From Eubacteriales bacterium (GTDB lineage Bacteria > Bacillota > Clostridia > Saccharofermentanales > DTU023), in the NCBI GenBank assembly GCA_030537595.1, contig JAUNVR010000013.1, positions 1 through 39,225 of the forward strand: DNA of 39,225 nt, read 5' to 3'. Each line of letters begins with the position of its first letter. The first letter of the stretch is position 1. The translations under genes were made by a program, and so were the position numbers. A model generated the notes under the pieces. It was not told the DNA's origin. It saw nothing but the letters and a program-made list of their open reading frames with translations, and did not search any database. Below, piece after piece: positions 1 to 39,225 of this stretch.

Positions 1-4
1 GTGA

Positions 5-517
5 ATGCTTATGCTGCAAGATGATATTTATAGAATATATGCAAAATTGAAGCTCTACTATTATCGTCGAATCTTTCGTAAGTTAGATTCACGTGAAGAA
101 GACGCATTAACCGCAATTGAGACTTTCTGTGCGGAAGCGATCTATGGTCTGGGTCGACCGAATGTCACCCAATTTGCAGAGTTTGTTAATGTCTCACAGC
201 CGAATGCTGCATATAAGATTTCCAGTCTGGAGAAAAAGGGTTATATCAGGCGCATCAAATCTCCTGAGGATGGACGTATCGTGCTACTCGAGGTAACAGA
301 GAAGTTTCTCAGCCTCTATGGTTCTAGTGAGCGCTATGCAAAAGTTCTTGCGGAGCGCATCAGAGAGAGGTTTTCGCCGGAAGATGTGGAGAAGTTCGAG
401 CATATCTTGGAAGTAATTTCGACTGAGTTGATGCAGGAAGTAAACGATTACCTGATTAATGAAGCTAATCTGCCGGAAGAGAATGCCATAGCTAGAAGTA
501 GATCATCTGCTTCATAA
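5..517 (+). CDS. MarR-family winged-helix transcriptional regulator
   Basis: Small cytoplasmic DNA-binding protein of 170 residues. A helix-turn-helix lies at about residues 52-78 (VTQFAEFVNVSQPNAAYKIS). It is followed by a beta wing containing the DGR signature typical of MarR proteins (SPEDGRIVLLEVTEK). Helices on both sides would form the dimer interface. An in-frame stop (TGA, bases 2-4) lies directly before the first ATG, so the start is here or at the second ATG six bases on; the ribosome binding site falls outside the window. MarR proteins act as ligand- or redox-responsive repressors. In Firmicutes similar proteins (FabT) control fatty-acid synthesis, but nothing here shows the target. 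The genes it controls are probably upstream of the window, because a strong terminator follows it and the next genes are on the other strand. Confidence 0.85.
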   Translation: MLMLQDDIYRIYAKLKLYYYRRIFRKLDSREEDALTAIETFCAEAIYGLGRPNVTQFAEFVNVSQPNAAYKISSLEKKGYIRRIKSPEDGRIVLLEVTEKFLSLYGSSERYAKVLAERIRERFSPEDVEKFEHILEVISTELMQEVNDYLINEANLPEENAIARSRSSAS

Positions 518-613
518 ATCATCGTACTAGCCTGAATCGACTGACTTTCTGCTCATCGCTGTAAAGCTAGAGCGGCTTTTCCACTTGCTTTAACTGTCCA
601 GAAGAGACAAGAA

Positions 614-648
614 AAAAGGCAAAGGAAAAACAATTTCCTCTGCCTTTT
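614..648. terminator. Bidirectional rho-independent terminator
   Basis: AAAAGGCA (614-621) pairs with TGCCTTTT (641-648). After one A/C mismatch, AGGAAA (623-628) pairs with TTTCCT (634-639), leaving an AACAA loop. T-rich sequence follows on the plus strand, and an A run at 612-617 gives the U tract for minus-strand transcripts. It lies between the convergent MarR gene and the dehydrogenase fusion and can serve both. Confidence 0.85.
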
Positions 649-693
649 AATTTTATAACACGCTTAATAAGCAGCTCTTATTTAATGGAGTAG

Positions 694-3384
694 CTAGGCT
701 AAGAGCTTTTTTAAAATTTTTAGCGCCCTTTTACTATATGGGTGGTGGCGCATCGGGACATCAAAGTACCAAGACTTCTTTAAGACCGTGCGTTCATGAC
801 TGAAAGTGTAAAAACCATGGTCTCCGTGGTAGTTACCCATACCTGAGTTGCCCACCCCGCCAAAAGGCGCCTTGCTTGAGGCCATGTGTAGGAGTGTGTC
901 ATTAATTGCCACCCCACCACTCGAGATTGAATTCAAGGCCTTTTTAATAAAATCTGAGTCCTTTGTAAAGAGGTAGAGGGCCAAAGGCTTCTCCTTGTCC
1001 TTAAAGCTTCTTAAAAGCTCAGCCTGATCAGTCCAGCTAATAATCGGTAAGATGGGTCCGAAGATCTCTTCCTGCATTAAACGGCTGTCGAGGCTCACCT
1101 CATCGACCAGCACTGGCATGATTTGCTGGGTTTCTGGATTTAAGTAAAGCTGCCCATATTGCTCACTGGCAGGGAAAAGATTCCTCGCATTCTGAGGATA
1201 AATTAGCTTTTGCCCGGCTAATAACTCTCGCATTCTTTGGAAGTGTTTAGGCTGAATCATTTTGACATAGTTTGACTTGACGTAGTCAGCGCTAGGGAAG
1301 GCCTTCTCCAGTCCTTTCAGCAGTTCGAGAATCAATTCATCCTTGACCTTCTCCTCAACTAAAAGATAGTCCGGTGCGACACAGGTCTGTCCGGCATTTG
1401 TTAGCTTCCCAAAAAGTATGCGCTTAGCCGTCTTCTTTAAATCCGCGCTCTGATCCACAATACATGGCGACTTTCCGCCGAGTTCTAGAGTAACTGGGAT
1501 TAATCGCTTCGCGGCTTCGGACATCACAAATTTACCCACAGCGGGGCTACCGGTAAAAAAGATATAGTCAAAGTCAGTTCTAAGCAGGGCCTGATTTTCC
1601 TCGCGTCCACCTTCGATTACTTCCACCAATCCCGGTGTAAAGGCCTTTTGGCAAAGTCTCTTAATTAAAGCCGAGGTCGCGGGGCTATATGCCGAGGGTT
1701 TTATGACGGCACAGTTACCTGCGGCAATAGCATTTACTAAGGGGCCTAAGGTCAAAAGGAAGGGATAGTTCCAGGGTGACATGATTAAGGCAACGCCATA
1801 AGGTTCGTAAGTGATTTTTAAAGAGGCAGGTGCTTGTGAAATAGCCGGAATTCGTTTCTTAGCTTTAGCTAGACGCTTGAGATGACGGAGCATGTAGTTG
1901 ATTTCTTCTTTGACAATTGAGATTTCCGTCATGTAACTTTCTAATTCAGCCTTGTTTAAATCCTGCTTTAATGCTGCATAAATTTCGGCTTCTGATTCCT
2001 CGATGGTCTTTTTCAGTTTCCTTAGCTCTAATTTCCTAAACCTCAGGTTTTTTGTAATCTGACTTTGATAGAAGGTCTGGCAACGGGCAAAGGCTTTGCT
2101 AATTAGTTTTTCTTGTTCGCTCTTTGCGTTTTCAGCTGCCTCCTCCTGACTAGCGGGCTGGGCTGTACTAGAGTCGTCTTCACTCGGACCCTTAATTTCT
2201 AGGTATAATTTACTTAGTTCTGCCTCTCGCATGATTTTTGGAACCGGGTAGAGGGGGTTCGCTTCCTTAATCGCATGATGAACCAGGGCGGGAATGTCCG
2301 TGACTTTAATCTCCGGTAAATGTTCCGGGATATTCATTTCAGCATTCATCCGAATAATTTCATTAATTAAGGCTGCGCTAGCTTCCTGATCACTCGCGCT
2401 GTCTATGACTAGATTGTTCTGACGCGCTAATTTAGCCAGGTCGGCCTCTGCGCTTTGACCATAGGCTTTTAGAACGTAAGGTAGGATAATCGCATTGGCG
2501 AGGCCGTGGGCGGTTCCATAAAAAGCACTTAGGGCGTGAGAGAGGGCATGGACATAACCAACATAGGCCCTGGTGAAGGCGCAGCCTGCATCAAAGGCTG
2601 CGAGCTGCATTTTGGCTCGGGCTTCGAGATTATTGCCATCCTTATAGGCTGGGATGAGATAGTTAAAAATGAGTGCTACGGCTGACTCTGCCTTGGCCCT
2701 AGTATACTTTGTATTACTCTTTCCAATATAGGCTTCTAGGGCGTGAGTTAGAGCATCCATGCCTGTGCTCGCAGTGACATGGGCTGGCATAGAAGCACAA
2801 TATTCAGCTTTTAAGAGAGCGTAATCTGGGATTAGCTGGGGATCATTGATGGCATATTTTTCCTGATGCTCGAGGTCGGTGATAACTGCCGCCAAGGTCA
2901 CCTCACTACCTGAGCCCGCGGTCGTCGGGACAGCGATGATAGGCGGCGTTTTACGTAAGACTTTGAGCACGCCTTTGAGCTTAGGTATAGATTTTCTAGG
3001 TCTGGCTATTCTGGCTGCGGTTGCTTTAGCAAGGTCCATGGGGGAGCCTCCGCCAAAGCCGATGATGAGATCGCAATTTGCTTCTTTAAAGAGCTTTACA
3101 CATTCTTCAACTTGGACAATCGGCGGATTGGGCAAGGTTTCATTAAAGATGCTTAAGTGAATTCCTCCGGCCTTTAGCTTATCGATTAAGCTAATTGGTA
3201 GTCCCCGCCGATAGATATTTGGTCCGGTGATAAATAGGACGGATTTCCAGCCTTTAGCTTCTAGGAGCTGGAGAACTTTATCCTCTGCATCCTGCCCCTC
3301 AATCAGTTCGGGCTCACGCCAGGGTAGGATGAAAGAGGATAGGTACATGATTTTCTGGTAAGTCCGCATAAGAAAGTTATACAT
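694..3384 (-). CDS. Fused iron-containing alcohol dehydrogenase / aldehyde dehydrogenase
   Basis: One uninterrupted frame of 896 residues holds two full enzymes. Residues 25-397 are an Fe-dependent alcohol dehydrogenase: nucleotide-binding GGGS at 111-114, TTAGSGSE near 155, and all four metal ligands (Asp210, His214, His279, His293). An acidic Ser/Ala/Glu-rich linker follows (about 398-426). Residues 427-896 are an NAD(P)-dependent aldehyde dehydrogenase of the class-3 type, with SPWNYP, general base Glu634 in LELGG and nucleophile Cys668 in AGQTC. AdhE has the opposite order and a CoA-acylating aldehyde domain, so this is not AdhE. Inferred role: alcohol-aldehyde-acid interconversion with internal cofactor recycling. 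The start is set at the ATG five bases after GGAGG (3390-3394). An ATG four codons earlier overlaps that GGAGG and has no ribosome binding site of its own. Confidence 0.9.
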   Translation of the reverse strand: MYNFLMRTYQKIMYLSSFILPWREPELIEGQDAEDKVLQLLEAKGWKSVLFITGPNIYRRGLPISLIDKLKAGGIHLSIFNETLPNPPIVQVEECVKLFKEANCDLIIGFGGGSPMDLAKATAARIARPRKSIPKLKGVLKVLRKTPPIIAVPTTAGSGSEVTLAAVITDLEHQEKYAINDPQLIPDYALLKAEYCASMPAHVTASTGMDALTHALEAYIGKSNTKYTRAKAESAVALIFNYLIPAYKDGNNLEARAKMQLAAFDAGCAFTRAYVGYVHALSHALSAFYGTAHGLANAIILPYVLKAYGQSAEADLAKLARQNNLVIDSASDQEASAALINEIIRMNAEMNIPEHLPEIKVTDIPALVHHAIKEANPLYPVPKIMREAELSKLYLEIKGPSEDDSSTAQPASQEEAAENAKSEQEKLISKAFARCQTFYQSQITKNLRFRKLELRKLKKTIEESEAEIYAALKQDLNKAELESYMTEISIVKEEINYMLRHLKRLAKAKKRIPAISQAPASLKITYEPYGVALIMSPWNYPFLLTLGPLVNAIAAGNCAVIKPSAYSPATSALIKRLCQKAFTPGLVEVIEGGREENQALLRTDFDYIFFTGSPAVGKFVMSEAAKRLIPVTLELGGKSPCIVDQSADLKKTAKRILFGKLTNAGQTCVAPDYLLVEEKVKDELILELLKGLEKAFPSADYVKSNYVKMIQPKHFQRMRELLAGQKLIYPQNARNLFPASEQYGQLYLNPETQQIMPVLVDEVSLDSRLMQEEIFGPILPIISWTDQAELLRSFKDKEKPLALYLFTKDSDFIKKALNSISSGGVAINDTLLHMASSKAPFGGVGNSGMGNYHGDHGFYTFSHERTVLKKSWYFDVPMRHHPYSKRALKILKKLLA

Positions 3385-3570
3385 AGCTGCCTCCATTCGA
3401 CTTTGGCACAGCTCCTCGCGAAGCTTTCTTCGATGCCTAATTCGAAACTCTCTCTAGTTCTAGTCTCATAATTTCAATCTACAACTTAATGATTATTACT
3501 TACAGCCTTATCTTACCGTATTCAGCCCGATTAATAAATCTCAGCTTTCGAGAAAATTAAACTATCTATC

Positions 3571-4704
3571 TTATTTTTTCTTCAGCTCCGGACATAATTC
3601 AGCAGCATCAATCCTGAAGCCATAGACTTCATTGATATAATCGGACAGCTCTTCTGGATTCATCTGCCAACTTTCGACCAAAAGATTAATTAACTCGTAT
3701 ATCTCTGAATCCTTATCTTCCCTGCGGTAGTCTAAAAGCTCTTTGGCCATGAATGCGTTTTTTCGACTTAACTCGACTTTAGCCAGGCTCGAACTGACCT
3801 CACGTTTAGCCCGCGAATCTTTACTCTGATAATAGCTCAGTTCCTCAGCCCAAGAATCTCTGATCCAGGGCAGGGAGAGCACATCATTGCGGAAGCGACA
3901 AAAGTAGAGGATGCGGTCGCGAGCTTTTAAGTCTGAACGCTTGCGAATTCCCCCAGCGCGCAGCATGCAATTCCATCTGAGGCTAGCCAAAGCCTCACGC
4001 AGGACGGCGCGAGCTTCCTGGGTATCCTCGATTTCCCCTAAGGCTAGGGGGTTCCCACGTTCGACGTAGATTTCACCGCTTTCGGGATCTCGATAGGAGC
4101 CGATTGGCACTATTTCAGCACCACTGGCTTTGGCCATGAAATAGGCTCCATTAAATATCTCGGCAATTGTTCCACTTTCCTGAAGGTTCCAACAACCCTC
4201 CGGGAAGATTAGAATATTGCCACCCATAGAGAGGATTTTGACTGCCTTTGGCACCACTTGCTTGCGACTTTCAGGCTTCATTAAGTCGACAAAAATTAGA
4301 CCGTTCAGTTGGAGTAGTTTCGACTCAGGATTGAGTTCTAAGGTTTGACTCGAGCCCAAGACCAGATAGGCATTGCGCCCGAGCACGCTAAAGGCTGCCA
4401 TCACATCGTCAGTAAAGGAGTGGGTTGAGCAGAAGATGTACTGCTTTTTCCGCTCCAGCTTCTGGCCAAAACTGCGGTGGGTATTGCGGCCCTTGAATTT
4501 CGTGACTAGCGCAATAATTGGCGGTGTAAGCAGCTTACGCAGGGCGAGCCCGAAGCGCGTAGTTATTTTCTCAGTCTCTACCCACTTATACTTAATTAAG
4601 CGCCGATTGAGGTGAAAGCCTTCTTGACGAAGTTCTTTACTGAGCTCTTTTAAGCTCTCTTGGGATTGCTTTTCTTTAAGTTTATCGTAGGGACTTTTTG
4701 CCAT
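3571..4704 (-). CDS. PlsC-like 1-acylglycerol-3-phosphate acyltransferase
   Basis: A 377-residue membrane-associated acyltransferase of the PlsC/LPLAT family, which transfers an acyl chain to lysophosphatidic acid or a related acceptor in phospholipid synthesis. The catalytic H-X4-D motif is seen as THSFTDD (His95, Asp100), with Thr replacing the usual Asn before His. The substrate-binding FPEG motif is at 167-170 (FPEGCWN rather than FPEGTR). There is a short hydrophobic stretch near residues 58-69. The last 130 residues, rich in charged amino acids, are longer than in typical PlsC (about 240 residues) and are not recognised. The start has GAGG about eight bases upstream and a good promoter. 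The gene precedes the dehydrogenase fusion on the same strand with a 186-base gap, so co-transcription is possible but not shown. Because of the variant motifs the exact acceptor is uncertain. Confidence 0.8.
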   Translation of the reverse strand: MAKSPYDKLKEKQSQESLKELSKELRQEGFHLNRRLIKYKWVETEKITTRFGLALRKLLTPPIIALVTKFKGRNTHRSFGQKLERKKQYIFCSTHSFTDDVMAAFSVLGRNAYLVLGSSQTLELNPESKLLQLNGLIFVDLMKPESRKQVVPKAVKILSMGGNILIFPEGCWNLQESGTIAEIFNGAYFMAKASGAEIVPIGSYRDPESGEIYVERGNPLALGEIEDTQEARAVLREALASLRWNCMLRAGGIRKRSDLKARDRILYFCRFRNDVLSLPWIRDSWAEELSYYQSKDSRAKREVSSSLAKVELSRKNAFMAKELLDYRREDKDSEIYELINLLVESWQMNPEELSDYINEVYGFRIDAAELCPELKKK

Positions 4705-4764
4705 GCTTAATCCTCACTTTATCGATTTAAATCTTTAAATCCTACTCGTACTACACTAAAATAT

Positions 4765-4793
4765 AATTTATCATGCTTTTTATGGATTGTTAA
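4765..4793 (-). promoter_or_regulatory. Promoter of the plsC-like gene
   Basis: On the minus strand TTAACA (4788-4793) is followed after 17 bases by TAAATT (4765-4770), with a TG dinucleotide upstream of the -10 (TGATAAATT). Five of six -35 bases and the extended -10 fit sigma-A consensus. It lies about 60 bases before the start codon. Confidence 0.5.
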
Positions 4794-4887
4794 AAGTAAA
4801 GAGGCTGACGGCAGCTTATTGTCTTCTAATTTAGCATTATTAGATAAGGCTTGCTGAAGGCAAGTTAGAAGGATAAGGATTGTGAAT

Positions 4888-6183
4888 ATGAGCAGGGTTG
4901 AGCGTGCTTTATCTATTTTTATTGGCCTAGGAACTGTAGTCCTACTGGCTCTTATTCTGCTTATCTTTAATCAGTCTAAGTCTCTCTCTGAAACGGACAA
5001 AGCTAAGCTTAAGCCTGCATCGACAGCGGCAGGGGAGGATTTAGCAGAGCAATCAGAAGAGGAGAGCGAGGCTTTAGATCGCGCGCTTGCAAGCGAAGCT
5101 TTAAAAGACAGTTCAAGCACTAAAGAATCAGAAAATCTTGAAGAAAATGTTGAAGCGAGAGAAAGTTCAACTTACAAGGAGGCCCGGATTGAGCAGATCT
5201 TGGCGGAGCTGAGTTTAGAGGAGAAGGTTGCGCAAGTCTTCTTAGTCCATTATCCGCCGCCAAATTTTTCTGAGCCAAGGCTTAAAAAGGCTATCGGGGG
5301 CTATCTATTTTTCGCCAATGCTTTTACAGAACTTTCTCCTACTGAGGTCCGAGAGCGTAATTTGGCCATCCAGGCTGAGTTAAAAATCCCTGCTTTTCTT
5401 GCCGTTGATGAGGAGGGTGGCCAGGTCAATCGCCTCAGCATCCATAAGCAGCTTAGAGCAGAAGCTTTCCGCAGCCCGCGAGAGCTTTACCTAGCCGGCG
5501 GTTTAGACTTATGCGCAAAGGACAGTCGGGAAAAGAGTAAGTTTTTGCGCGAGCTTGCCTTTAATCTAAACTTGGCACCAGTTGCTGACTTGTCGACTAA
5601 TCCGCAGGACTTTATTTATGCTAGAAGCTTGGGCGAAGATGCGGCAAGTACCGCAGCATATATAGAAAGGGTAGTGGAGGGCATGCAGGAGGAGAAAATC
5701 GCTTCCTGCCTCAAGCACTTCCCAGGCTACGGCAATAATCTCGACACTCACCTGGAGCTGGCATATGACGGACGGGATTTGGCGAATTTTTGGGCGCAGG
5801 ACCTAATCCCATTTAAGGCGGGCATAGAAGCCGGGGCTTCGTTGGTTTTACTTTCGCATAATCTAGTGGCGGCAATTGATCCTGAGCTGCCTGCTTCCTT
5901 ATCCGCAAAGACGGTGAAAATTTTAAGGGAAGATTTAGGCTTTGAAGGCGTAATCATTTGCGATGATTTGGCGATGGAAGGAGTTAAGCGCTTTGCCGAG
6001 GAGGAGGATTTAGCAGTGCTGGCATTTTTGGCCGGGAATGATTTAATCTGCACAGCAAAGGCAGAAGTCCAGATTCCAAAGCTAATAGCTGCGCTGCGAA
6101 GTGGCCAGATAGCTGAATCCAGACTTGACGACTCACTACGGAGAATACTCAAGTTAAAAATGGACTTAGCTTTGCTTGAATAA
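4888..6183 (+). CDS. Membrane-anchored GH3 beta-N-acetylhexosaminidase (NagZ-like)
   Basis: Glycoside hydrolase family 3 enzyme of 431 residues. An N-terminal hydrophobic segment (about residues 9-28) without a clear cleavage site suggests a signal anchor. A low-complexity Glu/Ser/Ala spacer (35-95) precedes the catalytic barrel. NagZ landmarks are present: DEEGGQVNR near 174, KHFPG at 276-280, the Asp/His pair of the mobile catalytic loop (Asp286, His288), and the nucleophile Asp359 in CDDLAM. The family removes terminal GlcNAc from muropeptides; the anchor places this one outside the membrane, as in Bacillus NagZ. Two overlapping starts are possible: a GTG at 4882 and this ATG, each eight bases after an AAGGA; ATG is preferred. 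The next gene, a serine hydrolase, follows on the same strand after 68 bases and may share a role in wall turnover. Confidence 0.87.
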   Translation: MSRVERALSIFIGLGTVVLLALILLIFNQSKSLSETDKAKLKPASTAAGEDLAEQSEEESEALDRALASEALKDSSSTKESENLEENVEARESSTYKEARIEQILAELSLEEKVAQVFLVHYPPPNFSEPRLKKAIGGYLFFANAFTELSPTEVRERNLAIQAELKIPAFLAVDEEGGQVNRLSIHKQLRAEAFRSPRELYLAGGLDLCAKDSREKSKFLRELAFNLNLAPVADLSTNPQDFIYARSLGEDAASTAAYIERVVEGMQEEKIASCLKHFPGYGNNLDTHLELAYDGRDLANFWAQDLIPFKAGIEAGASLVLLSHNLVAAIDPELPASLSAKTVKILREDLGFEGVIICDDLAMEGVKRFAEEEDLAVLAFLAGNDLICTAKAEVQIPKLIAALRSGQIAESRLDDSLRRILKLKMDLALLE

Positions 6184-6251
6184 ATAATCTTTGTAATAAT
6201 CTGATTAAAGATCTGATTAAAAGCTTATGCTTATAGGAAGTTGGTGTCTTG

Positions 6252-7997
6252 ATGAAAGTCTTACTGTCGGATAAAAAACGAGCCCTGATTCTGCTTGTGC
6301 TTTGCTCTTTGCTGATCCAGCTACTACCTCTTCGCCTCCAAGCTGTTGCTGGAACTGAGGTAGAACTGGCTGAGCTGAGCGAGCGGATTGATACTTTCAT
6401 TAACGAGCATGAGTCCAGCACGGCCGGACTGGCGCTTAGATATTTTGATTCTGATGAGCTTTTAATTCAGCGAGATATTGGCTATGTAGATCGCGAGCGA
6501 GGCTTAAAAGTGGACTCAAAGACGGTGATGGAGTGGGGTTCAATCACTAAGCCGCTGGTCTTTTTAAGCGTAATGCAGTTAGTTGAAGAGGGTGTTTTAG
6601 ACCTCAATCAGGATATTAGAAAGTACCTCCCGGAGGGTTTTTTAGAAAAGCTGAACTTTCCTGAGCCGATCAGCTTAGTTCACCTCATGAATCATAGTGG
6701 AGGTTTTGCCGACCGCTATGTTGAATTAGTTTTGCAGGATCCTAATCTAGTCAAAGATCTGGGGACTGCTTTAAAAGAGCATCAACCGGAGCAGATTTAT
6801 CCACCAGGGAAGCTTACGGCATATTCAAACTGGGGCGTCGCCTTAGCTGGCTATATTGTGGAACTTCAGTCTAAGCTCCCATTTTCAGAATATGTAAGAC
6901 AAAATATCTTTGCAGCCTGTGGCATGGAGCATAGTGCTATTGCTTTCGATTCGAGTGATAATCCTTGGGTCCAAGAGCAGAGAATGAAATTAAAGTACTA
7001 TGATCAAAATGCTAAGCCAAACCCACACGGATTCAATTACCTGCCCTTGTACCCCTGCGGCAGCACTTGCTCCACGGCTGAAGATCTGGCGCGCTTTGGG
7101 CAAGCCATTTTGAGACGAGATCCGAAACTTTTAAAGCAGGCAGAAAGCTGGGATTTATACCTGAGCCCCTCAGCTTATTATGGTTCAACTGAGCTTCCGT
7201 CAAATTACCACGGCTTTTGGGTATTCCCCTTTGCTAAGCCGATAATCGGGCACAGTGGCAATGCCCCAGGCTCTTCAGCTAATTTGCTTTTAGACTTAGA
7301 GGCGGGCCGAGGCTTAGTTGTCATGACTAATCAGAAAATGGAGAAGCCTTATAACCACGATTTGCCGAAGCTAGTCTTTGGTGAATTTGCTGAGGACTTA
7401 TATTTTAAAGAGGCTAGGCACTTACCAGAGGGGGTCTACCGTGCAGCGCAAACTGTGCGCTCAGGACCTTTTAAAATCAATAGTCTAAACTTTATCTTTG
7501 GCCGGCGTTTAAAAGATGATTTTTGGCTTCACACTAAGCTTGATGGATTTGAAAAAATAGCCATGCCAAGGGCAGATTACATCAGGATTTCTGCTTTTGA
7601 ATTCGCTTTTGAGATAAGTCTTATCCTGCTCTGGTTATGCGCCATCATATTTGCCTTAGTCAGCCTTTTGCGGGCGCTTTACAGCTACTTAGTCAAAGGC
7701 AGAAAAACAGCCTTCTTGAAGCTCTTACCGGCTCTCCTAGAAATGATTATTGTGCTCGCCTTGCTGCATGTCTTGTATCGGACGTCAATTTTTGATTTAA
7801 GAGCGAAGTACTTCTACCTTTCCTCATCGATTATTGCCCTTGCTACGCTCTTAATGATTGCCCTAGTTTGCCGAGACATCTATATGTCTAAAACAGGCAA
7901 GCTAAAGGAGGCGCCTAAATTTACTTCGATCTTTTTCCAAGTAATCACAATCATCAATGTGATCTATTGGAATTTGTTTATGTTCTGGAAAATCTAA
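6252..7997 (+). CDS. Serine hydrolase, beta-lactamase class C/PBP type, with C-terminal membrane domain
   Basis: A 581-residue exported enzyme. An N-terminal signal sequence (about residues 10-34) leads into a beta-lactamase-fold domain. The active-site triad of motifs is intact: SITK with nucleophile Ser97 and Lys100, YSN at 191-193, and HSGN at 334-337 in place of KTG. From about residue 450 to the end there are four hydrophobic helices, so the catalytic domain faces outward and is anchored at its C-terminus. Family members act as D,D-carboxypeptidases, D-amino peptidases, esterases or penicillin-binding homologues; the sequence does not decide between them. Start: an in-frame TTG sits just before the ATG chosen, and AGGAAG upstream serves either. 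It lies directly after the NagZ-like gene, which fits an envelope-remodelling pair. Confidence 0.85.
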   Translation: MKVLLSDKKRALILLVLCSLLIQLLPLRLQAVAGTEVELAELSERIDTFINEHESSTAGLALRYFDSDELLIQRDIGYVDRERGLKVDSKTVMEWGSITKPLVFLSVMQLVEEGVLDLNQDIRKYLPEGFLEKLNFPEPISLVHLMNHSGGFADRYVELVLQDPNLVKDLGTALKEHQPEQIYPPGKLTAYSNWGVALAGYIVELQSKLPFSEYVRQNIFAACGMEHSAIAFDSSDNPWVQEQRMKLKYYDQNAKPNPHGFNYLPLYPCGSTCSTAEDLARFGQAILRRDPKLLKQAESWDLYLSPSAYYGSTELPSNYHGFWVFPFAKPIIGHSGNAPGSSANLLLDLEAGRGLVVMTNQKMEKPYNHDLPKLVFGEFAEDLYFKEARHLPEGVYRAAQTVRSGPFKINSLNFIFGRRLKDDFWLHTKLDGFEKIAMPRADYIRISAFEFAFEISLILLWLCAIIFALVSLLRALYSYLVKGRKTAFLKLLPALLEMIIVLALLHVLYRTSIFDLRAKYFYLSSSIIALATLLMIALVCRDIYMSKTGKLKEAPKFTSIFFQVITIINVIYWNLFMFWKI

Positions 7998-8055
7998 TTG
8001 GCTCAGGGGCTTTGCTCACTTAAGTAGATTCGAAGCTTTATGAAATCTTTTAAGG

Positions 8056-8823
8056 CTAATTATCTCGAGCCTCGGCCGCTATCTCTGCGGCCAGCATCTT
8101 ACAGTAGTCAAGGGGCTCAGAGCAGGGTTTGCTGCAATGATTCTGCCCCTCCCAGAGAATTAATTCGGCCTTAGGGTAAAGCTTAGCTAGGCGTTTTTTT
8201 GCTTGGTATAAATCGAGAATCTCCTTCGAGCCGTAATAAAACTTCATTTTCGACTGCTCTTTTAAGTCGAGTGGAGGGGTTTTTACATAGAGGCAATCAT
8301 GGACTATATTTTTAATGCTTTCAGGATCCATCTCAATTAAGCTCTTAGTCATGGCCTTGCCCATGCTTTCCCCATAAACTTGAGCGAATTTTTTTAGAGG
8401 CAGATCCTTATTCTTGCTGGCTTTTTGACGCAGCTGCAGAAAGCCACGCCGGAAGAGGAAATTTAGCAGCCGCGATTTTTGCCAGAGGCTGGTCCCCTCA
8501 AAGATTACTTTATCGAATTTAATATCCTTATGCTTTAAAAGGTCTAAGAGCACAATTCCACCGAGAGATAAACCTAAGGCTAAAGTTATTTCCTCAATCT
8601 TTTCTGACTTCAGGTATTGATAGAGCTTTTCGCTCTCTTCTTGAGCCGATTGATAGGTCTCGCCGGAGGAATTTCCATGGCCACTTAGGTCAGGAATTAG
8701 ATACCTGTACTGATCCCCTAGATGCTCAGCTATTAGCTCTTTCATGATGCTGGCAGAGGCAAACATAGGGTGAATGAGAAGAACGATTTTAGCCCGATCC
8801 TGATTAAGGTCAATAATTGTCAT
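8056..8823 (-). CDS. Alpha/beta-fold hydrolase
   Basis: Cytoplasmic 255-residue protein with the alpha/beta-hydrolase pattern: an oxyanion region HPMFA near 18-22, DLSGHGNS near 45-52, the nucleophile elbow GLSLGG with Ser86, and a C-terminal catalytic His229 in the context GQNHCSK. The acid residue is not certain (perhaps in the YGSKE region). No signal peptide or membrane segment. AGGGG lies about eight bases before the ATG. It resembles, in size and motif order, the hydrolase at 18881-19645, so the two are probably distant paralogues. Substrate unknown; esterase or lysophospholipase-like activity is only a family-level guess. It converges with the serine hydrolase gene, with 58 bases between them and no clear terminator hairpin. 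Confidence 0.8.
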   Translation of the reverse strand: MTIIDLNQDRAKIVLLIHPMFASASIMKELIAEHLGDQYRYLIPDLSGHGNSSGETYQSAQEESEKLYQYLKSEKIEEITLALGLSLGGIVLLDLLKHKDIKFDKVIFEGTSLWQKSRLLNFLFRRGFLQLRQKASKNKDLPLKKFAQVYGESMGKAMTKSLIEMDPESIKNIVHDCLYVKTPPLDLKEQSKMKFYYGSKEILDLYQAKKRLAKLYPKAELILWEGQNHCSKPCSEPLDYCKMLAAEIAAEARDN

Positions 8824-8885
8824 TGTCGCGGCCCCTTATCTAAACTGCTTACTAAAAGCAAGCTTAAACTGAGATTTTCAAAACT

Positions 8886-8891
8886 ATTATA
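8886..8891 (-). promoter_or_regulatory. Candidate -10 element for the alpha/beta hydrolase
   Basis: A perfect TATAAT on the minus strand about 63 bases before the start codon. No good -35 lies at 16-18 bases, so support is limited. Confidence 0.3.
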
Positions 8892-9043
8892 GACCTAAAA
8901 TACGATTTTTAGAGCGCCTTTTTATGGCTTATTAAAAAATGAAATCTAGCTCATAAGTTCTTTAAGTGAGTAGAGTTGAAATTCTGGGCCTTCGCTAACC
9001 ACTTAAGTTTAAGTAATTTTTAATATTCGACGGCTATTTTAGA

Positions 9044-9072
9044 TTGAAAGCATTTATATTCCTATCTAAAAT
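9044..9072 (+). promoter_or_regulatory. Sigma-A promoter of the small membrane protein gene
   Basis: TTGAAA (9044-9049), a 17-base spacer, then TAAAAT (9067-9072): five of six matches in each hexamer. It points to the gene starting at 9190 and implies a leader of about 110 bases. Confidence 0.6.
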
Positions 9073-9189
9073 TACATATGTAGCAGCATAGAGGCCATGA
9101 TTAGGAGATTTTGCAGATCCTTTACCAGGCGGCTGGCTAAAGATTGACGCATCGTAGTCTAAACAGTGAAAGCTTAGTGGAGGAAGAAG

Positions 9190-9540
9190 ATGTTTTATTT
9201 GAGATCATTATTGAAAATATTACTTGCGTATTTGTTATCTGGCCTTGTCCTAGTTCTTTTAATAATTTCGCTAACAGACTTAAATTCTCTAGCAGCTGCC
9301 AATAATCAAAGTATCATGGAATTTTGGACTAGTTCGAGTCCCTGGGGATTTTTACTTCTTTTGCTCCTTGGCTGGCCCATATTTATCTATAGCTGGTCAA
9401 GCCAGATTAGCCAAGGCTTAAGTAAATCCACGCCTGTGCTTTGGTTAATCTTAGCCTTAGTTATTTTAATCTTTGCTTATACAATCAGGAGCATAAGCAG
9501 GGATTACAAGAGGAATAAAGCCCTTTCACGATCTGAGTAA
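9190..9540 (+). CDS. Small three-helix membrane protein, unknown function
   Basis: A 116-residue protein I do not recognise. Three hydrophobic segments are visible: about residues 8-28, 52-68 and 82-98. The C-terminus is basic (RSISRDYKRNKALSR), so it should face the cytoplasm. There is no cysteine, no lipobox and no enzymatic motif. GGAGG lies six bases before the ATG, a good promoter stands upstream and a strong hairpin terminator lies just after the stop, so it is a genuine single-gene transcription unit. Small proteins of this shape can be regulatory subunits, immunity proteins or stress proteins, but nothing here distinguishes these. Confidence 0.7.
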   Translation: MFYLRSLLKILLAYLLSGLVLVLLIISLTDLNSLAAANNQSIMEFWTSSSPWGFLLLLLLGWPIFIYSWSSQISQGLSKSTPVLWLILALVILIFAYTIRSISRDYKRNKALSRSE

Positions 9541-9546
9541 AATAGT

Positions 9547-9583
9547 AGAAGCCTGCGCAAGATAATTTACTGCGCAGGCTTCT
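9547..9583 (+). terminator. Hairpin terminator after the small membrane protein
   Basis: A perfect 13-bp stem (9547-9559 with 9571-9583) around an 11-base loop is followed by CTTTATA. It ends the 9190 gene. It also lies downstream of the minus-strand ABC operon and may stop that transcript, although the U tract on that side is poor. Confidence 0.7.
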
Positions 9584-9667
9584 CTTTATAGGCTTTAATA
9601 TAGGCTAGTTGGCGTATCGTTCCAGAACTAGGGAGAGATCCAGCCAGCTAGCACTAGGGAGATGAAA

Positions 9668-11404
9668 TTAGGCCGTGATTTTCCAGCCGATCGTATTTTC
9701 TCTCATCTTAACAAAGTCCTTATAGGTGCCATCTCGCTGCATTAGTTCAGCGTGTCGGCCGACGGCCTCGATTCGTCCATCCTTAACTACAATAATTTGA
9801 TCGGCGTTCTTAACCGTCTTTAGCCTGTGGGCAATCATGATCACTGTCTTATGAGCGGTTAGGGCGCGGATAGCTTCTTGGATGGCCTCTTCATTTTCCG
9901 GATCGACGTTAGCAGTGGCTTCGTCAAATATAATGATTGGAGCATCTTTCATAATTGCTCTTGCAATGGAGATGCGCTGCGCTTCACCGCCGGAGAGGGA
10001 GGAACCGCCTTCGCCGATTATGGTGTCAAAGCCATCTTCAAAGCCCATGATAAAGTCGTAGCAGTGGGCTTTTTTCGCGGCGCTCTCGACCTCCTCGCGG
10101 CTGGCCTCAGGTTTTCCAAATTTTATATTGTTTTCAATCGTGTCGTTAAAAAGATAGACATCTTGAAAGACAAAGGCGATATTGTCCCAGAGGGCATCGA
10201 GTTTATATTCTTTAAGATTGCGCCCGCCCAGGGTAATTTCGCCGGAATCAACATCCCAGAATCTTGCAATCAGATTGGCAATCGTGCTCTTACCGGAACC
10301 GGAGGGTCCGACAATTGCCGTGGTCGTGTTTTCCTTGATGCTTAGATTGACCCCCTCGAGGATTTTTCTTTTATCGTAGGAGAAATCGACATCTTTAAAC
10401 TCAATATCTCTATGCTCTGGGCTGATGTCCTTGCCGTTAATATCCATGACCGGTATCTCTTTGACCTCATTGATACTGTCCATGCTGAATTTTAGGATCT
10501 TAAAGAGATTGACAAAAGCGCCCGCCGTTTCGAGGTGAGTGAAGAGCATATAAGAAACAATCAGCATCATGATCGCCTCGTAAACTGGCATATTTCCGGC
10601 GATGTACTCTGTGATGGATAGATAAATGATAAGCACGGACAAAGTTCTACTGATAAAGGTCTGTAAGAAGATAATAGGCAAGAAAACCGTTTCTAGACGG
10701 GTGTTGATCTTTTTATTTTTATCGATTTCCTGCATGTAATCTGAATCCCGCTTGTCTTTGAGATTAAAGGATTTTACGATCTGCATGCCTTGAATGTATT
10801 CGAGTGTTTTTTCGACCAAGGAGGTATCACAATTAACCTTCTCGACAGAAACAGCCTCGGTTTTCTTATTTATCAGGGCGAGAATTAAAAAGAAAAAGAT
10901 TAGAACTAAGACGGCTACGAGTCCTATTTTCAAGTTAAAGTTCAAAAGTAGGAGGGTGATAATTAAACCGTTTGTCAGTCCTGAGGTAAACTGCATCATT
11001 ACAATGGTCGCAGTTTCTTGGACGGAGCTGCATTGGTTGGTGGCAATGCTCGAGATTTCACCGAGTGATTTTTTACTAAAAAATCCCATCGGTACATATT
11101 TTAAATGATCCCCGATCTCGATTCTTTTGCGGGCCGCAACTCCGTAGCCGACTTCAGTCTGAGCCATGCTGCTTTTAGCCTTTAGATAGCTTGCGATGAT
11201 GACTCCAATCAGCATGATTAAGAAGGCGTAGAGAATAGTAGTTTTATTCAGATTCTGCTCGATGATTGCCTTGATAATCATGTAAATAGCAATGATTTTT
11301 CCAACCTGGAATAAGGATTCCAATACGGAAAGGAGAATAGTTTTTCTGAACTTAACCTTATCTTCTCCGATAAAACTTTCAAATTCTTTAAATATTGTAA
11401 ACAT
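9668..11404 (-). CDS. ABC half-transporter (TMD-NBD), second of a TetR-controlled pair
   Basis: Exporter-type half-transporter of 578 residues. Six hydrophobic helices occupy residues 20-300, then an ATPase domain: Walker A at 366-373 (GPSGSGKS), Q-loop FVFQD, signature LSGGEAQ at 470-476, Walker B with catalytic Glu495 (IIFDEAT) and H-loop His526. All catalytic residues are canonical. Its ATG shares one base with the stop of the preceding ABC gene (TAATG), so translation is coupled and the two proteins most likely form a heterodimer. TetR-ABC-ABC operons in Firmicutes include drug exporters and relatives of the YbtPQ/IrtAB siderophore-type transporters. The substrate, and even the direction of transport, cannot be read from the sequence. 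Confidence 0.9.
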   Translation of the reverse strand: MFTIFKEFESFIGEDKVKFRKTILLSVLESLFQVGKIIAIYMIIKAIIEQNLNKTTILYAFLIMLIGVIIASYLKAKSSMAQTEVGYGVAARKRIEIGDHLKYVPMGFFSKKSLGEISSIATNQCSSVQETATIVMMQFTSGLTNGLIITLLLLNFNLKIGLVAVLVLIFFFLILALINKKTEAVSVEKVNCDTSLVEKTLEYIQGMQIVKSFNLKDKRDSDYMQEIDKNKKINTRLETVFLPIIFLQTFISRTLSVLIIYLSITEYIAGNMPVYEAIMMLIVSYMLFTHLETAGAFVNLFKILKFSMDSINEVKEIPVMDINGKDISPEHRDIEFKDVDFSYDKRKILEGVNLSIKENTTTAIVGPSGSGKSTIANLIARFWDVDSGEITLGGRNLKEYKLDALWDNIAFVFQDVYLFNDTIENNIKFGKPEASREEVESAAKKAHCYDFIMGFEDGFDTIIGEGGSSLSGGEAQRISIARAIMKDAPIIIFDEATANVDPENEEAIQEAIRALTAHKTVIMIAHRLKTVKNADQIIVVKDGRIEAVGRHAELMQRDGTYKDFVKMRENTIGWKITA

Positions 11405-13131
11405 TAGCTCACCACCTCATCTTTATATTCCATATGGGCACGGTACATATTTCTGTAGAGCTCAGAACTTTCTAAGAGCTCTTCGTGAGTTCCGCTTGCC
11501 TCAACCTGCTTATTATTAATTAAGATAATTTGGTCAGCGTTTACGATAGATGAAAGTCGATGCGCAACGACCAGAAGTGTTTTATTCTTAATCAACTCGG
11601 ACACGGAACGTTGAATCAATTCTTCGCTTTCCGGATCGGTGTAAGCTGTGGCCTCGTCAAAAATAATGATAGCTGCGTCTTTAACCATGGCCCGGGCGAT
11701 ACAAATTCTTTGTCGTTCGCCACCAGAGAGGCTCAGTCCTTTAGAACCAACCATAGTAGTGTAGCCATTTTCCAGAGAGCTGATAAAATCGTGGACACCA
11801 CAGCGCTTACAGATTTCTATAATCTCAGCTTCAGACTTTTTATCATCGCCCATTTTTAGGTTTTCCATAATACTCGTATTAAAGAGGTAATCCTTTTGCG
11901 AGACATAGGCGATCATTTTGTTTAAATCTTCTAAGGAGAGATCTTTAATATTTTGACCGCCAATCTCAATTTTTCCGGAGTCGACTTCGTAAAAGGAGGT
12001 CAAAAGTTTGGTGATTGTACTTTTACCGGAACCAGAAGGCCCGACCAGAGCCGTGACGGTATTTTCTTTAAGCTCAAGATTGATCTTTTCGAGCACAGGC
12101 TCTTCTTTATAGGCAAAGCTTACATCTTCGAAACGGATATCATAATTTTTGACTTCTGCGAGGCTTTTTTCCGGTCTAGAAAGATTCTCTTCGTCCAGGA
12201 TTGTGGTGATTGAAGATAAGATAGTTCCGGCCAAAGCGATATTGTCCATATGTCCTACCGCTTGTAAAAGAGGGATAAAGAGTGCGAAGTTTAACAAGAT
12301 GATTAAAATAAAATTGTCTAGGGGCAAAGTACCCTTGAGATACATCAGTGAACCAAAAGGCAGAACCAGAAGAATGGTTGAGGGAAGTAGGGTCATGGCA
12401 ATGGCCATACCTGTGAGGTTTTCTCGCATCCAGTCGATCGCTGAATGGGCAGCCTCATTGACGGCAGTGGTCAGCCTTTTATATTGCTTACCGGATTGAT
12501 TAAAAGCCTTAATTACTTCAATCCCATGGATGTACTCGACAATGGTATTGTTTAAAGTGGCATTTTTACTCATGTAGTTGTCAAATCTACCCTGCATGTT
12601 TCGCAGCTTCAAAAGATACAAGGTTAAGGATAAGGGAATCATGCAAAGAGCCAGGAGGGCCAGCTTCCAATTTAAATAAAATAGATAGATTATAATCAGG
12701 ATTGAGATGAGTAGATTTCCGCTTACTTCAGGGATGACGTGGGAAAAGGTAACTTCAACTTTCTCGACCTTTTCTACCATAATGTCTTTTAACTTTCCGG
12801 AAGAGTAATCATCAATTAAGCCCAGAGGAACTCTCGCCAATTTATCTGCCAAGCGTTTTCTAATTGTGGCTAAGAGGTCAAAAGTTGCCGTGTGAGAGAG
12901 GGCAGTTGAAATCTTATGAAACAAATTGCTGCAAGTTAAAACAATCAGCAAATAAATTAGATAAGATTTATAGTCGTGAATATTCTTATTTCCAGCAATG
13001 AGCAGCCCAATCAGCTTCGCAGAGATCATGTAGGGCAACACAGTACATGCGGCAGATAGGATGGAAAATAGAATACTGAGTGCGTAGTAGACCTTGTGTA
13101 ATTTTAAGAATTCTACAATGTATTTGTTCAT
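11404..13131 (-). CDS. ABC half-transporter (TMD-NBD), first of a TetR-controlled pair
   Basis: A 575-residue half-transporter: six membrane helices in about residues 15-300, then a full ATPase domain with GPSGSGKS (Walker A), YVSQKDY (Q-loop), LSGGERQR (signature), IIIFDEAT (Walker B, catalytic Glu) and VVAHR (H-loop). Both members of this pair keep a complete ATP site, unlike the pair at 19785-23298. Its AAGGAG ribosome site overlaps the end of the upstream tetR gene, whose stop lies two bases before this ATG; the downstream ABC gene overlaps by one base. The three genes therefore form one translationally coupled operon under the twin-operator promoter. Probable role: efflux or uptake of a small molecule sensed by the TetR protein. 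Confidence 0.9.
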   Translation of the reverse strand: MNKYIVEFLKLHKVYYALSILFSILSAACTVLPYMISAKLIGLLIAGNKNIHDYKSYLIYLLIVLTCSNLFHKISTALSHTATFDLLATIRKRLADKLARVPLGLIDDYSSGKLKDIMVEKVEKVEVTFSHVIPEVSGNLLISILIIIYLFYLNWKLALLALCMIPLSLTLYLLKLRNMQGRFDNYMSKNATLNNTIVEYIHGIEVIKAFNQSGKQYKRLTTAVNEAAHSAIDWMRENLTGMAIAMTLLPSTILLVLPFGSLMYLKGTLPLDNFILIILLNFALFIPLLQAVGHMDNIALAGTILSSITTILDEENLSRPEKSLAEVKNYDIRFEDVSFAYKEEPVLEKINLELKENTVTALVGPSGSGKSTITKLLTSFYEVDSGKIEIGGQNIKDLSLEDLNKMIAYVSQKDYLFNTSIMENLKMGDDKKSEAEIIEICKRCGVHDFISSLENGYTTMVGSKGLSLSGGERQRICIARAMVKDAAIIIFDEATAYTDPESEELIQRSVSELIKNKTLLVVAHRLSSIVNADQIILINNKQVEASGTHEELLESSELYRNMYRAHMEYKDEVVS

Positions 13132-13133
13132 AT

Positions 13134-13763
13134 TTACTCCTTCTTTAATTGAATATAACTGATAAAGGAATTGAGGTAGTAGATGGTCGTAGTTTCCAAA
13201 TAAGGCTTAGCGTCTTCAAATTTTTCATTTTCTTTAAAAATCGTAGCAAAAGCCAGAGTAGAAGCTTCGACCATAAGCTCCAGAACCCTTTTAGTATAGA
13301 TATCAAGTTTTTCTATCTGTTTTAGCTCCTTGTAAATTAAAATTGTGTGATCGACGTCTACTTGAATGAAATCTTTTAAGAAATTCTCGAGTGAGCTGCC
13401 CTCGGATTGAAACAAGAGCAAAATTATACTTTCTCGATGGTCATAAAGATATCTAAAAAATGCCATCTGTTCCTCAACTAGATGCTTGCCGTATTGCTCA
13501 TAGTCTGAAAAATTCTCAAGTGCATTTCGTAGCAAATCATCGAGCAAGTATTTTTCTGCAGAACTCTCGACGAGGGCTCTCAATTCTCTTAAGTCCTCTT
13601 CGACGATTGCTCGAAACAAGGCATCTTTATTTTCAAAGCAGCCATAAATGGCACCAGTAGTTACAGCACTTTTTGCAGCGATTTGTCTTAGCGATGCAGT
13701 CCTGAAACCCTTGGCTAAAAATTCCTCTTTTGCCGCTTTTAAAATATCTGACCTTGTACCCAT
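13134..13763 (-). CDS. TetR/AcrR-family repressor of the adjacent ABC pair
   Basis: A 209-residue TetR-family regulator. The N-terminal helix-turn-helix is clear at about residues 7-53 (KAAKEEFLAKGFRTASLRQ, then TTGAIYGCFENKDALF, with the usual Tyr/Phe and Lys positions). The remaining all-helical part is the variable ligand-binding and dimerisation domain. It is the first gene of a coupled operon with two ABC half-transporters. An AAGGAG sits before the ATG. Two copies of an ATAAC-N3-GTTAT palindrome overlap the promoter just upstream, the standard arrangement for TetR autorepression with release on binding a transported ligand. Regulation is inferred from position and symmetry. Confidence 0.9.
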   Translation of the reverse strand: MGTRSDILKAAKEEFLAKGFRTASLRQIAAKSAVTTGAIYGCFENKDALFRAIVEEDLRELRALVESSAEKYLLDDLLRNALENFSDYEQYGKHLVEEQMAFFRYLYDHRESIILLLFQSEGSSLENFLKDFIQVDVDHTILIYKELKQIEKLDIYTKRVLELMVEASTLAFATIFKENEKFEDAKPYLETTTIYYLNSFISYIQLKKE

Positions 13764-13775
13764 ATGAGCTCCTTG

Positions 13776-13808
13776 ATAACGGTGTTATAAAAACAATAAC
13801 GCTGTTAT
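13776..13808. promoter_or_regulatory. Twin palindromic TetR operators
   Basis: Two 13-base palindromes of form ATAAC-N3-GTTAT lie at 13776-13788 (centre GGT) and 13796-13808 (centre GCT). Their centres are 20 bp apart, about two helical turns, so two dimers could bind the same face of the helix. One copy lies between the -35 and -10 of the promoter and the other covers the predicted start of transcription. Confidence 0.75.
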
Positions 13809-13821
13809 CTCGCTTTGTCAA
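13793..13821 (-). promoter_or_regulatory. Promoter of the tetR-ABC-ABC operon
   Basis: On the minus strand a perfect TTGACA (-35, 13816-13821) is followed after exactly 17 bases by TATTGT (-10, 13793-13798). The spacer contains one operator copy, so bound repressor would block RNA polymerase. Confidence 0.65.
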
Positions 13822-13908
13822 TCGGGCTTCTGAATTGATTGGACTAAGTTTTGAGCGCCACAAAACTATCCTTACTCTTGCGCTCAGATAAGTTCTTTTT
13901 AAAGGGAC

Positions 13909-14523
13909 CTAGGCCTGGGCTTCAGGATTCTTCTCGAGCCCTAATAAAAGCGTGTCTAAGCTGCCTGTGAATAACTTTTCATGAGCAATACTGAAGCCGG
14001 ATCTTTTGACAAAGTCGATGAATGCTGGGTAATCCCATTTTGAATAAGTCTTGCAGCCAGAAAGATTAAGCATCTTATAAATTGCCTTGGATTTAAAATT
14101 CTTATTGCGTAAAAAATTGATAATTAGAACTTTTCCATCTCCTTTTAAGACGCGCGAAGCTTCTTGCAAGGCAAGTTCCGGATTAGGAATAATATGGAGG
14201 ACGTTAGAAATTACAATGCAGTCAAAGCTCTCATCTGGGAAAGATAAATTGCTGGCATCTTCTCTTTTAAAGCTTAAATTGTCAAATGAATCTAAGTTTT
14301 TAATCGCTTCATTTAACATGCCCTGAGAATAATCTGTGACTGTGAGCTGAGCGCAGTGTGGGGCAATAAATCTAGATAAGCTTCCTGGTCCCGAGCCAAT
14401 TTCCAAGATATCCTGTCCAGCTTCCAGGAATTCAGCCATCTCCTTTGCGATTTCCTGGTATACCGAATAGTCCTTGCGGATAAAGAAGTTATAATACTTA
14501 GAAACTTTGTCCCAATAGCTCAT
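13909..14523 (-). CDS. Class I SAM-dependent methyltransferase
   Basis: A 204-residue soluble methyltransferase with the UbiE/methyltransf_11 layout: motif I EIGSGPG at 41-47, the acidic residue Asp64 at the end of strand 2 (TVTDYS), an acidic-aromatic EDASNLSFPDESFD stretch (motif II) and VLKGDGKVLIINF (motif III). AAGGAG lies ten bases upstream of the ATG. The acceptor cannot be told; the family includes quinone, lipid and small-molecule methyltransferases. It stands alone on the minus strand, upstream of the tetR operon by 145 bases and divergent from rapZ. Confidence 0.85.
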   Translation of the reverse strand: MSYWDKVSKYYNFFIRKDYSVYQEIAKEMAEFLEAGQDILEIGSGPGSLSRFIAPHCAQLTVTDYSQGMLNEAIKNLDSFDNLSFKREDASNLSFPDESFDCIVISNVLHIIPNPELALQEASRVLKGDGKVLIINFLRNKNFKSKAIYKMLNLSGCKTYSKWDYPAFIDFVKRSGFSIAHEKLFTGSLDTLLLGLEKNPEAQA

Positions 14524-14806
14524 TTTCTGGCTGCTCCTTAATCCTCAACTGTCCACTATGAGTTCATATTAGAATTATTTTAGCAAATAAAAACTGCTTA
14601 AGTCTAGCTATTTTACTGCGCTTTGGGCATTAGAGTAGGCCCTCGGGGGAGTAGGACTTAAAAGTTACTGCGCCAAGTTTCAAAGAGAAAGCGCTTGATT
14701 CTTAAAAGCAAAGAGCAGGCTGATGATGTATGATAATAGAAGCTTGAATTGAGTAGATTAAGTACTGGATTAGTGATAATAATTCAGCGAGATGGAGTGT
14801 TAATTG

Positions 14807-15658
14807 ATGGATTTAGTGATTGTGACCGGGCTAAGTGGTGCAGGCAAAACCTCAGCTCTCAATGTCTTAGAAGATAGTGGTTTTCTTTGTGTGGATAATT
14901 TACCAACACCCCTGATTGATGACTTAGTCCAGCTTCTCGAAAGTAAAAATGAGGTCAAAAAATTAGCTCTAGTTCTGGACAAGCGGAATCGCTTTTTCAC
15001 GACGGGGCTAGATCAAGCCATTCTCGATTTAAAGGAAAGATATAAGGCGAAGGTCCTATTTTTTAATGCCCGTAATGAGAGCTTAATTAAGCGCTTTAAA
15101 GAGCGCCGCCGTCCTCACCCCCTCGAGGCAAAGGGCAGTATTTTAGCTGGGATAGAGGCCGAGCGAAAGGCTTTAGAAAATCTTAAAACTATGTCTCAAG
15201 TCATTGATACCAGTGATTTGACCCTAGGTGAATTAAAACAAGTCATTTTATCTGCGGTGGAGCTAAAAGAGGGAGCCGAGCTTCAGCTAATTTTTAACAC
15301 CTTTGGTTTTAAACACGGAATCTGCCTGGATGCCGACATGGTGTTTGATGTGAGATTCATTCAGAATCCTTTCTACGTAGCAGAATTAAAGGAAAAATCC
15401 GGATACGTCGAGGAGGTTTACCGCTATGTGATTGAGCGGGAGGAGGTCTTAGATTTTCTGGAGAAGATAGAAGATCTTTTACTCTACTTAATTCCTCTTT
15501 ACAAGAAAGAAGGCAAAAATCAGCTAGTCGTGGCATTCGGCTGCACCGGTGGCCGCCAAAGATCGGTTTCAATTGCCCGTTACTTAGAGGCCAGTTTGCA
15601 AAAAAAGGGGATCAAGCCAATCATCATTCACCGAGATTTGGAGCTTGAAGATGAATAA
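14807..15658 (+). CDS. rapZ: RapZ/YvcJ family RNase adapter, P-loop nucleotide-binding protein
   Basis: A 283-residue cytoplasmic P-loop protein. Walker A GLSGAGKT is at 8-15, VDNLP follows near 29-33, and the C-terminal family signatures FNTFGFKHG and FGCTGGRQRSV are both present. In Enterobacteria RapZ steers RNase E processing of small RNAs in amino-sugar control; in Bacillus YvcJ hydrolyses GTP and affects competence. Which role holds here is open. A TTG precedes the ATG by one codon, but GGAG nine bases upstream supports the ATG. The last eight bases overlap yvcK, the conserved order in Firmicutes. Confidence 0.93.
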   Translation: MDLVIVTGLSGAGKTSALNVLEDSGFLCVDNLPTPLIDDLVQLLESKNEVKKLALVLDKRNRFFTTGLDQAILDLKERYKAKVLFFNARNESLIKRFKERRRPHPLEAKGSILAGIEAERKALENLKTMSQVIDTSDLTLGELKQVILSAVELKEGAELQLIFNTFGFKHGICLDADMVFDVRFIQNPFYVAELKEKSGYVEEVYRYVIEREEVLDFLEKIEDLLLYLIPLYKKEGKNQLVVAFGCTGGRQRSVSIARYLEASLQKKGIKPIIIHRDLELEDE

Positions 15659-16607
15659 AATTGTTGCGATTGGTGGCGGCACGGGCTTATCGATACTTTT
15701 GGCCGGCTTAAAAAATTATTTTCAGGTCACCGCAGTTGTGACGGTCGGGGATAATGGTGGCGGCAGCGGTATTTTACGTGAGGACCTGAATATGCTGCCA
15801 CCTGGTGATGTGCGAAACTGCCTCCTCGCACTCAGCGAGGCTCCGGAAGAGTTACGCGGCTTATTGAATTACCGCTTTATCAGGGGGAGTTTAAAGGGTC
15901 AGTCACTGGGGAACCTGATGCTCGCAGCAATGAGCGAAGAGTATGGTTCCTTTAGAAAAGCTGTGGCAGTCCTGAGTAGTCTCTTAAAGCTAAAGGGCCT
16001 AGTTTTACCAGTCAGTTCTTCTGCGATGGACTTAAGCGCAAGATTAAGTGATGGCTCAGTGGTCCTAGGTGAAAGTGAGATCGCCAAGGCAGCCTTAGCT
16101 CGTCGTGCCAGGATAGAAGAGATTTATTTGCAAGCCGAAGTTCCGCTTTTAGCCGAGGTTGTAGAAGCCATTGAAGAAGCAGAATTCATAGTCTTGGGGC
16201 CAGGCAGCTTGTATACCTCGGTAATCGCTAATTTACTGGTCGGCGAGATGCCGCAATTATTGGCTAAGAAGAAAATAGTTTATATTTGTAATCTGATGAC
16301 CCAGAGAGAAGAAACTGCAAATTACAGTTTAGGGGATCACGTTTTAGAAATTGAACGTTATTTGAAGCGGCCAGTAGATATTATCATTGGCAATCAGAAA
16401 ATGCCTCCAGCCGATGTACTGGAAGCCTATCGAGCTGAAGAGTCAGAGCCGGTAAAAATTACTCCTGAAGAGCGAAAGTACTTTGGCCGGCGTTTGATTT
16501 TAGATGAATTCCTAGAGGTCAAAAATTCTTATATTCGTTCCGCTGCGGACAAAATTGGAGAAAGGTTGCTTGAATTATATGCAGATGAAGATGTTTTTAT
16601 TGGGTAA
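15651..16607 (+). CDS. yvcK: YvcK/GlmR (CofD-like) gluconeogenesis and cell-wall regulator
   Basis: A 318-residue protein of the UPF0052/CofD-like family. The N-terminal GGGTGLS loop (8-14), the VVTVGDNGGGSG stretch and the LGPGSLYTS motif mark the UDP-sugar-binding fold. In Bacillus YvcK (GlmR) binds UDP-GlcNAc, activates GlmS and is needed on gluconeogenic carbon sources and for normal cell shape. It overlaps the stop of rapZ by eight bases with GGAG seven bases before the ATG, and its own end overlaps the start of aroE. The usual third gene, whiA, is absent here. Confidence 0.93.
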   Translation: MNKIVAIGGGTGLSILLAGLKNYFQVTAVVTVGDNGGGSGILREDLNMLPPGDVRNCLLALSEAPEELRGLLNYRFIRGSLKGQSLGNLMLAAMSEEYGSFRKAVAVLSSLLKLKGLVLPVSSSAMDLSARLSDGSVVLGESEIAKAALARRARIEEIYLQAEVPLLAEVVEAIEEAEFIVLGPGSLYTSVIANLLVGEMPQLLAKKKIVYICNLMTQREETANYSLGDHVLEIERYLKRPVDIIIGNQKMPPADVLEAYRAEESEPVKITPEERKYFGRRLILDEFLEVKNSYIRSAADKIGERLLELYADEDVFIG

Positions 16608-17325
16608 GGGTATTGCACAATCTGTTTCACCAGAAATCCATAATGACTTGTTGCGAAAGGCTAATTTAGATTATGAGTACGGCCTAGTGGATCTTGAGCG
16701 AGATCAACTCCCAGCGCTCATTCAGCGGGTCAAAGCTGAGGATATTTGGGGCTTTAATGTGACTTCACCTTATAAGGCTGAGATTCTAAATTATTTAGAT
16801 TCAATCGATCAGCGAGTCGAGGTTTTGGGTGCAGTTAATACAGTCGTCCAAAGAGCCGGAAAGCTTTATGGCTACAATACAGATGTCGACGGTGTACGCT
16901 ATGCGGTCAAGGATCTTTTTGAGCCCGGGCCAATCCTAATCTTAGGGCGTGGCGGAGCAGCTAAAGCTGCTATTTATGCCTTCCGTGATAGAGAGCTTAG
17001 CGTCTATTGTCGGGACCATAGTAAAGATGATGAATTGAGAAGGATCAAGGACGATCTTCGGATTGTTTGCGATTTTAATGAGCTAGAATTCGGTCAGGCT
17101 ACTAATGTCATTCAGGCCACAACTGTTGGTTTCAGGGAGGATAGAAGCTTATTAAAAGAGGCACTACCTGGACAAAAGACCCTTTTTGATATGATTTATA
17201 CGCCGTGGGAGACCAGTATTATGCGCAATTTAAAAGGCTCTGGAGTGCAGCTTAAAAACGGTTATGAGATGGTTTTAGGCCAGGCTGAAAAATGCTTTAA
17301 ATTGTTCAGTGAAAATAGAATATAA
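16585..17325 (+). CDS. aroE: Shikimate dehydrogenase
   Basis: A 246-residue enzyme that reduces 3-dehydroshikimate to shikimate with NADPH in aromatic amino-acid synthesis. Substrate residues are all visible: Ser13 and Ser15 in QSVSPEIHN, catalytic Lys64 in GFNVTSPYK, Asn85 in AVNT, and Asp100 in GYNTDVDG. The nucleotide loop is GRGGAA (121-126, normally GAGGA). It is a little shorter than typical AroE (about 270). The start is uncertain: several in-frame ATGs (16579, 16585, 16591) lie inside the end of yvcK and none has a strong ribosome site, which points to coupling with yvcK. No other shikimate gene is near, so it appears to have joined this operon singly. Confidence 0.88.
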   Translation: MKMFLLGKGIAQSVSPEIHNDLLRKANLDYEYGLVDLERDQLPALIQRVKAEDIWGFNVTSPYKAEILNYLDSIDQRVEVLGAVNTVVQRAGKLYGYNTDVDGVRYAVKDLFEPGPILILGRGGAAKAAIYAFRDRELSVYCRDHSKDDELRRIKDDLRIVCDFNELEFGQATNVIQATTVGFREDRSLLKEALPGQKTLFDMIYTPWETSIMRNLKGSGVQLKNGYEMVLGQAEKCFKLFSENRI

Positions 17326-17454
17326 TTAAATAGCTTTATAGATTAGTAATTAGACGGCAGACAGAATTGACGACTGTAGCAAGCAGAAATTGCTGCAGCT
17401 AATTGCGCCAATGACTGCCTCAGATCAGGCTTAAATCTAGGGCTAGGAGAGTAG

Positions 17455-18015
17455 ATGAGTAATTTACGATTAGATGCATTCAGCAAAGCTGATGCGGAGA
17501 AAATTTGGCGGCTGGCCTACTCTACGCAAGAGCCGGAGTGGTCAAAGTCTAATGCCCCATATTTTGAAGAATATCAAGCCTATGCTAGCTTGGATGATTT
17601 TATAAATTCAAATGACTGGTCCTTTTTGCAAGGTGAGCAGCGGCGCTGCATTCGTGTAGATAATGAGCCGCTCGGGATGGTTTCACGCTATTGGGTGGAT
17701 CGGAAAACCCGCTGGATGGAAGTCGGGATTGCAATTTACGATGAGCATAAATGGGGCTTTGGCTACGGTTCGCAGGCTTTGGCGCTATGGACTAGCGCTT
17801 GTTTCGAAGAGTATCCAGAATTAGAACATCTCGGCCTGAGTACTTGGAGTGGAAATTCGAGAATGCTAGCTCTGGCTGAGAGCATAGGTTATCAGAAAGA
17901 AGCAGAGATTCGCGCTGTCCGCTTTTGGCAAGGGGTATACTACGACAGTATAAAATATGGCGTCTTAAGGGGAGAGTGGGAGAAGCTTGGCTACTTGAAG
18001 CAGGAAGCTAAGTAA
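17455..18015 (+). CDS. GNAT-family N-acetyltransferase (RimJ/RimL-like)
   Basis: A 186-residue acetyltransferase of the GCN5-related fold. The acetyl-CoA segment follows strand 4 as VGIAIYDEHKWGFGYGSQAL (about 91-110), with later STWSGNSRMLALAESIGY typical of the RimJ/RimL subgroup that acetylates amino groups of proteins or small molecules. AGGAG lies about six bases before the ATG. The gene starts a run of three same-strand genes (GNAT, SDR, alpha/beta hydrolase) with gaps of 38 and 56 bases, probably one transcript. The true substrate is not evident. Confidence 0.85.
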   Translation: MSNLRLDAFSKADAEKIWRLAYSTQEPEWSKSNAPYFEEYQAYASLDDFINSNDWSFLQGEQRRCIRVDNEPLGMVSRYWVDRKTRWMEVGIAIYDEHKWGFGYGSQALALWTSACFEEYPELEHLGLSTWSGNSRMLALAESIGYQKEAEIRAVRFWQGVYYDSIKYGVLRGEWEKLGYLKQEAK

Positions 18016-18053
18016 AACAGTTAAAGTAACTTTACTTTTTGAAAGGAGTAAAA

Positions 18054-18824
18054 ATGGGTAAATTAGATGGAAGAGTAGCGCTGATTACGGGTTGTAGTTC
18101 GGGTATCGGTAAGCAAATCGCAATTCGCTACGCAGAAGAGGGCGCAAAACTTGCAATTTGTGCTCGGCGGATGGAGAAGCTTGAAGAGACAGCAAGGATT
18201 TGTCGGGAGAAGGGTGCTGAAGTACTCACAGTCAAAGTCGATATTGCGCTTGAAGCGGATCTGGAGCGGCTAGTTGAGCAGACAGTTGAGCGCTTTGGTA
18301 CAGTAGATATCCTAATCAACAATGCGATGTCCGGAGTTCCTTATACTCCACTGGAGGAGATGCCTTTTGATTATTTCGAGCATTTTGTAAAGACTATGCT
18401 CTTTAGTACAGTACGGCTTTCACAGCTTTGCTTTCCCTATATGAAGGGGCGAGATGGATCTATCATTAATCTTGGCTCATCGACCTCTTTAGGTGGGAAA
18501 AGTGACTTTTATCAAAGCGCTTACGGCACGATGAAAGGCGCAATTGCAGCCTTGACTCGCTGCACTGCAAGTGAGTGGGGAAAATATGGTATTCGGGCAA
18601 ATCTCATTTACCCCATTGTCGCTACGGAAGCAATTAATGATCCAGAAGGGCGTCATAAAGATTCTGGGATCTTAGAGGAGCTGGCAAAGAATCCGCTGCA
18701 GCGGGTCGGAGATGCATACCGAGACGTTGCCCCGGTGGCGGTTTTCTTAGGCTCTAGTGAAAGTTCATATATCACAGGCCAGGCCTTGAGAGCTGAGGGT
18801 GGACGCTTTATGGGGGTGTGTTAA
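18054..18824 (+). CDS. Short-chain dehydrogenase/reductase (FabG-like)
   Basis: A 256-residue classical SDR oxidoreductase. The cofactor loop TGCSSGIG is at 12-19, the structural NNA motif at 89-91, and the catalytic set is complete: Ser142 or Ser143, Tyr157 and Lys161 (Y-x3-K). Arg38/Arg39 after strand 2 suggests NADP(H). The C-terminus (TGQALRAEGGRFMG) matches the FabG-like group but the substrate is unknown. AAGGAG five bases upstream fixes the ATG; an in-frame TTG fifteen bases earlier overlaps that site and is unlikely. No fatty-acid synthesis gene is adjacent, so it should not be called FabG. Confidence 0.87.
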   Translation: MGKLDGRVALITGCSSGIGKQIAIRYAEEGAKLAICARRMEKLEETARICREKGAEVLTVKVDIALEADLERLVEQTVERFGTVDILINNAMSGVPYTPLEEMPFDYFEHFVKTMLFSTVRLSQLCFPYMKGRDGSIINLGSSTSLGGKSDFYQSAYGTMKGAIAALTRCTASEWGKYGIRANLIYPIVATEAINDPEGRHKDSGILEELAKNPLQRVGDAYRDVAPVAVFLGSSESSYITGQALRAEGGRFMGVC

Positions 18825-18880
18825 TTCCCCCCTCTTTGGCCTAGATTTGGCAGCTATATTGTCTGAAAGGAGAAATATGT

Positions 18881-19645
18881 ATGGAAATACGCGAATATGG
18901 GGCTCAGAATGAGCAGAAAGTGCTCTTACTGCCTGGGTCAATCAGCCATTACAGTTGGTATCTTCCCCTCGTAGACTTGTTACAGGAAAGCTGGCATGTC
19001 TACCTTGTTCTCTACGATGGATACACAGAGCCCTATGACTCTCCTTTTATCTCTACAGAAGATAGCTGCAATAAGATTTTAGATTATTGTCATCAGGAAG
19101 GGATTGAAAAATTTGAATTAGTTTATGGTCTCTCAATGGGTGGTGCTATTGCGAGTTTAATTTACCTAGCCGATCAGCTAAGTATCGATAATTTAATCAT
19201 CGACGGGACAGCAGAAATAGAAAAATCAACACCGTTTTTAACTAAATTAAATATCTGGCGATGTCTCTTAGGGATTAAACTAGTGCGCAAAAGCAAGACG
19301 ATCATGAAACTTGCCTTTCCAAAGGAGAGATGGCTTTGGCCGGGGGAAAATGAAGCTGAACACTATGCTGAAGTTTTTGATTTCATTAATCAGCTGAGTC
19401 TAGAAACAATTGACAATAGTATTATCACTTCATTGAATCTTAAGCTCCCGGATGAGCTGCCAAAGAACGAGACCAGGCTATTTCATATTTACGGATCACG
19501 AGAGGATAGGACTAACGATTGGACAAAATTATATCCGAGTATAAAGGTCCGAGAAATTCCGGATTGCGAGCATGGAGAACTCTGCATAATGAAGCCGCAT
19601 GAGCTAGTGGATTTAATTGAGGATTTAATCAAATCTGATAGCTGA
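18881..19645 (+). CDS. Alpha/beta-fold hydrolase
   Basis: A 254-residue soluble hydrolase with nucleophile elbow GLSMGG (Ser85), an LPGSISHYSW oxyanion segment near 17-26, a DDRT-like acid region (GSREDRTNDW) and a C-terminal His in CEHGELC. The layout parallels the 255-residue hydrolase at 8056-8823. An ATG four bases earlier is out of frame and stops after 11 codons; AAGGAG eight bases before 18881 supports this start. It follows the SDR gene closely and is the last gene before an ABC exporter pair. Substrate unknown. Confidence 0.82.
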   Translation: MEIREYGAQNEQKVLLLPGSISHYSWYLPLVDLLQESWHVYLVLYDGYTEPYDSPFISTEDSCNKILDYCHQEGIEKFELVYGLSMGGAIASLIYLADQLSIDNLIIDGTAEIEKSTPFLTKLNIWRCLLGIKLVRKSKTIMKLAFPKERWLWPGENEAEHYAEVFDFINQLSLETIDNSIITSLNLKLPDELPKNETRLFHIYGSREDRTNDWTKLYPSIKVREIPDCEHGELCIMKPHELVDLIEDLIKSDS

Positions 19646-19696
19646 GTGGCAGCCTATGCTTAAAAGATGCTAGTTGCTGGACAAGAGAGTGGCAGG

Positions 19697-19792
19697 ATGA
19701 AAGTGATAGATATAAAGCTAAGTTTAACTCGGAGAATAATTGATTCGCTAGATGCTGCAATAAAATATCTGGATGAAAGAGCTCATGATTAA
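19697..19792 (+). CDS. Possible 31-residue leader peptide before the ABC exporter
   Basis: A short frame whose product begins MKVIDIKLSLTRRIIDSL and continues to a charged, amphipathic end. It finishes as ATGATTAA, so its stop overlaps the second in-frame ATG of the ABC gene. GAGAG about seven bases upstream is only a weak ribosome site. If translated it could couple expression of the exporter, as leader peptides do for some drug-efflux genes. There is no independent support; it could be chance. Confidence 0.25.
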   Translation: MKVIDIKLSLTRRIIDSLDAAIKYLDERAHD

Positions 19793-21554
19793 GAAATATT
19801 ACGAACAGTTCAAGTGGTTTCTCAAGTACTATAAAAGACGCTATATCATGGCGTTTTTGGTCATGATAATAGTCAAGATACTGATGCTTATGCCACCGAG
19901 AATCATCGGCAAGGTGGTTGACGAGATTGTCGGCAATACGCTTACTTGGTCGACTTTAAAATTCCAAGTCCTGAGCCTGATTGGCCTGATCGTCGTGATC
20001 TACTTTGCTGACTTTTTCTGGAGCTATAATCTCTTTCGGGCAGCGGATGAGATTTCTTATCTTGCCAGAGATCGGATCTTTAAGCAGCTCTTGAAACAGG
20101 GTCCAGACTTCTATAGTAGATATACTACAGGTGCCCTGATGGCTAGGGCGACGAGTGATGTCAATGCACTAAGCGATCTTTCAGCCTATGGCATGATGAC
20201 GGCGGTCGATTCTACCTTCTGGCCAATTCTCCTATTTGCCTTCATGCTGGGGATTTCTTGGCAGTTGACCCTAGCATCTATCGTACCGCTGCCTTTCGTT
20301 ATCTTCTTTTCAAAATACGTTGGCGAGAAACTCTATAAGCGATATGAAGAGGCACAAGTAGCATTCGAAGGTCTGAATCAGGCAGTATTAGAGGGAGTAT
20401 CTGGTGTCCGTGTAGTCCGAGCCTACAATCTGGAAGATAAAGAGAGTGAACGCTTTAAGGAGAGTGCCGACTACCTATTTAAGAAGAATATGCAGGCATG
20501 TCTTCTAACACAGCTGTATTCACCCGTGGCTCAGTTCTTTCCAGGCTTAGCATTCTTAATCGCCGTGGGGCTGGGTGTGGTTCTAATTACTGCCAATAAG
20601 CTTTCGATTGGGGAATTGACGACCTTTCTATTCTATTTAGGCTTTTTCATTGGGCCGATGTTTGCCATCGGACAATTTATCAATATAGGTCAACGTGGCT
20701 CCGCCTCGATGGAGCGCATTGATGAGCTCTTAAACGAGCCAGTGAAAATAGACGACAGCCTAATTACGGAGGACTTGCCGGAGGAGTATTCCGTAGAATT
20801 TAGAGATTTCTGCTTCAGCTATCCAGGCTCTGATTCAGAAGTTTTAACCGGGATTAAGTTCTCGCTCAAAGCCGGCCAGACACTCGGCATTGTAGGCCCG
20901 GTGGGCAGTGGCAAAAGCACAATTGTAGAACAGCTACTCCACTTTTACCCATTGCCTGAGTCGAAGATCTTCCTGGGCGGGAAGGACCTTGCGAAAATTG
21001 AGAGGAAGAAACTGCGTTCAGTCATATCCTACGCACCGCAGGATAATTTCCTCTTTTCTAAATCTATCAGAGAAAATATCTTGCTCGGGCAGAGTAATGA
21101 GCTGAGTCGCGAAGCGGCGGAAAGTAAATTACAAGCAGTTATAGAATGGGCAGATCTCGAGAAGGACCTTGCTGAAATGCCTGCTGGCCTCGAGACAGAA
21201 GTCGGTGAGAAGGGTATTGCCATTTCAGGTGGCCAGAAGCAGCGCGTCTGCATAGCGAGGACTTTGATGGAGGATTCAGAGCTCTTAATCCTAGATGATT
21301 GCCTCTCTGCAGTCGATGCAATCACTGAAGAAAACATCCTCTCAGCGCTTAGGCAAGTCAGAGGAGGGAGGACGACTCTAATTGTCGCCCATCGACTTTC
21401 TGCTGTGAGGGATGCCGATTTGATTATCGTTGTGCAAGATGGCCAGATTACGAATAGCGGGAGCCATCAAGAACTAATTGAAACGTCGGCTTGGTATCGT
21501 GAGCAATATGAGCGTCAACAGTTATCTGAAGAGGTAAGTCGTGAAGAAAGATAG
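19785..21554 (+). CDS. Heterodimeric ABC exporter subunit with degenerate ATP site
   Basis: A 589-residue half-transporter: six membrane helices to about residue 310, then an ATPase domain with Walker A GPVGSGKS near 371, canonical signature ISGGQKQR near 480 and Walker B LLILDDCLSAVD near 502. The second Asp of that motif replaces the catalytic Glu. This is the mark of the non-hydrolysing partner in BmrCD, LmrCD and TM287/288-type multidrug exporters. The downstream gene overlaps by 14 bases and supplies the other half. Start: ATG at 19773 (four codons upstream) or this one; neither has a good Shine-Dalgarno, and overlap with a short leader frame favours this one. Confidence 0.88.
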   Translation: MIKKYYEQFKWFLKYYKRRYIMAFLVMIIVKILMLMPPRIIGKVVDEIVGNTLTWSTLKFQVLSLIGLIVVIYFADFFWSYNLFRAADEISYLARDRIFKQLLKQGPDFYSRYTTGALMARATSDVNALSDLSAYGMMTAVDSTFWPILLFAFMLGISWQLTLASIVPLPFVIFFSKYVGEKLYKRYEEAQVAFEGLNQAVLEGVSGVRVVRAYNLEDKESERFKESADYLFKKNMQACLLTQLYSPVAQFFPGLAFLIAVGLGVVLITANKLSIGELTTFLFYLGFFIGPMFAIGQFINIGQRGSASMERIDELLNEPVKIDDSLITEDLPEEYSVEFRDFCFSYPGSDSEVLTGIKFSLKAGQTLGIVGPVGSGKSTIVEQLLHFYPLPESKIFLGGKDLAKIERKKLRSVISYAPQDNFLFSKSIRENILLGQSNELSREAAESKLQAVIEWADLEKDLAEMPAGLETEVGEKGIAISGGQKQRVCIARTLMEDSELLILDDCLSAVDAITEENILSALRQVRGGRTTLIVAHRLSAVRDADLIIVVQDGQITNSGSHQELIETSAWYREQYERQQLSEEVSREER

Positions 21555-23298
21555 TAAGCATAATCCTAAGACTTGGTCGCGTCTCTTTCGCTACGCCTTG
21601 CGCAGCAAATTAAGTCTCTTTACTGGTCTAGTATTGGAGTTTGTAGGGATTGGGGCCAGAATCTATATGCCCATAGTCTTGGCTAAAATTTTAGATAGCG
21701 AGAGTCTGCAGCAGGGCATTGCCGACCCAGCAAGTTTCAAGAATTATCTCTTGCTGTACCTTGCCCTCGTTGTCCTAGCTTCAATCTGTGCCTACTGCGC
21801 AGGTCTAGCTCTGCAGTTCATGGGTAACAAAATAGCCAATTATATCCAGCTCGATGTCTTTACACATTTGCAGAAATTGCCAATCAGCTACTTTGACAGC
21901 CTGCCCGCTGGTAAGGTCGTGTCGAGAGTAACCAATGACAGCAAGACGATTCGGGACCTCTTTGCAGGTACGATGGTGAAGTTGCTGTCAGTGACCTTTC
22001 TAGTAATTACTTCTTACGTCATGCTATTTAGACTCGACTATCGTCTATTTCTACTAGGCTTAATCTCGCCAGCCCTGGTTCTACTGATGATCAGATCCTT
22101 TACCAGAAAATCTCAGCCAATCATCCGGAGGTCGCGGCTTCTCCTGGCCGAGATCAACAGTTCCTTAAATGAGAGCATCACGGGTATTAAATTAATCCAG
22201 AGCCTGAATCGAGAAGATAAAACTTACAGCGAGATTGATCAGACCAGTGAAAAATACTATCGTGCAGGCAGGGACTTAACCTTCCTCTACTCATATAGCT
22301 CCTATACTCTGACTACTGCGATTGGTACTCTGATGCTCGTCATAATCATCAGCTATTTCGGAGTCGGAAAACTGACTGCACGCTGGCCAGTGCCCATCGG
22401 CAGTTTGTATATCTTCGTCCAATACATGATGAACATTAGCGATAGCCTAAATCAGATCATGGAGCGAATGACTGCTTTGGTCAATGCGAAGGGTGCAGCA
22501 GATCATATTTTCGAGTTACTTGAAGAAGAGACCATAGCGGACACCGCTGGTAGCACTGCGCAGATTCAAGGGGAAATAGCCTTTAAGAATGTCGACTTTG
22601 CTTACAAAGATGAGCTGGTACTGAAGAATTTCTCCTTCGAGGCAAAATCCGGGTCAACCGTCGCCTTTGTCGGGCCAACGGGTTCTGGTAAGAGCACTAT
22701 CATGAATCTGCTATTTGGCTTCTATGAAGCAGGTAAAGGCGAGATTTTAATTGATGGTAAAGCACTTGAAGACTATGATATTCAGAAATTACGTCGCCAA
22801 ATGGCCATAGTCCTACAAGACCCGTATCTCTTCACCGACAGTATCTACGGCAATATCTCCATGCATAACGAGGAGATCAGTGTCGAAATGGCAGAACAGG
22901 CTCTACGCGAAGTTGGTGGCGGCCCTCTGCTTGAGCGTTTAGAAAGAGGCATTATGAGTCCAGTTAGGGAGAGGGGAGCAGGTTTCTCCACTGGTGAGAG
23001 GCAGTTGATTTCCTTTGCGAGGGCATTAGCTCAGGATCCCCAAATTCTCGTACTAGATGAGGCTACGGCTAATATAGACTCAGAGACCGAAGCGCTAATT
23101 CAAAATGGCATTAGTAAATTAAAAGAGGGTAGAACTACCCTCTTAATAGCGCACCGTCTCTCGACGATTAAAGATTGCGAATGTATATACGTTCTCGATC
23201 ACGGCAGAATAGCCGAGTCTGGAACACATACTGAACTGCTTGCCTTAAATGGCCTCTATGCAAAGATGTACAGAGAACAATCTAAGTCGGTAGCCTGA
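21541..23298 (+). CDS. Heterodimeric ABC exporter subunit with catalytic Walker B
   Basis: A 585-residue half-transporter, partner of the preceding gene. Six helices in the first 310 residues, Walker A GPTGSGKS near 377, an atypical signature FSTGERQL near 482 (normally LSGGQ), and a canonical Walker B LVLDEAT with catalytic Glu near 505, then IAHR. Its aberrant signature faces the defective Walker B of the partner, so the degeneracy of one composite ATP site is complementary, as in known heterodimeric drug exporters. It begins with GTG; GAGG six bases upstream lies inside the end of the first gene, giving coupling. It converges with the serpin gene with only two bases between stops. Confidence 0.9.
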   Translation: MKKDSKHNPKTWSRLFRYALRSKLSLFTGLVLEFVGIGARIYMPIVLAKILDSESLQQGIADPASFKNYLLLYLALVVLASICAYCAGLALQFMGNKIANYIQLDVFTHLQKLPISYFDSLPAGKVVSRVTNDSKTIRDLFAGTMVKLLSVTFLVITSYVMLFRLDYRLFLLGLISPALVLLMIRSFTRKSQPIIRRSRLLLAEINSSLNESITGIKLIQSLNREDKTYSEIDQTSEKYYRAGRDLTFLYSYSSYTLTTAIGTLMLVIIISYFGVGKLTARWPVPIGSLYIFVQYMMNISDSLNQIMERMTALVNAKGAADHIFELLEEETIADTAGSTAQIQGEIAFKNVDFAYKDELVLKNFSFEAKSGSTVAFVGPTGSGKSTIMNLLFGFYEAGKGEILIDGKALEDYDIQKLRRQMAIVLQDPYLFTDSIYGNISMHNEEISVEMAEQALREVGGGPLLERLERGIMSPVRERGAGFSTGERQLISFARALAQDPQILVLDEATANIDSETEALIQNGISKLKEGRTTLLIAHRLSTIKDCECIYVLDHGRIAESGTHTELLALNGLYAKMYREQSKSVA

Positions 23299-23315
23299 TC
23301 CTATTCACTAGGATC
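23297..23315. terminator. Small hairpin shared by convergent stops
   Basis: GATCCTA (23297-23303) pairs with TAGGATC (23309-23315) around a five-base loop. It covers the stop codons of the ABC gene (plus) and the serpin gene (minus). It lacks a U tract, so a terminator role is only possible. Confidence 0.3.
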
Positions 23316-24653
23316 CATGACAACAGCTTCGAATAGGCAGATTTCTTGGGGATCTTTAATTACGAAGGCAAATGGTCGATTGAAGTGCAGGGCGATGAAG
23401 TCTTCAGCAGCTGCAATGCTAGCCCCTTCGAAATCAATAGTAGTTACTGCAGCGGCCTTGCTTCCTTCCTCGAAGACCTCGATTTTAGCGGCCTGTTTAG
23501 AACTTTTGATGAAGATCTCTTGATCCTCAACAAGTAGGTCGATCTGACTGCCATATTTTGGGCTAAAGAGCTCCTCTAAGCCGATTTTGGATAGTAGTTC
23601 TTTTAGATCATAATTGCTCTCGATAGTAAACTTTGGCAGTTTCAATTCTACCCTGTAGGACTCAAAAGTGATCTTCTCGCTATTATTTTGGAAGTGACGT
23701 AGTGCCTCTTGTGGGCTCACATCATCCTTGGGGAGGATCAAGATCATTGACGTGCCACTCAGATATGCTTTCCTGAGATATTGAGCGTAATCATCTTCTG
23801 CGTAACGCATGTCGTTAGCTGCAGTCTGATTCATCATGTCAACAGTGACGCTTGAACCGTCTGATTTTGTAAATTCTTCTCTGGCTGTATCTTCAGGCAT
23901 GAATTCAGTTTCCCACCTAGCATCTAGGGTAGTGATATTCATCAGTATGCTGATTATTTCTGGGTTCAAATCTTCCTTGTAAAATTCTGGTATTAAGCCA
24001 GCAGTCTTTTCATCAATCAACTTGTTCAGTGCGGCAGTTAGCTCGTCTGTTCTGCTCAGATCCATCTGGTAGAGGAGGGGCCTGAAATTAGCTGCATAAT
24101 CTAGGTATTCAGCTTTGAAGTTCAGCTGATCTGAAATCAGCAGTAGATTCTGGATATTGAATGAATTATCGTCAGATTGGCAGTAGTTAGCAAAAATAGA
24201 CAAATTATCTAGCTTGCTGTCCTCAGCAAAGTGATTTGCTTCCAGTTTAGCTTTCAATTCCTCAGCCAGATCACCCGAGGTACCTCCAAGGAGTAGCTCA
24301 TAACAGAGCCAGGTGGAAATAGGGGAGTAGATATAGTTCTTGTCGGCTAAGCTACTATCGCCAGCGAGTGTCTTCTCGGCAAAATCTAAAGAATTCTTGT
24401 CAATAGTCGTTAACGCTTCTAGATAACTATCTATTTCTTCTGGAGATTGATCACTTAGAGCTGTGAGCTCCTTGAATTCCAACTTAGCTGCTTTCAAGGC
24501 ATCAGCATTTGCAGATTCGCTATCAGCGTCATTGTTAGGGGAGTTAAGAGCTGGGTCAGTTCTTTCATCAAGATCAGAATTCAATTGTTCGCAGCCCGCT
24601 AAAATGCCAACTGAGAAAAGTAGAACGAGGATAAGTGTTAAGTAGCGCTTCAT
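23301..24653 (-). CDS. Lipoprotein serpin (serine protease inhibitor)
   Basis: A 450-residue surface-anchored serpin. The first 20 residues are a lipoprotein signal peptide ending in the lipobox LAGC, then an acidic linker, then a full-length serpin fold (about 370 residues). The hinge EEGSKAAAV has the small residues (P12-P10 Ala) required for insertion of the reactive loop, so it is predicted to be inhibitory. The serpin signature FNRPFAFVIKD lies near the C-terminus. The scissile bond probably falls in the stretch FEGASIAAA, so small P1 residues (Gly, Ala or Ser) would favour elastase- or subtilisin-like proteases. The start ATG has GGGAG five bases upstream and lies downstream of a consensus -10; an earlier in-frame ATG at 24686 would lie upstream of the transcription start. 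It follows the histidine kinase gene by 54 bases on the same strand. Confidence 0.93.
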   Translation of the reverse strand: MKRYLTLILVLLFSVGILAGCEQLNSDLDERTDPALNSPNNDADSESANADALKAAKLEFKELTALSDQSPEEIDSYLEALTTIDKNSLDFAEKTLAGDSSLADKNYIYSPISTWLCYELLLGGTSGDLAEELKAKLEANHFAEDSKLDNLSIFANYCQSDDNSFNIQNLLLISDQLNFKAEYLDYAANFRPLLYQMDLSRTDELTAALNKLIDEKTAGLIPEFYKEDLNPEIISILMNITTLDARWETEFMPEDTAREEFTKSDGSSVTVDMMNQTAANDMRYAEDDYAQYLRKAYLSGTSMILILPKDDVSPQEALRHFQNNSEKITFESYRVELKLPKFTIESNYDLKELLSKIGLEELFSPKYGSQIDLLVEDQEIFIKSSKQAAKIEVFEEGSKAAAVTTIDFEGASIAAAEDFIALHFNRPFAFVIKDPQEICLFEAVVMDPSE

Positions 24654-24686
24654 AAAAGCTCCCTTCTTATCTTCATACGTACTCAT

Positions 24687-24695
24687 ATTATAGCA
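24687..24695 (-). promoter_or_regulatory. Extended -10 promoter of the serpin gene
   Basis: TGCTATAAT on the minus strand: a perfect TATAAT with the TG extension. There is no good -35 at 17 bases. It lies inside the 54-base gap after the histidine kinase, so the serpin can be expressed on its own as well as by readthrough. Confidence 0.6.
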
Positions 24696-24707
24696 TGGTA
24701 GAATTAA

Positions 24708-25598
24708 TCATTTTTTGAATTCTAAGGTCAAAATGAAGCAATTCTCCTCGCTCTCGGCCTTCACTTCGCCGCCCATCTTCTCCGTCAGCGATTTAACTAT
24801 GGTTAGGCCGAGTCCCGACGAATTAGCGCTTCTGGCGCGATCTGCCTTATAAAAGCGGTTGAAGACATTTTCAATTTCAAGCTCTCCGACGTCCGGAAAA
24901 TCATTTTTAAAAATTATTTTAAGTTTAGATCCTAGATCCTGAGCTTCTATTTCAAGCAGGCTTTGGCCATGATAAATAGCATTTTCAATAAGGTTGTTGA
25001 AAATACGCTGGAAGGCCATGTAATTAGCACGAAGCAGAATTTCTTCAGTGGGTAGTTTGAGCTTCAGCTGGATTGCCGCTTCCTCAAACTTCTTATTGAA
25101 GGAGAGTATTGAGGTCTTTAGTAAGGCGATTAGTTCCAACTCCTCTTCTACTAAGTGATAGCGCTCATCTTCTAGCTTGATATAGTCGAAGAAATTTTCT
25201 AAAAGATCCCTGAGTTCTGTAATTCTGGCTTCTATTATTGCATTATATTTTTTGCTCTGCCTGGGATCAGAGGAGCGTTCTAGGAGTTGAAAATAGCCGG
25301 CAAGAGAAGTCAGGGGAGTCCTGATATCGTGAGAAATATTACTGATTGTCTCTTTGAGCTCATGATCACGTCTGAGGAAGTTTTCCCGTTCTTCCTTGCG
25401 CTGTCGAATCAATTTATTTAAAAGAGACTGAAGCTCCCTTAGCTCGCGAAAGCGAAGGGAGCTAGTAAGTTCCTTATTGCTCTGATTATCACTCAGAAAC
25501 TCAATCTGCTTCCGAATCTCTCTGATCTCTTGCCTATAGAGCAGTAAGATTAAAAGCAAAATAAGTAGTAAAAGAATTAGCAGGTAAACTAGGTACAC
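24708..25598 (-). CDS. Sensor histidine kinase with minimal sensor region
   Basis: A 296-residue kinase. One very hydrophobic segment (residues 2-20) begins at the start codon and leads into a coiled-coil-like stretch (22-80), then the HisKA domain with phospho-accepting His90 in SHDIRTPLTSL, the N-box NNLIENAIYHG, and the G-box SGLGLTIVKSL. There is no extracellular sensor domain, which suggests that the adjacent ABC transporter or the membrane itself provides the signal. It begins with GTG directly after the TAG of the permease gene, with GGAG upstream, so translation is coupled. It is the fourth gene of the RR-ATPase-permease-kinase cluster. Confidence 0.92.
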   Translation of the reverse strand: MYLVYLLILLLLILLLILLLYRQEIREIRKQIEFLSDNQSNKELTSSLRFRELRELQSLLNKLIRQRKEERENFLRRDHELKETISNISHDIRTPLTSLAGYFQLLERSSDPRQSKKYNAIIEARITELRDLLENFFDYIKLEDERYHLVEEELELIALLKTSILSFNKKFEEAAIQLKLKLPTEEILLRANYMAFQRIFNNLIENAIYHGQSLLEIEAQDLGSKLKIIFKNDFPDVGELEIENVFNRFYKADRARSANSSGLGLTIVKSLTEKMGGEVKAESEENCFILTLEFKK

Positions 25599-26438
25599 CT
25601 ATCTGATCTCCATTCTGCGTAAGCGACAGACTGCGAGTCCAGTATAGACTAGGCCAAAGCCGAGAGCGAGTGGTAGGGTCAGTCTTAAGATCTCTGGCTT
25701 AAAGCTTTCTTGTTGATAGAAGTATTTCAACGTATATTTGACGAAATACTCTGATGATAGATTCATAGCATTAGCAAACATCCTCAGGAAAAGATCGAAA
25801 ATTCCACCAGAGATGATTGTTGCGAAGATTATAGTGAAGACCTTGCTCTTCGTGAGGTAAGCACAGAGAATGATGAGTGCAGAAAGAGCGGTAGAGATCA
25901 AGCAGTAGGGTCCCCAGTAAATGGCGAAGTCATAGAAGTTCCCGAAATTTACCTGTCCGACCGAGATCAGGTTACCGAGAATAGCAGAGAAGAAAAGAGA
26001 TATGACCTGTGCTACAGATACGATAAAGGCGACAAGTATTTTAGAGATCACGAGTTGACTGCGGCGTTTGGAACTCAAGGGTATATTCTTGATATAACCT
26101 GTATCGAGCTCACTCACTACAAAGAGGGTCATAAAGATCAAGAGGCTATAGATAGCTACGTTATTCATAGCATACATCAGGTACCCGACGCTCATCTCAT
26201 CCTTGGTCGTGCTTTTGAGTATGTCTACTTGTTCCTCTGTTAGTTGCGCCTGCCTATCAGCTTGAGTCGAAACATTGATATTGCTGTTGCCGATAGTCAT
26301 CTCTTGGAAGCGATCACTCAGCAGGAAGCTAAAAAAGCAGCTTAATAAGATTAAGACAGAGAAATTGATGATTAAGATTAGGTAGAAACTGCGCGAATTT
26401 AATGTCCGTTTGAGATCCATTCTTACTGTATTAAGCAT
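25599..26438 (-). CDS. ABC-2 type permease (BcrB-like)
   Basis: A 279-residue integral membrane protein with about six hydrophobic segments. The first (about 17-38) is followed by a polar external loop of some 60 residues (SDRFQEM through DEMSVGYLMY), the usual layout of ABC-2 permeases of peptide-resistance transporters. It has no ATPase motif and pairs with the ATPase encoded just upstream, whose last codons it overlaps. The start may instead be a GTG nine bases earlier; the ribosome site AAAGGA fits neither start ideally. Likely role: removal of bacitracin-, lantibiotic- or similar peptides from the membrane, by analogy with BcrAB and CprABC. Confidence 0.82.
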   Translation of the reverse strand: MLNTVRMDLKRTLNSRSFYLILIINFSVLILLSCFFSFLLSDRFQEMTIGNSNINVSTQADRQAQLTEEQVDILKSTTKDEMSVGYLMYAMNNVAIYSLLIFMTLFVVSELDTGYIKNIPLSSKRRSQLVISKILVAFIVSVAQVISLFFSAILGNLISVGQVNFGNFYDFAIYWGPYCLISTALSALIILCAYLTKSKVFTIIFATIISGGIFDLFLRMFANAMNLSSEYFVKYTLKYFYQQESFKPEILRLTLPLALGFGLVYTGLAVCRLRRMEIR

Positions 26439-27348
26439 GCTTGGCACCGATCCTTTCCATAAAATATTCTTCCAAGCTAGTTTTAGAAAGACCTATGAAA
26501 TCGATTGGGATTTCGGCTTTTGCCAACTGCCTGTTGATTTCACGAGTCGAATCTAAACGCTCGTAGATTTCAATAGTTTCAGCATCTACGACCTTGAAGT
26601 TTTTAATGCCAAGTTCTTCTTCGAGAAGGTTGAGCGCACGCTCGGGCTTTGTTGTTTTTATAATCAACTTCTCACGACAGCGCTCGTCTAGCTCTTGCTT
26701 CGAGATATCCTCGACCAGTCGACCCTCTTCGATAATTCCCACCCTGGTGATGATGCGAGACAGTTCGTCCAGGATGTGGCTGGAGATCATGATTGTTATC
26801 TGCTTTTCTCGGGCCAGCCGTAACAAGCTTTCGCGAATGGCAATTATGCCTTGTGGATCAAGCCCATTCGCAGGTTCATCTAGGAGGAGGATATCCGGAT
26901 TGCCAAGAAGTGCCATGGCAATTGCGAGCCTCTGCTTCATACCAAGTGAGAATTTCTTAACAATTTTCTTATCCTTAGGATCTAGATGCATGGCGAGCAG
27001 TAGTTGGTCGATCTCATCGTGATCTACTAGACCTATTCCCGCAGCCTTTAACGCTAAATTCTTCCTCGCTGAAAGATTAGGATATAGAGCTGGAGTTTCG
27101 ATTAGGATGCCAACCCTCTCTAAGATGCTTTCGTTGACGCGAAGATCTTGATTAAAGATTTCTACCGTACCTGAGTCAGCAAAAGCCAAGCCGCTTATAA
27201 TCCTCATTAGTGTTGTCTTACCTGCACCATTTCTACCAATGAGTCCATATATTTCGCCGCGTAGCAGGCGTAAGCTGACATTATCTAGAGCTTTAGTTTG
27301 ATGATAAGTCTTCGATATGTTCTTAAGTTCTAAGATGTAATTTGCCAT
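26431..27348 (-). CDS. ABC transporter ATPase (BcrA-like)
   Basis: A 305-residue ATPase subunit. Walker A GRNGAGKT at 38-45, signature FSLGMKQR, Walker B ILLLDEPANGLDP with catalytic Glu, and switch His in SSHILDEL are all intact. The YGLIGRNGAGKTT and SLGMKQR forms are typical of the BcrA/lantibiotic self-protection group. A C-terminal domain of about 85 residues follows the ATPase core. An upstream in-frame GTG exists, but AAAGG eight bases before this ATG supports the start used. It overlaps the permease gene and stands 75 bases after the response regulator gene. Confidence 0.9.
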   Translation of the reverse strand: MANYILELKNISKTYHQTKALDNVSLRLLRGEIYGLIGRNGAGKTTLMRIISGLAFADSGTVEIFNQDLRVNESILERVGILIETPALYPNLSARKNLALKAAGIGLVDHDEIDQLLLAMHLDPKDKKIVKKFSLGMKQRLAIAMALLGNPDILLLDEPANGLDPQGIIAIRESLLRLAREKQITIMISSHILDELSRIITRVGIIEEGRLVEDISKQELDERCREKLIIKTTKPERALNLLEEELGIKNFKVVDAETIEIYERLDSTREINRQLAKAEIPIDFIGLSKTSLEEYFMERIGAKHA

Positions 27349-27423
27349 GTGAACCACCTTTCTACTTAAGAGTAGCGAAGCTTGTCACTGTAAAATTAAA
27401 TTTAAGTTTAAGAAAGTATAAAA

Positions 27424-28101
27424 TTAGCTTAAAGATTCTATTTGCCTGAGCTTGAAACCAATACCCCAGACGGTTTCGATAATTCCTGGCGCATTGATCT
27501 GCTTGCACTTGCGCCTTAAATTGCTGATGTGAACGTTGATGGTTTTGTCATCGCCTATGTAATAGTCGTCCCAGGCCTCGTTGTAGATTTCTTCCTTGGT
27601 AAACACCTTATCGGGTCTTCTAAGCATGACCTCCAGGATTTTAAATTCCTGCTTCGTAAGTCCGAGAGCTTGGCCTTTATAGAGGCAGTCATAGATGTCG
27701 CGATTAATGCTAAAGTCGCCATACTCTATAGTCGGAGCTGGCTGCGGATTGCGACGGCGAAGCAAGGCTTCAACCCTGGCCTCTAATTCTGCGAGGTCGA
27801 ATGGCTTAACTAGATAATCGTCTGCGCCAAGCTTCAGACAGTCGACTCTGGAATTAAGTGAGGCTTTTGCCGAGATGACCAAAGTGGGGATGTTCTTGAG
27901 TTGGCGGTTCCTGATGATTAAATCCTCACCAGCAAGTCCAGGAAGCATCAAGTCGAGGATGATGAGATCGAAGTCTTCGTTTGCTAGGATACTTGCTGCC
28001 TCAATGCCCGAAAAAGCCTGCCTGCAGTCATATTCAGCGGACAGACACTCCTTTACAAGATTGTTGATTTCAAAACTGTCTTCAACTATTAAAATCTTCA
28101 T
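27424..28101 (-). CDS. OmpR-family response regulator
   Basis: A 225-residue response regulator. The receiver domain has acidic residues EDS at 7-9, phospho-acceptor Asp50 in IILDLMLPG, and the conserved Ser/Lys in VISAKAS near 80. The C-terminal winged helix (about 125-222) contains LTKQEFKILEVML and TINVHISNLRRKC. GGAG about eight bases before this ATG supports it over a start 18 bases upstream. It is the first gene of a cluster with an ABC transporter and a histidine kinase and presumably activates that cluster. It reads from an extended -10 promoter divergent from the flavodoxin gene. Confidence 0.93.
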   Translation of the reverse strand: MKILIVEDSFEINNLVKECLSAEYDCRQAFSGIEAASILANEDFDLIILDLMLPGLAGEDLIIRNRQLKNIPTLVISAKASLNSRVDCLKLGADDYLVKPFDLAELEARVEALLRRRNPQPAPTIEYGDFSINRDIYDCLYKGQALGLTKQEFKILEVMLRRPDKVFTKEEIYNEAWDDYYIGDDKTINVHISNLRRKCKQINAPGIIETVWGIGFKLRQIESLS

Positions 28102-28137
28102 CGTAACGACTCCATTCATGATGCCATATTGAATTTG

Positions 28138-28146
28138 ATCTTAGCA
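28138..28146 (-). promoter_or_regulatory. Extended -10 promoter of the response-regulator operon
   Basis: TGCTAAGAT on the minus strand, five of six matches to TATAAT with the TG extension, about 37 bases before the ATG. The -35 region at 17 bases is poor, which would fit activator dependence. Confidence 0.45.
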
Positions 28147-28265
28147 TATATTAATCGCTAAGAGATCACTTGCTCATTAGATAGCTCGCAGATTTTTATA
28201 TTGTAGCAATTTACTTGTAAACTAGGATTGCCTAGCCTTATGATTAGAGCTGAAAGAACTAAGCT

Positions 28266-28284
28266 TTGACCTCAATAAGGTCAA
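28266..28284. repeat. Inverted repeat upstream of the flavodoxin gene
   Basis: TTGACCT (28266-28272) and AGGTCAA (28278-28284) form a perfect 7-bp inverted repeat around CAATA. It sits seven bases before the AAGGAG ribosome site, so it may be an operator or an RNA hairpin controlling translation. Confidence 0.5.
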
Positions 28285-28290
28285 TTAATA

Positions 28291-28306
28291 AAGGAGCAGG
28301 CTCCTT
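28291..28306 (+). promoter_or_regulatory. Hairpin enclosing the flavodoxin Shine-Dalgarno
   Basis: AAGGAG (28291-28296) pairs fully with CTCCTT (28301-28306) around CAGG. AAGGAG is the only good ribosome site for the gene and is eight bases before an in-frame TTG (28305). When folded, the hairpin would hide the site. Confidence 0.4.
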
Positions 28307-28778
28307 GCCGACAAAAGTAGCGATGAATAAAATTGCGGTAATTTTCAGATCCAAGCATCACGGAAACACTAAATTCCTGCTTAATGAGTTAGCGCGGGAA
28401 ATACCTATGGACTTATACGAAGTTGCTAGCTTCGATAAGGATGATTTTTCAGAATATGCCGCAGTAGGTTTTGCTTCAGGAATCTATGCTTGGCAAATGG
28501 ACAAGAGCCTTTATAAGTTAATAGATTCAGAACTTAGCCTACCGCAGAAAGTGTTTGTAATTTACACGAGCGGTATGGCTAGTCAAAATCTGGCAAAGGG
28601 CTTTAGTAAAAAGCTGGAAAAGAAGGGGAAAGAGCTGCTTGGAGTATTCGGCTGCAAGGGCCACGATAGCTTCGGCCCATTCAAAGTAATTGGTGGGATT
28701 AATAAGGGGCGCCCGAATTCAAGAGATCTTGCGGCGGCGGCTGAGTTTATCCGCGAAGAAGTTATCAAGAAATTATGA
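28305..28778 (+). CDS. Flavodoxin-domain protein
   Basis: A 151-157-residue flavodoxin-like protein carrying FMN as an electron carrier or oxidoreductase. The N-terminal strand and phosphate loop IAVIFRSKHHGNTKFLL fit the T/S-x-T/H-G-N-T pattern, with His and Asn retained. GFASGIYAW and YTSGM provide the isoalloxazine loops. The start is ambiguous. TTG at 28305 has AAGGAG eight bases upstream, while ATG at 28323 (product begins MNKIAVIF, the natural start of the fold) has no visible ribosome site. TTG is used here because of that ribosome site, which itself lies inside a hairpin. No partner oxidoreductase is adjacent. Confidence 0.8.
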   Translation: MPTKVAMNKIAVIFRSKHHGNTKFLLNELAREIPMDLYEVASFDKDDFSEYAAVGFASGIYAWQMDKSLYKLIDSELSLPQKVFVIYTSGMASQNLAKGFSKKLEKKGKELLGVFGCKGHDSFGPFKVIGGINKGRPNSRDLAAAAEFIREEVIKKL

Positions 28779-28793
28779 GGCAGTAGTAGAAGA

Positions 28794-28955
28794 TGGATGC
28801 AGGACATGTCTTTCCAGCAAAGCTGGGGAAGAATAGAGGCAGAAAAACTGACTGACAATTTATCCGTCCTGCGTGCCAATGCAATTAATCTGCCATACCC
28901 GGAGGAACGCTTCGAACTAGTCTTTAATGAAGCGATTTTAACCATAGACAGAAGT
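28794..28955 (+). pseudogene. Remnant of a SAM-dependent methyltransferase
   Basis: A short open frame from 28797 holds a clear methyltransferase middle section: TDNLSVLRANAINLPYP then FELVFNEAILTI, equivalent to the strand 3 to motif II part (DAxxLPFPDxxFDLVxxExVL). The neighbouring frame from 28794 gives AGHVFPAKLGKN, like the N-terminal start of similar enzymes. The SAM-binding glycine motif between these parts is missing, and the frame after about 28955 turns into unrelated sequence. This looks like a gene that lost an internal segment and its C-terminal half. It is not a copy of the intact methyltransferase at 13909-14523. Confidence 0.5.
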
Positions 28956-29045
28956 CTTTGGCTGACGTTTATTTTTATATCTGTTCTAGCTTAAACATGA
29001 TATATTAAAATTGCTTAACTATCTTGAATAATAGGAGTACCAGCA

Positions 29046-30668
29046 ATGATCAAACGAAGAACTATGCTTGCACTGCTGCTTTTAATTATAGTTATTTCTT
29101 TACCATCTGAAATAATTGCTGCAAGACGAGATGCTGTGCAAGAAAGCAATGTATGTATAAGGTATACCGAAGAAGTAAATGCCGACATTCTCACTGCTGA
29201 CTGGCTATGTCGTGAAACAGGCAGGGAGGGCAGCTGGACAGTTTTTTCTTGGCCTTATGGTTCGGTGGGCTTTACAGATCAGAATGGTCAGCGTGAAGTA
29301 TTTCTTAGATTGCAGTCAGTTAATGGTAAAAGTCCTAGGCTAGATTATGGTCGGGGTGACGATCAGATAAAAGAAAGTAAAGATGAGTTAATTTGGTCTA
29401 CATCTTGGAAGTGGAGCAGAAAAACCTGGTATTCATTGCGCTTGCAATCTGAGGAAACTGGGGGACGCAGTTATTTAACTCTGTGGTTGAAACGACAAGA
29501 TCCCGACAATGATAGATACCAAAAATTAGCAGTTTTCAGTTATAACGGCACTTTAGCTCCATTGATTTTAAATAAATCCCAACACAGTTGCATGCTGACC
29601 GCCAAAGACAGTAGCATTTTTCAAATGCGAAAGGTTTACGCTAGGGAGAAAAATACTCGAGAGTGGAGGCGATTGGGGGATCTTGAAGTTCTTGAAGAAA
29701 ATAGCGGCGGGAGTACCCAGCATTGGACAGCAGTTCTTATTCAAAGAAAAAGCGTATTACGTCTACAAAGTGGAGCCAAAAGTAGAGAGGATATGCAGCC
29801 GATAGCTATAAGTCTTAATGATCGTGATTTACCAGATGTAAATGAATATTTATCTGAGGGCAAGTCCGAGCTGGCAAAAAATATTCAGAAATTTAGACTT
29901 CATGCTCCTACAGTTTTAAGTAATTACGAATACTATGATTTTGCAGACACGCTACAAGCAAGTTGGCGTTGCGAAGAAAATGGATTGGATACCTATTGGG
30001 CTTTGCTGCATTGGCCTTTTGGTTACTGCGGCTTCCAAAATGTGCAAGGTAAGCATTTGTTATTGTTTTCCGTTTGGAACCTAGATGACGGTACCAAACC
30101 CAAGATAGAGTTTACTAGGGGAAGTAAGTATGGTGTCTTCGATCATGAGGGAGTAGGCCTTCAATCCTTTATGGACTACCCTTGGAAAACTGGAGTCTGG
30201 TATACGATGCGGGTTCAGGAGTGGCGAGAGGCTAATGCAACCTATCTTGCTCTTTGGGTCAAAGAAGACAAGGGTCCTTGGGAATTGACAACTATATACA
30301 GTTATCCTGGTGACTACTATTTCCTTACGGATCCATGCTCTTTTCAGGAAGATTTTACTTTTAATAATGAAGTTCGCAGTTGTCGTATAAAGGATGTTTT
30401 TGCAAGAAACGCCTTTAGTAAGATATGGGTGCCCCTAAATCATATAAGAATAGAAAATAATTATGCTTTGTCAGATACTAACGAGGAGCTTAGATTAGAT
30501 AACATTCCTTTCAACGCTTATTATCGTCTATCTAAGAGCGGACGTTCTTTAAAAATTCACTGTGGTGGTCAAGAGGATCTTGATATTTTACTTCAAGCTG
30601 TTCCCAAAGTTTTTATCCTTAAGCAAAAACAGGAGCCAGCAGATACGTCATGGCTAACAACGGACTGA
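29046..30668 (+). CDS. Secreted protein with two DUF3472-like domains
   Basis: A 540-residue exported protein. A signal peptide covers residues 1-26 (hydrophobic core, then SEIIAA). Two related segments follow, about 37-215 and 290-480. Copy 1 has SWPYGSVGF and WSRKTWYSLRLQ; copy 2 has HWPFGYCGFQ, LLLFSVWNLDDG and WKTGVWYTMRVQEW. The second matches what I recall of DUF3472 (PF11958), a beta-rich, presumably carbohydrate- or surface-related domain of unknown function; the first is more diverged. Between and after them lie linkers of unknown nature (RIENNYALSD region). No catalytic motif is evident. AGGAG lies eight bases before the ATG. It is probably secreted to the cell surface. Confidence 0.75.
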   Translation: MIKRRTMLALLLLIIVISLPSEIIAARRDAVQESNVCIRYTEEVNADILTADWLCRETGREGSWTVFSWPYGSVGFTDQNGQREVFLRLQSVNGKSPRLDYGRGDDQIKESKDELIWSTSWKWSRKTWYSLRLQSEETGGRSYLTLWLKRQDPDNDRYQKLAVFSYNGTLAPLILNKSQHSCMLTAKDSSIFQMRKVYAREKNTREWRRLGDLEVLEENSGGSTQHWTAVLIQRKSVLRLQSGAKSREDMQPIAISLNDRDLPDVNEYLSEGKSELAKNIQKFRLHAPTVLSNYEYYDFADTLQASWRCEENGLDTYWALLHWPFGYCGFQNVQGKHLLLFSVWNLDDGTKPKIEFTRGSKYGVFDHEGVGLQSFMDYPWKTGVWYTMRVQEWREANATYLALWVKEDKGPWELTTIYSYPGDYYFLTDPCSFQEDFTFNNEVRSCRIKDVFARNAFSKIWVPLNHIRIENNYALSDTNEELRLDNIPFNAYYRLSKSGRSLKIHCGGQEDLDILLQAVPKVFILKQKQEPADTSWLTTD

Positions 30669-30778
30669 GTGCAGTACTGTATTTTAAAGGCCTTGGGATG
30701 AAAGCTTCAGACTAATCCACTATGATATGCATGAGCCTCCCAAGCGGGGGTAATACAAATAAAGAGGTAGTAAGTAGA

Positions 30779-31423
30779 ATGAAGATCTTTATCGACACCG
30801 CCATAATTGACGAAATCAAAGAAGCTAACGACATGGGAGTTGTCGCAGGTGTAACCACCAATCCCAGTTTAATCGCTAAATCCGGACGGGACTTCAACGA
30901 AGTTATCCAAGAAATTGCAGCCCTAGTTGACGGTCCGATTTCAGGTGAAGTCAAGGCAACAACAGTTGATGCCGAGGGCATGATAGCAGAAGGACGCCAA
31001 ATCGCTAAAATCCACCCGAATATGGTCGTCAAGATTCCAATGACTCAAGAAGGCTTAAAAGCTATTAAGGTCCTATCAAAAGAAGGAATTAAAACCAACT
31101 GCACCTTGATCTTTTCAGTAAACCAGGCGCTATTGGCGGCAAAAGCCGGGGCTAGCTATGTATCTCCCTTCCTTGGCCGTCTCGATGATATTTCAGAGTA
31201 TGGTATCGATCTCATTCGTGACTGTGTCGAGATGTTTAAAAACTACCCAGAAATCGAAACCGAGATCATTGCCGCAAGCATTCGCAATCCTATCCACGTC
31301 ACAGATTGCGCTCTAGCTGGAGCAGACATTGCAACCATTCCATTTGGCATCATTAAGCAAATGCTACGTCATCCTCTGACTGAAGAAGGCATTGAGAAAT
31401 TCCAAAAAGATTCTGCTAAATAA
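30779..31423 (+). CDS. tal: Transaldolase / fructose-6-phosphate aldolase family
   Basis: A 214-residue single-domain class I aldolase, the usual length of the short (TalC/MipB-like) transaldolases. The Schiff-base Lys85 lies in VVKIPMT; IDTA (5-8), [12 protein letters not shown] (25-36), [10 protein letters not shown] and SPFLGRLDD are all family landmarks. It moves dihydroxyacetone units between sugar phosphates in the non-oxidative pentose phosphate pathway. GAGG lies about 11 bases before this ATG; in-frame starts further upstream would give an unconserved tail and are rejected. A hairpin terminator follows. No other pentose phosphate gene is near. Confidence 0.95.
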
Positions 31424-31442
31424 ACTATAGTCAAATCTTCTT

Positions 31443-31466
31443 TAGAGCCTCCTTTTGGAGGCTCTA
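31443..31466 (+). terminator. Hairpin terminator after the transaldolase gene
   Basis: A perfect 10-bp stem TAGAGCCTCC / GGAGGCTCTA around TTTT. The sequence after it (CTATTCTAC) is only modestly T-rich, so termination may be partial. Confidence 0.65.
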
Positions 31467-31544
31467 CTATTCTACAATGATCTGAGCAGGGGAATTTCAG
31501 AGATACGGGCTAATAGCGGACAGCCGATGCAAAGGGGGAGAAGA

Positions 31545-32606
31545 ATGAGAGCCTTGCATAAAAAGATAAGGAGACTTCTTTCAAAAGTCGATTTTGAGGC
31601 CCTGTGGCCAGGCTTTAAAGTCTATCCATTTGCACTCTATAACCATGAGCGGGTGTGTTTTGCAGATGGGGAGATTCCTTGGAACCAGAGTTTCTTGGGA
31701 AATACGAGTATAGAATATGACGGTCGCCTCATAGCAATCTGGTCTGTCGAAGATGAAGCAGAGCAGGAAAATATTGAACGCTTGACTGCCAATATTGTTC
31801 ATGAGATGTTTCACGCCTGGCAAAAAGAGAGAGAAGAGAAGCGATATCCCGACGATCTCGCTCTTCTGATAAAAGCAGATGATTGCTTATTTTATGAGCT
31901 TAAGTTGAGAGAAAACGAATACCTGGCCAAGGCCTACAATGAAGCAAACCTTTCAATCAAGAAAGAGCTTTTACTTGCGTTTGCGAGATTAAGGCAATCC
32001 CGCCTCCTTCGTTTTCCTGCTGCGACTAAAGAAGAAGCTCTAGTTGAGAGCTTAGAAGGCACAGCAGAGTTTGTTGGAAGCTCTGCCTTACAGCAATTGG
32101 CACCAGGAGATTTCGATATGCTCATAGCTTCCTATTTAGCTAATTTAGAGCGTCTTGATAGAGGACTTTTTGACCTAAGACGCAAGGCTTATTTTAGCGG
32201 GACAGTGCTCTTGCACATCGCGAATGAACTGGGGCTTGAGTTTAATCCTTGTCCGAAAGACAATGATCTAACGATTTTCGAGATGCTCTTTCCAGATATA
32301 GATGCTCAAGAGATCGACTTCGAAGCGCGGGCAGAGATCAGTGAATTATTTTCAGATTATCAAAGTGATTTGGCAGAAGAAATACAAGCTATAGAAAAGA
32401 AGACGAAGCTACGTGAGTTGGATGCTAGGATCTGTGGCTATGATCCTATGAATATGGAGCGTCTAGGCGATGACCTAATCTGTCGAAACTTTGTCATGAT
32501 CAAATCGGGAGATAAGCAGCAGTTCATTGAGGGAGCAGTAGTTTTGAAAATGAAGCCTAAGGATCCATATAAGCTATGGGCATATCGGCTTGAAGATTCG
32601 CAATAA
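31545..32606 (+). CDS. Putative cytoplasmic zinc metallopeptidase (HEMFH, gluzincin-like)
   Basis: A 353-residue protein I cannot place in a named family. It has the zinc-binding HEXXH motif (HEMFHAW; His86, Glu87, His90) in a helical context (NIVHEMFHAWQ), and downstream EGTAEFVG near 171-178, resembling the EGxAEY segment that gives the third ligand in clan MA gluzincins. The spacing of about 80 residues is longer than in M1 enzymes. There is no signal peptide or membrane helix, so it acts in the cytoplasm. The C-terminal 120 residues are acidic and helical. The start follows GGGGGAG closely; earlier in-frame starts lie in or next to the transaldolase terminator. It precedes a four-gene ABC array by 253 bases; a role in processing an exported peptide is possible but unproven. 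Confidence 0.6.
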   Translation: MRALHKKIRRLLSKVDFEALWPGFKVYPFALYNHERVCFADGEIPWNQSFLGNTSIEYDGRLIAIWSVEDEAEQENIERLTANIVHEMFHAWQKEREEKRYPDDLALLIKADDCLFYELKLRENEYLAKAYNEANLSIKKELLLAFARLRQSRLLRFPAATKEEALVESLEGTAEFVGSSALQQLAPGDFDMLIASYLANLERLDRGLFDLRRKAYFSGTVLLHIANELGLEFNPCPKDNDLTIFEMLFPDIDAQEIDFEARAEISELFSDYQSDLAEEIQAIEKKTKLRELDARICGYDPMNMERLGDDLICRNFVMIKSGDKQQFIEGAVVLKMKPKDPYKLWAYRLEDSQ

Positions 32607-32683
32607 TAAAGGATTCAGTTTAGCTATAGGTATTTTAATTTTGCTTGGAGAAGTTAAGATATATTTTGTGAGAAATTATCCAT

Positions 32684-32712
32684 TTGGCTTTAATTGAAAC
32701 TTATGGTACACT
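32684..32712 (+). promoter_or_regulatory. Candidate promoter of the ABC array
   Basis: TTGGCT (32684-32689), a 17-base spacer, then TACACT (32707-32712) with an upstream TG extension. The fit is moderate. It would give a leader of about 140 bases before the first ABC gene. Confidence 0.4.
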
Positions 32713-32832
32713 ATCTCCGACTTCTTATGGGGAGAATGTAAATGATTAATTAAGTATTTTTTTTAATTTACTTCGTACATCTAAAATTTAAATTTTTCTG
32801 CGCTGATCTTCCAATCCACGCAGCAAATTTCA

Positions 32833-32846
32833 AGACTTTAAAGTCT
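32833..32846. repeat. Perfect 14-bp palindrome next to the ABC ribosome site
   Basis: AGACTTTAAAGTCT is fully symmetric and ends one base before the GAGG ribosome site of the first ABC gene. It may be a protein-binding operator; as an RNA hairpin its loop would be very small. Confidence 0.5.
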
Positions 32847-32859
32847 AGAGGTATTAAAA

Positions 32860-34518
32860 TTGAAAAAAATACTTAGCTTTAGTTTGGGCTATTTTAAGGG
32901 CCTAAAACTAATGACCTTTATTTATGCCGTTTCGAGTGTCTTAATAGCGGGCATTTCTTTGGCTATCCCTTACATCATTTCACAGTTTATCGACGCATTG
33001 GTAGCTTCAAGCTCGTCGATTAATATGAGTTCTTGTATCTATCTGATTGCTGGACTTTCGCTAATGGGCTTATTGATTGGATTTATCGTCAATGAGATTT
33101 ATTATCGCGTTCAACTTGCAGCCGGTCAAAACATGGCGGAGAGTATGCTCTCTCACGTTCAATCTTTAGCAATAACATCTGAGATCTTAAAGAATCCATC
33201 TGAGCTTAACTATCAAATTAACAATGACAGCAACTTGATTTCGATGTTTACCTTGAACTTTTTTAATTCGCTCATTATTAACTTAATCTCATTTATTGTT
33301 CCGATGATTGTCATTCTTAGGCTCAGTTGGACTATAGGTCTGGGTATTCTCTGCCTAAATATTTTGTACTTTCTTGGATTCAAATTACTCCATAAACCTA
33401 TTCAAAGACGAGAAGAAAAAGTAGCTGTCGCCACGATGAATTATTTCGCTGCGGAAGAAGAGCAAATATCGAAAACTCCCTACCTTCAGACGCACGGTTT
33501 GCAAAAATATTTTATAGAAAGATTCAGGCGTGCTTATCGGGAGAGCTTTCAAGCCGTTATCCCCCGGATTAGACTAGCTTATGTATATGATAGTTTGGAT
33601 AAGGTCTTAAGTACCATAGCGAACATCCTCTTACTAGTCGTCGGAGGACACGCCGTCTTAAACGATCATCTAAGTATAGGTCAGTTTACCCTATGCCTGA
33701 CCTACTTCAACATCATCTCAGCTGCTACTAAGTACTTTTATTCCATTGGTGAAAATATAGCTGAACTTTCTGTATATGTTGGGCGTTCAGAAGCTATTTT
33801 GGCTTCCCCAAGAGTCGCCGATGGAGAAGAAATTTTAGAAGATATCAATACTCTTTCCATGAAAGGGCTGACCTTTGCTTATCCCAATAAGGAACCCATC
33901 TTTGAAAATTACGAGCTGGACTTGTACAGGAATAATATGTACTTGCTCATGGGTTCTAACGGGAGTGGTAAGAGCACACTGATCAAACTGCTTACGGGTA
34001 TTCATCGGGCAAAAGAGGGATCGCGGATTGACATCTCTGGGAAAAACATCAAAGATTTATGTCTTGACGGCCTGCGTCGAGAAAAGATCGCCATCTGTGA
34101 GCAAGAACCCCACTTATTAGTAGATACAATTGCCTTCAACCTTGATCCTGGCTCCTATTTGAGTGGACAGGATAAAGCTAGCTTGAATGAAGCGCTCTTA
34201 GAAAAACTTGAGCATCATCCAGCGAGTAAGGTCTTGGCTTTTCAGGAACTCCTGAATAAGCTGCCTGAAGGTATCAACACACGAATCGACGCTGCGGTTC
34301 AACTTTCTGGTGGTGAAAAACAAAAAATTGCCTTAATGCGCACGTTTCTTAAAAATGCGGATCTTGTGTTCTTAGATGAACCGACATCCGCCTTAGACAT
34401 GGCTAGCAAGGAGAGACTGACTGAATACCTAAAAGAATATAAAAGAGATCGCATTCTTATCATCTCAACCCATGATGGAGAGCTGCTTAAAAGTGCGGAC
34501 GAGATAATTCAATTGTAG
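32860..34518 (+). CDS. ABC half-transporter A of a four-gene array
   Basis: A 552-residue exporter-type half-transporter. About six membrane helices in residues 12-300, then an ATPase domain: Walker A GSNGSGKST near 364, signature LSGGEKQKIAL, Walker B LVFLDEPTSALD with catalytic Glu, switch His in ISTHD. The protein ends right after the H-loop region, shorter than its neighbours (578 residues). It starts with TTG, with GAGG eight bases upstream; no nearby ATG fits. No peptidase C39 domain is present. It is followed by a hairpin and then by the B/C pair, so A may act as a homodimer or with another array member. Substrate unknown; the LDEPTSALD form and family style recall peptide exporters. 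Confidence 0.88.
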   Translation: MKKILSFSLGYFKGLKLMTFIYAVSSVLIAGISLAIPYIISQFIDALVASSSSINMSSCIYLIAGLSLMGLLIGFIVNEIYYRVQLAAGQNMAESMLSHVQSLAITSEILKNPSELNYQINNDSNLISMFTLNFFNSLIINLISFIVPMIVILRLSWTIGLGILCLNILYFLGFKLLHKPIQRREEKVAVATMNYFAAEEEQISKTPYLQTHGLQKYFIERFRRAYRESFQAVIPRIRLAYVYDSLDKVLSTIANILLLVVGGHAVLNDHLSIGQFTLCLTYFNIISAATKYFYSIGENIAELSVYVGRSEAILASPRVADGEEILEDINTLSMKGLTFAYPNKEPIFENYELDLYRNNMYLLMGSNGSGKSTLIKLLTGIHRAKEGSRIDISGKNIKDLCLDGLRREKIAICEQEPHLLVDTIAFNLDPGSYLSGQDKASLNEALLEKLEHHPASKVLAFQELLNKLPEGINTRIDAAVQLSGGEKQKIALMRTFLKNADLVFLDEPTSALDMASKERLTEYLKEYKRDRILIISTHDGELLKSADEIIQL

Positions 34519-34522
34519 AAAA

Positions 34523-34545
34523 AGCCAGGCGCCTAGCGCCTGGCT
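34523..34545 (+). other. Perfect intercistronic hairpin
   Basis: AGCCAGGCGC pairs with GCGCCTGGCT around CTA, a 10-bp G/C-rich stem. No U tract follows (ATAGAGC), so it is not a normal terminator. It lies four bases after the stop of ABC A and 20 bases before the start of ABC B, where it could stabilise or partly interrupt the operon transcript. Confidence 0.6.
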
Positions 34546-34565
34546 ATAGAGCAGGAGAGGTCATT

Positions 34566-36301
34566 ATGAGAGAGAAATTAGCGTTCTTAAAATTTTATCT
34601 TGATGAGTTCAAGAAATTCCCGCGCTACGGCCTCGTGGAACTTGGCAAATTTATTATCTATGGAGTTCAGTCTCTTGTTCAGGTCTACTTATTGAGTCAA
34701 ATGATCAACAGCCATCTGAACTCAGACGGAAAAAATTCATAATATTTGCTGTTTCATATTTGGCTTGGAATGTTTTTAGAAGCCTGTACACCCTATTTAG
34801 CAGATATCTTCTCATATCAGAAAAAGCAAAGATAAATAACCGTGCGAGAGATTCTTTTGTTAAGCGATTACTAAAGCTTCCATACTGGCGTTTTGAAAGT
34901 TCGGAAAGTTTGGATCAACTAGAGCTTATTGAGGAAAATTTGATCTCTGACTATGCGGACAATCACATGTCCATTACTTATGCCTTCCATAGTTTCCTTC
35001 GGGTCTTCGTCATGCTAGTCATTCTATATCACGCTATAGGCCCTGGTGCCTTGGTCTATCTGATCATGATCCTAATCATTTTAAAAATATTGAAGATCAA
35101 TAATGAAAAATATTACGGCATGCTTGAGGAACAAAGTGAGGAAAAACGATACGCTAACTATCTTAGGGACCTCAACTATGAGCGAAGATATTACGCAGAG
35201 CGTTACAGCTTCAAGTACACAGAATCTTTATCTAGAGAATATGCAAAAGCCAAGAACAGGATGATAAAGACTCAGTTTAAAGAACGCCTAGCCAATGTTA
35301 TTCGACTAGAGCTTACAGATTTACCCGTGTTTATTGGCTTCTTTCTGATCTTTTACCAATTGATAGTGGCTGTGCAGGCGGGATCGATTACGACAGGGCT
35401 TTTCACTGCGATTTTAGGCCAGATGATCGCCTTGTTAGAGCTGCTGCGCTATGACCTAGATGGCGCGGTTTGGGAATTACAACGGGTGTATCGCTATTTT
35501 AAACAGTACTCTAAACTTACTGATTGGGGCTTTGAATCAGATAAGGGCGAGGGTGCATCTAGACCAGACTTCACGAATCCAATAAAAATCGAAAATCTGT
35601 CATTTCAATATCCAGAGACAGAGCGCTATGTGCTTAATAAGTTAAATCTGGAACTCCATGATGGTGAGACTGTGATGCTCGCTGGAGCCAATGGTTCTGG
35701 AAAATCGACTTTAATCAAATTATTAGTTGGGCTTTATGAGGATTACGAAGGCGCAATTAAAATCGGCGGCATAGAAAGTAAAGACTTGTCAGCTCCCAAA
35801 CGTCATGCTCTTATCGGCACAATGTTTCAGGACTATGCCAAATATTATCTAAATCTTGAGGATAATGTTTGCTTTGGCCATAGAGATGAGCATTTTGATG
35901 AGCTGCTAGAACGCTATAATTTGAACGAGATTCCCCGTAATGAAATTCTTCGTAAGCTTGCAGATTCCTCAGTGGATCTATCTGGTGGGCAGTGGCAGCG
36001 AATCGCCCATGCAAGACTGATGAATCAAGATAAAAAAATTCTCTTACTAGACGAGCCAACAAGCGCTCTTGATCCTCTTGAAGAATCTCGAATATATACC
36101 GAGATGGCAAAAAGCATTGACGACAAAACTTGCTTAATTGTCAGTCATCGGTTGGGACTAGCAAAGTTTGTTGATCGTATTGTTTTTATGGATGAAGGAC
36201 AAACCGTAGAAAGTGGCTCTCACGAGGAACTAATGGAATTAGACGGTGGCTATGCCAGGTTCTACAAGAAGCAAAGGAGCCTTTACTATGCAAAAAATTA
36301 A
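34566..36301 (+). CDS. ABC half-transporter B, interrupted by a -1 frameshift in an A run
   Basis: AGGAG eight bases upstream opens a frame that encodes a normal ABC N-terminus (MREKLAFLKFYLDEFKKF, one helix after) but stops at 34740-34742. From 34730 the -1 frame continues without loss as KKFIIFAVSYLAWNVF and runs to 36301. Joined, the product is about 578 residues, the same length as ABC C. The shift falls in six A bases (34730-34735), within the heptamer A-AAA-AAT read in the right phase for -1 slippage. The ATPase part is intact: GANGSGKST near 373, LSGGQWQR, LLLDEPTSALD, SHR. Either one A was lost (real mutation or sequencing error) or the frame is shifted on purpose. The end overlaps ABC C by 14 bases, so B and C are likely a heterodimer. 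Confidence 0.8.
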
Positions 36302-38024
36302 GGTTTTAATGGAAGCCGCCAAACTATCCTTGCTAAGTCGGCCGAGGCTCTTTATAGTCTCTCAGATCATTAGCATTATCTACGGCCTTAGCTATGGATT
36401 GACAACACTGTTAATTCAAAAGGTGATTCAATCCGTTGTCGCCAATCTAGGTTTTCGTATTCAGGCCATCTATGTGTCAAGTCTTGTGCTTGTAATTTTT
36501 ACAGGTTTCTTCTGTAATCATTTGCTAAATCAAGTAAATGCTCACTTGGCCTCGCATGTAGAAGTAAAGGCAAATCAGAAGCTGTTTTCAAAACTCTTGA
36601 AGCATGAGCCGATTTCATTTGAAAGAGCTGACTTTAATGACCGTTTGGAACTTGCATTCGGAATCACGCAGCCTATAGGTTATGTAGGACTAATTATTGT
36701 TGGCTTGTTCACCACGAATTTGCTTGCAATCATCTCAAGTGCTGCTGTGCTTTACCGATCCAATCCGCTCTTGGCAGGCATTTTGCTCCTCTGTTTTATA
36801 CCCAATCTCTATCAGTTTTTTCGCAAGGCTGAAAGTAGAGATGAGATTAAAGAGAAGTTAGCTGAGCTTAGACGAGAAACACAAGTGGCTTCTGAGATGT
36901 TGATTGGCGTAGAGTTTAATAAGGAAACCAGGGCACTAGGAGCAAGTGGGTTTTTAGAAGCTAATTTTCGAAACTCTCTTAAGAATGAACAAGCACTAGA
37001 CGTTTTAAATCAGCAGCAAAACCAACGCTATGATCTGCAATCCAAAGTGCTGTCTTTGATTGCTGATGGTGCGGCTATTGGGCTTTGTATTTTTCTTCTC
37101 TATGCCTCGCGCATTGATGTAGCTGCCTTTACTGCGGCGCTAGCAGCTATAGCTAGTTTTAGTTTTGTTATAGAACAGTTTTTCTTTAACGATTTACAGA
37201 CCTTGATTGATTTTTATGGGGATCTAGCAATATATCAAGAATTCTTAGATGAGCAAGTTGAGACGAGAAAATCACAAAAGTTACTTGGACCACCTGAGAT
37301 TGAATTTAAGAATGTATCTTTTGCCTATCCAGGGCAAGAGGAAGCTGTGTTAAAGAATGTCAGCATTGATATTAAATCTGGTGAAAGAATAGCTTTGGTA
37401 GGGTTCAATGGAGCTGGTAAAAGCACCTTCGTAAAGTTAGCAACAGGACTCTTCATGCCTGGTGAGGGTGAAGTTTTGATCGACGGTAAGAGCAGCCGTG
37501 ACTGGAAGATTTTCGGAGAATTTGGAGCGGTTTTTCAAGACTATTCCGTTTACAAATTAAGTCTTGCTGAGAATATCTCAATTGCTAGGGGAGTTTTAGA
37601 ACCGAATGCTAGGCTGGAAGAATTAATGCCTGAAACTTATATTCAAGATTTTGCCGGCCAGGGTCTTGAAGGCGGTAGCTTGATTGGCCGAGAGTTTAAG
37701 GGAACTGAACTTTCAGGGGGGTGGCAGCAGACAATTGCCATTTTAAGGGCCGTTAACAGCCGAAAAAATTATTACATCTTTGACGAGGCTTCTTCTGCAA
37801 TTGATCCACAGAGGGAAGAGAAGCTGATTAAGCTTATGTTGAATACAAGTGAAGGTAAGACTGCAATCTTTGTCACACATCGCATGGCCTTGTGCCAGTT
37901 TGTGGATCGGATAATTCTGCTTGAAGATGGCAGGATAATTGAGCAGGGTGCTTTCAAGGATCTATATCTTGAGGGGAGTAGGTTTTATCAGTATTACCAC
38001 GAGCAGGAAAAGTGGTTTCATTGA
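36288..38024 (+). CDS. ABC half-transporter C
   Basis: A 578-residue half-transporter. Six hydrophobic helices in about residues 20-310, then Walker A GFNGAGKST near 371, a variant signature LSGGWQQT, Walker B YYIFDEASSAIDP with catalytic Glu and switch His in VTHR. The ATG is set by AAAGGAG eight bases upstream, inside the end of ABC B, with a 14-base overlap that implies coupled translation with B. The N-terminal cytoplasmic stretch FERADFNDRLELA parallels FESSESLDQLEL in B, so the two are related by duplication. No accessory domain. Probable export of a peptide or amphipathic molecule together with B. Confidence 0.88.
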   Translation: MQKIKVLMEAAKLSLLSRPRLFIVSQIISIIYGLSYGLTTLLIQKVIQSVVANLGFRIQAIYVSSLVLVIFTGFFCNHLLNQVNAHLASHVEVKANQKLFSKLLKHEPISFERADFNDRLELAFGITQPIGYVGLIIVGLFTTNLLAIISSAAVLYRSNPLLAGILLLCFIPNLYQFFRKAESRDEIKEKLAELRRETQVASEMLIGVEFNKETRALGASGFLEANFRNSLKNEQALDVLNQQQNQRYDLQSKVLSLIADGAAIGLCIFLLYASRIDVAAFTAALAAIASFSFVIEQFFFNDLQTLIDFYGDLAIYQEFLDEQVETRKSQKLLGPPEIEFKNVSFAYPGQEEAVLKNVSIDIKSGERIALVGFNGAGKSTFVKLATGLFMPGEGEVLIDGKSSRDWKIFGEFGAVFQDYSVYKLSLAENISIARGVLEPNARLEELMPETYIQDFAGQGLEGGSLIGREFKGTELSGGWQQTIAILRAVNSRKNYYIFDEASSAIDPQREEKLIKLMLNTSEGKTAIFVTHRMALCQFVDRIILLEDGRIIEQGAFKDLYLEGSRFYQYYHEQEKWFH

Positions 38025-38121
38025 TTGCCCTTTAAATTTTCTATGTGAAACTAGCTTTTTGATGTGTCTCATTATATTTGTTAAGCTCCATCAGCTTGGA
38101 TAGGTGAAGAGGGTCTTTGAT

Positions 38122-39225
38122 ATGAAGAAAAATCTATTGTGCGTTAAATTATTTTTGCGTGAGTTCCCAAGACTCAGTTTAGGCTTGATCGCTACTGAGC
38201 TGGCAAGAGCTCTAATTTTGCCGCTTTATTTAAGCTACCTTGCGAAAATCATAGATTTGTTAAAACGTGGTGAATCGCTTTATCTAGCGGTCTTGATTTA
38301 TTGCCTACTCAATATTTTGACAATTGGCTTAAATTATCTTCAAAGGAAGCTGTCTTTAAGTTTAAAAATAGATGTCAGTCGTCGGTTAAACCTTGATCTA
38401 CTGAGAACTTGTCGGGATATTCCTTATTGGCATTTTGCCGATCAGGAGAGCTTAAATATATTGAATTTAGCAAGTGAAGCTGCAGATGATCAAGTGACAG
38501 AGCTATTTATCTATCTGATTTCACTAGCATCAGATATGATCAGATTGCTGGGTCTGATTTTTCTCTTTGCCAAGACAGGCATCTTATTGCCAGCGTTCTA
38601 TCTGATTGTCCTTGCTGCTATCGTCTATTTAGATTTTAAAGCAATATCGATGATGAATAAGATGTTTGAAGGACAGAGTGAGAAGGAACGGCGCTTCAAA
38701 TATTTTGAAGCTGAACTTGTAGATCGAAACAGTGTTTTTTATTTACAGACCGTAGGTGGTTTGAAGCTCTTTCAAGCAAAAATAAAATCTTTGGCAAATA
38801 GCCTATTTAAAGAACGCTACGCCACAACCTTGAAAGCACAGCGCTATTCCATGCTCAGTCAGCTTGTCATCTTAGCTTGGTTTTGTCTATCGATTTACCA
38901 TCTGAGTACGCAAAGTTTTCGCGGGGCAATTGAAGTCGGTTTATTTGTGGCATTGATTTCTGCACTAACCGTGGCTCTTGATATCACGGAGCAGATATCG
39001 GTCAATCTTTCGAATCTTGGTGAAGCCAATTTTTACTTTAAAAAGTATCTGGAATACCAAGAACTGGTAGCTGGAAATGAGGCTCAGGATCTATCCCCTA
39101 GAATGAGAAGCCCTGAGGCTGCATCTTCCAGGGAAGATCTATTGGTGAAAGGTGACTTGGATCAGCCACGTTCTGCTCAGGGGAGCAGTCCGTCCTGCGA
39201 AGCAGCTTGGATTGAAATAAAGAAC
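38122..39225 (+). CDS. ABC half-transporter D, cut by the window end
   Basis: The frame opens with ATG after AGAGGG and stays open for 368 codons to the last base. The visible part is a transmembrane domain: helices near residues 15-40, 50-75, 133-152, 155-172, 245-262 and 270-290, with a B-like cytoplasmic motif IPYWHFADQESLNIL (compare LPYWRFESSESLDQL in ABC B). The last residues (AAWIEIKN) look like the first strand of the ATPase domain, which lies beyond the window. It is 97 bases after ABC C and, by analogy with B/C, may pair with a further gene downstream. Confidence 0.8.
   Translation, partial: MKKNLLCVKLFLREFPRLSLGLIATELARALILPLYLSYLAKIIDLLKRGESLYLAVLIYCLLNILTIGLNYLQRKLSLSLKIDVSRRLNLDLLRTCRDIPYWHFADQESLNILNLASEAADDQVTELFIYLISLASDMIRLLGLIFLFAKTGILLPAFYLIVLAAIVYLDFKAISMMNKMFEGQSEKERRFKYFEAELVDRNSVFYLQTVGGLKLFQAKIKSLANSLFKERYATTLKAQRYSMLSQLVILAWFCLSIYHLSTQSFRGAIEVGLFVALISALTVALDITEQISVNLSNLGEANFYFKKYLEYQELVAGNEAQDLSPRMRSPEAASSREDLLVKGDLDQPRSAQGSSPSCEAAWIEIKN

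Follow-up and report, generated by a model that had tools for sequence, protein, structure and literature searches.

Features of the locus

The window, by which we mean the whole stretch of 39,225 nucleotides that was analysed, carries on its minus strand a gene (694-3384) of 896 amino acids and a stop codon, in which an iron-type alcohol dehydrogenase (ADH) is followed, in the same chain, by a class-3 aldehyde dehydrogenase (ALDH3). The frame 694-3396 is open over 900 codons on the minus strand, and the plus-strand reading of the region 694-3384 is interrupted by many stops. Two starts are available, an ATG at 3384 and an alternative one at 3396. A ribosome-binding site, GGAGGCAGCT (3385-3394, minus strand), lies immediately 5' of the former, and since GGAGG sits 5 nt ahead of this ATG we favour the start at 3384. 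The metal ligands and catalytic residues below are counted from ATG 3384, while the Pfam ranges are counted from ATG 3396: PF00465 covers residues 30-195, PF25137 residues 208-398 and PF00171 residues 409-871, with E-values from 1e-41 to 1e-83. The initial annotation had described a single frame, starting at 3384, with an iron-containing ADH (Fe-ADH) and then an ALDH, and had named four metal ligands, Glu634 and Cys668. The open frame, the Pfam matches, the codon usage and an AlphaFold2 model confirm this frame; the residues are correct when numbered from 3384, and the ribosome-binding site backs that start.

A MarR-family regulator (5-517, plus strand) is convergent with the fusion gene. Immediately upstream, and likewise on the minus strand, a gene encodes a PlsC-type acyltransferase (PF01553; 3571-4704), whose link to the fusion is at most putative. 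Farther along, we noted a serpin-family protease inhibitor (PF00079; 23301-24686, minus strand), which is uncommon in bacteria, a DUF3472 protein (29046-30668, plus strand) and an open reading frame of 383 aa with no Pfam match (31455-32606, plus strand).

The two enzyme halves

The ADH domain (PF00465 and PF25137) lies at 2203-3309 on the minus strand. It has the ligands D210, H214, H279 and H293 and the cofactor motif GGGS at residues 111-114; neither ligands nor motif vary among nine aligned fusions, that of the window and eight others. By these sequence features (one Asp, three His and GGGS), this half is classed as a group III iron-containing alcohol dehydrogenase. The fold and the four metal ligands are common to it and to Zymomonas ADH2, FucO and the methanol dehydrogenase of Bacillus methanolicus, to which it is 31-35% identical, but the tree sets it apart in a separate Fe-ADH clade (SH-aLRT 98-99) whose members often adjoin an enzyme converting aldehydes to acids. 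The domain is preceded by an N-terminal helix (residues 2-16; 3337-3381, minus strand), aromatic and amphipathic in most relatives within the clade and absent from the host's other Fe-ADH. It is possible that this helix makes contact with the membrane surface; in the window it is less amphipathic than in most relatives (moment of 0.32, against about 0.5-0.66).

The ALDH domain (697-2106, minus strand) is of the class-3, ALDH3/FALDH-like, non-acylating kind, with N539, E634 and C668 and a C-terminal helix at residues 885-895. The three residues are invariant in the nine aligned fusions and line up with those of ALDH3A1. By sequence and by fold, the domain comes closest, among solved structures, to S. 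aureus AldH, ALDH3A1 and the human fatty aldehyde dehydrogenase, all of class 3; against class-3 ALDHs, the latter included, scores reach 343-346 bits and the TM-score is 0.94-0.95 when normalised by target length. Identity to class-3 enzymes (S. aureus AldH, 6k0z; ALDH3A1; ALDH3A2, 4qgk) is 39-43%, and the full fold, the N/E/C residues and the C-terminal tail are shared with them; these enzymes, however, stand alone, whereas the ALDH of the window forms one chain with an Fe-ADH and lacks a transmembrane anchor. We considered the benzaldehyde dehydrogenase MdlD (NF045701) and rejected it, as its model gave 408.6 bits, under the cut-off of 550. An aldehyde-to-acid activity with NAD(P)+ is predicted for this half.

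Spread and repeated origin of the fusion

The initial annotation had called for a search for single chains with ADH before ALDH. A scan of genome contigs with the single protein gave no match, and an alignment of the ADH was then used as query. Twelve more loci proved to carry ADH and ALDH in a single frame and in this order (L037, L045, L089, L094, L095, L097, L099, L113, L195, L196, L198 and L212), which makes 13 loci with the window; as these twelve share the order of domains, the fusion is far from a chance event. Unfused tandem pairs in the same order, with the ALDH3 gene a few bases after the ADH, were seen at about 28 loci. They are common in Clostridia and are also found in a few other groups (Treponema, Bacteroidales, Coriobacteria and Acholeplasmatales, the taxa being those of the sequence records). 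At L044 the ADH and ALDH genes are in a shared frame with one stop codon between them, which is close to a fusion. The counts of fusions and of pairs are lower bounds, as the search covered a part of the known species. A family-level search gave no fusion in the window's family besides its own, and among 399 genomes drawn across the phylum the window stood alone at E<=1e-140. No full-length fusion was found on plasmids and viral contigs. We found no paper on such an ADH-ALDH fusion in the open literature that was searched.

The AU test rejects one common origin for the 13 fusions, both on the ALDH halves (p-AU 1.6e-40; a minimum of 6 changes is forced) and on the ADH halves (p-AU 1e-4; a minimum of 5 changes). 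According to these trees, which were obtained by quick IQ-TREE searches and have some long branches, L212 above all, the fusion has several independent origins. One fusion event shared by the window and L113 is doubtful: their ADH halves join weakly (80) and their ALDH halves do not group.

The fusion of L212 (1441-4008) is a fused pseudo-enzyme, whose ADH half has lost the metal-ligand residues and whose ALDH half retains Glu and Cys. A fusion can thus, in some cases, do without a functional ADH half.

The ALDH half of the window's fusion clusters (96-99) with the stand-alone ALDHs of its own family and not with the ALDHs of tandem pairs; by this sequence evidence, it is derived from the stand-alone ALDH of the host's family. 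In four of these sister genomes (L005, L012, L015 and L016), a MarR gene that shares 58-61% identity with that of the window lies upstream of the stand-alone ALDH. From the grouping and from this likeness, we infer that the window's fusion probably arose at the MarR-ALDH locus of the family, through the gain of an ADH.

The joined frame and the comparison with AdhE

Between the two domains lies a charged, disordered linker of about 29 residues (residues ~398-426; 2107-2193, minus strand), rich in S, E, Q and A, through which codon usage favours frame 0, the coding one. There is no ATG, GTG or TTG among codons 385 to 485, so that the ALDH half is unlikely to have a start of its own. The linker holds another copy of GGAGGCAGCT (2134-2143, minus strand), followed by a GAA roughly at the place where the stand-alone ALDHs of sister genomes start. 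The 39-kb window has exactly two copies of this decamer, where 0.16 are expected, and two copies were found in 0 of 100 shuffles. The copy in the linker is probably a fossil, a ribosome-binding site left from a time when the ALDH was a gene by itself. An AlphaFold2 model, computed from an alignment of 63 sequences (the window and the loci of relatives), has two complete and confident domains with a mean pLDDT of 92.7, which falls below 50 at residues 404-414 only, a disordered stretch; as the pTM is 0.60, the placing of the two domains relative to each other is uncertain.

AdhE is the textbook fusion of the ADH and ALDH superfamilies. In its chain of about 870-900 aa (PRK13805 / NF010378), an Fe-ADH with the same kind of fold is likewise joined to an ALDH-superfamily domain, but the ALDH is there N-terminal to the Fe-ADH, whereas the ADH comes first in the protein of the window. 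The ALDH of AdhE is CoA-acylating, while that of the window, of class 3 and with a general-base Glu, is by its sequence not expected to be. In our ALDH tree, ALDH3A1 and SaAldH lie inside and the ALDH domain of an AdhE from a sister genome lies far outside; this AdhE domain also lacks the glutamate of LELGGK, which is E634 in the window. Hence, we concluded that the ALDH half is predicted to be non-acylating. The linker of AdhE has 7 residues (PMC8160307), against the roughly 29 disordered residues found here, and AdhE forms spirosome filaments. The reversed order proposed by the initial annotation is thus borne out by the Pfam domains, and its class-3, non-acylating ALDH by the tree, the fold and the catalytic Glu missing from AdhE; the tree does not place the ALDH half with CoA-acylating enzymes, a grouping which the annotation had named as evidence against its reading.

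Two doubts about the nature of the protein can be weighed on these data. The assembly from which the window was taken is fragmented (35 contigs), the fused frame is known from one genome of the genus, and a second genome of this genus (G001, 68% complete) gave no match to the fusion, so that the single frame might be an artefact of assembly or sequencing joining two neighbouring genes. We hold this to be very improbable, since an artefact would account poorly for about 29 linker codons whose usage resembles that of coding sequence and among which no start codon occurs, and since fused frames in the same order exist at 12 other loci, from other assemblies. It could also be supposed, given two superfamilies in a single chain of a size near that of AdhE, that the protein is an AdhE-like enzyme making or using acyl-CoA, with its domains swapped. 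The class-3 nature of the ALDH half (by tree, fold and sequence), its LELGGK glutamate and the score of the AdhE model PRK13805 against the window's protein (246 bits, for a cut-off of 951) leave this idea hardly any credit.

Partners of the ADH in relatives and in the host

At nine loci, from several bacterial families, YhhN is fused in one frame to the ADH. Five of these are YhhN-ADH-ALDH single frames (L045, L095, L099, L195 and L196); three are YhhN-ADH frames with an adjoining ALDH (L160, L199 and L211); the last, L209, is a YhhN-ADH frame with no ALDH seen within the stretch examined. At L092, YhhN is the third gene of one operon, after ADH and ALDH. The YhhN partner in these fusions is a membrane domain of the lysoplasmalogenase family, and YhhN proteins include lysoplasmalogenases which release a fatty aldehyde (PMC9052158). 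The association with YhhN is found in other branches of the ADH tree than that of the window.

At six other loci the same ADH clade adjoins an aldehyde:ferredoxin oxidoreductase (AOR), which likewise turns aldehydes into acids. In three of them, which belong to the window's own family, the ADH is encoded by a longer frame, of 547-551 aa, which overlaps the AOR gene (L022:748-2394, L023:1033-2685 and L025:1444-3084); the one that was scanned, L022, has ferredoxin-type 4Fe-4S domains in this long frame. Members of the clade without ALDH or AOR had no consistent neighbour when inspected by eye. The two kinds of partner, YhhN and AOR, point to aldehyde chemistry, and YhhN points to fatty aldehydes.

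In the host genome (G000, 1.55 Mb, 96% complete), the fusion is the only PF00171 match, there is only one other Fe-ADH and no AOR was found. This genome also has no match to PF07947 (YhhN) or to PF09989 (DUF2229, the PlsA plasmalogen synthase domain). The hypothesis that the host makes or cleaves plasmalogens is thus unsupported, and a source of lipid aldehydes is not native to the genome as assembled.

Proposed function

Class-3 ALDHs turn aldehydes into acids with NAD(P)+ in a practically irreversible way, and Fe-ADHs interconvert aldehydes and alcohols with NAD(P)H. An Fe-ADH gene joined to an ALDH3 gene would give a bifunctional enzyme, soluble or at the membrane surface. With NAD(P)+ as cofactor, its ALDH3 half would irreversibly produce the free acid from an aldehyde that is hydrophobic and probably of medium to long chain; its Fe-ADH half, with NAD(P)H, would interconvert that aldehyde and the corresponding alcohol. 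If the host lives by fermentation, as the initial annotation assumed, the simplest outcome would be that two aldehydes yield one acid and one alcohol while NAD(H) cycles between the halves, and the tether would hold the toxic aldehyde and the cofactor local. To the reading that the protein is such an enzyme, converting fatty or hydrophobic aldehydes to acid and alcohol with recycling of NAD(H), we give a probability of about 0.5. The chain length of the substrate, the direction of the ADH, the cofactor preference, the NAD(H) recycling, the channelling and the membrane contact are predicted features of this reading; a long-chain aldehyde is suggested by the YhhN fusions of relatives together with the fold match to FALDH. 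The initial annotation had the pair acting on aldehydes; this is supported, with the context in relatives pointing to fatty or hydrophobic ones and not to aldehydes generally.

In mammals, fatty alcohol:NAD+ oxidoreductase activity results from an alcohol dehydrogenase and a fatty aldehyde dehydrogenase that are separate proteins. The pair of reactions is the same and the partner is of ALDH3 type, which makes a functional analogy; in the window, however, the chain is fused and the ADH is of the iron type.

The sequence would fit dismutation and the oxidation of alcohol to acid alike. An oxidative use, in which a (fatty) alcohol is taken through the aldehyde to the acid with reduction of two NAD+, for growth on alcohols or for alcohol recycling, agrees with two intact catalytic halves and with the fact that the ADH clade is found beside ALDH3 and AOR, aldehyde oxidisers unrelated to each other, as would be expected of an alcohol-to-acid line. 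On general grounds, however, two NADH without an acceptor would bring little gain to a fermentative host, and the YhhN partner of relatives yields an aldehyde, not an alcohol (PMC9052158); we consider such a use possible but rather doubtful. It is unlikely that the ADH half now has a regulatory, structural or targeting role and that the ALDH half alone matters: the ligandless ADH of L212, whose ALDH keeps its Glu and Cys, is a precedent, and ErcA, from an ADH-like regulatory family, is among the profile matches, but the four ligands and GGGS are invariant in the window and in eight other fusions, and the ErcA model reaches 278 bits for a cut-off of 550.

The protein is a mirror image of the AdhE design with a different predicted chemistry, giving an acid and not an acyl-CoA. 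The repeated invention of the fusion seen in the trees suggests a selection for tethering both activities. Redox-neutral dismutation in one chain, if true, would make a useful biocatalyst, since a catalytic amount of cofactor alone would suffice. As the fusion arose several times, and in some relatives together with YhhN, it is probably a device for clearing greasy, toxic aldehydes. We propose, tentatively, that anaerobes have repeatedly built a one-chain fatty-aldehyde dismutase from an Fe-ADH and an ALDH3, in some lineages with YhhN as a third domain, embedded in the membrane, which would supply the aldehyde, and that the enzyme of the window would be a form without YhhN and the only ALDH of its host. 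The relatives fused to YhhN suggest what the role may be, namely the clearing of plasmalogen-derived fatty aldehydes in anaerobes.
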